This document shows positions 1-64,000 of a stretch of 64,000 nt of DNA, in pieces. The first letter of the stretch is position 1. The number at the start of each line of letters is the position of its first letter. Source of the DNA: Chthoniobacteraceae bacterium (GTDB lineage Bacteria > Verrucomicrobiota > Verrucomicrobiia > Chthoniobacterales > Chthoniobacteraceae). The notes beneath the pieces are model-generated. The model saw only the letters and a program-made list of their open reading frames with translations, made no database searches and was not told the origin of the DNA. The DNA is taken from the NCBI GenBank assembly GCA_028293625.1, contig JAQGOL010000031.1, forward strand, positions 1 to 64,000. Reading direction: 5' to 3'. A program made the translations under genes and the position numbers.

Positions 1-120
1 GCTTCCGTAAAGGAGCGTCGGCTCTCGGGGTTCTTAAGGATTTGGGATTGCACGGGGGTCTGTTTCACTTTCATTGGTATCTTCCAGATACCCGCCCCTT
101 GTGTCCACTAAAGCGGAGCA
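1..120 (-). mobile_element. End of an IS3-type element cut by the window edge
   Basis: Bases 1-120 are nearly the reverse complement of 42935 to about 43055, the left end of the IS3-type element described at 42935-43530. They include the 30-bp terminal repeat, which here occupies 91-120. The element therefore lies in minus orientation and its transposase would extend leftwards out of the window. Shared stretches include the block reading TGTTTCACTTTCATTGGTA. Only the terminal repeat and the beginning of the leader to orfA are visible, so I cannot say whether this copy is complete. Confidence 0.8.
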
Positions 121-279
121 AGCTCACAAGCCAAGGTAAAATGGCCACGCTACAACACGCCCAGATAGAGCCTAACCCTGAAGTTTCGTTCCGGCGCAGC
201 GTGGCTGAGATTCGCAAAAGGGGCTGTCGGGCAACCGGGAGTTCTGCCTTAATCGCGTCGCTTGCTGTCTCATTCAATC

Positions 280-741
280 ATGATTATTCCGTTATACTGG
301 ACTGAGCGGAGCACCATTCCGAACCTCCAAGAACTGCTCGACAGAGTTCGTCAGCAAGGCGGCTCTATCGTCGAGTATCAGCGCGTTTTTTCGATTATTC
401 TTTTTACGCGATCGTATCCGGTTTTCGATTGGGTTCCACCGGGCACAAGCCGAACTACCGCTGGTTTGAAGCATGCCGTTTTTTGCGGCACATTGGGTTG
501 GTGGTCCGTCGCCGATTTGTTTTGGACGCCCTCCACTATCGTCAACAATTTGATGGGAGGCGTCGATCTTACCCGAGTTTTTACCGAGCCTTCCCCTCTG
601 CCCGGCCAGCCTTTCGACAACCACGCAATCGCGGAACTGAACCGGACAAGGAAACGTCAGCAATATGTATTCGTCGGCTACATTCTGTTGCTCCTCCTCT
701 TGGTTATCGTGTTCGTCTTTATTCCATACCTCCACGAATGA
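280..741 (+). CDS. Hypothetical protein with one C-terminal membrane anchor
   Basis: I do not recognise the family. I chose the ATG at 280 over an upstream TTG because it gives a compact start (MIIPLYW). The protein is about 153 residues. Its middle is rich in Gly, Trp and Phe (for example GTLGWWSVADLFWTP) and carries a short PPGTSRTTAGLKHA segment. The last 25 residues form one strongly hydrophobic helix (ILLLLLLVIVFVFIP) followed by a short HE tail, so it is probably a tail-anchored membrane protein. The next gene, also a small membrane protein, lies about 80 bp downstream on the same strand. Confidence 0.55.
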   Translation: MIIPLYWTERSTIPNLQELLDRVRQQGGSIVEYQRVFSIILFTRSYPVFDWVPPGTSRTTAGLKHAVFCGTLGWWSVADLFWTPSTIVNNLMGGVDLTRVFTEPSPLPGQPFDNHAIAELNRTRKRQQYVFVGYILLLLLLVIVFVFIPYLHE

Positions 742-819
742 CCGCAACGCCTAATCGGGTAACCAAGAGGTTTGAACTCCCGGCTCCCACACCACCGGGC
801 AACCGCTGATTCTACCTTA

Positions 820-1065
820 ATGTTCGGTATGCGCATCTTCACCAAACTTTTGAGCGTCTGTGCCGGGGCACTTTTCGTCGCATCGTCGGTTCTCGCCTTC
901 TTGAGTGCAGACAGCGTGGAGCGCCCTGCTACGATGCCGCTGATTTCTTGGAGCATGATTTGTCTGACAGCGGGCATCCTTTTCTTGCTCGTTCGATTGA
1001 GTTTCGCGATTGCACAGAGGAAATGTGCTGATGTGTGTGAGTCCACAGAACGGCCGAGGGAATGA
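820..1065 (+). CDS. Small two-helix membrane protein
   Basis: This is about 81 residues from the ATG at 820 (MFGMRIFTK); a longer frame opening with TTG at 772 has a low-quality leader. Two hydrophobic stretches are visible: one near residues 7-28 (LLSVCAGALFVASSVLAF) and one near 42-65 (ISWSMICLTAGILFLLVRL), separated by a short polar loop. The tail is charged. No family is recognised. It follows the tail-anchored hypothetical gene on the same strand and may be co-transcribed with it (inference). Confidence 0.4.
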   Translation: MFGMRIFTKLLSVCAGALFVASSVLAFLSADSVERPATMPLISWSMICLTAGILFLLVRLSFAIAQRKCADVCESTERPRE

Positions 1066-1283
1066 GGGTTATCTTTGAACGCAGTTCGCAAAGCGGTTAC
1101 CCGCTGACAAGCTGCCCATTACCGTCCATGTGCTTGGGCATCTCTCTGCCCATTTAAAGAAGGTGGCTGCCAGTCGGCGGAAACACTCGGACAATTTTCC
1201 TCGCACCCGTATGAACAGACAATTTGCAATCTTTTTACAAATTCTTGACACCTCGGCAACCAGCCGTCTGACACTTGAAGCCA

Positions 1284-1657
1284 TGAAACTATTTCGACAT
1301 ATCATCACCCTTGTTTGCGTCGTCGCCTCTCTCGTCGCTAACGCAGGCGAACCACTCACCGCCAAAGCCAAAGGCCCGGCAAATCAACCAACCGCTGTAG
1401 AACTGGAGCCTCTCCAAGGAACGTGGGAGGGAGCCCTGGTGGGCGACGACGCGCGCCAAACTGCCTTTAGAATTGAAGGCTATTTGGCCTTACTCGTGGG
1501 CCAAAAGGTGCCGCATCGGCGAACGTATTCGCCAAGCGAAGGCGAGCGCCGCATCTGGCAGCAACATCGAAAAAATTTCGCTGCAGCTGCCGCGCGCGCA
1601 TTTGACGTGAGACAGACGCTTGAAACCATCCGGCGGCGAAGCTGGAAGTGGAGCTAA
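1284..1657 (+). CDS. Secreted TIGR03067-like protein, probably truncated
   Basis: The ATG at 1284 starts a clear signal peptide (MKLFRHIITLVCVVASLVANA). After it comes the motif ELEPLQGTWEG, typical of the small secreted 'LQGTW' proteins common in Planctomycetes and Verrucomicrobia (TIGR03067 type). The resemblance stops near residue 65. The remaining 60 residues are Arg- and Ala-rich and do not look like a beta-barrel core. I read this as a family member whose 3' half has been replaced by unrelated DNA, consistent with transposase debris directly downstream. Function is unknown. Confidence 0.45.
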
Positions 1658-1739
1658 TCCAATGCCATTCGGAAATGGAGCGGAAATAACGCTCCAAGCC
1701 ACTGGTTTCAAGGCAGTTGTGGGGCCATGATGACGATCT

Positions 1740-1973
1740 TTGGCTTGGCAGTATTCCCAGGTTTATGAAATCAGCATTGGGATGGCTTCCGCATCCAATC
1801 CGAGCGTTTTTGCGCCAGGCAATTTTAGAACGGCGTTCAAGCAATTTGGCTCAGGATGGATAAAGAGTGGCGCACTGGCTCTGGTGAGAAAAACACGGGG
1901 CCGCCCTCCCAAAATCAACGTGCCTGATCTGATCATGGGACTCGTCTTCCATTGTTTGAAGTTGTGCCCGTAA
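1740..1973 (+). pseudogene. N-terminal remnant of an IS4-type transposase
   Basis: The frame ends with SGALALVRKTRGRPPKINVP and then LIMGLVFHCL. This RGRPPK-x(3)-DLI-x-GL-x-FH pattern is characteristic of the N-terminal domain of IS4-like DDE transposases. The frame stops at 1973, far short of any catalytic DDE residue, and the following bases do not continue the protein in another frame that I can recognise. It is a remnant rather than an active element. Confidence 0.5.
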
Positions 1974-2649
1974 TGCGGACACCAAAGGATGAGGCATTCA
2001 CGAGTTCCTAGTTGTTTGCAGTGGATGAATCCACGATCGTGTTCCAACACGGCCGCGAAGATTGGCATCGAGCGCAGGCCTTGCGGGATTCCGCTGAGTC
2101 ACCGAGGCCAATTGGCTGATTTTCTCGGCCCCGGAGCTCCTCCCCCACTTGAAACCCCTTTTGCAATAATGAGAGGTTATTGAAAAGTTGCACCACGTCG
2201 ACCCGATGATTCCCGTCCCCTCCAGTTTCTGTGGACCAGTATTGAACCGCGACCCGGTGACAAAAGGACTTGAATAATTACATACCCGAATTCTCTCACT
2301 ACCCCCTACTCCAATACTCTCCGGAATTTCACCGAGCTTTCCAGCGCGGCATTGCGTCACGTAGCTCCTTCCATCTTTGCCGAAGCGCCATGGCCGGCGT
2401 TTCCGAACGTTACACGTTCCTTCCCACTGTCTGCATCCTCGATGGAATGAGCAAGAACGGCTTGGGTGCCCGTGATGGCTTCCGAGCAGCACGTCCCCGT
2501 TGATGCCCGGCGCGGTTTCCAGAGCATGCGCCCGGTAAATCGGATGGTTGTTGCCACGGGCGGCGGTTTCGGCTGCTCTATGCCCCTTTTTTTCGGAAAA
2601 CAAGAATCCGCGCTTTTTCTCCTGTTTGTTTCCTCCGCTCCCCTTTCTC
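1974..2649. other. No recognisable gene
   Basis: Short frames occur on both strands, but none has a convincing start, composition or family motif. The long minus-strand frame across 1998-2651 is low complexity and runs across the start of the next gene. This stretch separates transposase debris from the surface-protein gene at 2650 and may hold its promoter, although I see no clear -35/-10 pair. Confidence 0.4.
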
Positions 2650-5600
2650 ATGGCCTCGAAAATCTATCCTGTTATTGAACCCCTGGAAGGACGCATCGCC
2701 CCGGCTTTCGCCGCAGTCATCGATCTCTCCGGCCTGAACGGCAACGATGGTTTCAAGATCAATCCCGAGGGGCCTCGCGATCCCGGCCTGAATCTGAGCG
2801 ACGTCGGCGATCTCAACGGAGATGGGTATGACGACATCGTCCTCGGCGACCCGGGCGTGGCATCCGGCAAAGCTTATGTGGTGTTTGGCAAGGCAGGCGG
2901 GTTCCCGGCGTCGCTCGACCGTTCGGCTCTGAATGGTCTCAACGGGTTTACAATCAATGCGGAAAAAGGCGTCAATGGCGTCGGGTTCGCGGCCCATTCT
3001 CCCGGCGATCTCAATGGGGACGGCGTCGACGATTTGCTCCTGACTGCCTTGGGAGACACTGCGGGGCATGAGCCATACTTTGGCATTTCCTATGTGCTCT
3101 TCGGGAAAACCGGCGGGTTTTCGCCCAATGTCGAACTGACGGCCCTCAAGGCATCGGAAGGATTTCAGATCCGGGGACTGACCGATGGCGCAGTAACGGG
3201 GATCGGCGTAACCGGAGCGGCCGACGTGAACGGCGACCATTTCCAGGATCTGCTCATTGGCGGCAGCGAGTTGGTCAATGGGAAATCGTTGGGCACCAGT
3301 TATGTGGTTTTCGGGAGTGCAAACGGATTCTCCCCGCAGATCAATCTGTCGGCGCTGAACGGCGCCAACGGCTTTAAGATAAGCGGGAGCAATACCGGTG
3401 AATCCTTGAGCAGTCCGGTTGCCGGAGGAGACATCAATGGCGACGGCTTTGAGGATCTGCTCATCAGCTCGACCAGTGCTGATTACATGGGATCCGTGTA
3501 TGTCGTTTTTGGCAAGCCAACCGGGTTCGCGGCTCAGCTTGATGCTTCCTCGCTGAATGGTGGCGCTGGATTCAAGATCCGTGGAGAAACACGCTCGGGC
3601 AGCTTCGGTGTTGGAGCTCCCCGCGTTGTCAGCAGCGCGCGCGATATGAATGGCGATGGATTTGACGACATCGTGATCGGCGCTCCCAGCAGCCAGTTTA
3701 ATGGAAACTTCAGCGGAGCCGCTTACGTGGTTTTTGGAAAGGCCGGGCCATTTCCGGCAAGCTTCAACGTCGAGGGACTCAACGGTTCCAATGGCTTTAA
3801 AATGTACGGGGCGAAACAGGGCGACTTTTTTGGACTGCAGGTCAGCAACGCCGACGATGTGAATGGTGACGGTTTTGATGATGTCCTCATCGGCGGACGC
3901 AGTCTCAATGCCGCCGGGAAATTGAGCGGCACAGGATACGTTATTTTTGGCAAAAAGACGCCGTTCCCCGCCCTCTTCGATATCTCCGCGCTTAACGGCA
4001 ACAACGGCTTCCGGCTCAACGGTGTTCTTGTCTCGGATTTCACCGGCGTCACTTTCAGCGGCGCCGGGGATATGAACGGCGACGGCCTTGGCGATCTGGT
4101 TCTCTCCGAGAACGGGAGTTTCTTCAAGGGCGACATCGGCGCCGCTTATGTCGTCTTTGGAAAAGCCGCACCCACGCTGACCATCAGCGACGCCGTTGTC
4201 CTTGAAGGCGATATTCGCAGCGTGGGTCTTACCTTTACCGCGACGCTCTCGGAGGCGTTGACCGTTCCTTTGACCGTGGGCTACGGCACCCTGGACGGCA
4301 CCGCGCAGGTGGGGAGCGATTTTTTCGGCGTTGCCGGACACAGTTTCACCTTTGCTCCCGGACAGGTAAGCAAAGCGGTCGTCATCGATGTGACCGGGGA
4401 TCTGAAACACGAAGCGGAAGAGACCTTCAGACTGGTGCTCTCGAATCCAAGTTACGTCATCGTTGCCGATGGAGTCGGAGTTGGGACCATCCAGGACAAC
4501 GACGCCGCGCCGCTTCTCTCCATCAGTAATCCCTCCCAGTTCGAGGGACGCGACGGCAAACAGAATGTCGATTTCACGCTCACTCTCTCAAGCATTGCCG
4601 GAGTGCCTGTCGAGGTTCACTACACAACCGCCAACGGAACGGCCACCGCGGGAAGCGATTATATCCCCCTTGCTTCCAGTACCGTGATCTTCGCTCCGGG
4701 CGAAACCAGCAAGACGATCTCCGTCGAAATTCTGGGCGACACCGTGAGCGAGGATTTTGAGACTTTCTCCCTCGTGCTCTCCGATCCTCTTCACGCGGCT
4801 CTCGTTTCCGCCACAGGAACCGCGACGATCCTCAACGATGACACCGTGGTGCATATCGGGGACACAGGCAATCACCTCGAAGGCAACTCCGGGGTGACGC
4901 AGTTTGTGATTCCTCTTACTCTGGACAAGCCTTCGGCACTGCCGGTTGAGCTGGCTTATTTTGCCGCCAGTGGCACCGCGCAGATCCTCAGCGATTACAA
5001 CCGCGCCAACGAGCGCGTTACTTTCCAACCCGGCGAGACCACCAAGCCGATCATCGTGGAGGTGCTTGGCGACACCGTGGTGGAAGAGTCCGAAACCTTT
5101 GTCCTTCAGATCTTCAATCTCTTTAACGCAACAACGGATGCCGAGAACCGTGAGATCACGATTCTCAATGACGACGCGCTGATCCATGTCAGCGACGCGG
5201 CGCAATCCGAGGGCCACTCCAACACCAATACGCTCAACTTTACCGTAAGCCTCGCCACCGCAAGCGCGTTGCCGGTGACCGTGACCTATGACACGCTCGA
5301 CGGCACCGCAAAGGCCGGTCGCGATTACAGCGGAATCGGCTCGGGCACCCTGACTTTCGCGCCGGGCGAAACGAGTAAAACGGTGATGGTTGGCCTGCTG
5401 GGCGACAAACGCTTCGAGGCCAATGAGACGATGTCGCTGGTCCTTTCGGGGCCCATCAACGCCACCCTCGGCGATGATCTTGCCGTGGGGACCATCAATA
5501 ACGACGATGTGAAACTGCTTGGCCGGCATCATGCCGTTTTTGTCGATGCGGACGGTGAAATCGTAAACATCAGCGTCAACAAGGGACGGCTTACCGTGGA

Positions 5601-6561
5601 GGATTTTACCCTGATCGGCGCCGGATCGGGATCGCAGCTTGCCTCGGTCGATTTCGGCGGGAAAGAAAAGTTCGCCAATGCGAACCTGCGCATTGCCGCC
5701 GATTACCGGCTCGGCGGCGACGGCATCGTGAATGTCGGCTATATCGATGCGGCGGGAATCGACTTTGGCAGGGTGAGGATCGACGGCGATCTGGGAAGGA
5801 TCGATGCAGGCGATTCCGCCACACCGCACCGCGGCCTTGGCAGTCTCAAGGCAGGCTCAATGGGTCAGTCCGGCGTGACAACCCAGGGGCCGGAGGGCTC
5901 GTTGCAAAGTAACATCGAAGGCAGGCTCGGTAAGCTGAAGATCGCCGATGGGATGATGAACGCCGACTTGTTTGTCAGCGGCGACATTGGTTCCGTATCG
6001 ATCAAGGCGTACATGTCAGGAGGTTCCATCCAGAGCCATGGAAAAATCGGTTCACTGAGAATTGCTCACGAGCTTACTTCGTCCGATTCGTCCAGCCCTG
6101 TTACCATCAGTGCTCTCGGCGGTTCCGGCCGTGGAAAGACCATTGGCTCGATCCATATCGGCGGCACGGTCGATCATGCGGAGATTCTTGCGGGCTACAA
6201 TCGGATGCATACGCCGATTAATGCCGACGCAAGCATCGGCAGGCTTTTTGTCGGGGGAAGCTGGTTTGCCAGCAATCTTGTTGCAGGAGTGACTGCGGGG
6301 GCGGACGGCGTGTTTGGCACCGGCGACGATGCATCCATTTCCAAAGATACTCCCATCGTGTCGAAAATCGCCTCCGTGGTAATCAAGGGCGATGCGAGGG
6401 GAACCGACGGCGGAAGCGACCATTTCGGTTTTGTGAGCGAGCAGATCCGCGCGTTCCGGTTGAGTGGAAGAAGGGAGGCGCTGCATGCAGGTCCAGGCAA
6501 CGATCTCGCCGGGCTTCGGCTTGGCCTCACAAACGACCTGACGGCCAGGGAAGTCGTGTGA
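2650..6561 (+). CDS. Giant FG-GAP / Calx-beta surface protein, LEPR-XLL type
   Basis: The ATG at 2650 gives a 1304-residue protein opening MASKIYPVIEPLEGRIAPAF, the LEPR-XLL-like N-terminus seen on very large secreted proteins of Planctomycetes and Verrucomicrobia. Residues about 20-510 hold seven FG-GAP repeats, each with a DxNGDGxxD calcium-binding loop and a following YVVFGK strand, suggesting an integrin-like beta-propeller. Residues about 510-953 hold four Calx-beta domains, recognised by the V-x-Y-x-T-x-x-GTA strand, FAPGETSKT and the closing I-x-N-D-D. The last 340 residues form a module also present at the end of the protein at 56931-60728. A role in adhesion or carbohydrate binding at the cell surface is inference. 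No membrane helix or sortase signal is visible, so the C-terminal module could be the export or anchoring part. Confidence 0.85.
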   Translation: MASKIYPVIEPLEGRIAPAFAAVIDLSGLNGNDGFKINPEGPRDPGLNLSDVGDLNGDGYDDIVLGDPGVASGKAYVVFGKAGGFPASLDRSALNGLNGFTINAEKGVNGVGFAAHSPGDLNGDGVDDLLLTALGDTAGHEPYFGISYVLFGKTGGFSPNVELTALKASEGFQIRGLTDGAVTGIGVTGAADVNGDHFQDLLIGGSELVNGKSLGTSYVVFGSANGFSPQINLSALNGANGFKISGSNTGESLSSPVAGGDINGDGFEDLLISSTSADYMGSVYVVFGKPTGFAAQLDASSLNGGAGFKIRGETRSGSFGVGAPRVVSSARDMNGDGFDDIVIGAPSSQFNGNFSGAAYVVFGKAGPFPASFNVEGLNGSNGFKMYGAKQGDFFGLQVSNADDVNGDGFDDVLIGGRSLNAAGKLSGTGYVIFGKKTPFPALFDISALNGNNGFRLNGVLVSDFTGVTFSGAGDMNGDGLGDLVLSENGSFFKGDIGAAYVVFGKAAPTLTISDAVVLEGDIRSVGLTFTATLSEALTVPLTVGYGTLDGTAQVGSDFFGVAGHSFTFAPGQVSKAVVIDVTGDLKHEAEETFRLVLSNPSYVIVADGVGVGTIQDNDAAPLLSISNPSQFEGRDGKQNVDFTLTLSSIAGVPVEVHYTTANGTATAGSDYIPLASSTVIFAPGETSKTISVEILGDTVSEDFETFSLVLSDPLHAALVSATGTATILNDDTVVHIGDTGNHLEGNSGVTQFVIPLTLDKPSALPVELAYFAASGTAQILSDYNRANERVTFQPGETTKPIIVEVLGDTVVEESETFVLQIFNLFNATTDAENREITILNDDALIHVSDAAQSEGHSNTNTLNFTVSLATASALPVTVTYDTLDGTAKAGRDYSGIGSGTLTFAPGETSKTVMVGLLGDKRFEANETMSLVLSGPINATLGDDLAVGTINNDDVKLLGRHHAVFVDADGEIVNISVNKGRLTVEDFTLIGAGSGSQLASVDFGGKEKFANANLRIAADYRLGGDGIVNVGYIDAAGIDFGRVRIDGDLGRIDAGDSATPHRGLGSLKAGSMGQSGVTTQGPEGSLQSNIEGRLGKLKIADGMMNADLFVSGDIGSVSIKAYMSGGSIQSHGKIGSLRIAHELTSSDSSSPVTISALGGSGRGKTIGSIHIGGTVDHAEILAGYNRMHTPINADASIGRLFVGGSWFASNLVAGVTAGADGVFGTGDDASISKDTPIVSKIASVVIKGDARGTDGGSDHFGFVSEQIRAFRLSGRREALHAGPGNDLAGLRLGLTNDLTAREVV

Positions 6562-6780
6562 TCAGCAGTGGGACCATTGCAAACCGCTGCAATGGCCGCC
6601 CTTCGCAAGTAATACGATTTGCAAAATCCATCTTCAAATCCACCGGCGCTTTGTAAGCCGCTGGCGATCCACATCCACCCTGCGTCCGGGCAGGTCGCAG
6701 TATGGAGCGATGTGCAGACGACGGTTTTCCAATGCTGGCAAGGTGCGCTCCGGGATGCGCATGGCTCCATTGGAAGCGCT

Positions 6781-7180
6781 TTATGGCTGTGCAGCTTGAT
6801 TACGGGCACGACGCCACGCCATTATTGGTGTCAACTCGGCAATGCGGTTGATGCTCCAGCCGCCCAGTCGCGGCAGAACATCCTCAAGATATTCCCGCGC
6901 GTTCATTTTCGGTCGCTTGCAGGTTTCAAGGATCGAGAGGATCGCGGCGATCTTCGGCCCGGCTTCTTCGCTGCCGACGTGGATCCAGTTCTTACGGCCA
7001 AGTGCCACCGTGCGCATCATGTTTTCGGCCGGATGATTGTCTATCTCAACCTGGCCATGCCCGGAGCTTGCGTAGCGCTCCAGCCGTTCCCATTCTCCAA
7101 GCACATAGGTGCATGCCTTGCCCAATGCGTTTTCGGGCAGCGTGGAAGCATTACCTGCGCTTGTTTTCCATAGGGGGTTG
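6781..7180 (-). pseudogene. C-terminal fragment of an IS66 TnpC transposase
   Basis: Read on the minus strand, the frame runs from LPENALGKACTYVLGEW through VEIDNHPAENMMRTVALGRK and NWIHVGSEEAGPKIAAILS to LPRLGGWSINRIAELTP. These are the signature C-terminal blocks of IS66-family TnpC, including the D-x-x-x-x-E-N segment with the last catalytic Glu and the GRKNW block. The N-terminal 350 or so residues, TnpA and TnpB are absent. The reading frame continues upstream of the first start-like codon (TTG), as expected for a truncated piece. Confidence 0.8.
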
Positions 7181-7303
7181 AATCAATGCAACGGTGTCCA
7201 GATAATGAGCATACGGTCTCTCACCGCATTTTTGATTACCATGTGCGACGATTGCAAAAGATCGCGCGACATCGACCAACCCTAATTTCTGGGATACTGG
7301 GAT

Positions 7304-7344
7304 TGCTCCGCCTTTCCGGACACAGGAAACGGGGTAATTTTGAC
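7304..7344. repeat. Solitary terminal repeat of the IS3-type element
   Basis: The segment starts TGCTCCGCCTTTCCGGACAC and continues AGGAAACGGGGTAA. It matches, in reverse complement, the right terminal repeat of the element at 43501-43530 with only a few differences. Similarity fades after about 40 bp and there is no transposase C-terminus beyond it, so this is an orphan end. The seven bases before it (CTGGGAT) equal those before the left end at 42935. Confidence 0.7.
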
Positions 7345-7919
7345 TGCCTTTGGGGAGGCCGCTATCTATGCTGGCTTAACTAGAGCTTAACGTTTTTCCA
7401 AACTTTGAAATTAGCGCATTTAAAAATTGCCCTCTGCGGGTCTCTGCGATGGTTTTGCCAGCGGGTGGAGGTGATTTCCTTGCGGGCCTGTCAGTCTTCA
7501 GCGAAGGCACATAAACCATATCGACTCACAAATAGGCCTTTAGAGATAGTTGCGCAGTTGGTAGCCGCAAGTGGACTCGTATACGTCTATTGCAACCCAC
7601 CCACTTCTTCATTTGTTCTTGTAACGCACATAATGATATTTCTCGTGCTTTTCACAAAGGTAGTAAACTTTTTCATTACAAAATAATCGTTGAAAGAAGG
7701 CGGACATGGAGCATGCAAATCACAACATAAATTGGAACTTGGGAAATAGGATGTAGATAAATCGAAATCTTATGATGCGTAAAAGTTACGCTTGTTTCTG
7801 GATGATCCCAGGGACAGAAAACTTTGGATCGGAGAAAGTGTCTGTTCCTGTCGTCCCCCTGACGGCATGCGTCTGCCTCTGAACATTCCGGATTTCCACG
7901 CTGAATGTTTAGTGAGTAA
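7345..7919. other. No recognisable gene; AT-richer stretch
   Basis: Between the solitary IS end and the recombinase remnant there is one open frame (7405-7686) encoding a Leu/Val-rich peptide with a hydrophobic end, but it has no supporting start site or family motif. The stretch is visibly richer in A+T than the flanking surface-protein gene, as expected for acquired DNA. I see nothing else in it. Confidence 0.4.
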
Positions 7920-8150
7920 AGATTTCACTCTTTGCGCCACACCTTTACGAGTATGGCAAAAAGCGCAGGCATCGGCTCAGCGATCGCTCAAGACACGGCC
8001 GGCCACGAATCCGCTGCCATCTCGGCAAACTACACTCATTGTGATGACGCAACAAAACGCACAGCCTTGAATGCCCTTCCTGATCTAATGACCGCGCCGC
8101 CGCAACCCGACCCGAAGCGGACGGATCGCCGCCAGAATGAAAAGCTTTAG
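7920..8150 (+). pseudogene. Tyrosine recombinase (phage integrase), C-terminal remnant
   Basis: The frame reads RFHSLRHTFTSMAK and continues with IGSAIAQDTAGHESAAISAN and YTHCDDATKRTALNALPDL. It contains the Arg-His of box II (LRHTF), the second His in AGHES and the catalytic Tyr in ANYTH, exactly as at the end of verrucomicrobial phage-type integrases. An in-frame TAA at 7917-7919 lies directly before FHSLRH, and the upstream 250 residues are missing. The gene is therefore inactive. It marks the left edge of the acquired island at 8.5-19.2 kb. Confidence 0.75.
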
Positions 8151-8474
8151 TTTTTTCCAAAAAGGCCTTCAGCCCTTCATTACCCCTTCCAAGCCGCTTG
8201 CAGAGAACAGCTTGTGAATGAATTAGTCGATCAAAAACGCACTTTGACTTCTTCAGTTTCCGACCGCGGCTTGCCCTAGTGCCGTCGGTTTCCGCCAAAA
8301 TCACGAAAAGGTCAATGCACAAAGAGAGAAACCGAAGAGCCATGCAACTTTCGCTAACGTCTGCTATCGCCTTGCACATATTTTCGGTCCACTATAGTTC
8401 TGCCTCGTGATTTTCCAGGTAAGTAGACAGCACCAATTTAGCAGCAAAAAAAGCGACTACTCCGCGAATATCAA
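8151..8474. other. Intergenic region upstream of the TIR-STAND gene
   Basis: No gene is recognised. This 324-bp gap lies between the integrase remnant and the ATG at 8475 and must contain the promoter of the TIR-STAND pair. I cannot point to a convincing promoter or to a strong ribosome-binding site; the bases just before the start read CGCGAATATCAA. Confidence 0.35.
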
Positions 8475-9596
8475 ATGAAGAAGCAGTATCGCATTGCACT
8501 CTCGTTTGCGGGAGAAAAAAGAGATTTCGTAAGGCAGGTAGCCGAGATTCTCGCGGAGAGGTTCGGAAAGGAGTGCATTCTTTACGATAAATTCCATCAA
8601 GCAGCATTTGCGCGAAGTGATCTCGCCTTTCATCTACCTAAGCTATATTTTGAACAATCAGATCTGATAGTAGCCATTCTTTGCAATAACTACGAAAATA
8701 AAGAATGGTGCGGCCTTGAATGGAGCGCTATTTACGGTTTGCTTAAAAAACGCGAAGTAAAACGGGTTATGCTTTCGCGTTTTGACAGAGTAGACGGAGC
8801 AGGGTTATATGGACTCGGGGGATTCATTGATCTAGATGATATAACACCGATCGAAGCAGCCGCGCTTATTTGTGAACGCCTTGCAGACAATGAACGGTTA
8901 CCTGAAACTGAATCCATTAAAGTAGAGCCAAATTGGCCGGAAGTTGCCCCGTATTTCGACTGGTGCATAGCGGACCACAGTGCCGCGCAGCATGCATTTG
9001 CGCAGTTCGTCACACGGACATCTAAAGCTCGAATTCTTTCAATTTATGGCGCCAGCGGCACCGGTAAATCTCATTTAGCACAGCAGTTCCTCCGAAACGC
9101 ACCAAAAATCCCGAGCCTCCGCTATGGGCTGTTTGACTTCAAGGGTGCAGCAGACATGGACAGCCAATTACGCACTTTCGCGAATCAACTCAGCGTAGAC
9201 GTACCTAAGCGTGGGACGGGCCTTTCGAACCAACTCGCGGATATTTACGATTGCCTCAAAAAAACTATAAACCCCACACTGTTAATCTTCGATACTTTTG
9301 AGATGGCAGGCGAAGCCGACCAGTGGCTCAAAAATAATTTGTTATTGCCAATAGCACGTAATCCGTGGATGCGTGTGATTGTCCTTGGGCAAAAGGTGAT
9401 AATAACGCATGGACAAGCATGGGAGGATCTCAGCGCCATGCCTATCGAACTCCGTTTTCCTACCCCGGAGCATTGGTTTGAATTCGGGCAGCGTAATAAA
9501 CCTGAAGCTGACCTCGATTTTATACGTAAAGCTCATGCGCTTGGCGCAAACAGCAGCTCACTCGCTCAATTCCTTGGACCGTCTCATCCCCACTAG
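8475..9596 (+). CDS. TIR domain plus STAND-type P-loop ATPase
   Basis: This 373-residue protein begins with a TIR-type domain (residues about 5-136). It opens YRIALSFAGEKRDFV, has the WCGLEW block with a candidate catalytic Glu at 82, and ends with the GFIDLDD and ICERL segments. Such domains commonly hydrolyse NAD+ or make signalling nucleotides. A P-loop ATPase follows: Walker A GASGTGKS at 192-199 and Walker B LLIFDTFE near 269-276, as in NACHT/STAND switch proteins. The frame stops at 9596 after LGPSHPH, and a TPR-containing frame opens two bases later. I infer that the pair is one defence sensor-effector, with TPRs sensing, the STAND ATPase switching and TIR executing. No ribosome-binding site is obvious. 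Confidence 0.8.
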   Translation: MKKQYRIALSFAGEKRDFVRQVAEILAERFGKECILYDKFHQAAFARSDLAFHLPKLYFEQSDLIVAILCNNYENKEWCGLEWSAIYGLLKKREVKRVMLSRFDRVDGAGLYGLGGFIDLDDITPIEAAALICERLADNERLPETESIKVEPNWPEVAPYFDWCIADHSAAQHAFAQFVTRTSKARILSIYGASGTGKSHLAQQFLRNAPKIPSLRYGLFDFKGAADMDSQLRTFANQLSVDVPKRGTGLSNQLADIYDCLKKTINPTLLIFDTFEMAGEADQWLKNNLLLPIARNPWMRVIVLGQKVIITHGQAWEDLSAMPIELRFPTPEHWFEFGQRNKPEADLDFIRKAHALGANSSSLAQFLGPSHPH

Positions 9597-9598
9597 CC

Positions 9599-11518
9599 GT
9601 GAACTTCGCCGATCAACTCCACATTCTTAAAGGTGCTCAAGGTGATTCCGCGCTTCTCGTCCTCGCCACAGCGGAAATTGCTCACCACGCTCTTCCTAAA
9701 GCCGACCAAGCGCGAATTAAAGAAGCTCTGCTTGCTGCCGCAGTTCCGCATTGGTTTGACCGGTATATGCTTGCTGCACTGCTCGCAACTACCCCCGAAA
9801 ACTGCGACTACTTAATCCCATTTCTCCGAGCGCTTACGATTATCGAGCCCTTCCCTGCTCGTGGTGAGGATGCCCTGAACGTTCACGAGTCCGCGCGGCT
9901 CGCCCTTCGTGAACATCTGCGCACAACTGAGCCCGAACGCTGGAAGACACTTTCCGAACGAGCTAGAACTTATGTAAGTTGCAACGAAGAACCTCATGCT
10001 AAAATTGAAGCGCTTTACCATCTCTTCGCAACGGATCAACCAGCCGCGGCAATCGAGTGCCAAGCTCTTGATTTAAGATTCCATCACGAGGGACAGACAG
10101 AGACTATTCACGCCCTAGCCCTTTCGTTATCTGAATTAGCGAACGCCGGCTGGCTGACTGGTTCCGCTCAAGTAGAGGCATCGCTAGTTCCGCTTGAGGT
10201 TCGCGCTTCTCGCGATGAGGCCACGAAACTTGAGGATGCCATAAATGAGGTGTTAAAGATTGCCTGCGTTGCGTCGTACCCTTACGGGATCGTCCGCGCG
10301 AAATCGCTACTTGCTAACGTTCTGATAGGAAAAGGATATTCCGAGGCTGCCTTTAAGGCTATAGAAGAGGAGCTTGTCATATGTCATGCGGAAATCTTAA
10401 GTGAACCCTCCAATCTCGAATGGTTACGCATATTAAGCTTCGCATATTGCGCGCTAAGCGACATTTGCAAGTCGCGAGGCCGCAACGCCGACGCTCTTAC
10501 ATATTTACAGGAAGCTCTTATAGTAGGCCAGAAGCTCGCTGCAACTGAATCCACCGATACTTTTTGGCAGCAGCGCCATCTCGCCTCTATCTATTTAAAA
10601 CTTGGCAATCTCTGGGTAACTAAAGGGCTATTGGATAACGCTTGGGAAGCTTTTTGCAACTGCTCAAAAATCTTCACCAGCATAATGATTGAAGCTAGCG
10701 GCAATCAAAAATGGCAATTCGAACTTGCCTTAGTGAAATCGCACATCATCAACATATCCGCAAAGCGATTTAATCTAAGTGAGGCTCTAACGGTATCCCG
10801 ACAAGCGCTCATTAGCCTTGAAGAAGTCGCTTGCGCCGATGTTTCTAATACAGCTTTGCAAGCATCGCTTTCCGATGCGTATGCCAACGTTGGCGACACC
10901 CTTTTGCGACAAGGTTGCGATTATCAGAATAGGGGCTTCACAGAACACGCCAAGGAACTTCTCGATGAAGCGTTAATCACCATTCATAAATCCCTTTCTA
11001 TTTCCGCGCACTTGGCGACCCTAACGCCATCCAATATATTCCTGCAATATAGACTCGCTGTTGATCAGTCAAAACTCGCGGGCGTGCATGAGCTACAAGG
11101 GGCATTAGATGCCGCATTAACGAATTTCTATAAATCCCTTGCCATTTTTCAGCAGCTTTCAGCCACCGATCCGTCCAATATACACATGCTTCGCGAACTT
11201 GCTGCCACTCAATCGAAAATTTGCAATATTCACCGTCTGCACGGACGGTTTGACGAGGCACTATTAATTTGCTCAGAGTCGTTAGCTCATCTCAAATATC
11301 TAACAAACCACCACCCGGGCTATGTTATCTGCCAACGCGATCTGGCGATAGCTCATCTTAATCGTGCTCGAATTTATCGAGATATTCAATGCGGAGGAAA
11401 AGCTCAATCGAGTTTTCGTTGGTGTATAAAAACGATGGAAAAAGCAGTTTCTTTATCGCCGAAAGATACTGAATGGAGGAGAGATTTAGCGCTAATACGA
11501 AAAGAGTCGAAAAAATAA
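9599..11518 (+). CDS. TPR-rich C-terminal half of the STAND protein
   Basis: GTG at 9599 opens a 639-residue frame. The first 170 residues look like the winged-helix and helical segment that normally follows a STAND ATPase (for example ALLAAAVPHWFDRYMLAALL). From residue about 200 to the end there are degenerate tetratricopeptide repeats (SEAAFKAIEEEL, ADALTYLQEAL, LDAALTNFYKSLAIF, FDEALLICSESLAHL) interspersed with ATDPSN-like linkers. It begins two bases after the stop of the TIR-ATPase gene and in a different frame, without a visible ribosome-binding site. Either it is translated by coupling, or a single-base change has split one long TIR-STAND-TPR gene. The TPR part is the likely trigger sensor. 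Confidence 0.7.
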   Translation: MNFADQLHILKGAQGDSALLVLATAEIAHHALPKADQARIKEALLAAAVPHWFDRYMLAALLATTPENCDYLIPFLRALTIIEPFPARGEDALNVHESARLALREHLRTTEPERWKTLSERARTYVSCNEEPHAKIEALYHLFATDQPAAAIECQALDLRFHHEGQTETIHALALSLSELANAGWLTGSAQVEASLVPLEVRASRDEATKLEDAINEVLKIACVASYPYGIVRAKSLLANVLIGKGYSEAAFKAIEEELVICHAEILSEPSNLEWLRILSFAYCALSDICKSRGRNADALTYLQEALIVGQKLAATESTDTFWQQRHLASIYLKLGNLWVTKGLLDNAWEAFCNCSKIFTSIMIEASGNQKWQFELALVKSHIINISAKRFNLSEALTVSRQALISLEEVACADVSNTALQASLSDAYANVGDTLLRQGCDYQNRGFTEHAKELLDEALITIHKSLSISAHLATLTPSNIFLQYRLAVDQSKLAGVHELQGALDAALTNFYKSLAIFQQLSATDPSNIHMLRELAATQSKICNIHRLHGRFDEALLICSESLAHLKYLTNHHPGYVICQRDLAIAHLNRARIYRDIQCGGKAQSSFRWCIKTMEKAVSLSPKDTEWRRDLALIRKESKK

Positions 11519-12053
11519 CCTAGATCCGCTCCTAATTTTGGGCTTTTGACAAAAAGCTATTCTGAATCATGAAAGCGCCTCGCTTCATTTCAATTTTCGA
11601 ACGTGCCCACTTGGCAACCTCACCTCCCGCGAAAAAAGCTCGCATTGGCGTGCTCGTCTGTCAGTCGTCAAGACTGGGCGTATGTACGCAACTATCGGAC
11701 AGTTTGATAATAGTCGAAGCAAGTCTGTGGAGTCCCGCGTTTGATCGCGGTATGGTAAGCGCATGAAAAGGGGGGCTAAGTTTCGCGCCATTGGTTTGAG
11801 TTCGGCCACTTTCGGCGGTGAGTAATCAACCATCCCTGTGCCGCAGCAAGAAGGTAGCGCGCATGTCCGCAGAGCGTCGATCAATTGAATTCGAATTTCG
11901 GAGCGGGGCAGGTCATTTGGGTGGGTTATCTGAGTCGTCATTGATGGTCACGCCAAGGCAACGTCGAAGAGACCCAGCGCCTCGGTTCCATCGGAAGCCT
12001 TTCGGCAATGCGCGTGCATTACGCTGCGAGAATGAGTAATCATCTTTAGTTCC
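11519..12053. other. Intergenic, no supported gene
   Basis: The 535 bp between the TPR gene and the AAA ATPase carry only short frames without family features. A minus-strand frame of 118 codons (11585-11941) has many Arg and Pro residues and no recognisable motif, so I do not call it. The region presumably holds the promoter of the ATPase/TOPRIM pair. Confidence 0.4.
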
Positions 12054-13088
12054 ATGATCACTCACATCCGAATTCAAAATTTCCGCTCATTCTTGGAGGC
12101 TGAAGTCAATCTGCAGCCCTTCTCCTTGATTGTGGGGGCGAACGGGAGCGGGAAGAGCAATTTGCTGAAGTTTTTTGGCGCGATCTCTGGTGAACTTAGC
12201 GCGACGGATGATCTCGGAAATGATTTGGTGTTGAAGGTGGATCAATACCAAGGTCCGTTTAAGCTTAAAAAACCAAACTGGGTAAAACATCAAAATGCCC
12301 TTGAACAGCCCGTTGGATTTGAAGCACTAATAGATGGATCGGTGGTAACGAGCGCGACGGGAGTTGGGCCACATGCAATAACTTTTCGGAAGCCGTGGTT
12401 GCCCTGGCAAGGTAAGGGTCTCACCGTCTTCAACATTGATCCTGACAAGGTTTCTGCGGTGGAGACTGCCATTCCGTTTCCCTCAGTAACAGCCACCGGC
12501 GAGGGCACAGCGCAAGTCCTCGATTCCCTGAAAAATGGTGACCGCGAAGACCTTTTCGATAAAATCGAAGATAACTTTCGTCGATATGTTCCGGAGGTGG
12601 AAAAACTTAGTCTGCGAACAGTTGATAAGGGGAAAAAACAGATCCAAGTGCGAGAGAAGGGATTAAATGTATCAACGCTGGCAACCGAGTTATCCGAAGG
12701 TACCCGCTTGATTCTTTGCATTCTGACGATCCTTCATCAGGAAACTCCACCGCCAGTGATCCTGTTGGAAGACATTGACCGAGGCATGCACCCGCGACTG
12801 TTTGAGTATATTGCGCCTTTGATGCGTGATATCGCGAAACGGAACCAGATAAACATTCTTGCGACGACTCACAATCCCTATCTCGTGGATTGCTTCCAGG
12901 ACTACAAAGACTCCGTCATTATAGTGGAGAAGAAGGATGGTATAAGCACGCTAACCACGCTGAACAACAAACTTGAATGGCTTGATTATGAAACGGTGGA
13001 TCCGGAGGACATGCCGCTCGGCAGCCTCTGGTACAGTGGTCTAATCGGCGGCACTCCTAAAAATCTCAGCCGAGAAGTCCGGCATTGA
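12054..13088 (+). CDS. AAA ATPase of an OLD/PARIS-like defence pair
   Basis: This 344-residue ABC/SMC-like ATPase begins MITHIRIQNFRSFLEAEVNL, with Walker A GANGSGKSN at 28-36. It has a signature-like LSEGTRLILCIL segment near 222 and Walker B VILLEDIDRGMHP near 235-247, in which Asp follows the usual Glu position. The H-loop is ATTHNPYLVD near 269. This is the single-polypeptide ATPase type found in OLD nucleases, AbiL, PARIS (AriA) and Gabija. The next gene starts four bases after its stop and encodes a TOPRIM-like protein, the classic partner. Assignment to a particular named system is inference. It sits inside an island with other immune-type genes. Confidence 0.75.
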   Translation: MITHIRIQNFRSFLEAEVNLQPFSLIVGANGSGKSNLLKFFGAISGELSATDDLGNDLVLKVDQYQGPFKLKKPNWVKHQNALEQPVGFEALIDGSVVTSATGVGPHAITFRKPWLPWQGKGLTVFNIDPDKVSAVETAIPFPSVTATGEGTAQVLDSLKNGDREDLFDKIEDNFRRYVPEVEKLSLRTVDKGKKQIQVREKGLNVSTLATELSEGTRLILCILTILHQETPPPVILLEDIDRGMHPRLFEYIAPLMRDIAKRNQINILATTHNPYLVDCFQDYKDSVIIVEKKDGISTLTTLNNKLEWLDYETVDPEDMPLGSLWYSGLIGGTPKNLSREVRH

Positions 13089-13091
13089 TCC

Positions 13092-13754
13092 ATGGCTTAT
13101 CTGTATATCCTCTCGGAAGGCGACAAAGACGAACTCTTTTACCAGATCCTGGCGGAGCGAATAACGGGACAAACTTTCGATCAACCATCGAATTTCCGCC
13201 TGCGAAACGGATCTAATTGGAAGACGGCGCAGGCACAAGGGCGCCTTTTGCTAAATTGCGTCAAACACTGGAGCGCGCAGCAGGACATCGCCGTGATCCT
13301 CGCCATCGATAACGATCGCGCACCAGGCCATCCGGGATCCTCCCCTCATCCTCGCGCTTTAAAGGGCGCTGATTTAAGGAAAATGCCGCGATATCTTCTG
13401 CTTTTAGAGATGGTCACTAATGCTCTCGGCACCAACCGTACCGAATGGCCCGTGAAGGTAGCCGTGGCAATACCTGTGGAAATGATTGAAAGCTGGGTAT
13501 TGCAGCTGTGTAACCCAACTCGAGCAACGCTACCGCTTTTTGCTGAAAGTAACCAACGAAGCGCCCGCGACTATTACCAGGGAGCCCCCCCTCCGCAGCT
13601 AAAGGATTTATGCAAATTCGAGGCCGACGCGCTCGAGAAGCCGCTCGACGAGTATTTCTGGCACGCGGCAGAACAAGACCTGGACGCGGCCGCCGCGATG
13701 TCTCCGAGCCTGAAAATGTTTGTGGACGAATTGAAGCAGTGGACAGGAGAGTGA
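13092..13754 (+). CDS. TOPRIM-like partner of the AAA ATPase
   Basis: This 220-residue protein starts MAYLYILSEGDKDELFYQIL. The SEG-x-x-D/E pattern (Glu9) matches the first TOPRIM strand, and AIDNDRAP with Asp73 and Asp75 matches the metal-binding DxD. A further conserved-looking block, VAVAIPVEMIESWVLQL, carries two Glu residues and resembles DUF4276/DUF4435-type proteins. Such proteins are effectors: nucleases, or tRNA nucleases in the PARIS case. The start lies four bases after the ATPase stop, so the two are translated together. I cannot separate the PARIS, AbiL and OLD-like groups by reading alone. Confidence 0.65.
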   Translation: MAYLYILSEGDKDELFYQILAERITGQTFDQPSNFRLRNGSNWKTAQAQGRLLLNCVKHWSAQQDIAVILAIDNDRAPGHPGSSPHPRALKGADLRKMPRYLLLLEMVTNALGTNRTEWPVKVAVAIPVEMIESWVLQLCNPTRATLPLFAESNQRSARDYYQGAPPPQLKDLCKFEADALEKPLDEYFWHAAEQDLDAAAAMSPSLKMFVDELKQWTGE

Positions 13755-13823
13755 GCGAATCCGGGTGTCCAGCTCTTCAAGCCGCCTTGAGCCACGAAGA
13801 GAAATCCGCTAAGAGTAGTCCTC

Positions 13824-14153
13824 ATGCAAACTGTCAGCGAGCCGAGAGCGGGAGCAAGGGTTATGACTCTCCATGAAAAGCGCGTGGCCCTGGCGGTGAT
13901 CGTGCGGGCTCCAGACGGCGCAGTCACAATTTCGGATAAGATGAAGCCATTCGCCTGGATAACCGGCTGGCTGGCCACGGATCTGCGGCCCGGCTTAATA
14001 CGGCAATCGCTCAATTCCTTACCAAACCTCCCGAATGACCGGATTACAATAGAAGTTTTGCGAAGGAATTGTCTCCAGCTTGACGGCAAGGACGCCTATT
14101 TGGCGGCATATCCGAAGTCTGGGCCCGCTTCTGCGAGGGCCAGCGCCCCGTGA
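13824..14153 (+). pseudogene. Terminase-small-subunit-like fragment, first copy
   Basis: The frame contains VMTLHEKRVALAVIVRAPDG and VTISDKMK, which parallels the start of the next frame (VLTLVEKRIFLARVVRA). The two DNA segments, 13850-13911 and 14204-14265, align over about 60 bp. The first copy then diverges into WITGWLATDLRPG and a sequence I do not recognise. The shared start resembles the short 'EKR-x-x-LARIVR' proteins of verrucomicrobial prophages that act like terminase small subunits (family memory, not searched). Whether this copy is expressed is doubtful. Confidence 0.3.
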
Positions 14154-14194
14154 TTGTTAGCAAGTGATAGCATTCAGGCGGAAATCGCTGGGCA

Positions 14195-14452
14195 GTGGGC
14201 GCTGGCGGGAGTGCGGTGCTCACGCTCGTGGAAAAGCGAATCTTCCTGGCGCGCGTTGTCCGGGCCGTGATTTCAAATCTCGCCGCTGACTCCGACCTTT
14301 GGCAGTCCATCAAGCGCACGAAAAACGGGATTGAGTTCCGGTTGCCGGACAAGCTGCGCGCGATTGAGGTGGATAACAATCTGGCGAGCACCGGCTCAGA
14401 GGCGGACGCAAACGACTCCTTCACTCAACTGCTGGTGCGATGCAAGAGGTAA
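14195..14452 (+). CDS. Terminase-small-subunit-like protein, second copy
   Basis: The 85-residue frame reads LTLVEKRIFLARVVRAVISN, then DSDLWQSIKR, FRLPDKLRAIEVDNNLASTG and SEADANDSFTQLLVRCKR. The order 'EKR / DSDLW / PDKL-x-A-x-x-x-DN-x-LA / ANDS' fits the small putative terminase or packaging proteins of prophages in this phylum. It starts without a clear ribosome-binding site and no other packaging gene is nearby, so it is most likely an orphan prophage relic. The copy at 13824 shares its N-terminus. Confidence 0.4.
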   Translation: MGAGGSAVLTLVEKRIFLARVVRAVISNLAADSDLWQSIKRTKNGIEFRLPDKLRAIEVDNNLASTGSEADANDSFTQLLVRCKR

Positions 14453-14721
14453 GAGGTCGCCTTATCGACCGCCCTCGAAAAGCAGTGGTAATAAGCAACC
14501 TCCACGTCCACCGCCGCCCGACTCCTCCGTATCGCATGCCAAAAACCGTTCACTGGCTTCGACGGCAGGTCAATACCTCGTTCCCGGAAAGTGTCTGCCC
14601 CTAGGGTTAGGGTCTCATTGGTCGTTGGGTCTCATTGTGGCGGGGGTAGCTACGAAAAGCCCACGAGCGACTGATTTGGTGCGGTTCTCCCCCGCATTAG
14701 GAGTAGGACTATAGTTTCGGC

Positions 14722-15561
14722 ATGAGCGCTCATGCATCTCCGAACCGTACGAAGAACGTCAACACTATGTGCTTGTCAGCTCTTTCGGCAATTGCAATGC
14801 TTGCTTACGTGAGTGCTGAGAATGAGATTCCCGAACAGGCAAACAGCTCAATTTCGAAATGGGTCGAGCTAACTATTGGAGCAGTCGTAGCGGGATTTGG
14901 TCCGTTTGCCGCATACGCGTTCGAACTCGGGAGGGCGTCGACCTATGGCATCTTGCCTGTAATGGTGCGGCCGGATTCAGTGACCCTTCTATCCTTTGCG
15001 CTCGCATCGCTAGCACTGCTCGGAGTGCCTGCGTTCTTGTTCATGCACGCTGTTGTCGTCAACGAGCGACAGGTTTTGAAGCGTCCGGTCAAAGTGTTCT
15101 TTGGAATCACCTTTGCGGTCGCTGTCTCTGCATTCTTTGTACCGTCTACTGGCGCTTGGACACAGGCGCTATTTAGCGTGGCTCTCCTCTTCGTAACGTT
15201 CGCAGTGACCATGTGGATTGTGTCACGAATTTCTGCCAATCTCAAAGCTGTCTCGCCCACTCATCGCTATGTTCATAACGTGTGTCTCGCGACCTTAGCG
15301 TTGATTTCCATCGCAGGCTATTTGTTCTACATAGGCCTGCGTTGGGAGCGTTCGCAGACCCGGCACCTTGTTCTCCAGGGACAAACTAGGAAAGCTGTTA
15401 TTGCCCGTATCTACGGTGATCAGATGATTTGCGCTCAGCTAGATCAAGCCGGTGAGAAGCTGACCGGGCGTTTGTTTATCCTAAAGGCAGGCATTGATAA
15501 AGATGCGATCTTCTCACAGGAAAATACCCGACTGTTTACGGCAAAAGGCACTGAGGATTGA
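14722..15561 (+). CDS. Multi-pass membrane protein of unknown function
   Basis: This is 279 residues from an ATG at 14722. Hydrophobic helices are visible near residues 16-31, 52-70, 90-112, 126-142, 147-170 and 188-208, so five or six membrane passes. The C-terminal 70 residues are soluble (KAVIARIYGDQMICAQLDQA and on to the end). I recognise no family. It is transcribed towards the minus-strand NLR-like gene, and its last 26 bases overlap the relic SEFIR fragment on the other strand. Its place within a defence island is suggestive only: membrane effectors are common there, but nothing in the protein proves such a role. Confidence 0.6.
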   Translation: MSAHASPNRTKNVNTMCLSALSAIAMLAYVSAENEIPEQANSSISKWVELTIGAVVAGFGPFAAYAFELGRASTYGILPVMVRPDSVTLLSFALASLALLGVPAFLFMHAVVVNERQVLKRPVKVFFGITFAVAVSAFFVPSTGAWTQALFSVALLFVTFAVTMWIVSRISANLKAVSPTHRYVHNVCLATLALISIAGYLFYIGLRWERSQTRHLVLQGQTRKAVIARIYGDQMICAQLDQAGEKLTGRLFILKAGIDKDAIFSQENTRLFTAKGTED

Positions 15562-15702
15562 GCCCTTGCCGATAAACCGCGCGGTTGATAGTGCAATCGA
15601 TCTCGTCCCCGCGCAACTTGTCGGGGAGCCCCAGCACCGCCTCCTGATGTTGCAGTGAGTCGTGACTATAGCTGATGAGACCTTTGGAGCCGGCTCAGGC
15701 AT
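15536..15702 (-). pseudogene. Frameshifted SEFIR-domain fragment
   Basis: On the minus strand an ATG at 15702 begins MPEPAPKV. One base is then missing, and the next frame reads ISYSHDSLQHQEAVLGLPDK followed by LRGDEIDCTINRAV. This is the start of a SEFIR domain, whose consensus is roughly FISYSHDSPEHxERVxxLADxLRxDGIDCxIDQY. The frame closes at 15536 after losing similarity. The likely original reading restores F-ISYSH with one extra T. It lies 18 bp downstream of the NLR-like gene stop, so a second TIR/SEFIR-family effector once stood here. Confidence 0.7.
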
Positions 15703-15720
15703 GGATCAACACAGTTCTGT

Positions 15721-18700
15721 TTAAGGCTTCTTGCCAGTAATGCCCCACTCCAATGCATTCATCGTCGCCTTGTCCGGCGGGAGGGAACAGATCTGGACCC
15801 AATGCAGTTGGTTGAGAAAAAGAAGATGTGGAGGAACTTCGTGCACACCTGGCAAAAGCACTGGGATAAGGGGAATTTTCCGTTTCACACATTCGTGCAG
15901 GAGGATCCGCAATTCGGCTTCCTGCCAATCTCCCAACCCTTGAGGTCCTAAGCAGATGACAGCGGCTTTAACTTTCGGAATGGCGAGTTGGATCACGTCC
16001 TGAAACCAAGTTCCCGGCGGGATTTCATCCTCATCGAGCCACGGCTTTAACCCGCGGTTTTTTAGCGCCTCGTTCATGGTACGCATAGCCGGCTTATCCT
16101 GTGAATTGTGAGCAAGGAAAACGTCGTGTGTGTGGATAGCGGTGGAAGTAGACATTGCGGGCGGACTTTTGCGACACGGAATCAAGGGGCGGGGTTCGGG
16201 CGAGGTATTCTTGGCAGACTCAATCAGGCGCAGAAAGTGCACGCGGCTAGAACTATCACCCGCAATAATAGTATGGCCATCTGGTGCAATCGCGCACGAC
16301 TGGAAGTCTGCCTCGGCATTGAAAACTGCGAGGCACTGCCCGCTCTCCAGATCCCACACCCGCAGCGTCGCGTCATCAGATGCCGAAATAGCCCGGCGCC
16401 CATCCGCACTCACCGCCACGCCATTGACCGAACCAGCATGGTCGATAAGGATGCGCAGGCACTGACCGCTCTCCAAGTCCCACACCCGCAGCGTCGCGTC
16501 ATAAGACGCCGAGATAGCCCGGCACCCATCGGCACTCACTGCCACGCCCTTAACCGAACCACCATGGCCTTTAAGGACACGCAGGCACTGCCCGCTCTCC
16601 AGATCCCACACCCGCAGCGTCTCGTCATAAGACGCGGAGATAGCCCGGCGCCCATCCGCACTCACCGCCACGCCCTTAACCGAACCAGCATGGCCTTTAA
16701 GGATGCGAAGGTTCTGCCCGCTTTCCAGATCCCGCAGGGTCATGTCCTTAGACGCCGAGACGGCCCGGGGACCAACGGAACTCACTGCCACGCCATTGAC
16801 CCAGAAAGAATAATTTTCAAGGGTGCGCAGACAACGCCCGGTCTTCAGATCCCACACCCGCAGCGTCTCATCATCAGACGCCGAGACGACCCAACGCCCG
16901 TCGGCACTTACCGCCAAGTCCTTAACTGAGCCAGCATGACTTTCAAAGGTGCGCACGTAATAACCGGGGTCCAGATCCCACACCCGCAGCGTCGCGTCAT
17001 CAGACGCCGAGACGGCTCGACGCCCATCGGCACTCACCGCCACGCCCTTAACCGAATCACCATGGCCTTTAAGGATGCGCAGGCAGTGCCCGCTTTCCAG
17101 ATCCCACACCCGCAGCGTCGCGTCATCAGATGCCGAGATGGCCCACCGCCCATCGGCACTCACTGCCACACCATTGACCGAGCCGACATGACCTTCAAGG
17201 ATGCGTAGGCAGTGCCTACTCTCCAAGTCCCACACCCGCAGTGTCTCGTCAGAAGACGCTGAGATGGTCCGGCGCCCATCCGCACTTACAGCCACGCCGT
17301 TAACCCAAAAAGAATGACCTTTAAGGATGCGCAGGCACTGCCCGGTCTCCAGATCCCACACCCGCAGGGTCTCATCATCAGACGCCGAAACGGCCCGATG
17401 CCCGTCGGCACTCATCGCCACGCCATTAACCCAAAAGGAGTGACCTTCAAGGGTATACAGGCACCGCCCGCTCTCTAGATCCCACACCCGCAGCGTCTCG
17501 TCATCGGACGCCGAGACGGCCCGGCGCCCATCCGCACTTACAGCCACGCCGTTAACCCAAAAGGAATGACCTTTAAGGATGCGCAGGCACCGCCCGGTCT
17601 CCAGATCCCACACCCGCAGCGTCTCATCATCAGACGCCGAAACGGCCCGGCGCCCATCCGCACTTACAGCCACGCCATTGACCGAGCCGACATGACCTTC
17701 AAGGATGTAAATCAGACCTCCCCCTGGAGAGGTCAGGTTCGAATGCAACGGACAAAGCCAATTGGCACCCCTCCACTCTTGGGCTTTTGCAACGAGCCCC
17801 TGAATCCTCGGCTTCTCACTGCCAAGTAATCTGCCTACCAAGTGTCCCGCCAATTGCTTGGGATTGTGCGCCAACATATGGGCTGAAAGCCGAATAGCGC
17901 TTTGCACCAAGCGCGCATCTTCATCTTCCTTTAGCCAATCAAAATCCGCAAGGAGCGCGTCAACATTCGTAGCTCCGAACTTGGCTTGGAGCCAATCGAA
18001 ATTAAAGAGGAGCGTGGAAAATTCCACCTCCCAGCCAGCCTGCTTCAAATGCCATGGCGCCCAACGCCACGCATATGCGTTTGGCAGTTGCAGAAAATCG
18101 CCCCATGCCTCCAGCAAACGGCTGTGAGTTAACTGTGAGTGCGGGAGCTGGCCCGCCAAGTATACTCGCATCACGTCGTGCAGGCTCACCATGTGCGATT
18201 TTAAATTCAATTCAATTAGGGAATGATTGGCCAGCAACTGCGCACACTTTGTTGTTTCCACAAAGCTGAGCCCCCAGAACTGCTGGAGTGTGCTGAGCGG
18301 GATTTCGGTATCTTCCGGGAAAATGGCGAGCTCGCAAAACCGCTGGCGATTTTCGAGCTTCAAGTGGCTCGTGCTCAGTTGCACAGTCGTTGCGATCGCC
18401 TCGTCGCGCTGCCGGCTATCCTCGCGATCAAAAGCGATGACCCCGCGCTCCGTGAACGCGGCATTCACATATTCGAGAGCGCCTTCTAGACTTTCGCCAT
18501 ACTCCATGCTGGTCCAGATGGCACCGGCGGCCAACTTGAGTAGCAATGGCCATTCGCCGAGCCTTTTTGCCAGTTGTTCAAAGGGCGTCGCGTCGGCCGG
18601 CGGTTCCAGCAATCGCCCCGTGAGCATTTTGACCGCTTCCTCTGCGGTCATTTCATCGACTCGAATGCGCCTGGCATTGGGCGCCACATGGAAGATTCGC

Positions 18701-19176
18701 GTGGTAATCAGCCGCTGGGAAGCACTTCCACCCCGGAAAAAGGGCTTCAGATCCGCGTCTTCCCAGACATCATCGATCACGAGCAGGCAGCGCAGGGAAT
18801 CGAGCTTTTCTCCAAGCTTGATACCCGCCTGGGTTTCGTCTTGGAACGTGCGTCGATCTCCAGAAACCGCCTCGTAAAGTTTAGTGAGTTCGCGTTGGAT
18901 GGATGCCGGGCTCGCGTGGTGACCGAGCGTGGCCCAGAGAATGCCGTCGGGGAACGCGGCCCTTACATTCGGGTCGTGGCAGAGGGCGGTGGCCAAGGTA
19001 GTCTTGCCGTAGCCGCCCGTGCCATGGAGAGCGGTGGTAATCGAAACAGGGGTGAGATCTTCATCCCCCAGAAGCAGCTTCAGAAGCGGCTCGTATTCGT
19101 CGGGCCGCGCAACAAACCCAGTTGGAAAATCGGGAGCAAGAAACGGAGTACGGGAGGAATAGTGCGGGGCGGCCAC
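15721..19176 (-). CDS. NLR-like protein: NB-ARC, WD40 array, C-terminal TIR
   Basis: This 1151-residue protein starts at a GTG (19176); no better start is seen nearby. Residues about 20-340 form an NB-ARC-type STAND ATPase. It has Walker A GTGGYGKTT (52-60), Walker B LLVIDDVW (131-138), a sensor-like LITTR (156-160), a GLPL-like EWPLLLKLAAG (208-218) and an MHD-like LHDVMRVYL (332-340). A helical spacer follows. From residue about 490 to 985 there are eleven 42-residue WD40 repeats (GH-x(4)-GVAVSADGRR-x-x-SAS-x-D-x-TLRVWDLE) and a degenerate twelfth. Residues about 1016-1151 are a TIR domain (HDVFLAHNSQDK, LDEDEIPPG, GDWQEAEL with a candidate catalytic Glu near 1086). The inverted order relative to plant NLRs is typical of bacterial antiphage NLR-like proteins. 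Oligomerisation on sensing and NAD+ depletion would be the expected mode (inference). Confidence 0.85.
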   Translation of the reverse strand: MAAPHYSSRTPFLAPDFPTGFVARPDEYEPLLKLLLGDEDLTPVSITTALHGTGGYGKTTLATALCHDPNVRAAFPDGILWATLGHHASPASIQRELTKLYEAVSGDRRTFQDETQAGIKLGEKLDSLRCLLVIDDVWEDADLKPFFRGGSASQRLITTRIFHVAPNARRIRVDEMTAEEAVKMLTGRLLEPPADATPFEQLAKRLGEWPLLLKLAAGAIWTSMEYGESLEGALEYVNAAFTERGVIAFDREDSRQRDEAIATTVQLSTSHLKLENRQRFCELAIFPEDTEIPLSTLQQFWGLSFVETTKCAQLLANHSLIELNLKSHMVSLHDVMRVYLAGQLPHSQLTHSRLLEAWGDFLQLPNAYAWRWAPWHLKQAGWEVEFSTLLFNFDWLQAKFGATNVDALLADFDWLKEDEDARLVQSAIRLSAHMLAHNPKQLAGHLVGRLLGSEKPRIQGLVAKAQEWRGANWLCPLHSNLTSPGGGLIYILEGHVGSVNGVAVSADGRRAVSASDDETLRVWDLETGRCLRILKGHSFWVNGVAVSADGRRAVSASDDETLRVWDLESGRCLYTLEGHSFWVNGVAMSADGHRAVSASDDETLRVWDLETGQCLRILKGHSFWVNGVAVSADGRRTISASSDETLRVWDLESRHCLRILEGHVGSVNGVAVSADGRWAISASDDATLRVWDLESGHCLRILKGHGDSVKGVAVSADGRRAVSASDDATLRVWDLDPGYYVRTFESHAGSVKDLAVSADGRWVVSASDDETLRVWDLKTGRCLRTLENYSFWVNGVAVSSVGPRAVSASKDMTLRDLESGQNLRILKGHAGSVKGVAVSADGRRAISASYDETLRVWDLESGQCLRVLKGHGGSVKGVAVSADGCRAISASYDATLRVWDLESGQCLRILIDHAGSVNGVAVSADGRRAISASDDATLRVWDLESGQCLAVFNAEADFQSCAIAPDGHTIIAGDSSSRVHFLRLIESAKNTSPEPRPLIPCRKSPPAMSTSTAIHTHDVFLAHNSQDKPAMRTMNEALKNRGLKPWLDEDEIPPGTWFQDVIQLAIPKVKAAVICLGPQGLGDWQEAELRILLHECVKRKIPLIPVLLPGVHEVPPHLLFLNQLHWVQICSLPPDKATMNALEWGITGKKP
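16230..17706 (-). repeat. Tandem 126-bp WD40-coding repeats, about 11.5 units
   Basis: On the minus strand the sequence coding for the WD40 propellers is built from 126-bp units that are nearly identical at DNA level over long blocks. One example is the segment for DETLRVWDLE, repeated with single-base changes. Two unit classes alternate in their first strand, GHSFWVNGVAV and GHAGSVKGVAV/GHVGSVNGVAV. The eighth unit lacks two codons (VW). Such high identity points to recent unit duplication or gene conversion. Confidence 0.85.
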
Positions 19177-19611
19177 GTTTTCTCAGTCAAAATGATGCAC
19201 CTTGTGTGTCGAGTGCAAAGCTCAGTAATCCACCGTTTACTTGTATAAATTCTGACGTCAGCGTTACGCCGAGTACTGCTGGCAGAGAATCTCGTAGATG
19301 TCAGGGGCTGGTGACCTATGACATCTACCAAAAATGAAGAGAATCTCCTGAAGAGTGACACGCGGGGGGCGAGCAAGCTGCCTGGTGATTGCGCATGTGC
19401 TTGATCACGTCATCAAAAGGAAGCTGCCATGGTAGGTTAGAATTCCCCCGATTTCGAATGTCTACCTTGGATCAGTCAGGGCAACGGTGGTCGAAGGCAA
19501 CGCACCAATGCTGGTGACCTTCGAGTTGCCAGAACGGGTGCCTGCTGCCGTAAGAGCAGAACTGGAAATAAAAAAGACCCGAAACCCGGAACTCAGAACC
19601 GCAAACGCCCC
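19177..19611. other. Intergenic region upstream of the NLR-like gene
   Basis: No gene is supported in these 435 bp. They include the start region of the minus-strand NLR-like gene and a palindromic repeat at 19294-19328, described separately. The rest shows no convincing promoter on inspection. Confidence 0.4.
19294..19328 (-). repeat. Dispersed palindrome, copy 1
   Basis: Ten-base arms GTAGATGTCA and TGACATCTAC flank a 15-base loop. Read on the minus strand, the whole 35-base unit resembles the unit at 37113-37147 at all but about seven positions, including the loop pattern CAGCC. Two similar palindromes in intergenic positions suggest a REP-like dispersed element or a shared RNA hairpin. 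Confidence 0.6.
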
Positions 19612-20328
19612 TCACCCGCGTACGACACACGTGGCGATATCGCTCTCCATGCCAATGGGAAGGTTGCCGACCATCGCCCGGATTCGGTATTCGCGTTCCT
19701 CGGGTTTGCCGGGGACGATCACCGGGGTGTGATCGATGCCGGGGCTGTTTACAAATACATTGGATTCGATCCACTCCGGACTGCCGTTGCGGCGGAAAGA
19801 AACTTTCACCACATCGATTTCACCAGCCGCTTTGCCGAACTTGATCTGCACCTGGTTGGGTCCAACACAATTGGCTGAACGCAATTCCGCCTGATAAGAG
19901 TCCGGATCAAACGCGCTTCCGGTCGGTTCGGTCAGCAAGACCACTCCGATAATACCCGGCGTGTAGGCGGGCGAACGTTTGATGCGTTCCACCCACAACG
20001 CACGGCGGACATGGATCCCAACCTGCAAATCCTTGATCGCCACCGGTGGATCCGGCCAGGCCGGGATCGTGGGTAACGCCGGCAAAGGCGTTCCAATCGG
20101 GCCGTTCAGGACATTTTGAACGTAGCCGGTGATGCTCTTGCGGAAACCATCAAAGGCCGGTGCCACCTTCTGGATCATCCAAACCGCGTAAAGGCAGTCG
20201 TTAACAATAGCCGGAATTTCCTTGGCGCCGAAGCCGAGCGTTTCGGCGAGCTTGGGAAATTCCGCGGCGAAATTGTCATACCAAGCGGCCTGAAGGGAGA
20301 GCTGAGGAGGGAAATAGGATTTGATCAT
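19612..20328 (-). CDS. Conserved-type hypothetical protein with fibronectin-III-like tail
   Basis: The 238-residue protein starts MIKSYFPPQLSLQAAWYDNF. The N-terminal 85 residues look helical. The middle contains a Pro-rich linker (GTPLPALPTIPAWPDPP), and the C-terminal 100 residues look like a beta-sandwich of fibronectin-III type (KVSFRRNGSPEWIESNVF, REYRIRAMVGN). Similar 'N-terminal helical plus fn3-like' proteins of about this length occur in many environmental bacteria with no known role. No signal peptide is seen. It lies downstream of the heptad-repeat ORF on the same strand, 91 bp away, and may form an operon with it. Confidence 0.65.
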   Translation of the reverse strand: MIKSYFPPQLSLQAAWYDNFAAEFPKLAETLGFGAKEIPAIVNDCLYAVWMIQKVAPAFDGFRKSITGYVQNVLNGPIGTPLPALPTIPAWPDPPVAIKDLQVGIHVRRALWVERIKRSPAYTPGIIGVVLLTEPTGSAFDPDSYQAELRSANCVGPNQVQIKFGKAAGEIDVVKVSFRRNGSPEWIESNVFVNSPGIDHTPVIVPGKPEEREYRIRAMVGNLPIGMESDIATCVVRG

Positions 20329-20419
20329 GGTTTGATGCGGCGATTGTTGATCAGCGTACAGCCTGCTTCAATCGAGTCGCACCATGATGAACGGGTCGGG
20401 TAACTACTGACAAGTCAGC

Positions 20420-20668
20420 TCAGGATGGCCCTCTCCCTGGGCAATTTCGGGCGGAAAACCAAAAACCATTGAATGCCGTTGCGGAATTGGCGGTGTCTGT
20501 TGCGGAATTGCCGTGTCCGGGTGCACGATTTCCAGGCAAAATTGCGCGATGGATCTCGTCTGATGCGGAATTATTGACCGCAATTGGGCAACGACGGTCG
20601 TCAATTGCGCAATTTGAGATTACGATTGCGTAATAGGTCAGGAAAATTGCGCACCGGGTGACATCCAT
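20420..20668 (-). CDS. Small heptad-repeat protein
   Basis: ATG at 20668 opens an 82-residue frame whose first 66 residues are built of seven-residue units: RCAIFLT, YYAIVIS, NCAIDDR, RCPIAVN, NSASDEI, HRAILPG, NRAPGHG, NSATDTA, NSATAFN. The pattern is polar/Cys-Ser/Ala/Ile-Thr plus three variable residues. The underlying DNA motif recurs at exactly 21-nt spacing. The tail (GFWFSARNCPGRGPS) is unrelated. A stop codon lies two codons before the ATG, so the ORF does not extend upstream. The next gene on this strand begins 91 bp downstream. I do not know the family. It might be a short repeat protein of the pentapeptide-like or solenoid kind, or the remnant of a longer one. Confidence 0.5.
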   Translation of the reverse strand: MDVTRCAIFLTYYAIVISNCAIDDRRCPIAVNNSASDEIHRAILPGNRAPGHGNSATDTANSATAFNGFWFSARNCPGRGPS

Positions 20669-20678
20669 TGCGTATCAG
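20479..20678 (-). repeat. Ten-unit tandem repeat with exact 21-nt period
   Basis: On the plus strand the core TTGCGNAATT or close variants begin at 20479, 20500, 20521, 20542, 20563, 20584, 20605, 20626, 20647 and 20668. Every step is exactly 21 bases with no insertion or deletion, while the bases between cores differ widely. Conservation of frame and core with divergent spacers is what selection on a coding heptad would produce. Confidence 0.8.
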
Positions 20679-21068
20679 ACCAGAGAAATTCTGATTCGGC
20701 GGAAAAATCCGTGGTCCCGGTTCACCTCAACATGCTTGCATTTCGCGGCCCTCGGGCCGGCCTCGCGAATAGTAAAGCAGCGCACATTCGCAAATTTTGG
20801 GTGATTGCCTATTTCGGATCTGCGAGAGCCCGTTCGGTTTCTCCCCAAATGTGCGTGGCATTCGTTTTTAGCGTCTACGAAGATTTATTAAATATTCGCA
20901 AATTAACCAAATGTTATCGACACGACCCACACGCAACGCCGATCAACTCCCTTCGATGGCACCCGAACGTGCCCCCCCACAATGGTGTCGCGCCCCGTGG
21001 CATGCCGCGAACATGAGCTTTTCTTTGAGAGAGAAGCCGGTCCAGTGAAATCCGAAAATCTGAATCAA
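20669..21068. other. Intergenic region between divergent gene groups
   Basis: No gene is convincingly supported. A plus-strand frame from 20711 reads through this region into the start of the small secreted protein at 21069, but its upstream part has no family features. The stretch separates a minus-strand pair from a plus-strand pair and should contain promoters for both directions. Confidence 0.35.
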
Positions 21069-21326
21069 ATGAACCGCTTGATAATCTTCACAGCTTTATT
21101 ACTTCCATCGCTTTGTTTTGGGCAAACCTCGATGCCCGCCGATCAACCAGCGTCGTTGAACAAGTCTCCAGAACTCGGAAAAGTGGATCTCGATAAAGCC
21201 GAAGTAGAGCGGCTGAAGAGTAAACAAGATCCTTTACCGGCGTACATGCTTAACAGGCTGATCGAAGAAGAATCAGAGGCGGCCAGGAAGGTGGGTGCAT
21301 CGACAAAAAATCTGCAGCCCGAATGA
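21069..21326 (+). CDS. Small secreted protein
   Basis: ATG at 21069 gives 85 residues with a clean signal peptide (MNRLIIFTALLLPSLCFGQ). The mature part is polar and probably helical (KVDLDKAEVERLKSKQDPLP, RLIEEESEAARKVGAS). No family is recognised. Its stop overlaps the start of the next gene in an ATGA arrangement (21323-21326), so the two are translated as a unit. A longer frame opening at 20982 places unrelated residues before the signal peptide and was rejected. Confidence 0.6.
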   Translation: MNRLIIFTALLLPSLCFGQTSMPADQPASLNKSPELGKVDLDKAEVERLKSKQDPLPAYMLNRLIEEESEAARKVGASTKNLQPE

Positions 21327-21883
21327 AAGCCGCTCGCCGCACGATCGTTGGTGAACGAACCTCCTGCACAATCTCTGCGATCATAAGCGGCTTACTTTGT
21401 CTGGCCTCGGCTAATCGCGTTGCGTTTGGCGCGCTGGGCGAAGATCCTAAAAAGTGTAATGATCGTTATGGCGGCTTAATAGAGACTCATAACGATTTCA
21501 TCAATAATCAGAATGAAATCCGCATATATAGCAATCCTCTGATCCGCACGGAGATTGTCTTCAATGACAAGAAAATCGCAGTAGAAGTCAGGTATTCAGC
21601 GAAGGAGTTAACCGACGCACAAATCAGCGAATTCCTTTTGCTAAATGGCGCGGATTGGAAACCGCAAAATCCCAAACTCGGCACGACGATAGCTCAAATC
21701 AAAACCACCGCCTGGGTTACCCGCGATGGCAAATCGGCCTTTGTAAAGCGTGAGTCCAAGGAAGGCGATCAGCTGCATATTGCGATGCGAGAGCGGATCA
21801 ATGAGATGGCGGAAAAAGTTCGATTTTTATTTAACGGAAAACCGCAGATATTCAGCGGAGGAGTTTTCCGACGCAGAAATTAG
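21323..21883 (+). CDS. Secreted hypothetical protein, 3' end frameshifted
   Basis: This 186-residue frame overlaps the previous gene by four bases. It has a long N-terminus with a hydrophobic signal segment (SAIISGLLCLASANRVAFGA), then a segment containing EIVFNDKKIAVEVRYSAKEL and TDAQISEFLLLNG, and a run resembling a small beta domain. It resembles the secreted verrucomicrobial family with repeated 'AEELTDAEI-x-EFL-x-LN' elements (family memory). The final residues GGVFRRRN are out of register with a second, degenerate copy of the same element just downstream, which suggests a 3' frameshift. Confidence 0.55.
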   Translation: MKAARRTIVGERTSCTISAIISGLLCLASANRVAFGALGEDPKKCNDRYGGLIETHNDFINNQNEIRIYSNPLIRTEIVFNDKKIAVEVRYSAKELTDAQISEFLLLNGADWKPQNPKLGTTIAQIKTTAWVTRDGKSAFVKRESKEGDQLHIAMRERINEMAEKVRFLFNGKPQIFSGGVFRRRN

Positions 21884-21998
21884 CGAATTCCTTTTACTTA
21901 ACAAGAGCTGGGCGCGTGTCGGGACAAAACTCAAAGCGGTAAGCGGCAATGTGAGTACGGCAGATCGTCATAGCATCAAGCTGGCTTGGATGCCGTGA
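21842..21998 (+). pseudogene. Out-of-frame second copy of the SEFLLLN element
   Basis: In the frame shifted relative to the preceding gene, the sequence reads EEFSDAEISEFLLLNKSWAR and then TADRHSIKLAWMP before a stop at 21998. The DNA block around 21856-21906 repeats the block around 21596-21646 with several changes. The two copies were probably joined in one longer protein before the reading frame was lost. Confidence 0.5.
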
Positions 21999-22008
21999 GA
22001 ATGACGGG

Positions 22009-23352
22009 TCATTGAGCGGCTTTCCAGCGGCCGATGATCACCTTCCGGCTGCCCAGCAAATTGTCCGTGAGCTCGTCGTGCTCACCGGGCGCCTTGGTCA
22101 CGAACACGCCGAGGCCAATATCCGGGTGAAGCTCCAGGGGATAGAGCTGATGGCCGTTGGGCAGGACGAAGCGTTGACGCCCAAGCGCATGGAGATCCGG
22201 CGAAACCGTGATGCAAGCCCCGTCGGTCTGCCGAAAGATCATCAATTTCCCATCGGCGGCATCGCCTACGCGCTGACCTTCAACCCAGCCTTGGTATTTG
22301 CCACTTGCATCGAAAAACCACGTGAACTGGTCATTGAAGACGTGGCACGCATGAGAGTGCGGCCAAAAACCGAAGATGCGTCCATCACTGGGGATGTTTC
22401 CCAGCGCAACCGTGTCGGTTGCGGAAACCAGCTCATATTCGGGATTGCCCACGCCGTTCCCGTGCCCGGGCTGCTGGCTGTGCATTTGCACTGCCCCATC
22501 ATCGCTCTCGTTGGTGTAGCCGGTGATTCCGCCCGTGAGCCGGATTCCCAATTGACGCGCCATGCAACGTTGCCAGAGGGAAGGCGGCGCTTTTGCCGGG
22601 CGTGAGGTGCCATCGGCTTTGAGCAAGACTTCACCGAGCCCTTCCTCGGAGCCGATGCGCACGAGCCATTCGTCGCCGTCCTTCGTGGAGCGCGCCCAGG
22701 GAACGAGCAGTGGCTTGCCGTGGGTCGCGCCCTCTTCCAACAAATTGCCGGCCTTGATCTCGCGGGTGCAGTGTTCTTTGGCGTCGAAGATGTAAACGCG
22801 GCCGTCGCTCTCCAGGAGCTCCGTCGTAATCCAATGGCCGTCGGGCAGAAACGCTCCGAGCCATTCGCGGCCGTACCCGTCCTTGCGCGGCGGCTTGGCG
22901 GAGTGAACGAGATTCCCCTTTGCGTCGAAAAGATAGCCTCGTGCGCTGTTCCAGACTTCGAAGCGGGACGGGGTGATCCGCCGCCACACGATGTGCCCCG
23001 TGCCATTCGGTCCCTTTTTGATTTCCCGCCTGGGCTCCACGGTTACCGTTTTTGCTTTTGCCGGCACTTTCACCCTGGTCTCCGCGAGCCGTCCATCGGC
23101 GATGACCTCGGCAATAACTTCCAAACGCTCGCCACGCCATGCGTAAAACTTTACGGCCGCTGCCTCGCTCTGGCGTTCCTGGCCCCGCGCCGCTTTCCAC
23201 CGGTCGAAATGTTTTTGCACCTCGCCGGCATTGGCGCTCACCCACGCATCCCCGGAGAGGTCGTTGAAGTAATTGAAGGAATGCTCATCGGCCCGCGTGG
23301 AGCTCAAAGCGGCAATGAGTGCCAGAAGACGAAGCCATTTTATGGAGTGCAT
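22009..23352 (-). CDS. Secreted hypothetical protein, beta-rich
   Basis: This 447-residue protein opens with a signal peptide, MHSIKWLRLLALIAALSSTR. The body is rich in short beta segments with Gly-Asn-Asp turns (YLFDAKGNLVHSAKPPRKDG, RVYIFDAKEHCTREI, LLKADGTSRPAK), as in secreted beta-propellers of the NHL/YncE kind, but I could not match a repeat signature. No active-site motif is visible. It is monocistronic as far as I can see: the small plus-strand gene at 23618 is divergent and the next minus-strand gene upstream is far away. Function unknown. Confidence 0.65.
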   Translation of the reverse strand: MHSIKWLRLLALIAALSSTRADEHSFNYFNDLSGDAWVSANAGEVQKHFDRWKAARGQERQSEAAAVKFYAWRGERLEVIAEVIADGRLAETRVKVPAKAKTVTVEPRREIKKGPNGTGHIVWRRITPSRFEVWNSARGYLFDAKGNLVHSAKPPRKDGYGREWLGAFLPDGHWITTELLESDGRVYIFDAKEHCTREIKAGNLLEEGATHGKPLLVPWARSTKDGDEWLVRIGSEEGLGEVLLKADGTSRPAKAPPSLWQRCMARQLGIRLTGGITGYTNESDDGAVQMHSQQPGHGNGVGNPEYELVSATDTVALGNIPSDGRIFGFWPHSHACHVFNDQFTWFFDASGKYQGWVEGQRVGDAADGKLMIFRQTDGACITVSPDLHALGRQRFVLPNGHQLYPLELHPDIGLGVFVTKAPGEHDELTDNLLGSRKVIIGRWKAAQ

Positions 23353-23617
23353 GTGGTGACGGGAAAATTGAGGACCGGATGCTCACGCGGCGCGGAGGCA
23401 GCCGGACATCGCACGGAGGATCGTGTTGCCGGTTGTCATGATCCAGGCATGCATGGCGCTTTGGAGGCAACATCATTTCAATAAGTTTGATGGCAATGCC
23501 AACCGCCACAAAGGTGAAAGGCTCAGGGGCACAGCGAACCTCCGGTAAAGAGCCGCGGGTGACGGAAGTTTGAGAATTTCAATTTTTTTTGTCCAAAACC
23601 GGCAGTCGGCAGGAAGT

Positions 23618-23905
23618 ATGAGAACAAGCATGTCATCAGAGCAATCGAGCCAGTTCAGAAATTCCACAGGGACGCAGGAGCGGTTTCTTTCGCGGTTTCT
23701 GCGCAGCGAGCGGAAGCTCTTGGCGCTGGTGCTCTGGGAGTTGCGAGCAGAACTCGATTTGCGTTTGCGGCATTTGGAGGGATGGCCAGGCAAGCTCTCC
23801 TTGGAGCAGCTTTCGCTGATTGCGAATGATTATTGCCGCCGAGATGGAATTAAGAATCCGGCGACGAATTTCGGTCGAATCGTGGCGGCCACTTCTAAAA
23901 TATGA
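23618..23905 (+). CDS. Small hypothetical protein
   Basis: The ATG at 23618 follows AGGAAGT closely; an ATG at 23630 is an alternative. The 95-residue product includes ERFLSRFLRSERKLLALVLW, which superficially resembles the first helix of ECF sigma factors in this phylum, but the rest (LDLRLRHLEGWPGKLSLEQL, NDYCRRDGIKNPATNFGRI) does not continue as a sigma-2 region. I cannot assign a function. It ends 88 bp before the xylan cluster and reads in the same direction. Confidence 0.35.
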   Translation: MRTSMSSEQSSQFRNSTGTQERFLSRFLRSERKLLALVLWELRAELDLRLRHLEGWPGKLSLEQLSLIANDYCRRDGIKNPATNFGRIVAATSKI

Positions 23906-26392
<2,487 letters not shown>

Positions 26393-26539
26393 CTTGGAAA
26401 CTCAAGTGAGCCACTTCCACTCTTCAAAAAACGGCATTCGCTGTGCCGCCCCAAAAAGCCTGGTGAATCAAAAAAATCGAAGGAACTGCGAAACCTCGAC
26501 CACTCCCTTTATCGCTCGCCCTTTGACGGTCACATCTGC

Positions 26540-29170
26540 ATGAAATCCTTGAAGCAAGTTCTGGTTCTATTAACGGGAGGACTGTTTGTCCTGACCACGT
26601 CTGCCGCGGAGGTTCACCCTCTCCATGTTCTCTATCTCGGCCCGGTCAGTAGCGGTGGTGGAGGACCCCAGGGTGGTGGGGGCGGACGCACCAACTACGT
26701 TTATCTGCCTGGTCAGACACTGGCACCCGAGGCGATCTATTTTGATTATTGCGCCGATGTCTCCAAGCTCACGGAGACCTACCTGAAGCACTTTGACGCG
26801 GTGGTGCAGGCGATGCCCGAGGTTGGGGCGGCGCAGCAGAAGTTGCTCGATGGTGTCAAAGGCAATGGGTTGATCAAGATCACCGATGGCAAACGGCCGG
26901 AGGAGACTGATCTCCGGAAGGCAGTGCTCGAGAGTGTCAGCAAGAGTGCCAAATCCGCCTGGGAATCTTATGTCGCATCCCGGCCTTTGTTGCAACGCCT
27001 GCCGGGTGAGGTGCCAAATTATGAACGTCGTCCCGAGCCGGTCCAATTGCAGGCTCCGCTCAACCCGGAGGAGAGCATCCGTTACACGCAGGTGCCGGCA
27101 GACTTCGACTTGCAGCTCTTTGCCGCCGAACCCGATGTCATCAAGCCGATCTACATGGCGTGGGACGAGCGAGGACGGGCGTGGGTAGTTGAGGCCCGGG
27201 ATTATCCCCACGGTCTGGTTGCCGGCAGCGAACCCGGCCAGGCGGACATCAAGATTTGCGAGGACACTGACGGCGATGGCAGGGCCGACAAGTTCACCGT
27301 TTTTGCTGACGGATTGAACCTCGCGACTGCGCTTGTATTCGTCAACGGTGGGATCGTCGTGTCGGAAGCGCGCCAGATGCTCTTTCTTAAAGACACCAAC
27401 GGGGACGACAAGGCTGATGTCCGCGAGGTGCTTCTTCCCGGCTGGGGGATCAGCGATACGCATGCGATGCAGAGCAATCTTGCCCGGGGCTTTGATAACT
27501 GGCTCTACGGTGCCGTGGGTTACTCAAACTTTCGGGGCAAGGTTGGTGCCAAGGAGCTGCAGTTCGGCCAGGGCATCTTTCGTTTTAAACCGGATGGGTC
27601 TGCCCTGGAATTCCTCTACCAGTTCAACAACAATACCTGGGGTTTCGGTCAGAACGCCTATGGAGACATCTTCGGCTCGACCGCCAATGGCAACCCGTCA
27701 TTCTACGGCTATCTGCCCGCTAACATCCTGAACCCAACCCAACTCAACGGTGGAGGCCGGCGCAATGGATTTCGCAACCCGGATTCCGGTGACACTAACG
27801 CCCCCGTCCAGGTTCGCCGCCTCCCGTCCGCGCGCTCAATGGCCGGGAACATGCGCATGCATCCGAATACTCCGAATGTGCGCATGGTGGATAACTTTGG
27901 TGGCTATACGGCGGCTGCGGGGCACGCGTTCATGGTCAGCGATGCGCTACCGGAGCGTCTCCAGGGGAAGGCGTTGGTGACGGAGCCGACCGCCAAGCTC
28001 ATTGGGATAATGAATATTGAGCCGGATGGCGGCGGCTACAAGGCGAGCGATGGATTCAACCTTCTCGCCAGCACGGATGAATGGATGTCGCCCATCTTTG
28101 CCGATGTCGGTCCGGACGGCGCTGTTTGGGTGATTGATTTCTACAGCTTCATCATTCAGCACAACCCGACGCCGAACGTCCGCTCCGCGGGCGTTGAGGC
28201 GACCACCGGTCAAGGTGGAGCCTACATGACCAAGGAGAACCTGCGCGACCAAGTCCATGGGCGCATCTATCGCGTGGTCTGGAAGGACGGGCCGAAAAGC
28301 TCGATCAAATCCCTCGCGGGGGCGAAGCCCGACCGACTCGTTGAGGCACTCGACAGCGGCAACCAGCTCTGGGCCCTTACCGCCCAGCGCCTGATCGTGG
28401 ACAACAAGGTGATCGATGCCGCTCCGGCGCTGAAAAAGCGCGTGACTTCGGGCGCCGACGGCAAAGGTGCGATCCATGCCCTCTGGGCCCTCGAAGGCAT
28501 CCGCGCGCTCGACAACGAGACGCATCAGAAGGCCTTGCTCGACAAAGATCCGGCACTTCGCCGCAACGCGATACGCGCCCTCCCTGCCAACGAGGCTGGA
28601 CGCCAGCTGTTCTTCAGCAGTGCGGTCATTCAGGACCCGGATTTGCTCACGCGCGAGGTCGCCTTTGTGAAACTTGCCGAGTTCCCCACCATCCCGGAAA
28701 TTCAGACCGTCGTCGCGCAACTCCCGCGCATTCCCGTCAATTCCAGCGACAGTTACCTGAACGACGCCGTTACTCTGCTGGGGCGCCTCCACAAGGTATC
28801 CGGTGTCGGGGAAAACGAAGTGAAGCTGGCGGCGGGTGATCCCAAGCGCGGCGAGGATCTGTTCTTTACCAGCCCCACGGCTGCCTGTGCCACCTGCCAT
28901 ACGGTTGGTGGCAAGGGCGGCGCGATCGGCCCCATCCTTGATGGCGTCGCTGTCCGCAGCGACAAGGATTACATCGTGCAAAGCCTCATGGAGCCAAACG
29001 CGAAACTGGCGAAGGGGTTTGAGAACCTTGGAGTTTCCCCCATGCCGCCTGTTGGCTTACTGCTGAAGGAGCAGGAACTCGCGGACATTCTGGCTTTTCT
29101 CCAAACACTAACCACACCTCCGAAAGATGGGGTCACGGTGCCTGCGCAACTACCCAGCCAATCCAAGTAA
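26540..29170 (+). CDS. PVC-type dehydrogenase with ThuA-like head and cytochrome c
   Basis: This 876-residue protein has a signal peptide (MKSLKQVLVLLTGGLFVLTT). A shortened ThuA-like region comes next (HVLYLGPV, IYFDYCADVSKLTE, HFDAVVQAMPE). The PVC membrane-bound dehydrogenase propeller (TIGR02604 type) includes DLQLFAAEPDVIKPIYMAWD, DTDGDGRADKFTVFADGLN and DTNGDDKADVREVL. HEAT-like helices cover residues about 600-750. A C-terminal c-type cytochrome has CATCH at 783-787 and a likely distal Met ligand near 835 (SPMPP). Proteins of this class are thought to oxidise sugars in the periplasm and pass electrons through the haem. Its place between the esterase and xylanase genes suggests oxidation of released sugars or sugar alcohols (inference). 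Confidence 0.85.
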   Translation: MKSLKQVLVLLTGGLFVLTTSAAEVHPLHVLYLGPVSSGGGGPQGGGGGRTNYVYLPGQTLAPEAIYFDYCADVSKLTETYLKHFDAVVQAMPEVGAAQQKLLDGVKGNGLIKITDGKRPEETDLRKAVLESVSKSAKSAWESYVASRPLLQRLPGEVPNYERRPEPVQLQAPLNPEESIRYTQVPADFDLQLFAAEPDVIKPIYMAWDERGRAWVVEARDYPHGLVAGSEPGQADIKICEDTDGDGRADKFTVFADGLNLATALVFVNGGIVVSEARQMLFLKDTNGDDKADVREVLLPGWGISDTHAMQSNLARGFDNWLYGAVGYSNFRGKVGAKELQFGQGIFRFKPDGSALEFLYQFNNNTWGFGQNAYGDIFGSTANGNPSFYGYLPANILNPTQLNGGGRRNGFRNPDSGDTNAPVQVRRLPSARSMAGNMRMHPNTPNVRMVDNFGGYTAAAGHAFMVSDALPERLQGKALVTEPTAKLIGIMNIEPDGGGYKASDGFNLLASTDEWMSPIFADVGPDGAVWVIDFYSFIIQHNPTPNVRSAGVEATTGQGGAYMTKENLRDQVHGRIYRVVWKDGPKSSIKSLAGAKPDRLVEALDSGNQLWALTAQRLIVDNKVIDAAPALKKRVTSGADGKGAIHALWALEGIRALDNETHQKALLDKDPALRRNAIRALPANEAGRQLFFSSAVIQDPDLLTREVAFVKLAEFPTIPEIQTVVAQLPRIPVNSSDSYLNDAVTLLGRLHKVSGVGENEVKLAAGDPKRGEDLFFTSPTAACATCHTVGGKGGAIGPILDGVAVRSDKDYIVQSLMEPNAKLAKGFENLGVSPMPPVGLLLKEQELADILAFLQTLTTPPKDGVTVPAQLPSQSK

Positions 29171-29171
29171 C

Positions 29172-29828
29172 ATGTCAGCTATTTTCTCCATACTTGCCGG
29201 GCGCAAATTGGGACGGAAACCGTTTGTGCACGCATTCATAGCCGCCATTTTTGCCTGGTCAGTGACACCAAATGCCAGGGCGGCGGACGCCTTGAAACCC
29301 GACGCCGACGGTTACATCCGGGACTGGGTCATGCTGGCCCCGATCTCTTTGCCGGCAGGGCGCCAGGCGGGCGATTTGATCGTTGAAGAACAGGTCAGTA
29401 ACGAAGCCGCCCTTCAACCCAAGGCCGGCGACACTGTCAAAGTGAACGGGAAAGAACTGACGTGGCAAAACATCACGGCCTCAGCCAAGTATTTTGATTT
29501 CAATGCCATATTGAAAACCATCACCGACCACGCAGCGGGTTACATGGTCACCTATATCGAGTGCGACAGGGAAATGCGCGATGTGACGATGGCGCTCGGA
29601 AGCAACGATCAGGGTCGCCTCTACTTGAATGGAAAGGACATTTACGCCGTCCAGGATGCGCGTACCCTTGAACTTGACATAGACAAAGGGAAGGTTCGCC
29701 TGAACCAGGGTGTCAACGTCGTCGTTTTCAAGGTTATCAACGAACAAAATAGCTGGCAGGGTTCCATGCGGTTTCTTGATAAATCGGGCGCACCAGTAAC
29801 GGATCTCAAAATCAAACGTTCGCCTTGA
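29172..29828 (+). CDS. Secreted beta-sandwich protein of the xylan cluster
   Basis: The ATG lies one base after the dehydrogenase stop, so translation is coupled. The product has 218 residues with an N-terminal signal anchor (FIAAIFAWSVTPNARA). The mature part includes DADGYIRDWVMLAPI, FDFNAILKTITDHAAGYMVT and LGSNDQGRLYLNGKDIY. The 'xGSNDxxxLYLNGK' block followed by LNQGVNVVVFKVINE is the pattern of galactose-binding-like or PA14-adjacent beta-sandwich modules attached to esterases and dehydrogenases in this phylum. I infer a carbohydrate-binding helper. No catalytic residues are visible. Confidence 0.65.
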   Translation: MSAIFSILAGRKLGRKPFVHAFIAAIFAWSVTPNARAADALKPDADGYIRDWVMLAPISLPAGRQAGDLIVEEQVSNEAALQPKAGDTVKVNGKELTWQNITASAKYFDFNAILKTITDHAAGYMVTYIECDREMRDVTMALGSNDQGRLYLNGKDIYAVQDARTLELDIDKGKVRLNQGVNVVVFKVINEQNSWQGSMRFLDKSGAPVTDLKIKRSP

Positions 29829-29866
29829 GTGCCTGCCGGTCGCGAAGCCAACACCCCCCGGATAAA

Positions 29867-31156
29867 ATGAAAACTCCAACTCACAACCTGCGAGCCGGCC
29901 TGACTATGGCAATGCTACTTGGTTTAACCGCCGGAGCAGCCGAAACGGTGGTTACCTTGAAGGACAAGTTCAAGGATTACTTCCCGGTCGGGACGGCTAT
30001 TAATCGCAGCATAGCAACCGGCACCGCCGGATTCCGCCGAACCGGGGAACAGCTCAACAACGACATTGCCCTCGTAAAGGAACAGTTCAACCAGATCACC
30101 GCCGAGAACGAGATGAAATGGATGAGTATCCATCCGCGTGCGGGAAAGGATGGCTACGATTGGGCCGCATCCGATGCGTTCGTGAAGTTCGGCACGGAAA
30201 ACCACATGGAGTTGGCGGGCCATACCTTGGTCTGGCATAGCCAAACTCCCAACTGGGTATTTGAAGGCACCCATTTGCCGCCAGAAGTCAACCCGGAGTC
30301 CAAACCCGCGGGTGAGGAAAACAAGGCAGCTGCTACGACGCCGCCCGTTGCCGCGCCATCAACCGGACGCGGCCCGGAAGGAAGAGGACTCGGCGGTGCT
30401 GGTGGATTTCGCGGGTTCAATCTCGATGGGCCTCGCGCCTCCCGTGAAGAATTGCTCGAAAGAATGCGGGAGCATATCCACAGCGTCATGGGTCGCTATA
30501 AAGGCAAAATTAAGGTATGGGATGTTGTGAACGAGGCGATCGCCGACGGTGGGCCGGATCTGCTGCGGAAGTCTCCATGGTCGGTGATCATCGGAGCGGA
30601 TTTCATCGAGAAAGCCTTTCAATACGCCCACGAGGCCGATCCCGACGCGATACTCCGCTACAACGATTACGGGCTGGAGAATCCGGCAAAACGTAAAAAG
30701 CTCATCACACTGATCAAAGAGCTTCAGGAAAAAAAAGTGCCCGTCATGGCGATTGGGTCACAGGCTCATCTCAATGTTTCCATCACCTTTGAGACAATGG
30801 ATCAATCGCTGGCCGACATTAAAACGCTCGGCCTTCCCATTCACATCACCGAGTTGGACGTAAATAGTGCCACCAGTGGCCAACGGAACACGGGAGCCGA
30901 CATCGGCGCCAATTCAGCCACCACCGAGGGAGGCCTCGTCGCCGAAGCCGATAATAAACTGACCGACGCCTATGTCGGGATTTTTCGTGCGTTCCTTAAG
31001 CATCGCGACGCTGTGAAATTGGTCACCTTCTGGGGCGCCAACGATGCCAACTCCTGGCGCAGCCGCGGCCGCCCGCTCCTCTTCGACGGCGACGGCAAAC
31101 CAAAACCCGCCTTCGATGCCGTGGCGAAGTTACCCAAAGCACCAACGGCTCCGTGA
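29867..31156 (+). CDS. Secreted GH10 endo-1,4-beta-xylanase
   Basis: ATG at 29867 gives 429 residues with a signal peptide (LTMAMLLGLTAGAAE). The GH10 barrel is clear: YFPVGTAIN, FNQITAENEMKW, GHTLVWHSQTPNWVF, WDVVNEAI with the acid/base Glu at 223, IGSQAHL, ITELDV with the nucleophile Glu at 329, and a VTFWGANDANSWR end. About 50 residues rich in Pro, Gly and Ala are inserted after HLPPEV, before REELLERMREHI. Such loops occur in GH10 enzymes of this phylum. It should cleave the xylan backbone outside the cytoplasm. It starts 38 bp after the beta-sandwich gene and is followed 33 bp later by the acetyl esterase. Confidence 0.9.
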   Translation: MKTPTHNLRAGLTMAMLLGLTAGAAETVVTLKDKFKDYFPVGTAINRSIATGTAGFRRTGEQLNNDIALVKEQFNQITAENEMKWMSIHPRAGKDGYDWAASDAFVKFGTENHMELAGHTLVWHSQTPNWVFEGTHLPPEVNPESKPAGEENKAAATTPPVAAPSTGRGPEGRGLGGAGGFRGFNLDGPRASREELLERMREHIHSVMGRYKGKIKVWDVVNEAIADGGPDLLRKSPWSVIIGADFIEKAFQYAHEADPDAILRYNDYGLENPAKRKKLITLIKELQEKKVPVMAIGSQAHLNVSITFETMDQSLADIKTLGLPIHITELDVNSATSGQRNTGADIGANSATTEGGLVAEADNKLTDAYVGIFRAFLKHRDAVKLVTFWGANDANSWRSRGRPLLFDGDGKPKPAFDAVAKLPKAPTAP

Positions 31157-31189
31157 GCAATGATTTTGCTAAATCATTTGGCCCTTCGC

Positions 31190-32035
31190 ATGAAACTTCC
31201 CCACGTTGCCGTTTTCCTGAGTTTGCTTCTTTCAGTAAACGCCGCCGCTCAGGACAGGAACTTCCACATCTTCCTCTGCTTCGGACAATCGAATTTGGAG
31301 AGCGGGGGAAAAATGGAAGAGATGGACCGGACTGTCGATAAGCGCTTTCAGGTGATGGCGGATGCGGATGCTCCCAACCGCGGCTGGACGAAGGGCAGTT
31401 GGTATGAGGCGGTCCCGCCGCTGGCGGCGAAGGGCAACGGCATCTGCCTGGTCGATTACTTTGGGCGGACGATGGTGGCTGGCCTGCCGAAAAATAATCG
31501 GGTCGGGGTCATCAAGGTGTCCGTGCCTGGAGCCAGGATCGAGATGTTCGAAATAGATACCTACGCAAAGTATGCGGCCACCGCCGCGACGTGGATGCAG
31601 AATCATATCAAGCGATACGATGGAAACCCTTACCAGTATCTGGTTGATCTGGCCAAACTGGCGCAGAAGGACGGCGTGATTAAGGGAATCCTTCTACATC
31701 AGGGAGAGTCCAACCCGGGCGACAAGGAATGGCCGAATAAGGTAAAGGGCATCTATGAGAATCTGCTTAAAGACCTCGATCTGAAGGCAGACGAAGTGCC
31801 GCTGCTGGCCGGTGAAGTCGTGAACGCAGATCAGGAAGGAAAATGTGCGGGGTTCAACACGATTCTCGGGGAGTTGCCGAAGACGCTTCCCAATTCCTTC
31901 GTCATTTCTTCGGCCGGATGCACGAGTAACCCCGACCGCATGCATTTTAATGCGGCAGGTTCCAGGGAGTTTGGAAAGCGCTACGGAGAGAAGATGCTCT
32001 CGTTGCTGAGCCAAAAAGCTGTCGAAGCGAAGTAA
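31190..32035 (+). CDS. Secreted CE6/SASA-type acetyl (xylan) esterase
   Basis: I chose the ATG at 31190 because it begins a signal peptide (MKLPHVAVFLSLLLSVNAAA); an ATG ten codons earlier adds only a polar leader. The mature protein starts FHIFLCFGQSNLESGG with the block-I nucleophile Ser34, contains LLHQGESNPGD, and ends with DRMHFNAAGSREFG, which supplies the Asp-x-x-His pair. This is the SASA/CE6 fold (sialate O-acetylesterase and acetyl-xylan esterases). The length of 281 residues is normal. In this cluster it most likely removes acetyl groups from xylan or xylo-oligosaccharides. Confidence 0.85.
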   Translation: MKLPHVAVFLSLLLSVNAAAQDRNFHIFLCFGQSNLESGGKMEEMDRTVDKRFQVMADADAPNRGWTKGSWYEAVPPLAAKGNGICLVDYFGRTMVAGLPKNNRVGVIKVSVPGARIEMFEIDTYAKYAATAATWMQNHIKRYDGNPYQYLVDLAKLAQKDGVIKGILLHQGESNPGDKEWPNKVKGIYENLLKDLDLKADEVPLLAGEVVNADQEGKCAGFNTILGELPKTLPNSFVISSAGCTSNPDRMHFNAAGSREFGKRYGEKMLSLLSQKAVEAK

Positions 32036-32096
32036 GTGGACGCGATAGGACGCAAACTGGCTGTGCGTCGCCTCGCCACTCCTCAAGCCAGTCCGC

Positions 32097-33761
32097 ATGA
32101 CCATCCGCAACCCCATTTTGCCCGGCTTCAATCCCGACCCGTCCATTGTCCGCGTCGGGGATGACTACTATATCGCCACGTCCACTTTTGAGTGGTTTCC
32201 AGGCGTGCAGATTCACCATTCGCGCGACCTCGTGAACTGGCGTCTGCTCACGCACCCGCTCCGCCGCCCCAGCCAACTCAACATGCTCGGCAATCCCGAT
32301 TCCTGCGGCGTCTGGGCGCCGTGTCTGACCTACGCGGACGGCTTGTTCTGGCTCATCTACACGGATGTGAAACGCTTTGGCCGCACTTCGATGGCCGGTG
32401 CCGCCGGCTCCTCCTTGTGTGATTTTCATAACTACCTTGTCACGAGCCCAACCATCGACGGCGAATGGTCCGACCCGGTCCACGTGAACAGCAGCGGATT
32501 CGACCCGTCGCTTTTCCACGACGACGATGGCCGCAAGTATTTCCTCAACATGCTCTGGGACCATCGGCCCGGACACAACCGTTTCGCCGGTATCGTGCTT
32601 CAGGAATACTCGGTCGCGGAGCGAAAGCTCGTCGGCGACCGTGTGAAGATTTTCGACGGCACCGTACTGGGCATCACTGAAGGCCCGCATCTCTATAAAC
32701 GTGATGGCTACTACTATCTTCTGACCGCTGAGGGCGGCACCCATTGGAATCACGCGGTGACTTTGGCGCGCTCGCGCAATCTGTCTGGCCCCTACGAAAT
32801 CCATCCCGACACCCATGTCCTGACCGCGCGGCATCGCCCGGATTCGGTATTCCAGCGAACCGGCCATGCCGATCTGGTCGAAACACCGGGTGGTGACACC
32901 TACATGGTTTATCTCGTCGGCAGGCCGCTGGCCAATCGCGGCCGCTGCGTGCTGGGACGCGAGACGGCGATCCAGAAAATGGTCTGGGGCGAGGACGGCT
33001 GGTTGCGCACGCAGGACGGGCGGGGAATCGCGGCGCTCGAAACGCCCGCACCTGGATTGCCCGCCCATCCGTTTCCCGCCGCTCCGGTGCGCGAAGATTT
33101 CAACGCACCGCAACTGCCGATCGATTTTCAATGGCTGCGGACGCCGCGGCCGGACGAGATTTTCAGCCTCACCGCGCGTCCGGGACATCTCCGGCTTTTC
33201 GGCCGCGAAACCATCGGCACCACCTTCAGGCAATCGCTTGTCGCCCGGCGGCAGCAGGCGTTCTGCTATAGCGCCACCACGGTGATCGAGTTCGAGCCGG
33301 ACCATTTCCAGCAGATGAGCGGCCTGGTGTGCTACTACAACAGCACCAAGTTCCACTACCTCTACCTCTCGCATGATGAGAGGCTGGGCAAACACCTGTG
33401 CGTCATGTCCTCCCTGCCGGATTCGACAATGGCCGACGCCTTCACCCCGCCCATCGCCATCCCCGCCGGGAAGCGTGTGCATTTGCGGGTTGAAGTGGAT
33501 TACGAACGCCTCTGCTTCGCCTATTGCATCGAAGGTGACTGGCAGTGGCTGCCGCAGCAATTCGACGCCAGCATCCTCTCCGACGAAGCCACCGCGCCCG
33601 GGCTCTCGAGTTTCACCGGCGCATTTGTCGGAGTAGCCTGTCAAGACATGGCCGGCACCGCGAAGCACGCGGACTTCGACTTCTTTGCCTACGAGGAAAG
33701 AGCTTATAGAACAAATCCGTGCTCCCCGCGAATACGCGGTGTGTCTGGAAATCGACGATGA
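32097..33761 (+). CDS. GH43 beta-xylosidase / arabinofuranosidase
   Basis: This 554-residue protein without a signal peptide is probably cytoplasmic. The five-bladed GH43 domain opens IRNPILPGFNPDPSIVRVGD with catalytic Asp14. Asp136 (SSGFDPSLF) is the likely pKa modulator and Glu195 (GITEGPHLY) the acid. The second half (EDFNAPQLPIDFQWLRTP through FAGxV-type strands) is the C-terminal beta-sandwich of XynB-type enzymes. It should release xylose from xylo-oligosaccharides. The last 22 residues, after DFDFFAYEE, do not look like the family and overlap the 3' end of the opposite gene by 149 bp, so the native stop may have been lost by a deletion. Confidence 0.9.
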   Translation: MTIRNPILPGFNPDPSIVRVGDDYYIATSTFEWFPGVQIHHSRDLVNWRLLTHPLRRPSQLNMLGNPDSCGVWAPCLTYADGLFWLIYTDVKRFGRTSMAGAAGSSLCDFHNYLVTSPTIDGEWSDPVHVNSSGFDPSLFHDDDGRKYFLNMLWDHRPGHNRFAGIVLQEYSVAERKLVGDRVKIFDGTVLGITEGPHLYKRDGYYYLLTAEGGTHWNHAVTLARSRNLSGPYEIHPDTHVLTARHRPDSVFQRTGHADLVETPGGDTYMVYLVGRPLANRGRCVLGRETAIQKMVWGEDGWLRTQDGRGIAALETPAPGLPAHPFPAAPVREDFNAPQLPIDFQWLRTPRPDEIFSLTARPGHLRLFGRETIGTTFRQSLVARRQQAFCYSATTVIEFEPDHFQQMSGLVCYYNSTKFHYLYLSHDERLGKHLCVMSSLPDSTMADAFTPPIAIPAGKRVHLRVEVDYERLCFAYCIEGDWQWLPQQFDASILSDEATAPGLSSFTGAFVGVACQDMAGTAKHADFDFFAYEERAYRTNPCSPRIRGVSGNRR

Positions 33762-34416
33762 CATTGTCCACGCCGCCCTCGCCATCGGTGTCCAGCGTGT
33801 ACACGTCATTCCCCAATTCCTTGTCCTGATATTCCGCCCAGTCGATCTTCTTCCCGGTTGGGGCAATTGCCACCGCATAGCGGCCGCGCTCCGCAATGCC
33901 CTTCGCCTGCTCTTGAGTTCCCATGTTTAATTTCTGCTCCGCCGACGGCAGCGCTTCCACATTGAGTTCCTGCGAAGTCAGCTCCAGCGGCGCGCCCGCC
34001 GGCAGATTTACAATTCTGCGCCGCATGGCAATCGCGTTCCCATTTTCCACATACGTGCGATGCTCGGTAACCTTCATGCCCCCATCGGCCTGCTTTTCAT
34101 CCATGCGGTGAAAGGCAAAGTAGACGTCGCCTTGCGCATCAAACGAATACTCCTCGCGCTCCATGGTGCTGGCTCGCCGCTGCTCCCGGGCAACCTTCAG
34201 CAGTTCGCCCGTCTCCGGCACCCACGCTTCCTGCCGTATGGTTCCATCCTTCTCCCCGCCGGTGCGCGCGAAATGCCGCGCTCCCGCAAGCCGTTGATCA
34301 TCGCGCCCGTACTGCTGCACCAATCCCCTCACCTGCTCTGCCCGCTCCGGCCGCCGCGCCCCTTCGGCGGCAAATCCGATGATCAGCGAGAGAATCAGTG
34401 CAAAAAATGTTTTGAT
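33613..34416 (-). CDS. Secreted hypothetical protein, possible ATC start
   Basis: On the minus strand the convincing protein runs from a signal peptide, KTFFALILSLIIGFAAEG, through VRGLVQQYGRDDQRLAGARH and EELTSQ-like segments to NVIVDFQTHRVF. The codon before KTFF is ATC at 34416, where ATG would be expected, and a stop lies three codons further upstream; the nearest standard start is a GTG at 34332 that removes the signal peptide. Either a non-standard start is used or the start codon has mutated. The C-terminal 35 Arg-rich residues run antiparallel into the GH43 gene and look like an extension beyond the native stop. Family not recognised. Confidence 0.55.
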   Translation of the reverse strand: MKTFFALILSLIIGFAAEGARRPERAEQVRGLVQQYGRDDQRLAGARHFARTGGEKDGTIRQEAWVPETGELLKVAREQRRASTMEREEYSFDAQGDVYFAFHRMDEKQADGGMKVTEHRTYVENGNAIAMRRRIVNLPAGAPLELTSQELNVEALPSAEQKLNMGTQEQAKGIAERGRYAVAIAPTGKKIDWAEYQDKELGNDVYTLDTDGEGGVDNVIVDFQTHRVFAGSTDLFYKLFPRRQRSRSPRASRCRPCLDRLLRQMRR

Positions 34417-34917
34417 ACCCGTTGATTACCGTGAAGCCTCCCCGTTAAAAGGAAAACGAATTGCGGCCATCGCGTGTCGCTTTTTCAGCGCATCAATCGC
34501 CATGTGGCGGAGAGCGGCCAGGTTTTCCGCTACGCAAACCTTTCCGAACCTGGCACTCGTCTTCTTGGACGGTCACACCAGTGCAGCGCATTCCCGATCG
34601 CCCAATAACCACGCACCGCTCGGGCAAAGTATCGGACTGGATAGCGGAGACAGCTTTGCAAGCCGGATCGCCTGCCGGGCAAAAGCGGATCTCGGTTTGA
34701 TACGCGTGGCTCGTCAGAGAAATCGACTTGCCTGCCTCCCGAAGCGGACCGGTTTTCAGGAATCGAATCGGGCAGAAAATCCGATTCGTTTTGAAGGAGT
34801 TCGAATGAGGCTTTCGGTGGAGCTCCAGTGAATCAAGGAGACAAGCAGCGATAAACCGGGATATGGCAGTAAGCACCCAACCCATATTAAGAAAAATAAA
34901 AGGTCAGATAACGGGCG
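34417..34917. other. Intergenic, no supported gene
   Basis: Several open frames cross these 500 bp on both strands, but they are mutual shadows rich in Arg, Ser and Pro. None begins with a plausible ribosome-binding site or shows a family motif. I see no clear promoter or terminator. Confidence 0.4.
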
Positions 34918-35139
34918 TTACGGCGCAACCCACACATCGTCGCTGAACTCGTCGACTTCCGACCGAAGGCTTGATGCCACCGCATGATCCCGGCGCCGCT
35001 TGGCAATCCATATTACCAACCATCCCGGTCGGTCGCATTCGTGGCAAAGATGGACAGAGCCCGAGGTGTCCGGGAAAATCCACCGATTAAGCGTAATAAT
35101 GTCGCAGCAAACACATTGCATCTTATCCAAGTCATTCAT
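34918..35139 (-). CDS. Small zinc-ribbon-like protein
   Basis: ATG at 35139 gives 73 residues: MNDLDKMQCVCCDIITLNR, then a 15-residue gap to HLCHECDRPGW and a charged tail ending SDDVWVAP. The two Cys-x-x-Cys pairs (CVCC with CDII nearby; CHEC) are the layout of a compact zinc ribbon. I do not recognise a family. It stands alone between long non-coding stretches, so expression is uncertain, but the Cys spacing is hard to explain as chance. Confidence 0.45.
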   Translation of the reverse strand: MNDLDKMQCVCCDIITLNRWIFPDTSGSVHLCHECDRPGWLVIWIAKRRRDHAVASSLRSEVDEFSDDVWVAP

Positions 35140-35430
35140 TAAGGGCGCCGGCTGATAAAGTTATAGAGGAGTGAGTCGATCTTAAACGGATAAAATTTAT
35201 ATTTGGTTGCCTGTTATAAGATTGGCAGGGAATTATAAGGCGATCCCTTACAGCGATTTACCGGAACCGCCTCACTCCGCTGCTTGAAAAATTGCCAAAT
35301 TGAGCAATTTGCATTTTTCAACGATTCTCCGTGGACGGTTCAGACTCGCTGTTTACATCATGTGCGCTGGTCCCGGCTTCTCTCCCCATTTTTTCTGAAC
35401 GCATCTCACCGTCTGCTTCCGCACTCGCCT

Positions 35431-35651
35431 TCACCATCTCCCAAACGTCCGGCGCTCCAATCGCGAAATCGCTGCCAGCCCCTTCGTTGAGGAAAACCGC
35501 ACCGTCCGATCTTCCAAGCGCACATACGGAATTTTCGCCGTCGCATCAATTCATCGACCATCCGCACCGACGCAGGCTAAGCCTGCGTCGCAGCTCCTTT
35601 CTGTCGATGAATTCGGCTTCACTCCAGTTTTTTGGAAAGTTGGTCGTCATG
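35431..35651 (-). pseudogene. Decayed excisionase-type HTH DNA-binding protein
   Basis: On the minus strand an ATG at 35651 reads MTTNFPKNWSEAEFIDRKEL and then RRRLSLRRCGWSM before a stop. Continuing in the next frames gives DELMRRRK and then KIPYVRLEDRTVRFSST through LERRTFGRW. Joined, this is the 'IDRKEL-x-RRLSLS-x-x-T-x-x-x-M-x-RRKIPYVRLxRxVRF' layout of HTH_17 excisionase-like proteins. At least two single-base shifts break it. It points to a former integrative element in this region. Confidence 0.55.
35548..35613. repeat. Nested inverted repeat
   Basis: Inner arms CGACGCAGGC and GCCTGCGTCG (35568-35590) flank a three-base TAA loop. Outer 11-base arms AATTCATCGAC (35548-35558) and GTCGATGAATT (35603-35613) flank the inner stem. 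The structure lies within the excisionase remnant. No T-tract follows, so a simple terminator is unlikely. Confidence 0.6.
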
Positions 35652-36023
35652 CGCTCATAAGCTTCTTTGATCGCGCACGATTCTACCCCGACGCCCGCCG
35701 TTCCCTGCTCTGATGTTGGAGCAACGCAAAGAACCTCGATTGAATTGGACGCCAGATTCAGCGGTAAAAACTTGATTGATCTGTAAGCGTCACGCCGCGA
35801 ACCTCTTGACAGCGGGCGCTTGAAGTCTGGAATCGGCGGCGAAGTGCCGCGGCTTTAGGCTGCGAGCGCGGCAGGAGCTTTGAATTGAGCCTGCGCTTTG
35901 GCCCACCCCTCCTTGCGCGGCAGCTCGCCGATAAACACGTTCTATAACGCTTCGATTTCGTGCAGAGCAACAATTTTTCCTTGTTAGAATGAATGCTCAG
36001 TTTCATAGCATGGGTGTTTATCC
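35652..36023. other. Intergenic region upstream of the secreted protein
   Basis: No gene is supported. A minus-strand stretch reads NVFIGELPRKEGWAKAQAQF up to a stop near 35855, with an amphipathic look but no start codon; it could be the tail of a lost gene. The 50 bp before 36024 are AT-rich and probably hold the promoter of the next gene. Confidence 0.35.
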
Positions 36024-37070
36024 ATGAATAAACTCATTTTCCGTTGGGGCTTGGGCGCCTTTCTCGCCCTCTTCAGCGTTTCCGGTCTGGCCCTCGCCGC
36101 GCCTCAGACGGCCGTTAAACCCAAGGGCACGATCACCCAGACCTTGAACGAAACCTTCAACGAAAGCTTGCCGCCTCCAGTCTACGTCGCCGTTACGAAT
36201 CGGAAATTCACCGCCTCGGTCACAGCCGGTCTCGGCGCGGTGGACAGCACTTCCTTCAACGGTGAAACCGGCGTTGGTCTGAAGCTCGGGGGATATCTCT
36301 TTGCTGCAAAGCTGAAAGACGACCCGAATTACGCGGCTGGCGCGAGCAAGAAGGCGGTGTTTGCGCTCACGGAGCTTGATCGTGGTGATCCCAACAACGT
36401 CAAAACCATCAATGTCGGGTCAATCACCTTTGCTTGGAGCGCCAAAACCTATTCGGTCGCGTTCACCTTGACCTCGTTGAAGCCGAATGCCGTTCTGGAT
36501 GATAGTAGCTACACCATTTCAGGTTACGGAGTCGAAAAATTTGACGATACCACCGATGTGACTATTCATCTCGGCGCCGGCTCATTTTCGCGGACGCTCT
36601 ACTTTGTCGGGCGGAGCGCGGCGAGACAGGAGCACGCCGGTTTGCCCGGTTCTCCTACTTTGCGGAAGACCAGTCTGGTTGGAGCCTTCGATTTTAAGGC
36701 CCCCGTGCTAAAGCGCCAGTTCCTCTTCAATAACCTAGTTCCAAAAGATCTCGAACTCGACTACTACGATGGCAATCTCGATTACCTCGCCGATTTCCAG
36801 CTTTCGGTCAATGGCCGCACAGGGCTCAGCGCCGCCGACAGTGTAGAGATCCTGCCCGACGATGGGATTTCTCCCGGACAAACAATGGCGCGGACTTACG
36901 TTTTCATCACCGGACTCGCTCTGGATTTGGGCAAGAATGTCCTCATCTTTACCGCCACCGACGAGAGTGGGAATATCTCCACCGTGAAAAAGATCATCAT
37001 CCACCGCGGTGCTCCCGCCCAATCCCAAGTAAGTGAAGTCGAGCCGACAATGCGGACAACGAAATATTAG
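36024..37070 (+). CDS. Secreted hypothetical protein
   Basis: This is 348 residues with a signal peptide (MNKLIFRWGLGAFLALFSVS, then AAPQT). The mature protein is almost entirely predicted beta: repeated Thr/Val-rich strands (VAVTNRKFTASVTAGLGAVD, KTYSVAFTLTSLKPNA) and a C-terminal Ig-like stretch (NVLIFTATDESGNISTVKKI) that resembles a bacterial Ig/'Big' domain. I recognise no catalytic motif. The gene stands alone on the plus strand, with a 420-bp gap before the next. It is probably an extracellular or outer-surface protein. Confidence 0.65.
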   Translation: MNKLIFRWGLGAFLALFSVSGLALAAPQTAVKPKGTITQTLNETFNESLPPPVYVAVTNRKFTASVTAGLGAVDSTSFNGETGVGLKLGGYLFAAKLKDDPNYAAGASKKAVFALTELDRGDPNNVKTINVGSITFAWSAKTYSVAFTLTSLKPNAVLDDSSYTISGYGVEKFDDTTDVTIHLGAGSFSRTLYFVGRSAARQEHAGLPGSPTLRKTSLVGAFDFKAPVLKRQFLFNNLVPKDLELDYYDGNLDYLADFQLSVNGRTGLSAADSVEILPDDGISPGQTMARTYVFITGLALDLGKNVLIFTATDESGNISTVKKIIIHRGAPAQSQVSEVEPTMRTTKY

Positions 37071-37490
37071 TTATTGAGGGATTGGACTTCGAAAAGCCCT
37101 TCGTCGTTCTTCGTAGATGTCATAGACCCTCAGCCTCCAACATCTACAACCGCCTCGGATAGTGGCGCTCGGTGTGACGCTTACATTGATCTGTACTACT
37201 AACCCGCCGCAATCACGCCGTTGGCTGCGTGGCGACGACGTTCAGTTGCAAGAAATTTTTACTTCAAGTGCGCGAAGTTGGGTTTAGCGGGTTGCACAAC
37301 CAAATCGCGCCCCTCGGGCTTCATCACCCTCATACCTATCAGCTGCGAGCATTTTCACGCTGGCTCTCGCAACGACTGTAACTGCACCAATTCAGACAAT
37401 GGTAACCACCCAGTGGCCCACCTGCGCCCTCAATCCGCTAATCATTTACCGTCGCTTGTCTAGTTCGTGACATTCTGCGCATCTTCGTAA
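37071..37490. other. Intergenic region with palindrome copy 2
   Basis: No gene is supported in these 420 bp. The palindrome at 37113-37147 is the only structured element I can see. The part next to 37491 should contain the promoter of the large HATPase gene, but no clear -35/-10 pair stands out. Confidence 0.4.
37113..37147 (+). repeat. Dispersed palindrome, copy 2
   Basis: Arms GTAGATGT and ACATCTAC flank a 19-base loop containing CATAG and CAGCC. The unit agrees with the minus-strand reading of 19294-19328 at all but about seven of 35 positions. Both copies lie between genes, here 42 bp downstream of a stop codon. Confidence 0.6.
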
Positions 37491-40400
37491 ATGAACAAGA
37501 ATACCCCGGCCGCTCAGGTGATTGCGGAGACGAGCAAAAAAATCCGCGGCTTTCTTTACGAACTCGCCGAGGGAATCACCAATTACCGGAGTCTCCACAG
37601 TCTTACGGAGCAGATTGAGCACCAATACCACGGGCGGGTGATCATCGAGCTAATTCAGAACGCCCATGACGCTCTTTCGCTTGCAGGTGGTCTGGAAACG
37701 GGGCGCATTGAAATAGTCCTAAAGCGGGACGATGGCGAATTTGGAACACTTTACGTAGCAAATGATGGGAAATGTTTTTCTCAGTCGAATTTTGAAAGTC
37801 TGTCCCAACTGGGCCAGAGCGACAAAAACCCGGAGAACTCGATTGGGAACAAGGGGATTGGTTTTCGAAGTGTGCTGGAAATCACCTCTTCCCCAGAGAT
37901 CTACTCGCGTTTAGCGGCTGATAGCGACGTCTTTGACGGTTTCTGCTTCAAGTTTTCCCCCTCTTTTATTGAGCAGCTTGCCGCTCCCATCTTTGCACTG
38001 CTGAGGGGCGAACCTTGCGGAGATTTGGTTGACTGGGACGAATCATTGCGGAAAAAATTCCGGGATACGGTCGGCGAGAAAGGCGAATCTTGGCTGCGGC
38101 GAGAACTCCAGTATCTTTCACCATATCTGCTTCCATTTCCTATTGAGCCCAACGGCGGCGGCGCGATGGTGTCAGAATTTGAAAAGCGAGGCTTTGCCAC
38201 AGTTGTTCGGCTCCCGTTGAAGGCCCCCAGTGCAAGTCAGGTTTTGCAGGAGAAGCTCCATGAACTTGAGGGCACCACCCTTGTTTTTCTGGATAAAGCA
38301 AAGCATCTCATAGTTGACGATGGAACCAATCGTCGTGAGTTCCTTAGACAGTCTTTTACGCGTCACTCAAGCCAGCTCGGCAGGACTGAAGTAATAGTCA
38401 CTGGAAACTCCAGCAGCACGGCGGAACGCTACTGGCTCTGGACCCGCAATATTGTGATCTCCAACTCCCCTGACACAGTCAAGGAAGCTTTGAAGAATCT
38501 ACCCGGCAAATGGCCTCAGCTTCAGCAAACTGCTATCACCCTCGGTGTTCGTCTGGCCGATGCGCCGCAAACTGGCGTTTTGAGCATCTTTCTTCCAACG
38601 TTGTTGAAGTCCGGATGCGGTGCAAACATCAATGCACCGTTCTTTGGCGACATGAGCCGAACGTTAATCGACTTCAAAAACAGCTACAATGATTTCCTGC
38701 TTAAGGAAGCGTCCATGCTTGCTCTGCAACTCATTGCAGAAGAGCTTGCCGGCAATGGTCTCGATGAAGCTCGAGTCATTGTAGATCTGCTCGCACCTGC
38801 AGGCAGCGACAATGAAGCATGCTCGCGATGGCAGAGTGCGTGTCACGAGGCAGCCACAGAGACGAGGTTTGCAATCGGTGACGTCGCTTGCTTTTTTTCA
38901 GATCAAGGATGGCGGACGCTGGCGGAAACGTCATTGATCCCGGATGCGCGAGGTTCTAGCGTCATTACACGAAACGCACTTCGGGAACACGCCACTTTTG
39001 CAGGCATTGTATCGGGTCTTGATTCAAGGGCCCAATCGATCTGCGAGTTGGCCAAAACTTATGGCATTTCGGCATTTCCGATTAAATCCGAACTTGCCGA
39101 CACCGTCGAAGCCTTGGCGCAATCACTTCGTGTTCAAAAAGAAACCGATTGGAATGGATTTTGGACAGATGCTGAGAGCTTGTTCGGTGGCGATAGCACC
39201 CCACTTCTTACAAAGCTAGTGTTGCTCGGAAACGATGAGCAGCTTTACGCCAGCAGCGAAACATGCGCCGTCTTTTTCAGCCCTCGCCAAGGCGTCGTCG
39301 ATAATGATGAAATCAGCCCCGGCGCGGATTCAGTGCCGGCGACCCTCAAAGGACATATTGCTTTCCTTAGCGAGCGAATCACAGTTTCCGATGAAAGGGG
39401 CAGCCGACCTAAAAGTCCAATCCGGAGATTTCTTGAGGGAAAATTGGTGAATCGTTTCCACGTCGAAGACATTTTTCGCTCTGTTCTCCTAAAGCAAACA
39501 CCGCAGCTACCAATTGCCCTCGACGATCCGCTCGCCCCGCTTTGTAACGACATCCTTCTATGGGGGCTTCGGTTGATGTCACATTTGGTGGAACGTGGAA
39601 AAGGCGACAAGTCGTTTCGGCTGCTCATATCTTTGCCGGTGCCTTGCCAAAGTGGCTGGTTAAAACTTGACGAGTCGTCTTTTGGGGCGGGCTGGCCCGG
39701 CACGATGGGAGACGTTCTCCTGAAATTTCTTACAAACCTTCCGCGACCACAAAGTAAGGATGCGCTAGCACGACTCTTACTGCCGCCTAGCGATCCGCGT
39801 TGGCAACAGGCGGGACTGGCGCATCAAAAGCTCATGCATCTTGCCGGTGTCTTCGATGGCTTGCGACTGTCCATGGTCGCCTCGAAGGATTGGAATAGCA
39901 CCTTCCAGGGTGGCTGGGGAACCCTCCTGCTTCCCGCCACCCCACCCCCAGGTGTAGGCGGGTCATTGTGGGCTAGTTACCGCAAGTACATCGAAACCGC
40001 AGTAAAACCATATTATCAAAATTGGTTTTCTTATGAGGTTCAAACACTATACACATTCTCTGGTTTTGCTCTGTGTGACGCATTGGACGATGAAGCGCGT
40101 TTGGACTTGATGAGTCTTCTCCTCGGCAGTCTGGGCGCGTGGGGAAAGTCATGGAGTATCCTCTCCTTCAAGAAGAAAGAAGGTTATAGCGATTCTCCTA
40201 CGGCGGAGTCACCCCTCGTCTTTTTTTTGCGAACTCACGCGTGGCTTGGTTTGACCAACGGTGGACGTCTCGAATGGTTTCTTCCCAGAGAGCGTTGGCA
40301 CGTTCCTGCTCAGGTTTTGGGAGGAAACGCATGGCAGTTTGACCACTTAAAACCGCTACCGACTGCAATCGCATACCAACTCGATAGTAATCTTCCATTA

Positions 40401-42947
40401 ATGGAGGTGCTCCGGTCATTGGACATGCCACGTTACGAGACCGAGATCCCATCGGCCAATACACGGCTTCTTGACGATCTGGCTATAGCTGTGCAAAAGC
40501 TGGAGACCACTAAAAGAAACTTTTACGTGTTTCTGGGACAAGTTCGCTCCGCTTGGAAAAATTTTCATCCCGAACAGGACAGCCCGTTTCCGTCGTTGCT
40601 AATCGTCGGCCATGCCGGAACCTCACTAACAGCAGAACTTCCAAGCGCAGATCGGCCCATTTATCTTCCAAATTCATCGAAGTCGTTCGCCGCCGCCGAG
40701 CAGTTCGATCTACCTGTGCTTGCCATCGACATCAACGATGCGCGGCGGCTCGCTGCCAAATTTACTGAAGCTTACGGAGCGGCCGTTCGTACTACATCGA
40801 CACTTGAGTTGGTTCCGTTGGTAGGACGCACGCCATGGAGCGGTTTGGGAGAAGGTCTACTATACGAGAGTGAGTTTGGACATTTGGTGCCTTTAATCCT
40901 GACGCTAGCTGCATTTACCGGGGGCCAACGCCTTTCATCCAAGCGCTTTCAAATACAAATGGCAACATTCCGTGCTGCAAAGGTTGCGTGGGTTGCAGAT
41001 TTGCGCGCCGCTCTATACGACGGCGAAAATCAATTAGCGGCCCCTGCCACAGAAGCACTTTGGTTAAAAGATAAGAGCGTGCTATTGGTGACTGAGAAGT
41101 GTCGCATCGAACCGGCTCTTTTAGGAGAGGCACTCTCCCACCTGATTGACCAAGATGACCTGGAGATTCCCATTAAACTACTCCTCCAGGGATTCACCAA
41201 TTTGGAACCCGAAAACGACGATATAGTGCGCGCCTTCCGTCGCGTAAAGCTTCTACCGGAACACCTGCAGGAAGTCCGAGAGCACTGGAATGGTGATCTC
41301 AACCAGATTCTCCGGATGATTATCCCTCTCCTTACCCTCCTGCGTCCGGATGCTGACTTGAGCAGAATGATGGAGTCGAAGACATCTTTGGAACTGGATC
41401 ATTTTTTAAATGAACTCCACAACTCCCGCTTTAGTAGCTCTGATATTCTGAAGCTCTGCCGAGCTTCCGCCGATATGTTTGATCTTGGGCAGAACGCTTG
41501 GCGCCAATTTGGCGAGTCTCTGCAACTGGGGAAGTGGAATGCGCTCATGACAGAGCGAGGTGAAACGGTTTTGCTCAACCGGGAAGCAGCTACCGCCTTC
41601 CGGCTCCATCTCGGCACGGCTCTATCGCCGCTTCGTAGCCTTCTTGCCACAATCGCTCACAGGAACGTACCGAACCAAGGCTTTAAGACGCTATACCGCG
41701 ACTTGGAAGCGATGAGCTGCCCTCCTGATTTTGAGAGGGAGCTTTGGGAAGTGGATTTCCAGCGCACTATGGTAACGACATTACCCTATTTCGATCGCTG
41801 GGGGGCTTCTCCGATCGAACTCGAGGCGATTCGGATGGCCACGTGCCGCATAGACCTTGAGGAAGGGTTGCGGCAGGCAGGAATAGACATTTCATCCGAT
41901 CCACTGGAAACAGCACGAGTTAACTTGGACAAACTTCGAGGTGCGCTTCACCGTTTACAACAAATCGGCCTCGCCTGGGCCCTGGCTACACATCGCGCAA
42001 ATGCATCCGCATGGGAGTGTCGCGTGGATCAATTCTTGACGAGTCATACTTCCATACTCAACTCACAAAGCTATCTCAGCAAATGGTCGGATGAAGAAGT
42101 TTTCGCTATGCTTCAGAATCTGCCTCAAGAGGAAGGTGATGAGGACTTTTGGAACGGCCTGTCGCAATCGCAATGCCTCAGAGAATTGACAGCAACGCTT
42201 GGCTTGTCCGATGAAATGCTTGAGTATGCACACGAAAAACTCCGGGCATTTAAGGAAGACGTCCGCCGTAAGGGGCGATTGGTAGAAATTGGAGGCGAAG
42301 AATTCGATGCATCCGAAGATAATTTTACGCAGCTTTTTGAGCATATCCGCAAGGTGCTTCCCGACGAGCAAATGGACAACATGTCCACAATCGATCTGCG
42401 CATCCCGAGTATCCCCTCAAGTATAACTCCGACGACAAGTTCAGCCGGACGAAGCGGATCCCCGAGTGCGTCCATTAAGATCAAACGGTCGTCAAAAGCG
42501 ATGGAAGCCCTCGTGGGTCTCACCGGCGAAATTCATGCATATCGCATGCTGAAAAAGCATTACAACGCGGGACCAGAGAATTGGATTTCCGGAAACGGCA
42601 ACATTGTATTTCCAGAAAACCGCCCGGATGATGGTCGGGGCTGTGATTTTGAGATCGCGTTCAAGGATCGAACCTATTTTGTCGAAGTCAAGGCAAGTGA
42701 GAGTGAGGCCGAATGCTTCATTCTTGGCTCATCAGAAATGCGCTTGGCCATGGAGGTAGCCCGAAGGGCGCGGCCCAATCGGAAAAATGTGTTCATTATC
42801 CTCCATATAACTCGGGCTCTTTCGGATCAACCTGCGTTCAGACTGCTACCGAATCCGTATGATCCACGCTATCAGCCTCTTTTCCTTATGGACGGAGCAG
42901 ATGTCCGCGTTCGATACCGAACCGAAGCTGGGATTGCTCCGCTTTAG
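37491..42947 (+). CDS. Giant sacsin-like HATPase / DUF3883 protein
   Basis: This is 1818 residues. The N-terminus carries a GHKL-type ATP-binding domain: N-box IIELIQNAHDA (Glu53, Asn57, Asp60), G1 NDGKCF (91-96) and G2 IGNKGIGFRS (118-127). This is the sacsin/Hsp90-like arrangement. About 1550 helical residues follow without clear motifs. Near residues 1670-1800 there is a DUF3883 ('NO VEIN' C-terminal) domain. Its CDFEIAFKDRTYFVEVKA block has the D...E-x-K pattern of PD-(D/E)xK nucleases. Proteins with this architecture occur in bacterial defence contexts. The last four codons and the stop (IAPL-stop) come from the terminal repeat of the IS element at 42935, so the native C-terminus is probably shortened. 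The gene has no partner on its strand. Confidence 0.8.
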   Translation: MNKNTPAAQVIAETSKKIRGFLYELAEGITNYRSLHSLTEQIEHQYHGRVIIELIQNAHDALSLAGGLETGRIEIVLKRDDGEFGTLYVANDGKCFSQSNFESLSQLGQSDKNPENSIGNKGIGFRSVLEITSSPEIYSRLAADSDVFDGFCFKFSPSFIEQLAAPIFALLRGEPCGDLVDWDESLRKKFRDTVGEKGESWLRRELQYLSPYLLPFPIEPNGGGAMVSEFEKRGFATVVRLPLKAPSASQVLQEKLHELEGTTLVFLDKAKHLIVDDGTNRREFLRQSFTRHSSQLGRTEVIVTGNSSSTAERYWLWTRNIVISNSPDTVKEALKNLPGKWPQLQQTAITLGVRLADAPQTGVLSIFLPTLLKSGCGANINAPFFGDMSRTLIDFKNSYNDFLLKEASMLALQLIAEELAGNGLDEARVIVDLLAPAGSDNEACSRWQSACHEAATETRFAIGDVACFFSDQGWRTLAETSLIPDARGSSVITRNALREHATFAGIVSGLDSRAQSICELAKTYGISAFPIKSELADTVEALAQSLRVQKETDWNGFWTDAESLFGGDSTPLLTKLVLLGNDEQLYASSETCAVFFSPRQGVVDNDEISPGADSVPATLKGHIAFLSERITVSDERGSRPKSPIRRFLEGKLVNRFHVEDIFRSVLLKQTPQLPIALDDPLAPLCNDILLWGLRLMSHLVERGKGDKSFRLLISLPVPCQSGWLKLDESSFGAGWPGTMGDVLLKFLTNLPRPQSKDALARLLLPPSDPRWQQAGLAHQKLMHLAGVFDGLRLSMVASKDWNSTFQGGWGTLLLPATPPPGVGGSLWASYRKYIETAVKPYYQNWFSYEVQTLYTFSGFALCDALDDEARLDLMSLLLGSLGAWGKSWSILSFKKKEGYSDSPTAESPLVFFLRTHAWLGLTNGGRLEWFLPRERWHVPAQVLGGNAWQFDHLKPLPTAIAYQLDSNLPLMEVLRSLDMPRYETEIPSANTRLLDDLAIAVQKLETTKRNFYVFLGQVRSAWKNFHPEQDSPFPSLLIVGHAGTSLTAELPSADRPIYLPNSSKSFAAAEQFDLPVLAIDINDARRLAAKFTEAYGAAVRTTSTLELVPLVGRTPWSGLGEGLLYESEFGHLVPLILTLAAFTGGQRLSSKRFQIQMATFRAAKVAWVADLRAALYDGENQLAAPATEALWLKDKSVLLVTEKCRIEPALLGEALSHLIDQDDLEIPIKLLLQGFTNLEPENDDIVRAFRRVKLLPEHLQEVREHWNGDLNQILRMIIPLLTLLRPDADLSRMMESKTSLELDHFLNELHNSRFSSSDILKLCRASADMFDLGQNAWRQFGESLQLGKWNALMTERGETVLLNREAATAFRLHLGTALSPLRSLLATIAHRNVPNQGFKTLYRDLEAMSCPPDFERELWEVDFQRTMVTTLPYFDRWGASPIELEAIRMATCRIDLEEGLRQAGIDISSDPLETARVNLDKLRGALHRLQQIGLAWALATHRANASAWECRVDQFLTSHTSILNSQSYLSKWSDEEVFAMLQNLPQEEGDEDFWNGLSQSQCLRELTATLGLSDEMLEYAHEKLRAFKEDVRRKGRLVEIGGEEFDASEDNFTQLFEHIRKVLPDEQMDNMSTIDLRIPSIPSSITPTTSSAGRSGSPSASIKIKRSSKAMEALVGLTGEIHAYRMLKKHYNAGPENWISGNGNIVFPENRPDDGRGCDFEIAFKDRTYFVEVKASESEAECFILGSSEMRLAMEVARRARPNRKNVFIILHITRALSDQPAFRLLPNPYDPRYQPLFLMDGADVRVRYRTEAGIAPL

Positions 42948-43530
42948 TGGACACAAGGGACGGGTATCTGGAAGCTACCAATGAAAGTGAAACAGACCCC
43001 CGTGCAATCCAAATCCTTAAAACTCCGAGAGCCGACACTCCTTGACTGAAACCTTCAAATGCCAAGCCGTGGAGTTGATGGATAGCGGGCGCCGTCGCCC
43101 AACTCGCTAGGGAACTCGAAGTGAGCGCCTTTTCGCTCTATGAGTGGAAGCGCAAGTATGGCACTCCGGTCGATGCAGCCGCTGTAGCACCCGGGAACCT
43201 GGGCGCCCTGCAGGACGAGAACCTGGCCCTCAAAGCGGAAGTTTTGCGACTCCGGCAGCGGGAGGAGATTTTAAAAAAGCCGCAAAGCTAACTGTTATGA
43301 CAACGCCATGGCCGAGTCCTTCTGGAACATGGTCAAAACCGAATGCGTCGATCGCACCCACTTCAAGACTCTTGCCGAAGCTAAGGTCGCTGTATTCGAC
43401 TTCATCGAGTGCTTTTACAATCCTCAGCGCAGCCATAGTTCAATCGGCTACCTCTCGCAGATTGCTTTCGAAAACCAAATCAATTAACTGACACAGTTAA
43501 CCCGTTTCCTGTGTCCGAAAAAGCGGAGCA
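42935..43530 (+). mobile_element. Internally deleted IS3-family element
   Basis: This 596-bp unit is bounded by 30-bp inverted repeats starting TGCTCCGCTTT and containing GGACACA. Inside, an orfA remnant reads TETFKCQAVELMDSGR, shifts frame to AVAQLARELEVSAFSLYEWK and then QDENLALKAEVLRLRQREEI. This is the IS3 helix-turn-helix plus leucine-zipper region. It is joined directly to the very end of orfB (NCYDNAMAESFWNMVKTECV, then FYNPQRSHSSIGYLS), so most of the DDE domain is gone. It cannot transpose by itself. No target duplication is visible. Related ends lie at 91-120 and 7304-7344. Confidence 0.85.
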
Positions 43531-44504
43531 CTCCCACTAAGACTCGCTTCCATGCCGACAAGAAATCCGGGGTTTTCGCGCGACACCCAGGTAAATTTTT
43601 CCCGATCGATTTTGTCTTCTCCATCCCACGAATAGGCAACGAGCAAGCCACCGGCTTGCGCGATGCTGTAGTCTACACAGGCGACATTCGACGCCAGCGC
43701 TTCGGGACGTTTAGGCGGAAGCCAATAGTGCCCGACAAATACGGGCGGATCGCTTTGCGGGTAGGCATTGCCAATTTCGGCGTGGTGATGAACCGGAACC
43801 GAAATGCGGGGAGCATCCTCCGAATCGGGAAGAGACAAGCTGCGATAAGTCTGCTTTTCCGCACCGAGCCACCACTTCACCCTGATCTGTTTCCTTACAA
43901 TTCCCTCCTTGTCAGTAAATGTGCTTTCCTCAGGCAGCGACAGTTCTTTCCCTTTGAGGAGGATGTCGATGGCTTTCCCTTCAGGGCTCGCGGGTTCCGC
44001 GGCTTTAAAGAGAAGTTCATCAGTAAGGCGCATACTACCAAGTTGGCTGATCTGCTCGGCATCCCAGCATGCATGGACGATGCGCAGTCCGGATAAATCG
44101 AGATACAGGGGCAGAGTCCTGAACCAGGCGAGGTAGCCGGCCCACTCTTCCGGGCGCTCCACAAACTGCGTCAATGTCGCCTGGTGCTGCCTGACGTTTT
44201 TCCCGTTATCCTCGGTATGGGAACGCAGGTGCCCTCCGTGCTTATCCTGAGTGTGGAAACAGATTGCATTGTACTCGTGGTTTCCCATGACGGCGAGGGC
44301 CGCCCCGTTTTCCACCATAGCGCGAATGAGCCGCAGCACCTCGGGAATCTCCGGCCCGCGATCGATGAAATCGCCAAGGAAAATCGCCGTCCTCCCCGTG
44401 TGCCGATAGCAACCGTCGCGCTCCTCGTAGCCAAGGCGGACCAGCAGCTCCTTGAGTGGTCCTCCATAGCCGTGAATGTCACCGATAATGTCGTATTTTT
44501 TCAT
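43497..44504 (-). CDS. Calcineurin-like metallophosphoesterase
   Basis: This 335-residue protein begins MKKYDIIGDIHGYGG (Asp9, His11) and carries the phosphoesterase motifs GDFIDRGPE and GNHEYN, a later HACWDAE and GHYWLPP. This is the PrpE/ApaH-like serine/threonine-phosphatase or bis(5'-nucleosyl)-tetraphosphatase group. Substrate cannot be told. The last residues (SAPLFRTQETG) and the stop codon lie within the terminal repeat of the IS element, so the native C-terminus has been replaced. Its start overlaps the stop of the upstream gene by four bases (ATGA), so the two are co-translated. Confidence 0.8.
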   Translation of the reverse strand: MKKYDIIGDIHGYGGPLKELLVRLGYEERDGCYRHTGRTAIFLGDFIDRGPEIPEVLRLIRAMVENGAALAVMGNHEYNAICFHTQDKHGGHLRSHTEDNGKNVRQHQATLTQFVERPEEWAGYLAWFRTLPLYLDLSGLRIVHACWDAEQISQLGSMRLTDELLFKAAEPASPEGKAIDILLKGKELSLPEESTFTDKEGIVRKQIRVKWWLGAEKQTYRSLSLPDSEDAPRISVPVHHHAEIGNAYPQSDPPVFVGHYWLPPKRPEALASNVACVDYSIAQAGGLLVAYSWDGEDKIDREKFTWVSRENPGFLVGMEASLSGSAPLFRTQETG

Positions 44505-44950
44505 AGATTCTCGTTGGTATTCTCGAAGTCGGGCTCAGCGACATCGCATCCCACGTCGTGCTTCAACGTCATGAGCCAACCGAAATCACGGCCGTTGAGT
44601 AACTTCAAGATCTCTTCCAGCGTTCCCGGTTCTTCATTTGCCGGCAGGCAGAGCGCATCCGACGCGTTCAATCGCAGCTCCAACTCTCTCACCTCTGCGC
44701 AAGCCAGGACGTGGGTTATCGCTACTCTACGGTTCATCCATTCGGCGCACCGTTTTGCCGCCATCAGGGATAGGAAGGCGCGCTGGGGCGAGGAAGAATA
44801 GCCGTCACCGAAAATCCTTTCGTAAACATCTTCGACATGCACGACCCCGATCGTGAGCACGCGGCCCGGGAGGCTTTTGAGGAAGGCCTTCAGCGATTCT
44901 TCTGTTATCGGTTCCCTCAATGGTTCTGTTTTGATTTCGTCCTTGTTCAT
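44501..44950 (-). CDS. Hypothetical protein co-translated with the phosphoesterase
   Basis: I chose the ATG at 44950 (MNKDEIKTEPLREPITEES), preceded by GGGTGGCGG, over a longer frame that starts at 45007 within the promoter region of the divergent LysR gene. The 149-residue product is acidic and probably helical (ESLKAFLKSLPGRVLTIGVV, EDVYERIFGDGYSSSPQRAF). No family is recognised. It overlaps the metallophosphoesterase start by four bases. Confidence 0.6.
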   Translation of the reverse strand: MNKDEIKTEPLREPITEESLKAFLKSLPGRVLTIGVVHVEDVYERIFGDGYSSSPQRAFLSLMAAKRCAEWMNRRVAITHVLACAEVRELELRLNASDALCLPANEEPGTLEEILKLLNGRDFGWLMTLKHDVGCDVAEPDFENTNENL

Positions 44951-45004
44951 GCCGCCACCCTGGCAAATTGTGACGTGACTCCATAGAGCGCAGATTACAG
45001 ATTC

Positions 45005-45022
45005 CATATCCGAATGGATATG
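45005..45022. promoter_or_regulatory. Inverted repeat over the LysR start codon
   Basis: CATATCC-GAAT-GGATATG is a perfect seven-base inverted repeat. Its centre includes the first base of the LysR start codon (ATG at 45014). Together with the 63-bp gap to the divergent gene, it could be an autoregulatory operator or an RNA hairpin hiding the start. This is inference from position only. Confidence 0.45.
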
Positions 45023-45931
45023 TTTAACTCGCTCCTCTCGACCCGCGGCCTTTCGCTTGATCGGCTCACCAATTTTTGCCGAATCGCCGAAGCCGGCGGC
45101 ATTGCCAAAGCGGCTGAAGGCGATCCAGGTAAGCAGAGTCTCTATAGCCGGCAGATCCGCGAACTGGAGGAGTTCTTCGGAGTGGAACTAAAGCGGCGGC
45201 ACGGCAAGGGAATGGCCATTACCGAGGCCGGTTGGCGATTGGTACGACTGACTCGGGCACACCTGCTGGGCCTCGCCGATTTTCAGTCTGAAGCGAGGAG
45301 CCAGCCCAAACGTCTCTCCATTGTTGCGGGCAACAGTATTCTGGAGTGGGTGCTGCTCCCGAAAATCGGACTTCTGCGCAATGCACTGCCCAACACGACG
45401 CTTGAATTTTCCAGCGAACGCACCGGCTTCCTTGTAAGGAAGCTGATCGACATGACAATCGATGTCGGTCTGATCCGAGAGAACGCCTTGCAAGCCCCGC
45501 TCAAAGCCAGGCGCTTGTTTGAACTGGGATACTCGGTTTTTGTACCAGACAAGCTTGCTGCAGGCGTAACCAAAAAAGACCTCAAGGCGCGACTCGCTGA
45601 CATTCCCCTGGCCACCTCGATCGGAGGTCATTTCCGTGAGGTTCTGGAACAAGCGGCTGCGAAAGCCAAATGGCCAATGGAAATTCAAGTAGCGTGTTCC
45701 TCCTTCACACAAGCCGCACGCACAGTGAAGGCCGGAACCTGCGCCGCCGTTCTGCCGGATATCGCGGCTCAGGATTTTGATCTATCCAACGTGATGCAGT
45801 TCAAACTTCCTTTCATGTCAGCTGAGCGGCGTAAAATCTGCGTTGTATGGAACCCGCGTCTGGCCGGGGTGCGTCCGATTATCACAGCCGCGGTCGATGC
45901 CATCAGAGCCTCGGTTGGCCAGGAAATTTAG
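45014..45931 (+). CDS. LysR-family transcriptional regulator
   Basis: This 305-residue protein has an N-terminal winged helix (LDRLTNFCRIAEAGGIAKAA, then SLYSRQIRELEEFFGVELKR and ITEAGWRLVRL), the LysR HTH layout. An effector-binding domain follows (RLSIVAGNSILEWVLLP, IDVGLIRENALQAP, AGTCAAVLPDIAA). It is divergent from the hypothetical/metallophosphoesterase operon, 63 bp apart, which is the usual position for a LysR regulator of the neighbouring genes (inference). The effector is unknown. The C-terminus is normal. Confidence 0.85.
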   Translation: MDMFNSLLSTRGLSLDRLTNFCRIAEAGGIAKAAEGDPGKQSLYSRQIRELEEFFGVELKRRHGKGMAITEAGWRLVRLTRAHLLGLADFQSEARSQPKRLSIVAGNSILEWVLLPKIGLLRNALPNTTLEFSSERTGFLVRKLIDMTIDVGLIRENALQAPLKARRLFELGYSVFVPDKLAAGVTKKDLKARLADIPLATSIGGHFREVLEQAAAKAKWPMEIQVACSSFTQAARTVKAGTCAAVLPDIAAQDFDLSNVMQFKLPFMSAERRKICVVWNPRLAGVRPIITAAVDAIRASVGQEI

Positions 45932-46031
45932 TCTGGGCGCAACTGGTTCTCCGGAGCGCTCCGCCATGGACGCTGCGGGTAGCCGGAGCGAATTGAGCCT
46001 TTCTTTCGGATCTACTTGGACGGACGTTCCT

Positions 46032-49000
46032 TCACGGCACAATTACCTTTAATCGGAGAAAAGCACGAGCCGGCGTGACCGTTGGTAACTGATCACGAAC
46101 TTTGCAAGTTAGGGTGCCGTCTAAATTATCGATCGGTAAAAATTCGAAAAGGACGGACGGTCCGAATAACCAATCAGTCAAATTGCCTGAGCGTTGAGGC
46201 AGATAGGTAAGAGTCGAGGTTGCCGGTCGTTTGTAGGTCAGGGTAAGATGCGGCCCGTCGGGGAGGTAATCGAGCCCTGCGACCGGCAGACCCGCATTCC
46301 CGGGCATGCCTGAATTTATGGCGAGCGCATACCGCAGCATATTGGAAACGCCGTCCCCGTATGCGTCATCCAAGGCGTCCGTCGCGGACTTTGGATTCAA
46401 ACCGTTGGTCATTTCCCAGGAATCAGGCAGGCCGTCGTGATCCGTGTCGGTGGAAGCGGCGGTGTTTACAAGGTAGGGGGTTGGCTCTGACCAGCCGCCG
46501 GGCTCGGAATCGGTGGCTTGTGTGCGGAGAAGGACGGTGTTGTTGAAGGTCGAGCCCAGATCGGTCCCCGCATCCCACACGAGCGAATGACTCACTCCAC
46601 CGGGCGATGACTCAAGCGATGCAGTCGATAAGGCGCCGGCCCCGATCGCGATTCCATCTGCGGTGAGAAGCTTGGCCGCGGACCAAGTCGTGCTCCCAGG
46701 TAGCTGGAATTGGAGCACAAGCGTGGAAGCGTCGGCTTCCGCATCCCACACCCGCACCCCAATGAAGCTTTGCAGGCCGCCGGGAGAAAACGCGGGTAAA
46801 ACCCGGGCTTTGGGCAGATTGTTCAGCACCAAGCCCGTGCCAGCCAAAGCGGCCTCGATGTCATCCGGGCCCCAGTGAATCACCTGACACTGCGCAGGGG
46901 TTGCCGGGTCCACGAGCAATCCAACCAGACCTTCCCGCCCGTTCGCGTCCCGAAGCGGTTCCAGTTGATGCCATGTCTTTCCACCGAACTCCATGGTGAA
47001 AACCTGCCGGACCAATGGCGACGTCGCATCAGGCGCAGTCCAGAGGGAAACCGTGCCGTCAGGTTCGCCAACAACCACCACCTGAGGCTTGGTAGCATCG
47101 GCGCGATGCAGCACAGTGATGCCGTAAGCTCCGGACGTATTCGGGGCGTTAAGCGGAAGGCGAACGGACGTCCGTAACACAGGAGTGGCGCCGCTCACGT
47201 CGTATTCGCCAACGACAAATTCGTCCCCGTTTCCAGCTCCAACGGGCGGTGCTTTGTCATCGATGAAGGCAAACACGAGCGAAGCACCGGTGATGGAAGC
47301 GCCACGCAGTGTCCCATACGCAAGCGAGTGCCCTCGCCAGATGAGTTTGGATGATGCAGGGGGCACAGGCAAATCGACATTGGAGGAGGCCGCCGCAATT
47401 TCAATGAGACCTGGATGTTTTTCGGCGTAAGGGCCAAAGACAAACTCAACGAGCCCCGTAATGGTTATCCATTGGCCATTTCCATTAAATAATACCTTGT
47501 TAGGACTTCGGTAACCATACGGCCCTTGATAATCACCACTTGGGCTTCCGGGTGCCCAATTTCGGTAACTCGAACTTAAACCGGAAAGCCATTTCCATGA
47601 AGACGAACTCGTGTCAGAGCCCGAGTCGCGATAGATTCCGAGCCAACAAAACTCATCGCGGAATTGAGCCCGAGCCCAATCGTTTTCAACCGCATCGTCG
47701 ATGGTGGCCAGGTGTCCGCCTTGAGAGATTGCATACTGCTCCGCGTCGCCCCAACTCATCTCCGACGGGGAAAGCAAGTAGCGTGAAGTCGTTGGCGCCC
47801 GGCGCACTGATCCGCGCGGAGCCGAAAAGGCCGTCGAATCGAACAGGCGAATAGATCCAGACCCCAACCAGAAAGCGGTTCCGCCGTCACGGCGACGGAT
47901 TGGCCACGAGGCGCTTACCGGGCCCTGATCGACTATTGTCGGGGCACTCCATTTTCCAGAAACCAAATCCTGGACGTAACAGGCGCTTGTTATTTGGCCA
48001 GTTGTAGACAGGAGGGAAATTGGACGTTCTGAAACCGAAATCCCAATCGTTTGCGCTGCCAGAACTGTTGCCCCATCCACAATCGCCAAGGAATCCTTGT
48101 TCCACTGGCCGGTTGTTTTGGAAAAACTTGCAATGCCCGCAGCGCCGGTGACTGGATGCGTGCCAACAAGAACCCGGGTTCCTGAGGTAGATTCTATTTC
48201 CCCGATTGAGAGCGAGGTGATTCCGACATTACCAACGGGTACCGCCTCGGTCGTCCATCCGCTCAGGCCATGAGAATATATCCGAAGTGAGTTCTGGGCT
48301 GTGCCAACGGCCCCATCTGATCCGACTACAAGTTCTTCTGGTCCAAAGCCATCCAGTTGCCCAGTCGCCATGACCCAGTTGGTAGGAGTGAACGCGGCGC
48401 TTGCCTCCAAACCACTCCCTACCGAAAAGGCTGGCTCCGAGGGATGGCTCGCGGCATCCCGCGGATCGGTGCCGGCTTTCCATTCGTGATAATTAGTGAA
48501 CCGATCGTGATCGGGATCCCCGTTGGGACCATTGTCGCCCGTCGCGGCCCCTGCGCCGGAAAAAGAGAGGCCGTGCGCGAACTCCCAAGCATCAGGAAGA
48601 CCGTCTCCATCCGCGTCCAAGTTGCTTAGGATTACATCGCGGATTTTGTTGCCATTGCCATCGTAAACATAGATTTGGACCAGCCCGTTGTCGCGCTCTG
48701 TTGCGACCAGACGATCGTTCTTATCGTAGTATCGGTGGGCCCAGCCTTCGCCCTTGAGGCTGCGGTAGTCGCTCATGTGGTTGTCACTTGGAAGTCCAGC
48801 CAATGAATTCACGGCGTTGGCCTTGTAGCCGAGAGCGCGAACATCGTATTCCTCCTTATTGGTCAGACTATCAAGATCCCGGTCTTCGTTGGCGTCATTA
48901 ACCAGGGGATTGAGTCCGTTGGCAATTTCCCAGCTGTCGTCCATGCCATCGCCGTCGGTGTCAGCCTTCATTGGATTAGTGCCATACGTGCCGATTTCCA

Positions 49001-51170
49001 GGACATCGGAAATACTGTCGCCGTCGCCGTCCACGCTATTGGGATTGCTGCCTGCGAGGAACTCCTGGCGATTAGTCAATCCGTCCTTGTCGGGATCCTC
49101 GCCCGGATCGGAAACTGTGGCTTTGGTACCGAAACGCACCTCCCAGGCGTCCGGCAATCCATCGCCATCCGTGTCGGTCAGCACCGGCGAAGTGCCGGCC
49201 AGATGCTCCTCAAGATCATTGAGTCCATCGTGGTCTTGATCCTGATAAAACACAGACGCTTTGAGACTGCTCTCGGTCCAATAGTCTTTCGCCAACGGTG
49301 TTGGTGTTTGGGCGCCGGTCACCGACGACAGCCCTCTTGTATCGAAACGCACGCGTCCCGGACTGCCGCTTAAACCACCGCCTGCGAAAGTTTGGCCGCT
49401 CCCATCCAGGCGTGCCGCCAAATAGATGCTTCCGCCGGCCCCACCTCCGCCGGAGGAACGTCGTTCTGTAAAATAAATTTGCGAATCTCCGTCGCCACCG
49501 TTTGCCGCGATAAGCCCGTTGAGATGAATTGTGCGTGCGATAATGAGCACAATCCCGCCTCCGGCGCCCCCCTTGCCGCTATCACTGAAATTCCCTTGAG
49601 GATTGGCATTCATTCCGCCGGCGCCTCCACCGCTTCCCATGTTGAACTGCGTCAAATCGGGCTGACCTGCCACTGCCCCCCCGGCTCCGCCCGCCGCCGA
49701 TGTAGGGAAATTGCCACCAAGATCGACGTTGGTGCCGGAACCCGCAACTCCAGGACTACTATGGCCTGCACCGCCTCCACCGTTCCCAATCCCATTCGGC
49801 CCATATTTTCCGTCGCCGTGTCCGCCGCCCCCACCACCGGATCCATTTGCGGCTACGGAGCGCGCAACGGGCCATGTCGATGCCGTGAACGATTCGCCTG
49901 GATAGCCATCAGTATTGGATGTCGCCGAAGCAGGCCCACCACGCAATCCGCACCCCGCTGCCGTAATGACCCCGCCCGATGGGATCTCAACGGTGTCCGC
50001 TATAAACGCAACAATTCCACCGCCGACTCCATCCCAAGGCCTGGCCGAGATGGCCCCTGAGACGATTAGATCTTGATACTGAGGGACCCGCACGCACTGG
50101 ATTTTAGCCCCCGAGCCAGGATCATAAGTATGGACCAATGGTTTCTTCAAGGTGACCCTATTGCTTGATACGGTTTCAACCTGGACCAGTTCATAGGTGC
50201 CTGCAGGGGCCCCGGTCACTGGCGTTCCTTGCTGGGTGACGTGAAGCAGTAATACATCGCCGGATTGGAGACCGAGCGGAATCACGCCAGATATTTCCTT
50301 GCTGCCTGCGATCTGAGCTGTCGTGATGCCGATGCGCGTATCGTTCACAAAGGAAGTCTGTCCGGCTGCTACCGTGACATTGCCATCCGAACGATTCCCA
50401 ATGTCGAAGTTCTCCTTGTTCGGATCGAGGCCATTCTGAATTTCCCATGCGTCAGGAATTTGGTCCAAATCACTGTCCAAGGCTGATTGTTGGGCTCCGT
50501 AATTGACTACCAAATATGGTCGCAAGGAGGCATCGGAATACTCCAGGCTATGGTAATTATTCCATTGATTATTTGTCCCGTTGGCACGCAGTTCAATGCC
50601 GTAGTTTGCGTCGCCGCTCATCCAGCCTTGCACTAAGCTGGTGACATCGATGTTTATCCACTGTCCCGCCATGGCGGCGTTCTGCGTAGAGACAAGTGAT
50701 CCCGTAGGCTGACTGCTCCAGGTCGTATTGTTATCCCAGTTGGAGGTAATCTTATAGACTGTCTGCGAGACAGCTTGCCCGCCGCCGGCAGCCGAATTGT
50801 CATGACAGTAAAGGTAAAGTTGAGCGCTCGTGATGCCAGTTGGCAGATTGGCGGTCCCAAAGCGCAGAAGCAGTCGGTATTCATCCCCCCAACCTCCATT
50901 GCGGATGACATCGAGGGCGCCGTTGGCATCATTAGGCAAGCTGGAGCGCACGTAGGTGTCCACGCCCCCGGCGTTTTCGAGGTGGATGGTCTGGTCGTCA
51001 GCGCGTGTAAAGCACGATAAACTGCAAAAGATGCCAAACATCATCCCCAAAAGCACCAAGCTATGCGCTTGATGACGCTTGCGCGGAACAAAGCCCGCTT
51101 CGGAGCGTGCTTCACTGCCGGGAGTATCAAAAGCCGCGTGAAACGCATCGTGAATAGCTTGAGTGATCAT
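46032..51170 (-). CDS. Giant secreted DNRLRE / glycine-rich / C-type lectin protein
   Basis: This is 1712 residues. A hydrophobic export signal lies near residues 35-57 (SLVLLGMMFGIFCSLSCFTR). A DNRLRE-type domain follows (residues about 60-225: DTYVRSSLPNDANGALDVIR through RPYLVVNYGA). Next are DxDxD-type thrombospondin-3 calcium loops (DSDLDQIPDAWEI, DTDGDGLPDAWEVRFG, DGDGDSISDVLEIG), a long Gly/Ala-rich stretch (about 400-620) and one RHS-like YDKNDRLVATERDNGLVQIY element. A C-type-lectin-like segment (about 1150-1260: WGDAEQYAISQGGHLATIDD, FCWLGIYRD) precedes a C-terminal DHDGLPDSWEMTNGLNPKSA domain typical of this phylum. It starts nine bases after the RHS gene stop, so the two are an operon. 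Surface binding is the likely role. Confidence 0.8.
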   Translation of the reverse strand: MITQAIHDAFHAAFDTPGSEARSEAGFVPRKRHQAHSLVLLGMMFGIFCSLSCFTRADDQTIHLENAGGVDTYVRSSLPNDANGALDVIRNGGWGDEYRLLLRFGTANLPTGITSAQLYLYCHDNSAAGGGQAVSQTVYKITSNWDNNTTWSSQPTGSLVSTQNAAMAGQWINIDVTSLVQGWMSGDANYGIELRANGTNNQWNNYHSLEYSDASLRPYLVVNYGAQQSALDSDLDQIPDAWEIQNGLDPNKENFDIGNRSDGNVTVAAGQTSFVNDTRIGITTAQIAGSKEISGVIPLGLQSGDVLLLHVTQQGTPVTGAPAGTYELVQVETVSSNRVTLKKPLVHTYDPGSGAKIQCVRVPQYQDLIVSGAISARPWDGVGGGIVAFIADTVEIPSGGVITAAGCGLRGGPASATSNTDGYPGESFTASTWPVARSVAANGSGGGGGGHGDGKYGPNGIGNGGGGAGHSSPGVAGSGTNVDLGGNFPTSAAGGAGGAVAGQPDLTQFNMGSGGGAGGMNANPQGNFSDSGKGGAGGGIVLIIARTIHLNGLIAANGGDGDSQIYFTERRSSGGGGAGGSIYLAARLDGSGQTFAGGGLSGSPGRVRFDTRGLSSVTGAQTPTPLAKDYWTESSLKASVFYQDQDHDGLNDLEEHLAGTSPVLTDTDGDGLPDAWEVRFGTKATVSDPGEDPDKDGLTNRQEFLAGSNPNSVDGDGDSISDVLEIGTYGTNPMKADTDGDGMDDSWEIANGLNPLVNDANEDRDLDSLTNKEEYDVRALGYKANAVNSLAGLPSDNHMSDYRSLKGEGWAHRYYDKNDRLVATERDNGLVQIYVYDGNGNKIRDVILSNLDADGDGLPDAWEFAHGLSFSGAGAATGDNGPNGDPDHDRFTNYHEWKAGTDPRDAASHPSEPAFSVGSGLEASAAFTPTNWVMATGQLDGFGPEELVVGSDGAVGTAQNSLRIYSHGLSGWTTEAVPVGNVGITSLSIGEIESTSGTRVLVGTHPVTGAAGIASFSKTTGQWNKDSLAIVDGATVLAAQTIGISVSERPISLLSTTGQITSACYVQDLVSGKWSAPTIVDQGPVSASWPIRRRDGGTAFWLGSGSIRLFDSTAFSAPRGSVRRAPTTSRYLLSPSEMSWGDAEQYAISQGGHLATIDDAVENDWARAQFRDEFCWLGIYRDSGSDTSSSSWKWLSGLSSSYRNWAPGSPSGDYQGPYGYRSPNKVLFNGNGQWITITGLVEFVFGPYAEKHPGLIEIAAASSNVDLPVPPASSKLIWRGHSLAYGTLRGASITGASLVFAFIDDKAPPVGAGNGDEFVVGEYDVSGATPVLRTSVRLPLNAPNTSGAYGITVLHRADATKPQVVVVGEPDGTVSLWTAPDATSPLVRQVFTMEFGGKTWHQLEPLRDANGREGLVGLLVDPATPAQCQVIHWGPDDIEAALAGTGLVLNNLPKARVLPAFSPGGLQSFIGVRVWDAEADASTLVLQFQLPGSTTWSAAKLLTADGIAIGAGALSTASLESSPGGVSHSLVWDAGTDLGSTFNNTVLLRTQATDSEPGGWSEPTPYLVNTAASTDTDHDGLPDSWEMTNGLNPKSATDALDDAYGDGVSNMLRYALAINSGMPGNAGLPVAGLDYLPDGPHLTLTYKRPATSTLTYLPQRSGNLTDWLFGPSVLFEFLPIDNLDGTLTCKVRDQLPTVTPARAFLRLKVIVP

Positions 51171-51179
51171 GGCGCTTGT

Positions 51180-54100
51180 TTATTTGGATTTGGTTGCGCC
51201 TGATTTGGTTGTGGCACCTGTGCTCGCAGCGCTTCCAGGTTTGGTGGCGCTACTTCCTCCACTTCCCGTTGAAATTTTGAGGCTGCCGCCAGCCTGAATA
51301 AGGTTCGGATTACTTATTCCGTTAGTAGACGCCAGCGTTGCGACCGTTGTTCCGTAACGAGCAGCTATCGATGAGAGAGTGTCCCCGGCCCGAATCGTAT
51401 AGGTAGATGCGCCGATGGTTGGTAAAGTGGTCGTCTGCACGGAAATGCTTGGCCCGCTTTTGATCGTCGAATTAGTCAGGGAGGTCGATTGTGCGATCTT
51501 GCCGGCGGAAGCGGTTGAGTAACTGCTTGTAATACCGCGGATAGTGGACACAGTGGACATCGCGATTCCTCCGGCAACTGCCTTCTCAGTGTTGTACGCA
51601 GCGTGTGCAAACGCCTTTGTGTTCCAGGTTTTCAAACCCACTCGTCCACGAATACCTACGGTCCCCGTCTCAATTCCAACCCCAATCACCGATTCGCCAA
51701 GAGAGTCGACAATGTCTTCGGCGAGGGATTGTTCGTTCTCCCCCCCAAGACCGGAAGTGAGGCCTCTTGCGACAGCGACCCCGGCATAGCCTGCAAGTCC
51801 ATTTGCAGCGAACGCTGCAAAGCCTTCCAACGCAAGTGGTGCGGCTAGGCTCGACAATGCTCCTGAAGCTGCTGCTCCGACCGAATTTCCGATTACTTGA
51901 GAGACGCTGTATGAGCGTCCCGCTACGCCGTCGGTTGCCAGAAATGTGAGCATATCGTAATTCATCTTCGCTGTAGTTCCAATGACTGCTATGCTTGAAA
52001 ATATCACCGCTTGTGCGAACTGTCCGTCGACGTCTGAGTATCTCGAAGGATTTTCGTTTCCATACCCATAAGCCTCCGGCTTCCAACCCGGCCCGATGTT
52101 CTTGACTGGATCAACGCTTAGAAAAACACCCGCGTCCGCAAGGTAATAGCGGGCTCGCATAAAATAGAGACCGGGAATGAGCGGTTCCTCCATGACACCT
52201 TGGGAGCCAACAAATCGGTAAGAATTGGAATCAGCGGTGGTAAAAGCTGTGTAAGGCCGTCCATAGTCGGAATAAGCGTATTCGGCGGTGGCAGCGCGGT
52301 CTTTGTCGGTCAGTCGGACAATGTTGCCTGAGCAATCAGCGTGATAGCAGGTGATTTTGGCGGGGTCAGCTGGGTCGACTTTGACGGCGAGGTCCGGCCC
52401 ATGAAGATACAAGGCGGTGATCTGGTTGGTCGATGTAGTGTCAGCAAGAATGCGCTCCATTCCTCCGGTCAGGCTAAGGACATAACGCGTCTCGGTGGTT
52501 GCTGCCGTGGCACCGGTCCCGGTAGTGAGGGTGCGTGAAATGCGGCGCCCCAGGGCATCGTATCGATTCAGGACTTGAGCTTTGAGAGCGGGAACCTGGC
52601 CGGGCGGAGTGGTAGCGGGAGGATCGAAGAGGAGCTTGGTCGTGCGGTTGTCCTCGTCATAGGTTAGAGAGAGGGATCCGATAATGGGACAGGTGGCCTT
52701 GGAGAGGTTGAAGGATTCTGATCCGTCGGCTTTCTTGAACTCGTAAGTCCAGTTTTTCGCGCCGGTGGAATCGGCTGCATCGGATCGGGTCTTCAGGCGA
52801 CCGGCGGCGGTGTAAACAGAGGTTTCGTCATGCACGGCGGGGAATGGATAGGAAAGGAGGCCTTTCTCACGCGCCGAAGTTTGATTGCCGTTGCGATCGT
52901 AGGCATAGTTGAGGGCAATGAGGACGGAATCGTCGGCGGTGGCCGGGGTTCCTTTTCCATCGGTGTAGCCAAGAGCGGTCTGTCGGCCCAACTCGTCGTA
53001 GGTGGCGGTGCGCGAGATGCCGTTGGGGTAAGTCTGGCTGGTTAGGCGGCCTTCCTTGTCCCATTGATAGGTGAGGACGTGGCCGCCCCAATTGGCAGCG
53101 GTAGACTGGCGAACGAGCCGGCCAAGATTGTCGAACTCCTGGCTCAGCGGCCGATTACCCGGGTAGGTCAGTGTCGTTAGACGGCCCAAGGCGTCGTAGG
53201 CGTAGCCGACGGTCTGACCAAAGGCATCGGTCGAGCTATAGGGACGGTCAAGGACATCGTAACCTAGATTCGTGGCGGTCGACTGTCCCGTCTGGCCATC
53301 AATGCGAGTAACAGAGAGGACGTTGTCGTTGTTGTCGTAGGAGAGAAGGCTTTGCCGGCCGGTAGAGAACTGCGCGTAAAAGAGCCGGCCAGCGGCGTCG
53401 TAATACAGAGTCCGTGTAATGCCAGTCGGCTCGACTTCGGTCTTGAGGCGGCCGAGTTCGTCGTAGGTGTAGGTCCAGACGAGCTGGTCCTGGTTCTTCT
53501 CCGTGAGCCGCAGGCCGCGGACATCATAGGTCATAACATAGTGGCCGTGGAGCGCGTCTTCAATATCGAGGATGTTGCCTACGCCATCGTATTGGTAGAT
53601 CCACGCCTGCCCCATCGGATCAGTCCACTTTTTCAAGCGTCCGCGCCCGTCGTATTCATTGCGGCTGGTGGCTCCCTTAGGGTTAGTGACGGAGAGGAGT
53701 CGTCCGGACTCGTCGTAGCTGGAAGTGCAGGTGTTCCCGAGTGGGTCTATCTCCACTGTCGCTCGATTGAGTCGGTCGTATTGTCGGCGAGAGAGGCGTC
53801 CGAGCCGGTCGCGTGTAGTGACCTCATTGCCGTTAGCGTCGTAACTATGCTCCGTATAATTTCCGTTGGGATCGAACTCGCGGAGTAAACGCCCGGCCTC
53901 ATCATAAGTCCGGCTCGTTGTGATGTTCTGGAGCTGGGGAGCGCCCGTGACTTGAGAAATCGGGACAAGCGGGGAAGTGCCGGAGGCTGCAAGGGAGCGG
54001 TTGTTATAAGTGGAAGTGGCAACGCTTCCCGCCCGATCTTTAGCCCAAACGCGCAAGTTACTGCCGTCGTATTGGCTTTCGGATTGCTGGAGCTTGGCAT

Positions 54101-56543
54101 CTGTGGCGAAGCGAGCATTACCCACTTCGTCGTAAGTGGCCGTGGTGGTGCGGCCGAGTGGGGCATTCGTGCGGACGACATGGCCGTTGATGTCAAATTC
54201 GCTGCTGAAGGTATTCTGGAGCGGGTCCGTCGTGGACTTCAGCCAGCCCAACTCGGTGTAAGTAAAGGTAGTGGATTGGTTGGTGGCGTCGGTCTTGGAT
54301 TGTAGAAATCCGGTGTCCTGGAAATAGAAGAATTTCGTGATGCTGAGATTGTCAGCGGAGTAATTGGCGTCCCGGCTGGTTTTGACAAGCCCGCGCGAAT
54401 CGTAGGCGTAGGTGGTCAGCAGTCCGAGATTGTCTTCCTGGCTAAGGAGGTTGGCGTGCGAGTCGTAGATATAACGGTTTTCCCAGTCGGCCACCTCACC
54501 CGTGACTCGCGGGCGGATATCTTTGAGCGGGCGATTGAGCAAGGCAGCAAGACCTGCGGGATCGGTCAGCCGGCCATTTGCTCCCAACGCATCGGTGGGT
54601 TTCGCATAGACCCATCGCCACACATTGCCGAGGGCATCGGTCTTCTGGAGAAGATTGGCCCGTTCATCGTAAGCATCGAAGGTGGTAATCGAGCCAAGCG
54701 GCTCGGTCTGGCGCTTCATTACGCCCACGATCGGAATGGCGCTGCCAAAAGCGTCCTTGTCACCAGCGGAATAGAACTCATAGAGAAAGGTGTTCCCAAG
54801 CGGGTCGGCCCTTGAAACGACGTGCCCCTTGCGATCGAAGCCCTCCATCCATTTGAAGCCGTCGCCGTCAGTGCGGGTAATCTGGCGTGAAGCGGGAATG
54901 CCGTATTGATAGGAGGTGGCGCGACCGCTGCCATCGGCCTCGGTCGTCTTACGGCCATATTTGTCGTAAACGACCGTCACATCGGCGATCCCGCGCGGAT
55001 TGGTCATCTGACTGAGAAGGCTATTCGGGCCACCGTGGACGGCGGTCCAGGTTGTGCTGAGCGGCGGGGTGGAAGTATAGTCGGCCGGGCCGGCGTGAAA
55101 GAAGGTGGAAAGCCTGTTCTCAGCGTTGTAAGTAAAGGTCGCAGTCCAGCCGAGGGCGGTTACCGAGGTAAGCTGGTTCTGGGCGTTATAGTAAAATTTC
55201 CATGCCGTTCCGGCGGTGTCTGTCACGGTATCAAGCAACCCTTGATTGGGTTCGTAGGAGAGCGTGACAACGTTGCCGTTGAAATCGCGGATCTCCTTGA
55301 GTTTGCCGGCAAGCAAAGGGTCGGCGGTATTGCTGGGATGGTAAAAGCGGTAGATGGTACGGTCTGGAGTGATCCAGATCATGTAATCGGCCGTCGCTGG
55401 ATCATCCGCCAGTTCGCCGCGATACTCGCCATGGGTCGGTTTGTATTGACCAGATTGACGTTGCCACGTTTCCAGGCTGCCGTCCCAGAGCAGGAGCCCG
55501 ATGTAGCCACCACTACCAACCAGGAAGGTACTGCCCGGAATGAGCCGGGTCTGAAAAGAGTGCCGCCATCCGGAGCCGAGCACCGCGTCGGCCTCAAACA
55601 TATTGGTGCCGCCTTCAAGGGCCTGACAATTATAAGCGATACCGCTATTGTAGCCGACCCGGAATTCAAAGGGGAGACCGGCGGTGGCGCGGCTGAACAA
55701 AGTGCGCTGCCAGGTAAATCCACCCCCGAGAGGAGCCATGGCATCGCGACCCTGGTTTTTTTGAGAATCAAAGAGCGACTGCTCTCCCTGCTTGTCCGTT
55801 TCGGGATAGGTGATGGTTCCCGTGCCCGCCGTCACGGCCGGGTCCGTTCCGGTAGGCGGCGTGGCGGCAAAGTTCTTGAGATTATCGGAGGCGAGGGTCG
55901 AATAACCGAGCTTGTAATACCCCTTCAAGCCAGCCAAGGCGGGTGGGATGTCGCGCAACCGGTTCAAATTGACGCTGGCCGCACTCAATACGGTCTGAAA
56001 AATGGATACCTCCTGCACTTCACCCCAGAATTTCTCCTTTCCTTTGAACCCACCGATGGAAACGCCGTCGGTAGTGGCGGTGGTGCCGATGTTTTGCGGA
56101 GAAGGAGTCAGGGCGCGTCCGTCAACGTAGGGAGTGTAGCTGGTGCCGCTGCGAACAACGGCAAGGTGATACCAGCGATCCAGATAAGGCCGTTCGACCA
56201 GTACGATGGGCGCCAGCGCCGCCGTGCCTTGGGCCGAAAATTCAAGATTGCCGGTTGAGATATTGAAATAAAAACGCCACGCGTGTGGCTGCGTCCAATC
56301 CCCGGTCTTGCGGTTGGCTAGGATCGTCATGTTTTCACTCAGCAACGTCCCGCTCGGAATCGAAATCTTGACCCAAGCCATGACGGTGAACGCGTTAGCG
56401 CTCGTCTTCCAACTCAGGTCGCCATTCGTGTCCGCGATCTCGATGCGGACCGTATCGCTCGCTTTGTCAGAAAAGGTGGCGGCCCTGGCGCAAACGCCTA
56501 GTCCGCAAACCGCAAAAACGAGAAACAAGATCCGGATGCTCAT
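51180..56543 (-). CDS. Giant LamG / RHS-repeat protein with C-terminal LysM
   Basis: I chose the ATG at 56543, which starts a signal peptide (MSIRILFLVFAVCGLGVCAR); an upstream frame adds 14 residues. Of 1787 residues, about 25-230 form a LamG/concanavalin-like domain (NAFTVMAWVKI, RWYHLAVVRSGTSYTPYVDG). About 300-1460 are RHS/YD repeats (YDELGRLTT, YDANGNEVT, YDNNDNVLSVTRID), ending in the conserved core FMRARYYLADAGVFLSVDP. The part after the core, normally a toxin tip, is 290 residues. It contains a hydrophobic Gly/Ala stretch and ends in a LysM domain (TIRAGDTLSSIAARYGTTVA) with a Ser/Thr/Lys tail. LysM binds peptidoglycan or chitin. I see no toxin motif or immunity gene beside it. Confidence 0.85.
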   Translation of the reverse strand: MSIRILFLVFAVCGLGVCARAATFSDKASDTVRIEIADTNGDLSWKTSANAFTVMAWVKISIPSGTLLSENMTILANRKTGDWTQPHAWRFYFNISTGNLEFSAQGTAALAPIVLVERPYLDRWYHLAVVRSGTSYTPYVDGRALTPSPQNIGTTATTDGVSIGGFKGKEKFWGEVQEVSIFQTVLSAASVNLNRLRDIPPALAGLKGYYKLGYSTLASDNLKNFAATPPTGTDPAVTAGTGTITYPETDKQGEQSLFDSQKNQGRDAMAPLGGGFTWQRTLFSRATAGLPFEFRVGYNSGIAYNCQALEGGTNMFEADAVLGSGWRHSFQTRLIPGSTFLVGSGGYIGLLLWDGSLETWQRQSGQYKPTHGEYRGELADDPATADYMIWITPDRTIYRFYHPSNTADPLLAGKLKEIRDFNGNVVTLSYEPNQGLLDTVTDTAGTAWKFYYNAQNQLTSVTALGWTATFTYNAENRLSTFFHAGPADYTSTPPLSTTWTAVHGGPNSLLSQMTNPRGIADVTVVYDKYGRKTTEADGSGRATSYQYGIPASRQITRTDGDGFKWMEGFDRKGHVVSRADPLGNTFLYEFYSAGDKDAFGSAIPIVGVMKRQTEPLGSITTFDAYDERANLLQKTDALGNVWRWVYAKPTDALGANGRLTDPAGLAALLNRPLKDIRPRVTGEVADWENRYIYDSHANLLSQEDNLGLLTTYAYDSRGLVKTSRDANYSADNLSITKFFYFQDTGFLQSKTDATNQSTTFTYTELGWLKSTTDPLQNTFSSEFDINGHVVRTNAPLGRTTTATYDEVGNARFATDAKLQQSESQYDGSNLRVWAKDRAGSVATSTYNNRSLAASGTSPLVPISQVTGAPQLQNITTSRTYDEAGRLLREFDPNGNYTEHSYDANGNEVTTRDRLGRLSRRQYDRLNRATVEIDPLGNTCTSSYDESGRLLSVTNPKGATSRNEYDGRGRLKKWTDPMGQAWIYQYDGVGNILDIEDALHGHYVMTYDVRGLRLTEKNQDQLVWTYTYDELGRLKTEVEPTGITRTLYYDAAGRLFYAQFSTGRQSLLSYDNNDNVLSVTRIDGQTGQSTATNLGYDVLDRPYSSTDAFGQTVGYAYDALGRLTTLTYPGNRPLSQEFDNLGRLVRQSTAANWGGHVLTYQWDKEGRLTSQTYPNGISRTATYDELGRQTALGYTDGKGTPATADDSVLIALNYAYDRNGNQTSAREKGLLSYPFPAVHDETSVYTAAGRLKTRSDAADSTGAKNWTYEFKKADGSESFNLSKATCPIIGSLSLTYDEDNRTTKLLFDPPATTPPGQVPALKAQVLNRYDALGRRISRTLTTGTGATAATTETRYVLSLTGGMERILADTTSTNQITALYLHGPDLAVKVDPADPAKITCYHADCSGNIVRLTDKDRAATAEYAYSDYGRPYTAFTTADSNSYRFVGSQGVMEEPLIPGLYFMRARYYLADAGVFLSVDPVKNIGPGWKPEAYGYGNENPSRYSDVDGQFAQAVIFSSIAVIGTTAKMNYDMLTFLATDGVAGRSYSVSQVIGNSVGAAASGALSSLAAPLALEGFAAFAANGLAGYAGVAVARGLTSGLGGENEQSLAEDIVDSLGESVIGVGIETGTVGIRGRVGLKTWNTKAFAHAAYNTEKAVAGGIAMSTVSTIRGITSSYSTASAGKIAQSTSLTNSTIKSGPSISVQTTTLPTIGASTYTIRAGDTLSSIAARYGTTVATLASTNGISNPNLIQAGGSLKISTGSGGSSATKPGSAASTGATTKSGATKSK

Positions 56544-56930
56544 AAAAGTTCTGCTGTTTTTGTAGCCAAATGTCGAAAACGACAACGCATAAAGGTTAAA
56601 TCAACGAGCGTTGCACAGATCATTCTAAACTCCGAGAGACATTCTCGCGGGTTCCACATCGGCCTGTTAGGTAGTTTTTGCCGCTTCGATTAAAATATTT
56701 TGATAACTTCAAACGCGGCGATTAATACCCGTACATGGATAATGTGCTACTTTGGCTTTGGGAAAACGTTGTAATTGCGGGGCCATCCGAAAGCATGAGC
56801 GACTCCAGCGTCCGCTTCTGGAAGCTTGAAGTCAGCGCCCTTGCTGCGATGTGGTCGCTGGGCCGAAATGAGACCGCGAAGAAAGCAATTCTTTCTAAAA
56901 AGTGATGCGGCATGCTGAGATCGCGCCGCT
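56544..56930. other. Divergent intergenic region
   Basis: These 387 bp lie between the minus-strand RHS gene and the plus-strand beta-helix gene. Apart from a small plus-strand frame at 56735, they contain an AT-rich stretch near 56690-56730 (AAAATATTTTGATAA) that could serve as promoter. No repeat or RNA gene is recognised. Confidence 0.4.
56735..56905 (+). CDS. Possible 56-residue protein
   Basis: An ATG at 56735 opens MDNVLLWLWENVVIAGPSES and continues with SVRFWKLEVSALAAMWSLGR to a stop after AILSKK. Composition is protein-like (Trp- and Leu-rich, balanced charges), but I see no ribosome-binding site and know no family. It ends 25 bp before the longest possible start of the beta-helix gene. 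Confidence 0.25.
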   Translation: MDNVLLWLWENVVIAGPSESMSDSSVRFWKLEVSALAAMWSLGRNETAKKAILSKK

Positions 56931-59900
56931 GTGCAAAAAACAGCTCGTGCTACGCGGAAAAAGCGAATTCGTATCAGCTCTTTGCTTGCAAGCGTTGTTC
57001 ACGCTGTGGGACTCTTCGCCGCCTTGAATTCCCGTTTATACCTTCTACCCCCGATGTTAATTGAATGCCTTGAGGCGCGCATTGCTCCGGCGACAATTGT
57101 CGTAACGAGCGTGGCCGACGCCGGAACCGGTTCTTTGCGCCAGGCGATCATCGATGCCAACCAGGCGCAGGGAGGCGATGAAATCATTTTTGACCTGCCA
57201 ACCGCTGGCAGCCACACGATTGTTTTGCATAGCGCTCTGCCTGTGATCAGCGACCTGTTGAAGCTCATTGCGCCGGCTTTCGAATACGCCAATCCACCGA
57301 CTATCGTGCTTGATGGGAGTCATGCCGGAGCTGCGGATGGATTGGTCATCGCAGCGAATGGTTGCAGCATTCAGGGGCTGATTATCCACAGCTTCAGCGG
57401 CCACGGAATTCTCATCAGCGGCAACGAAAACCAGATTGGTGGAAACTACATCGGCCTTGAAGCGAGCGGCGATGCTGCGGGCCCCAACGGCGGCGACGGC
57501 ATTTTCATCACCGGCGACCGCAACCAAATCGGCGGCGACGGTGCCTATAACTCGCCGCATGCCAACCGCATCTCCGGCAACGCGGGTAACGGTCTGCACC
57601 TCAGTGGAACGGCTTCGGCTAATCAGGTGATGGGCAATTTCATCGGGACGGATCGCACCGGGCAAATCGCCCTTGGCAATGAGATCGGCATTCTGATTGA
57701 CGGGACGAGTAGCGGAAACATCATCGGCGGGAATGGGAGCTCGACCGCAGCGAACTCTGTCGAGGGTAATCGAGGTGTGGGCATCAAGATTCACAGCCCG
57801 GGCGCGGCGAACACGATTCAGGGCAACCGCATCGGCTTCCATCATGTGTTTCAAGGCGAAATGGCGGTCGCCAATGGAAGCGATGGGCTCCAAATAATCG
57901 ATGCCATCGGCGCGACGATTTCCAATAACCAAATCGCCGGAAACTTGGGCAGCGGAATCACGCTGCGCGGCGGTTCTGGAAACACCATTTTCGACAACGG
58001 GATCGGATACAACGATTTCTCTTCGCTAACCATCGGCAACGCGAGCGATGGCCTGCAAATCGAGAACTCATCCGGCAACATTCTCAGGGGCAACATCGTC
58101 GGCGGCAACGGCGGAAATGGGATCGTCGTCAGAGGTGCGGCGTCGGATGGCAATCGGCTCACCGGCAACTACGTGGGTACCGATTCGTTCGGTGCGAAAA
58201 TTTTTGGAAACAAGGGAGACGGCATTCTCATCGATGGCGCCACTGACACGATCATCGGTACGGCCGAACCGACCGATCCGACTCGAAACTACATCGCTCT
58301 CAATCATGGCAGCGGCATCCACCTCTCCGGCGGCGCCAGTGGCACGAAAGTCTGGGGAAATTACGTCGGTTTCGGGCGCTTTGGCGATGGGATCGGCGGC
58401 AATGCCTTGCATGGCATCTTTATCGATGGCGCGGACCACAGCACGATTGGCATCCACTCGCCAAACGGCAATGGCGACAACGCCATCGCGTTTAGCGGCC
58501 TTGACGGCATCCGGATTGAAGGCGCGAACAGCATTGGCAATGTGATCGCGGCCAATCACATCGGCATGGATCCTTTCAGCTCCGCCTCGGGTTCGTATTA
58601 TGGCAATCTGGGCAACGGCATCTCGATCCTGGGGGCACCGGGCACAGAGATTGGCGGCGGACTCGCCGGCGAGGGAGCCTATCCCGATGGAAACGGGATC
58701 ATGAACAGCCATGGACATGGGATTCTCGTCACGGGCGCGGCGGCTCGGGACATCATCATCCGCGGCAATCAAATCGCGAGCAACGGGCTGGATGGAATCC
58801 ATGTCAGCGCGGATGCCGCCGGGAAGCTGACCGTCGGATCCCTGACGGCAAACAACGTCGTTTCAGGAGGCATTGCCATCGCCGCACCGCGGGCTCTGAC
58901 GGTCAGCGATGCCAGCGTCCTGGAGGGTGGCAATCATCTCGAGGAGACCGTTAGCTTTATGCGGTTTGTCGTGCGCCTGAGTGAGCCGTCCGATGCGCCA
59001 GTCAGCGTCGCGTATTCCACCGCTGATGACACAGCCAACGCGGCCAGCGATTATAGCGCGCTCTCCGGCACATTGGTTTTCGCACCTGGCGAAACGCAGA
59101 AGCTACTTGATGTGGCGATCACGGCTGACCGGCTGCACGAGCTGTCGGAAACATTCTTTTTGAACGTTATGAACGCCAGCGGTGCGGCCATCGCCGACGG
59201 CCAGGGCGTCGGCACCATCCAGGACGATGACCTTGCCGGTGCGACGCCATCGCTGACGATCGCGGCAACTTCGGCGGCCGAGGACAGCCTGGCGGGTGTT
59301 GTGTTTACGGTGCAGCTCTCGTTTACTCCGCAACAGTCCGTCACGGTCGATTATTCCACGGTCCAGGGCAGTGCTTTGCCCGGCGCGGACTACCGTGAAA
59401 CCGTCGGCACCCTGGTGTTTCAACCCGGCGAGTTTTCCAAGACGATCATCGTCCCGCTTGTCAACGACTCGCTCAAGGAGTCCAACGAGTCTTTTGCGGT
59501 GCGGCTCACCAACGCGAACGGCACCATCATTGGCACCGATCTCGCCGTCGCCACTATCTTCAACGACGATCTGGCCGACGCCACGCCCACCATCAGCGCC
59601 AATGGACGAGCCGCTCGATGGACCGATGTGGACGGGGATCTCGTCACGGTGAAGGTGAGCAAAGGCCGGTTGGATGCCGCCGATTTCACTCTCGTTCCCG
59701 CAGGCGCACTTGGCGGTTTTGAGTTCCCGGAGCTTCGGCTCACCAATGCGCGGCTTGCCGGCGCCAATATCACCATTTCCGCGCACCCGCAGGATGTCGA
59801 CGGCGACGGGGACAAGGACGGGAATCGTTTGGTCAATGTCGGAGTGATCGACGCGACGGGTGTCGATCTTGGTGCCGTGCGCATCGCGGGCGCTCTCGGC

Positions 59901-60728
59901 CAGATTAAAGCCGGGGATTGGATCGCCAGCATGCCTGCTTTGAAGAGTTTGGCTGTCGAGTCGCTTGGCCAGTTCGCGGATTCGAGCGAGCTGCCGGCGG
60001 ATGTAATGTTGCGCAGTGAGCTCGCAGGGAAACTCGGCAAACTCCTCGTAAAGGGAAGCTTCGATCACGCAGCGTTCATCGTGAGCGGGGACATCGGTTT
60101 CGTCCACGTGAAGCAGTCGCTGGTCAATGGCAGCATTGTGAGCAGCGGGGCCATAAAAACGCTCACCATTGACGGCGATTTAAGGAACGGAGCAGTTCGT
60201 GCGGCCACGACGATTGGCGCGGTGACCATCGGCGGCGATTTGGTTGGCGATGAGGAAAATCCCGCACGGCTTACAGCAGCCGGAGGCGTGCCAGCCTACG
60301 GTGCACCCGCCCTCACGATCAAAAGTCTGCACGTTGGTGGCAGTGTGCAATTCGCCGAGATTCTCGCCGGCTATGATGGCGGCGCGCCGGTGCGGGGCGA
60401 TGTGGCCATCGGGCCGGTGACGGTGCGCGGCGACTGGTTCGCGTCGAGTCTCATCGCCGGGATCGATCGCGGCGCGGATGGAAAGTTCGGCACTTCAGAT
60501 GACGCGATCCTTAGCGCGCAAACGGACACTTTATCCCGGCTCGCGGCAATCACCATCCGCGGCGCAGTGCGCGCCACCGACGCGGCATCCTCGTTTGCCT
60601 TTTCCGCGGAGACGATTAGTGCGTTCAAGCTTGGGGCAACGGCCGTGCCGCTCACCCGGTTTCTCGACGATCTTTTCGCCGGGCCCAGCTTCGACCTCCA
60701 CGTCCGCGAGTTCGCCGCAGAACCTTAA
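56931..60728 (+). CDS. Giant beta-helix / Calx-beta surface protein, LEPR-XLL type
   Basis: This is 1265 residues from a GTG at 56931; an ATG at 57054 (MLIECLEARIAPATIV) is an alternative and lies at the LEPR-XLL-like motif. Neither has a clear ribosome-binding site. The Lys/Arg-rich leader followed by a hydrophobic stretch supports the longer form as a signal. Residues about 58-650 form a right-handed parallel beta-helix (SLRQAIIDANQAQGGDEIIF; repeated N-x-I-x-GN and GNGxxIDGA turns), as in polysaccharide lyases and adhesins. Two Calx-beta domains follow (about 655-886: SVAYSTADDTANAASDYSAL, VTVDYSTVQGS). The last 370 residues repeat the C-terminal module of the protein at 2650-6561. Adhesion or glycan binding is inferred. 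Confidence 0.8.
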   Translation: MQKTARATRKKRIRISSLLASVVHAVGLFAALNSRLYLLPPMLIECLEARIAPATIVVTSVADAGTGSLRQAIIDANQAQGGDEIIFDLPTAGSHTIVLHSALPVISDLLKLIAPAFEYANPPTIVLDGSHAGAADGLVIAANGCSIQGLIIHSFSGHGILISGNENQIGGNYIGLEASGDAAGPNGGDGIFITGDRNQIGGDGAYNSPHANRISGNAGNGLHLSGTASANQVMGNFIGTDRTGQIALGNEIGILIDGTSSGNIIGGNGSSTAANSVEGNRGVGIKIHSPGAANTIQGNRIGFHHVFQGEMAVANGSDGLQIIDAIGATISNNQIAGNLGSGITLRGGSGNTIFDNGIGYNDFSSLTIGNASDGLQIENSSGNILRGNIVGGNGGNGIVVRGAASDGNRLTGNYVGTDSFGAKIFGNKGDGILIDGATDTIIGTAEPTDPTRNYIALNHGSGIHLSGGASGTKVWGNYVGFGRFGDGIGGNALHGIFIDGADHSTIGIHSPNGNGDNAIAFSGLDGIRIEGANSIGNVIAANHIGMDPFSSASGSYYGNLGNGISILGAPGTEIGGGLAGEGAYPDGNGIMNSHGHGILVTGAAARDIIIRGNQIASNGLDGIHVSADAAGKLTVGSLTANNVVSGGIAIAAPRALTVSDASVLEGGNHLEETVSFMRFVVRLSEPSDAPVSVAYSTADDTANAASDYSALSGTLVFAPGETQKLLDVAITADRLHELSETFFLNVMNASGAAIADGQGVGTIQDDDLAGATPSLTIAATSAAEDSLAGVVFTVQLSFTPQQSVTVDYSTVQGSALPGADYRETVGTLVFQPGEFSKTIIVPLVNDSLKESNESFAVRLTNANGTIIGTDLAVATIFNDDLADATPTISANGRAARWTDVDGDLVTVKVSKGRLDAADFTLVPAGALGGFEFPELRLTNARLAGANITISAHPQDVDGDGDKDGNRLVNVGVIDATGVDLGAVRIAGALGQIKAGDWIASMPALKSLAVESLGQFADSSELPADVMLRSELAGKLGKLLVKGSFDHAAFIVSGDIGFVHVKQSLVNGSIVSSGAIKTLTIDGDLRNGAVRAATTIGAVTIGGDLVGDEENPARLTAAGGVPAYGAPALTIKSLHVGGSVQFAEILAGYDGGAPVRGDVAIGPVTVRGDWFASSLIAGIDRGADGKFGTSDDAILSAQTDTLSRLAAITIRGAVRATDAASSFAFSAETISAFKLGATAVPLTRFLDDLFAGPSFDLHVREFAAEP

Positions 60729-60853
60729 TTCCACACTCGCCGGACCGATCAGCCGGCAGTGGAGCGACCGGCGCATGGGATTAGGGCCTATATGGGCCAA
60801 AGAGCGAAGCGCCAAACGAGACTCAAGGACGCATAGAGGCTTTCAATCTTTTT

Positions 60854-61759
60854 GTGAACACTCCTGACCGAACGACCGCGGCCGCATTTCCACGCTATGC
60901 CGCCGGCAAGGTGATCGCTGATAACGCCTCCCTCCAATGGCCGGGGCTTTACGTGCGGCGTTATCGGTTTCCACGCGTCGTGGATCGGTTCCTCGTGCCT
61001 GCCACGCCTGACCCTTTGATTTCCTGCGGTCTTGCTGGGGCGGCGGAGTTCCGTGAGCGCGAGTTTGGCGATACCTGGGTGACGCGACAGATCGGGCGCG
61101 GTGACATCTTTGTCACCCGCTCGAAGACGCCCTACGAAGTGAGCCACAGTTCGCGCGTTGGCGAAGAGCTTGAAATCATTCAAATCCACGTCGCGGTCGA
61201 TCACTGGCTTGCTTCCCTGGAAACCGTCTACCCGGGAAAGGGGGAACAAGTGGAAGTGATCGACTTTTTCGGGCGCAATGCAGCGCTCGCGTACCTCTGT
61301 TTTGCGTGCGCCGAGATGCTTTCCTCAGGAACGCTCGGAAAGTCCAAACGCATCGCTGATTTCACGCAGCTTATCGCTTCATTTCTCGCGGAAAAATACA
61401 CGGACGCCACCTCCGAGAAACCCGACTTCCGTGGCGGCTTGCCAATCCGGCAGCTTCGCAAGGTGGAGGATCATGTGCGCGAGCATCTCGAGGAGGAAAT
61501 TTCCGTCGAGGCGCTGGCACAACTGGTGAAACTGAGCCCGTTCCATTTTTCCCGGGAGTTCAAGCAGGCAACCGGAATGACGCCGTTGCAGTTCGTCACC
61601 CGCGAGCGAATCACGCGCGCCCAGCAGTTTATCCGGGAAACCTCCCGCAGTCTCATCGATATCGCCCTGGAGGTCGGTTACACGAGCCCAAGTCATTTTG
61701 CGAAAGTCTTTCGGCGCGTGACTGGAGTGAGACCGACGGAGTTCCGCAGCACCCTCTAG
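60854..61759 (+). CDS. AraC-family transcriptional regulator
   Basis: This 301-residue protein starts at GTG 60854 (MNTPDRTTAAAFPRYAAGKV). The N-terminal 190 residues are a cupin-like effector domain. The C-terminal 100 residues are the double helix-turn-helix of AraC/XylS: VEALAQLVKLSPFHFSREFK, ATGMTPLQFV, then IDIALEVGYTSPSHFAKVFR and VTGVRPTEFR. Length and end are normal. The broken MFS gene downstream on the same strand is a plausible former target (inference), since AraC regulators of this type often sit beside efflux genes. Confidence 0.85.
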   Translation: MNTPDRTTAAAFPRYAAGKVIADNASLQWPGLYVRRYRFPRVVDRFLVPATPDPLISCGLAGAAEFREREFGDTWVTRQIGRGDIFVTRSKTPYEVSHSSRVGEELEIIQIHVAVDHWLASLETVYPGKGEQVEVIDFFGRNAALAYLCFACAEMLSSGTLGKSKRIADFTQLIASFLAEKYTDATSEKPDFRGGLPIRQLRKVEDHVREHLEEEISVEALAQLVKLSPFHFSREFKQATGMTPLQFVTRERITRAQQFIRETSRSLIDIALEVGYTSPSHFAKVFRRVTGVRPTEFRSTL

Positions 61760-62001
61760 TTTTACTCCATAAGAGCCACCCTTCGCTTCGGAGGGCGCGG
61801 CGAATCTGCCGGTACGCATGTAAGCCTGCGGCCAATCTCCGAGGCTCCGGGACAAGGCAACGGTGGCATCGTTCGGAGCAGAGAGGAGGCATTGGCTTCT
61901 TTCACCGCAAGAATGCGTCAGGCGGCGCAGGACCGCGCGAGAAGCCTCGCATTTGATGCCCCATAGTCGTGCCACGCCCTGGAAAGTTCGGGTGCGAGAC
62001 A

Positions 62002-62860
62002 ATGAGAAAATTTACAATGAATAATCCAATAAACGTCAGCCCCAGGGTGACGAATGGCAGCGACGATATTACCAAATCCGAACGCCCGAGATGGAGTGCA
62101 GTATTTGCAATGGCGCTTTGCGTCGCGGTCCTGATCGCGTCCGAGTTCATGCCGGTGAGTCTTCTCAGCCCGATCGCCCACGATCTTGGGCTCACTGAGG
62201 GCCAGGCAGGCCAGGCAATCGCGATCTCCGGCATCTTTGCGGTGCTCACCAGCCTCTTCATCACCGTAATCGCAGGGCGATTAGACCGGCGGATCGTGCT
62301 GATCGTTTTTACCAGCCTCATGGTATTCTCCGGGGTGGTGGTAGCCTTCGCGCCCAACTACCTGACGCTGATGGCGGGACGCGCGCTGCTTGGTGTCACG
62401 ATCGGCGGATTCTGGTCGATGTCCGCCGCCATGATCATGCGACTGGTTCCTGCGGAGTCTGTTCCACGGGGGCTGGCGATCATTTACGCCGGCAACGCAC
62501 TTGCCTCGGCCATCGCTGCTCCAATGGGCAGTTATCACGGCGGCGCTCCTTGTCGTGTGGGGAATCCTTAGCACGGCAGCCCCGGTCGCATGGTCGACAT
62601 GGCTGACACGGACACTTCCGGAGGACGCGGAGGCGGGCGGTGGCCTCATGGTCGCGATCATTCAGCTCGGGATCACCGTGGGGGCGGCGGGCGGCGGAGT
62701 AGTATTCGATTCGCTGGGCGGTAGCGTTACTTTCCTTGGAAGTGCGGGCATCCTTGTTCTGTCTGGTTTGGTTGCTCTCGTTGCCAGGAATGTGTCGACA
62801 CGCCAGCCAGTGCGCGAGGGCTCCCGCCAGCCCCGGAAGGCGCTTTTGGCAGTTGGCTGA
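62002..62860 (+). pseudogene. MFS efflux transporter with central deletion
   Basis: From the ATG at 62002, 190 residues match the first half of a DHA1/NepI-like MFS carrier: SAVFAMALCVAVLIASEFMP, RLDRRIVLIVFTSLMVFSGV and GRALLGVTIGGFWSMSAAM. The frame breaks near 62526, after APMGSY. In the next frame the end of such a carrier continues: WAVITAALLVVWGILSTAAP, LPEDAEAGGGLMVAII and GSAGILVLSGLVALVAR. Roughly three to four central helices are missing at the junction. The product cannot be a normal transporter. The N-terminal half still has intact codons, so the event may be recent. Confidence 0.75.
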
Positions 62861-62924
62861 CCTTTATGTGCCGGAACAAGCCTGTCATCATGAAACCCGC
62901 CGGCCAGTATACTCCCGCCCCAAC

Positions 62925-63100
62925 AAGTTTGGTGCAGCCTCCTCGTATTCAGTGCTGCGGTCGATTTTTTAGGCACCAGACCATTTGTCGATAGCTCTCG
63001 GATTGGCGTTCTTGGGATTTGCGGCAGCGGGAGCTTGTCATCAGCGCGGCCACGATTGACCCGCGAATGAAAGCCATCAAGCACGTGCCGGGGCGGTCGT
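62925..63100 (+). pseudogene. Alpha/beta-hydrolase fragment
   Basis: One frame reads AVDFLGTRPFVDSSRIGVLG and ICGSGS; after a one-base shift it continues FVISAATIDPRMKAI. This is the nucleophile-elbow region of a dienelactone-hydrolase/DUF1100-like protein, with G-x-C-x-S in ICGSGSF-type form. The start and end of the gene are absent. It lies between the broken MFS gene and the broken RND pump. Confidence 0.6.
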
Positions 63101-63166
63101 AAACCCGAAACCATGGAGCCCGCCGGCGGCTGCCCCGAACGCAGCGAGCAAATAGACCACAACACG

Positions 63167-63817
63167 ATGTCCCGCTTTTTCATCAATCGCCCCATCGTCG
63201 CGATCGTCATTTCGATCCTCATGACGATCGCGGTCGCGCTGCTCCAACTGCCGATCGCGCAATATCCGAACATTGTCCCGCCGGAGATCCAGGTCCGCGC
63301 CAACTACACCGGCGCCGATGCGCAAACGATCGAGCAATTCCTCGCCGCGCCGATTGAGCAGCAGATGAGCGGTGTGGACCGGAGCAACTACATCCAGTCG
63401 GTCAACGCCAACGGGTCGATTCGCATGGCCGTGAACTTCCAGGTTGGCACGGATCCGAACGTGGACCACATCCTGACGCAGATGCGGGTGAATCAGGCCA
63501 GCTCGCAACTGCCGAGCGACGTCGTGAATTCCGGCGTGACAGTGCAGAAATCGACCGCCGCGCCATTGCTCCTCATCGCGTTGCATTCGCCAAAAGGCGC
63601 CTACGACAGTGTCTTCCTTGCCAACTACGCGAACATCAATCTGGTCGATCAGGTCACCCGCGTGCCCGGTACCGCGTCAGGATCGGGCGCTGTCGCCCGA
63701 AAAGTGATGGGGACCACGGTGATCGGCGGAATGCTGGCTGCGACGCTCATCGCAATCTTCCTCATTCCGGCCACCTACTACGTCGTCGAACGTTTCGCAG
63801 CCAATCGCCGGAAGTAA
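63167..63817 (+). pseudogene. RND efflux pump reduced to its two ends
   Basis: ATG at 63167 starts MSRFFINRPIVAIVISILMT and continues with the porter-domain start of AcrB/MexB-type pumps (QYPNIVPPEIQVRANYTGAD, IEQFLAAPIEQQMSGVDRSN, VNQASSQLPSDVVNSGVTVQ). At NLVDQVTRVPGTAS it jumps, in frame, to the extreme C-terminus of the same family, GSGAVARKVMGTTVIGGMLA and IFLIPATYYVVERFA. About 800 of the usual 1040 residues are missing. A 216-residue chain with two membrane helices would remain and cannot pump. Confidence 0.8.
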
Positions 63818-63906
63818 GCAGCGCGCAACAATGACGATGTATTATCATTCACGAAAGTTGATGTGGGTTTTTCCCGCAAGAACGCCTCAAAAGAGAGGAA
63901 ATCAAA

Positions 63907-64000
63907 ATGCTGGATCATATTTTTCTAACTGTCGCGGACATTCAGCGCTCGATCGCGTTTTACGAAAAGACCCTGGCCCCGCTCGGAATCGAGCATGCAG
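63907..64000 (+). CDS. VOC-family (glyoxalase/bleomycin-resistance-like) protein, cut by the window end
   Basis: ATG at 63907 follows a good ribosome-binding site (AGAGAGGAAAT). The first 31 residues read MLDHIFLTVADIQRSIAFYE and KTLAPLGIEHA. This is the typical start of vicinal-oxygen-chelate proteins, with a metal-binding His at position 4. The gene runs off the window, so its substrate class cannot be judged. Confidence 0.75.
   Translation, partial: MLDHIFLTVADIQRSIAFYEKTLAPLGIEHA

What the first reader, a model, noticed from the sequence alone, without database searches (positions are those of the whole stretch)
15721..19176. Bacterial NLR-like protein: NB-ARC, 11-12 near-identical WD40 units, C-terminal TIR
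The chain combines the three parts of an innate immune receptor: a STAND switch, a repeat sensor and an NADase-type effector. The WD40 units are almost identical at DNA level, which is unusual for old propellers. It suggests rapid repeat-number change or gene conversion, as in fungal NLR-like proteins under diversifying selection.
Basis: partly seen in the sequence, partly recalled or inferred. Interest (0 to 1): 0.75.

Follow-up and report, generated by a model that had tools for sequence, protein, structure and literature searches.

The report
Bacterial Apaf-1-like receptor with tail TIR
A bacterium carries one gene for a self-contained alarm protein built like the human cell-death protein Apaf-1, but with its probable NAD-destroying TIR domain at the tail instead of the front; the kind is known, the arrangement is unusual, and this copy is not diversifying fast the way its relatives are.

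Summary
Observation mostly right. 15721-19176 (-) is one intact 1151-aa gene: NB-ARC and helical HD2 alignable to Apaf-1 (aa 49-439), 11 WD40 units of 126 bp plus a degenerate closing unit, and a C-terminal TIR with the NADase WxxxE glutamate (E1088). 'Near-identical at DNA level' is overstated: units are 70-91% identical (mean 80.5%), unit 8 lacks the V-W of its WD motif, and synonymous divergence (pS 0.35) shows the array is not recent. It is still far above the genome's other WD40 proteins (33-42% nt).

The kind is described: recently amplified (WRAP-like) propellers on STAND ATPases with TIR partners. In 11 of 11 comparably repetitive relatives, the four WD40 positions under diversifying selection in fungal HET-D/E show pN well above pS (1.5-6.8); the window gene does not (0.63, 0.47-0.79). 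Repeat-number change is real in the family (two Acaryochloris plasmid copies, 13 versus 1 unit), unshown here. What is unusual is effector position: relatives carry TIR, DUF4062 or CHAT at the N-terminus; none seen has a C-terminal TIR.

Most likely an accessory, horizontally acquired all-in-one anti-phage receptor that depletes NAD+. New variant of a known kind.

The parts
15721..19176 (-). Whole gene: NB-ARC - HD2 - double WD40 propeller - TIR, 1151 aa, GTG start
   Evidence: single gene, no close partner on the same strand
18142..19119 (-). NB-ARC switch with HD1 and winged helix (aa 20-345): Walker A GTGGYGKTT 52-60, Walker B LLVIDDVW 131-138, LITTR 156-160, EWPLLL 208-213, MHD-like LHDVMR 332-337
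17767..18141 (-). Helical HD2-like arm (aa 346-470), alignable to Apaf-1
16321..17700 (-). 11 WD40 units of 126 bp (aa 493-952)
16840..17718 (-). First propeller, 7 blades (aa 487-779)
   Evidence: AlphaFold model pLDDT mostly above 90; matches 7-bladed WRAP-T 7big over 286 residues, rmsd 0.9, Z 50.4
16699..16818 (-). Unit 8, damaged: RVWDL reads RDL (6-base in-frame deletion), 40 aa; first unit of the second propeller
   Evidence: model confidence dips at aa 779-790
16225..16320 (-). Degenerate closing unit (aa 953-984), homologous to the closing unit of Acaryochloris L032/L033
15733..16137 (-). C-terminal TIR domain (aa 1014-1148), joined by a low-confidence linker of about 30 aa that contains Met1008
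15913..15915 (-). Codon of E1088, the WxxxE glutamate (W1084+4)
   Evidence: AbTIR E208 in PMC11374754

Best explanation
A self-contained STAND (AP-ATPase/NB-ARC) immune receptor of the Apaf-1 type. Resting state: NB-ARC bound to ADP, held closed by the helical arm and the two WD40 propellers. A ligand, most likely a phage protein, binds the face of the propellers; nucleotide exchange opens the switch; the protein forms a ring; the tail TIRs, on a flexible linker, are brought together and cleave NAD+, stopping growth before phage release. Shown here by sequence and model: domain make-up, intact switch motifs, intact WxxxE, one 7-bladed propeller and a second set of 5 units, purifying selection outside the hot positions, absence from related genomes, and a defence-gene neighbourhood. 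Inferred: ligand, ring, NADase activity, abortive infection. Because the TIRs sit beyond the propellers instead of at the N-terminal hub, their clustering must be geometrically different from that in Apaf-1 or plant TIR resistosomes.
For: NB-ARC and HD2 align with Apaf-1 and AfsR. Best fold match of the whole model is full-length Apaf-1, E 1e-63 (global TM only 0.40, so domain by domain). TIR matches known NADase TIRs and keeps the Glu. Relatives carry TIR, TIR-like DUF4062, CHAT or effector-associated domains joined to the same NB-ARC-WD40 core. Gene absent from 3 congeners and from 388 genomes of the phylum; closest NB-ARC relatives are in Chloroflexota and Proteobacteria, which points to horizontal gain. 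Neighbours: TIR-AAA plus TPR pair 8475-11518, AAA_21 ATPase pair 12054-13754, Tiamat (TmtA) protein 37491-42947, E 5e-253. Non-hot positions pN 0.13 against pS 0.35 and no stop in 1151 codons: a maintained gene.
Against: No assay. Blade total is 12, while relatives peak at 14 and 16, or 7-8 for one propeller, and unit 8 is damaged, so the second propeller may be imperfect. No relative with the same domain order was found, so the C-terminal TIR rests on one gene. TIR model confidence is low (pLDDT 51).
Confidence: 0.66

Rival explanations
1. Contracted or decaying sensor. The array has lost about two units from a 14-blade ancestor and one unit is damaged, so the second propeller no longer forms properly and the receptor is insensitive, kept in frame only by chance.
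For: 12 units against peaks at 14 and 16; unit 8 damaged; complete collapse to one unit occurs in Acaryochloris L033; Podospora alleles below ten repeats are non-reactive (PMC12222747).
Against: Purifying selection on non-hot positions, pN/pS about 0.37 between units, and no stop or frameshift; several other relatives lie at 11-12 units.
Confidence: 0.14
2. The TIR makes a signal (a cyclic ADP-ribose isomer) for a separate effector, or acts as a scaffold, rather than draining NAD+.
For: Signal-making is known for bacterial TIRs (PMC10022894, listed); W1084, the position linked to 2'cADPR production in AbTIR (PMC11374754), is present.
Against: No ThsA-like or other receptor gene was seen among the neighbours I scanned; the gene is not in an operon.
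Confidence: 0.12
3. Two products from one gene: translation restarting at Met1008 makes a free TIR that works in trans with the NB-ARC-WD40 chain.
For: MSTSTAIHTHDVFLAHNSQDKP looks like the start of a stand-alone TIR; its closest relatives in a Calothrix plasmid are separate small TIR genes.
Against: No ribosome-binding site is evident before the ATG; the frame is continuous.
Confidence: 0.06
4. Not defence: a regulator of development or transcription, like AfsR, which shares the NB-ARC core.
For: AfsR is among the closest solved relatives of the NB-ARC part.
Against: No DNA-binding domain; a TIR in its place; patchy distribution.
Confidence: 0.04

Closest known systems
Apaf-1 (and Dark)
   Same: NB-ARC, winged helix, HD2 and two WD40 propellers in the same order; best solved relative by sequence and fold
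   Different: No CARD; TIR at the C-terminus; WD40 units alike, not diverged; 7 + 5 units against 7 + 8 (the latter from general knowledge)
WRAP domain STAND proteins of cyanobacteria (Npun_R6612; PMC9218822, PMC6805158)
   Same: STAND ATPase followed by recently amplified WD40 blades, TIR partner, proposed role in bacterial innate immunity; first propeller superposes on designed WRAP-T at 0.9 A
   Different: WRAP has 14 blades with almost no synonymous change and its TIR is on a separate STAND gene; here 12 units, pS 0.35, TIR on the same chain
Acaryochloris 'Moss Beach' CHAT-NB-ARC-WD40 genes with adjacent CHAT-TIR gene (L032, L033)
   Same: Homologous NB-ARC, HD2, WD40 units and closing unit
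   Different: CHAT at the N-terminus, TIR in a neighbouring gene and not closely related; hot positions hypervariable (pN/pS 6.8)
Rhizobium leguminosarum WP_166478692.1 (L029)
   Same: TIR, NB-ARC, HD2 and WD40 in one chain; 34% identity over aa 1-489
   Different: TIR at the N-terminus, WD40 units diverged (27% median)
Podospora HET-D/HET-E (HNWD) fungal NLRs (PMC1805685, PMC12222747)
   Same: 11 similar WD40 units after a STAND switch; two-propeller arrangement; TIR-related effector
   Different: NACHT, N-terminal HET; units over 80% identical; four positions under diversifying selection, absent here
Calothrix NIES-4101 WD40-Roc-COR-TIR protein BAZ36750.1 and neighbouring TIR genes (L118)
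   Same: Same TIR subfamily, up to 49.6% identity, and a C-terminal TIR on a WD40 protein
   Different: GTPase (Roc) instead of NB-ARC, WD40 first

Membership tests
STAND AP-ATPase (NB-ARC) | NB-ARC profile with Walker A, Walker B, TTR sensor, GLPL-like and MHD-like motifs | tested here: met
   65.6 bits over cut-off 23.5; motifs at aa 52-60, 131-138, 156-160, 208-213, 332-337; key residues invariant across relatives
Apaf-1-type receptor | NB-ARC, HD2 and two WD40 propellers in this order | tested here: met
   the second propeller, of 5 units, is modelled less surely
Apaf-1-type receptor | Effector or adaptor domain N-terminal to NB-ARC | tested here: not met
   conserved region starts at about aa 13; in-frame TGA three codons before the start
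Recently amplified (WRAP-like) propeller | Median blade identity above 60% (criterion of PMC9218822) | tested here: met
   median 71-76% by two ways of cutting units
Recently amplified (WRAP-like) propeller | Very recent amplification: few synonymous changes | tested here: not met
   pS 0.35 between units
Fungal HNWD-type diversifying NLR | pN above pS at the four top-face WD40 positions | tested here: not met
   0.63 (0.47-0.79); 11 of 11 comparable relatives above 1
Fungal HNWD-type diversifying NLR | Repeat number differs between close alleles | not tested
   no close relative held; shown for the Acaryochloris pair
TIR NADase | TIR domain with WxxxE glutamate | tested here: met
TIR NADase | Cleaves NAD+ | not testable with these tools
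   assay needed
Antiviral STAND (Avs) / bacterial NLR with N-terminal effector | N-terminal effector, C-terminal sensor | tested here: not met
   effector at the C-terminus
Antiviral STAND (Avs) / bacterial NLR with N-terminal effector | Protects against phage | not testable with these tools
   assay needed
DGR-diversified STAND sensor (PMC10907252) | Reverse transcriptase in the genome | tested here: not met
   no RVT_1 match in 6.83 Mb, 96% complete

The most novel reading that the evidence does not exclude
Bacterial NB-ARC-WD40 receptors are a widespread class in which the same four top-face residues per blade are driven to diversify as in fungal HET-D/E, and the window gene is a fixed-specificity branch of it, with the effector moved to the tail, guarding against one conserved phage or cell target.
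Probability: 0.3. Interest if true: 0.6.

Novelty: new variant of a known kind. Interest (0 to 1): 0.42.

Why it matters
It gives a one-gene test of whether a TIR placed beyond the sensor can be switched on by an Apaf-1-like ring. The comparison made to judge it also shows, by a count that can be repeated, that bacterial relatives diversify at the same four WD40 positions as fungal allorecognition receptors, which makes the question of what bacterial WD40 sensors recognise directly testable by swapping those residues between alleles in laboratory strains.

Tried and rejected
Scan of genome contigs with the NB-ARC part alone found no relative; an alignment with plasmid relatives did. No NB-ARC relative in phage records. 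Fusion of the downstream TIR gene of Acaryochloris was considered as source of the tail TIR and rejected: that TIR is not closely related. Diversity-generating retroelement rejected. Exchange with sister genes rejected: next best WD40 hits in the genome are 32% identical or less. The single-sequence TIR model was too poor for a fold search (pLDDT 51). Non-STAND WD40 controls were too few to say whether hypervariability is peculiar to STAND proteins (kinase 1.66, 0.84-2.21; trypsin 0.68, 0.45-0.94; two diverged kinases near 1). Synteny with congeners could not be read: the flanking gene tested is absent from them too. No tRNA marks an island border. The second VIA look was filled by the first propeller and says nothing on the NB-ARC or TIR.

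Full report
What is there. The stretch 15721-19176 on the minus strand is a single open frame of 1151 codons from a GTG. Three codons upstream is an in-frame TGA (sequence), so the protein begins about 20 residues before its NB-ARC domain. NB-ARC scores 65.6 bits (cut-off 23.5) and, with the helical region behind it, aligns to human Apaf-1 residues 151-559 (E 1e-14) and to AfsR (E 4e-14). The switch motifs are present. Then come 11 WD40 units in a 126-base tandem array, a degenerate closing unit, a linker of about 30 residues and a TIR_2 domain (67.9 bits).

How alike are the units. Pairwise DNA identity runs from 70 to 91% (mean 80.5%), protein identity from 60 to 90% (mean 75%). That is far above ordinary WD40 proteins of the same genome, whose median DNA identity between units is 33-42%, and places the gene fifth of 63 relatives. 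It is not 'almost identical': synonymous differences per site are 0.35, against 0.08 in the Acaryochloris gene L032. Unit 8 has lost V-W of its RVWDL by a 6-base deletion. Every canonical unit is closer to its own neighbours (best 74-90%) than to any unit of the relatives held (at most 62%), so the array was amplified or kept homogeneous within this lineage, but not lately.

Structure. AlphaFold2 with 25 relatives gives mean pLDDT 81. Residues 487-779 form a 7-bladed propeller that superposes on the designed 7-bladed WRAP-T (286 residues, 0.9 A, Z 50). Units 8-11 and the closing unit follow after a dip in confidence at 779-790, so the second propeller has five sequence units. The best whole-chain match is full-length Apaf-1 (E 1e-63, but TM-score 0.40, so the domains match and their relative placing does not). 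The linker and the TIR are of low confidence; a single-sequence TIR model was no better. In relatives the total span corresponds to about 14 units (24 of 62), 16, or 7-8: two propellers or one. The window's 12 is off those peaks but shared by several. Active fungal HET-D/E alleles have 11 similar units plus three cryptic ones, modelled as 7 + 7 (PMC12222747); only one cryptic unit could be recognised here.

The TIR. It aligns to solved bacterial TIRs including AbTIR and the filament-forming CRISPR-associated Cat1. The glutamate of the WxxxE motif on which NADase activity of most bacterial TIRs depends (AbTIR W204 and E208; PMC11374754) corresponds to W1084 and E1088. E1088 is invariant in an alignment of ten TIRs; E1086 is not. 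The closest relatives found, up to 49.6% identity, are on a Calothrix plasmid, as small TIR genes and as the C-terminal domain of a WD40-Roc-COR-TIR protein. This TIR subfamily thus occurs as a movable module, also at C-termini. NADase activity is inferred, not shown.

Relatives and the place of the effector. The NB-ARC part has no good match in 56 close genomes (best E 1.9e-4) or in 388 genomes of the phylum. Relatives at 28-48% identity lie in Chloroflexota, Actinomycetota, Proteobacteria, Cyanobacteria and Acidobacteria. Of 62 N-terminal regions scanned, 11 match TIR_2, 4 DUF4062 (a TIR-like NADase according to the preprint PMC13174449), 3 ThsB_TIR, and one each CHAT, EAD10, EAD2 and trypsin (some counts overlap). 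C-terminal tails are short; the three longest carry no TIR, and the window TIR finds no other match in the loci held at that stage. So in the family the effector is normally N-terminal, and the window gene carries it at the other end. Some contigs are cut short and the sample is limited; an unseen example elsewhere is quite possible.

Is the sensor diversifying. In Podospora four codons of each repeat (7, 9, 25, 27), flanking conserved codons 8 and 26, are under positive selection (PMC1805685). By spacing and consensus these are positions 6, 8, 24 and 26 of my unit, flanking V7 and D25; the mapping is mine. Taking those positions in advance, pN at them divided by pS over the unit is 1.48 to 6.82 in all 11 relatives with median unit identity of 64% or more, each with a bootstrap lower bound above 1.2; in 25 genes position 6 is among the four most variable in 17 and position 24 in 13. 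The window gene gives 0.63 (0.47-0.79), and its most variable positions are 4, 37 and 41. Limits: units are not independent, no correction for multiple hits or for recombination, and only ten window units. I found no report of this pattern in bacteria in the papers read; that is not proof that none exists.

Repeat number. Two plasmids of one Acaryochloris strain carry copies of a relative with 94% identical sequence up to the array and 91% after it; one has 13 units, the other one unit plus the closing unit. The family can thus gain or lose nearly the whole sensor. For the window gene no close relative is at hand. The genome has no reverse transcriptase match, so no DGR, and no second gene with similar units.

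Surroundings. The gene stands alone: the gene downstream runs towards it, and the one upstream has no recognised family. Nearby on the plus strand are a TIR-AAA protein with a TPR protein 2 bases behind it (8475-11518), an AAA_21 ATPase with a small partner (12054-13754) and, further off, a Tiamat (TmtA) protein (37491-42947). This is what a defence island looks like, and it supports a defence role by association.

Verdict. A real, intact, unusual member of a described class: Apaf-1-like STAND receptors with amplified WD40 sensors and TIR effectors in bacteria (Dunin-Horkawicz 2014 as cited in PMC9218822; PMC7159879). The effector at the C-terminus makes it a new variant.

Noticed in passing
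window 8475-11518 (+): TIR_2-AAA_22 protein followed 2 bases later by a TPR protein: a second, two-gene TIR-STAND-TPR system in the same island.
   Followed up: partly
window 12054-13754 (+): AAA_21 ATPase resembling HEC-01A, AriA and MADS3 proteins, with a 220-aa partner that has at most a very weak TOPRIM match.
   Followed up: partly
window 37491-42947 (+): 1818-aa protein matching TmtA (Tiamat) over its full length, E 5e-253.
   Followed up: partly
L032 3983-7129 and L033 3257-5617: Plasmid paralogues of one Acaryochloris strain, flanks 94% and 91% identical, 13 versus 1 WD40 units; in L032 the CHAT part is separated from the rest by a frame change.
   Followed up: yes
L031, L032, L037, L039, L052, L062, L064, L073, L089, L097, L108: Bacterial NB-ARC-WD40 proteins show pN above pS at the four WD40 positions known from fungal HET-D/E.
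   Followed up: partly
L118 5451-12240: Calothrix plasmid cluster of WD40-Roc-COR-TIR, two tandem-TIR genes and another TIR gene.
   Followed up: partly
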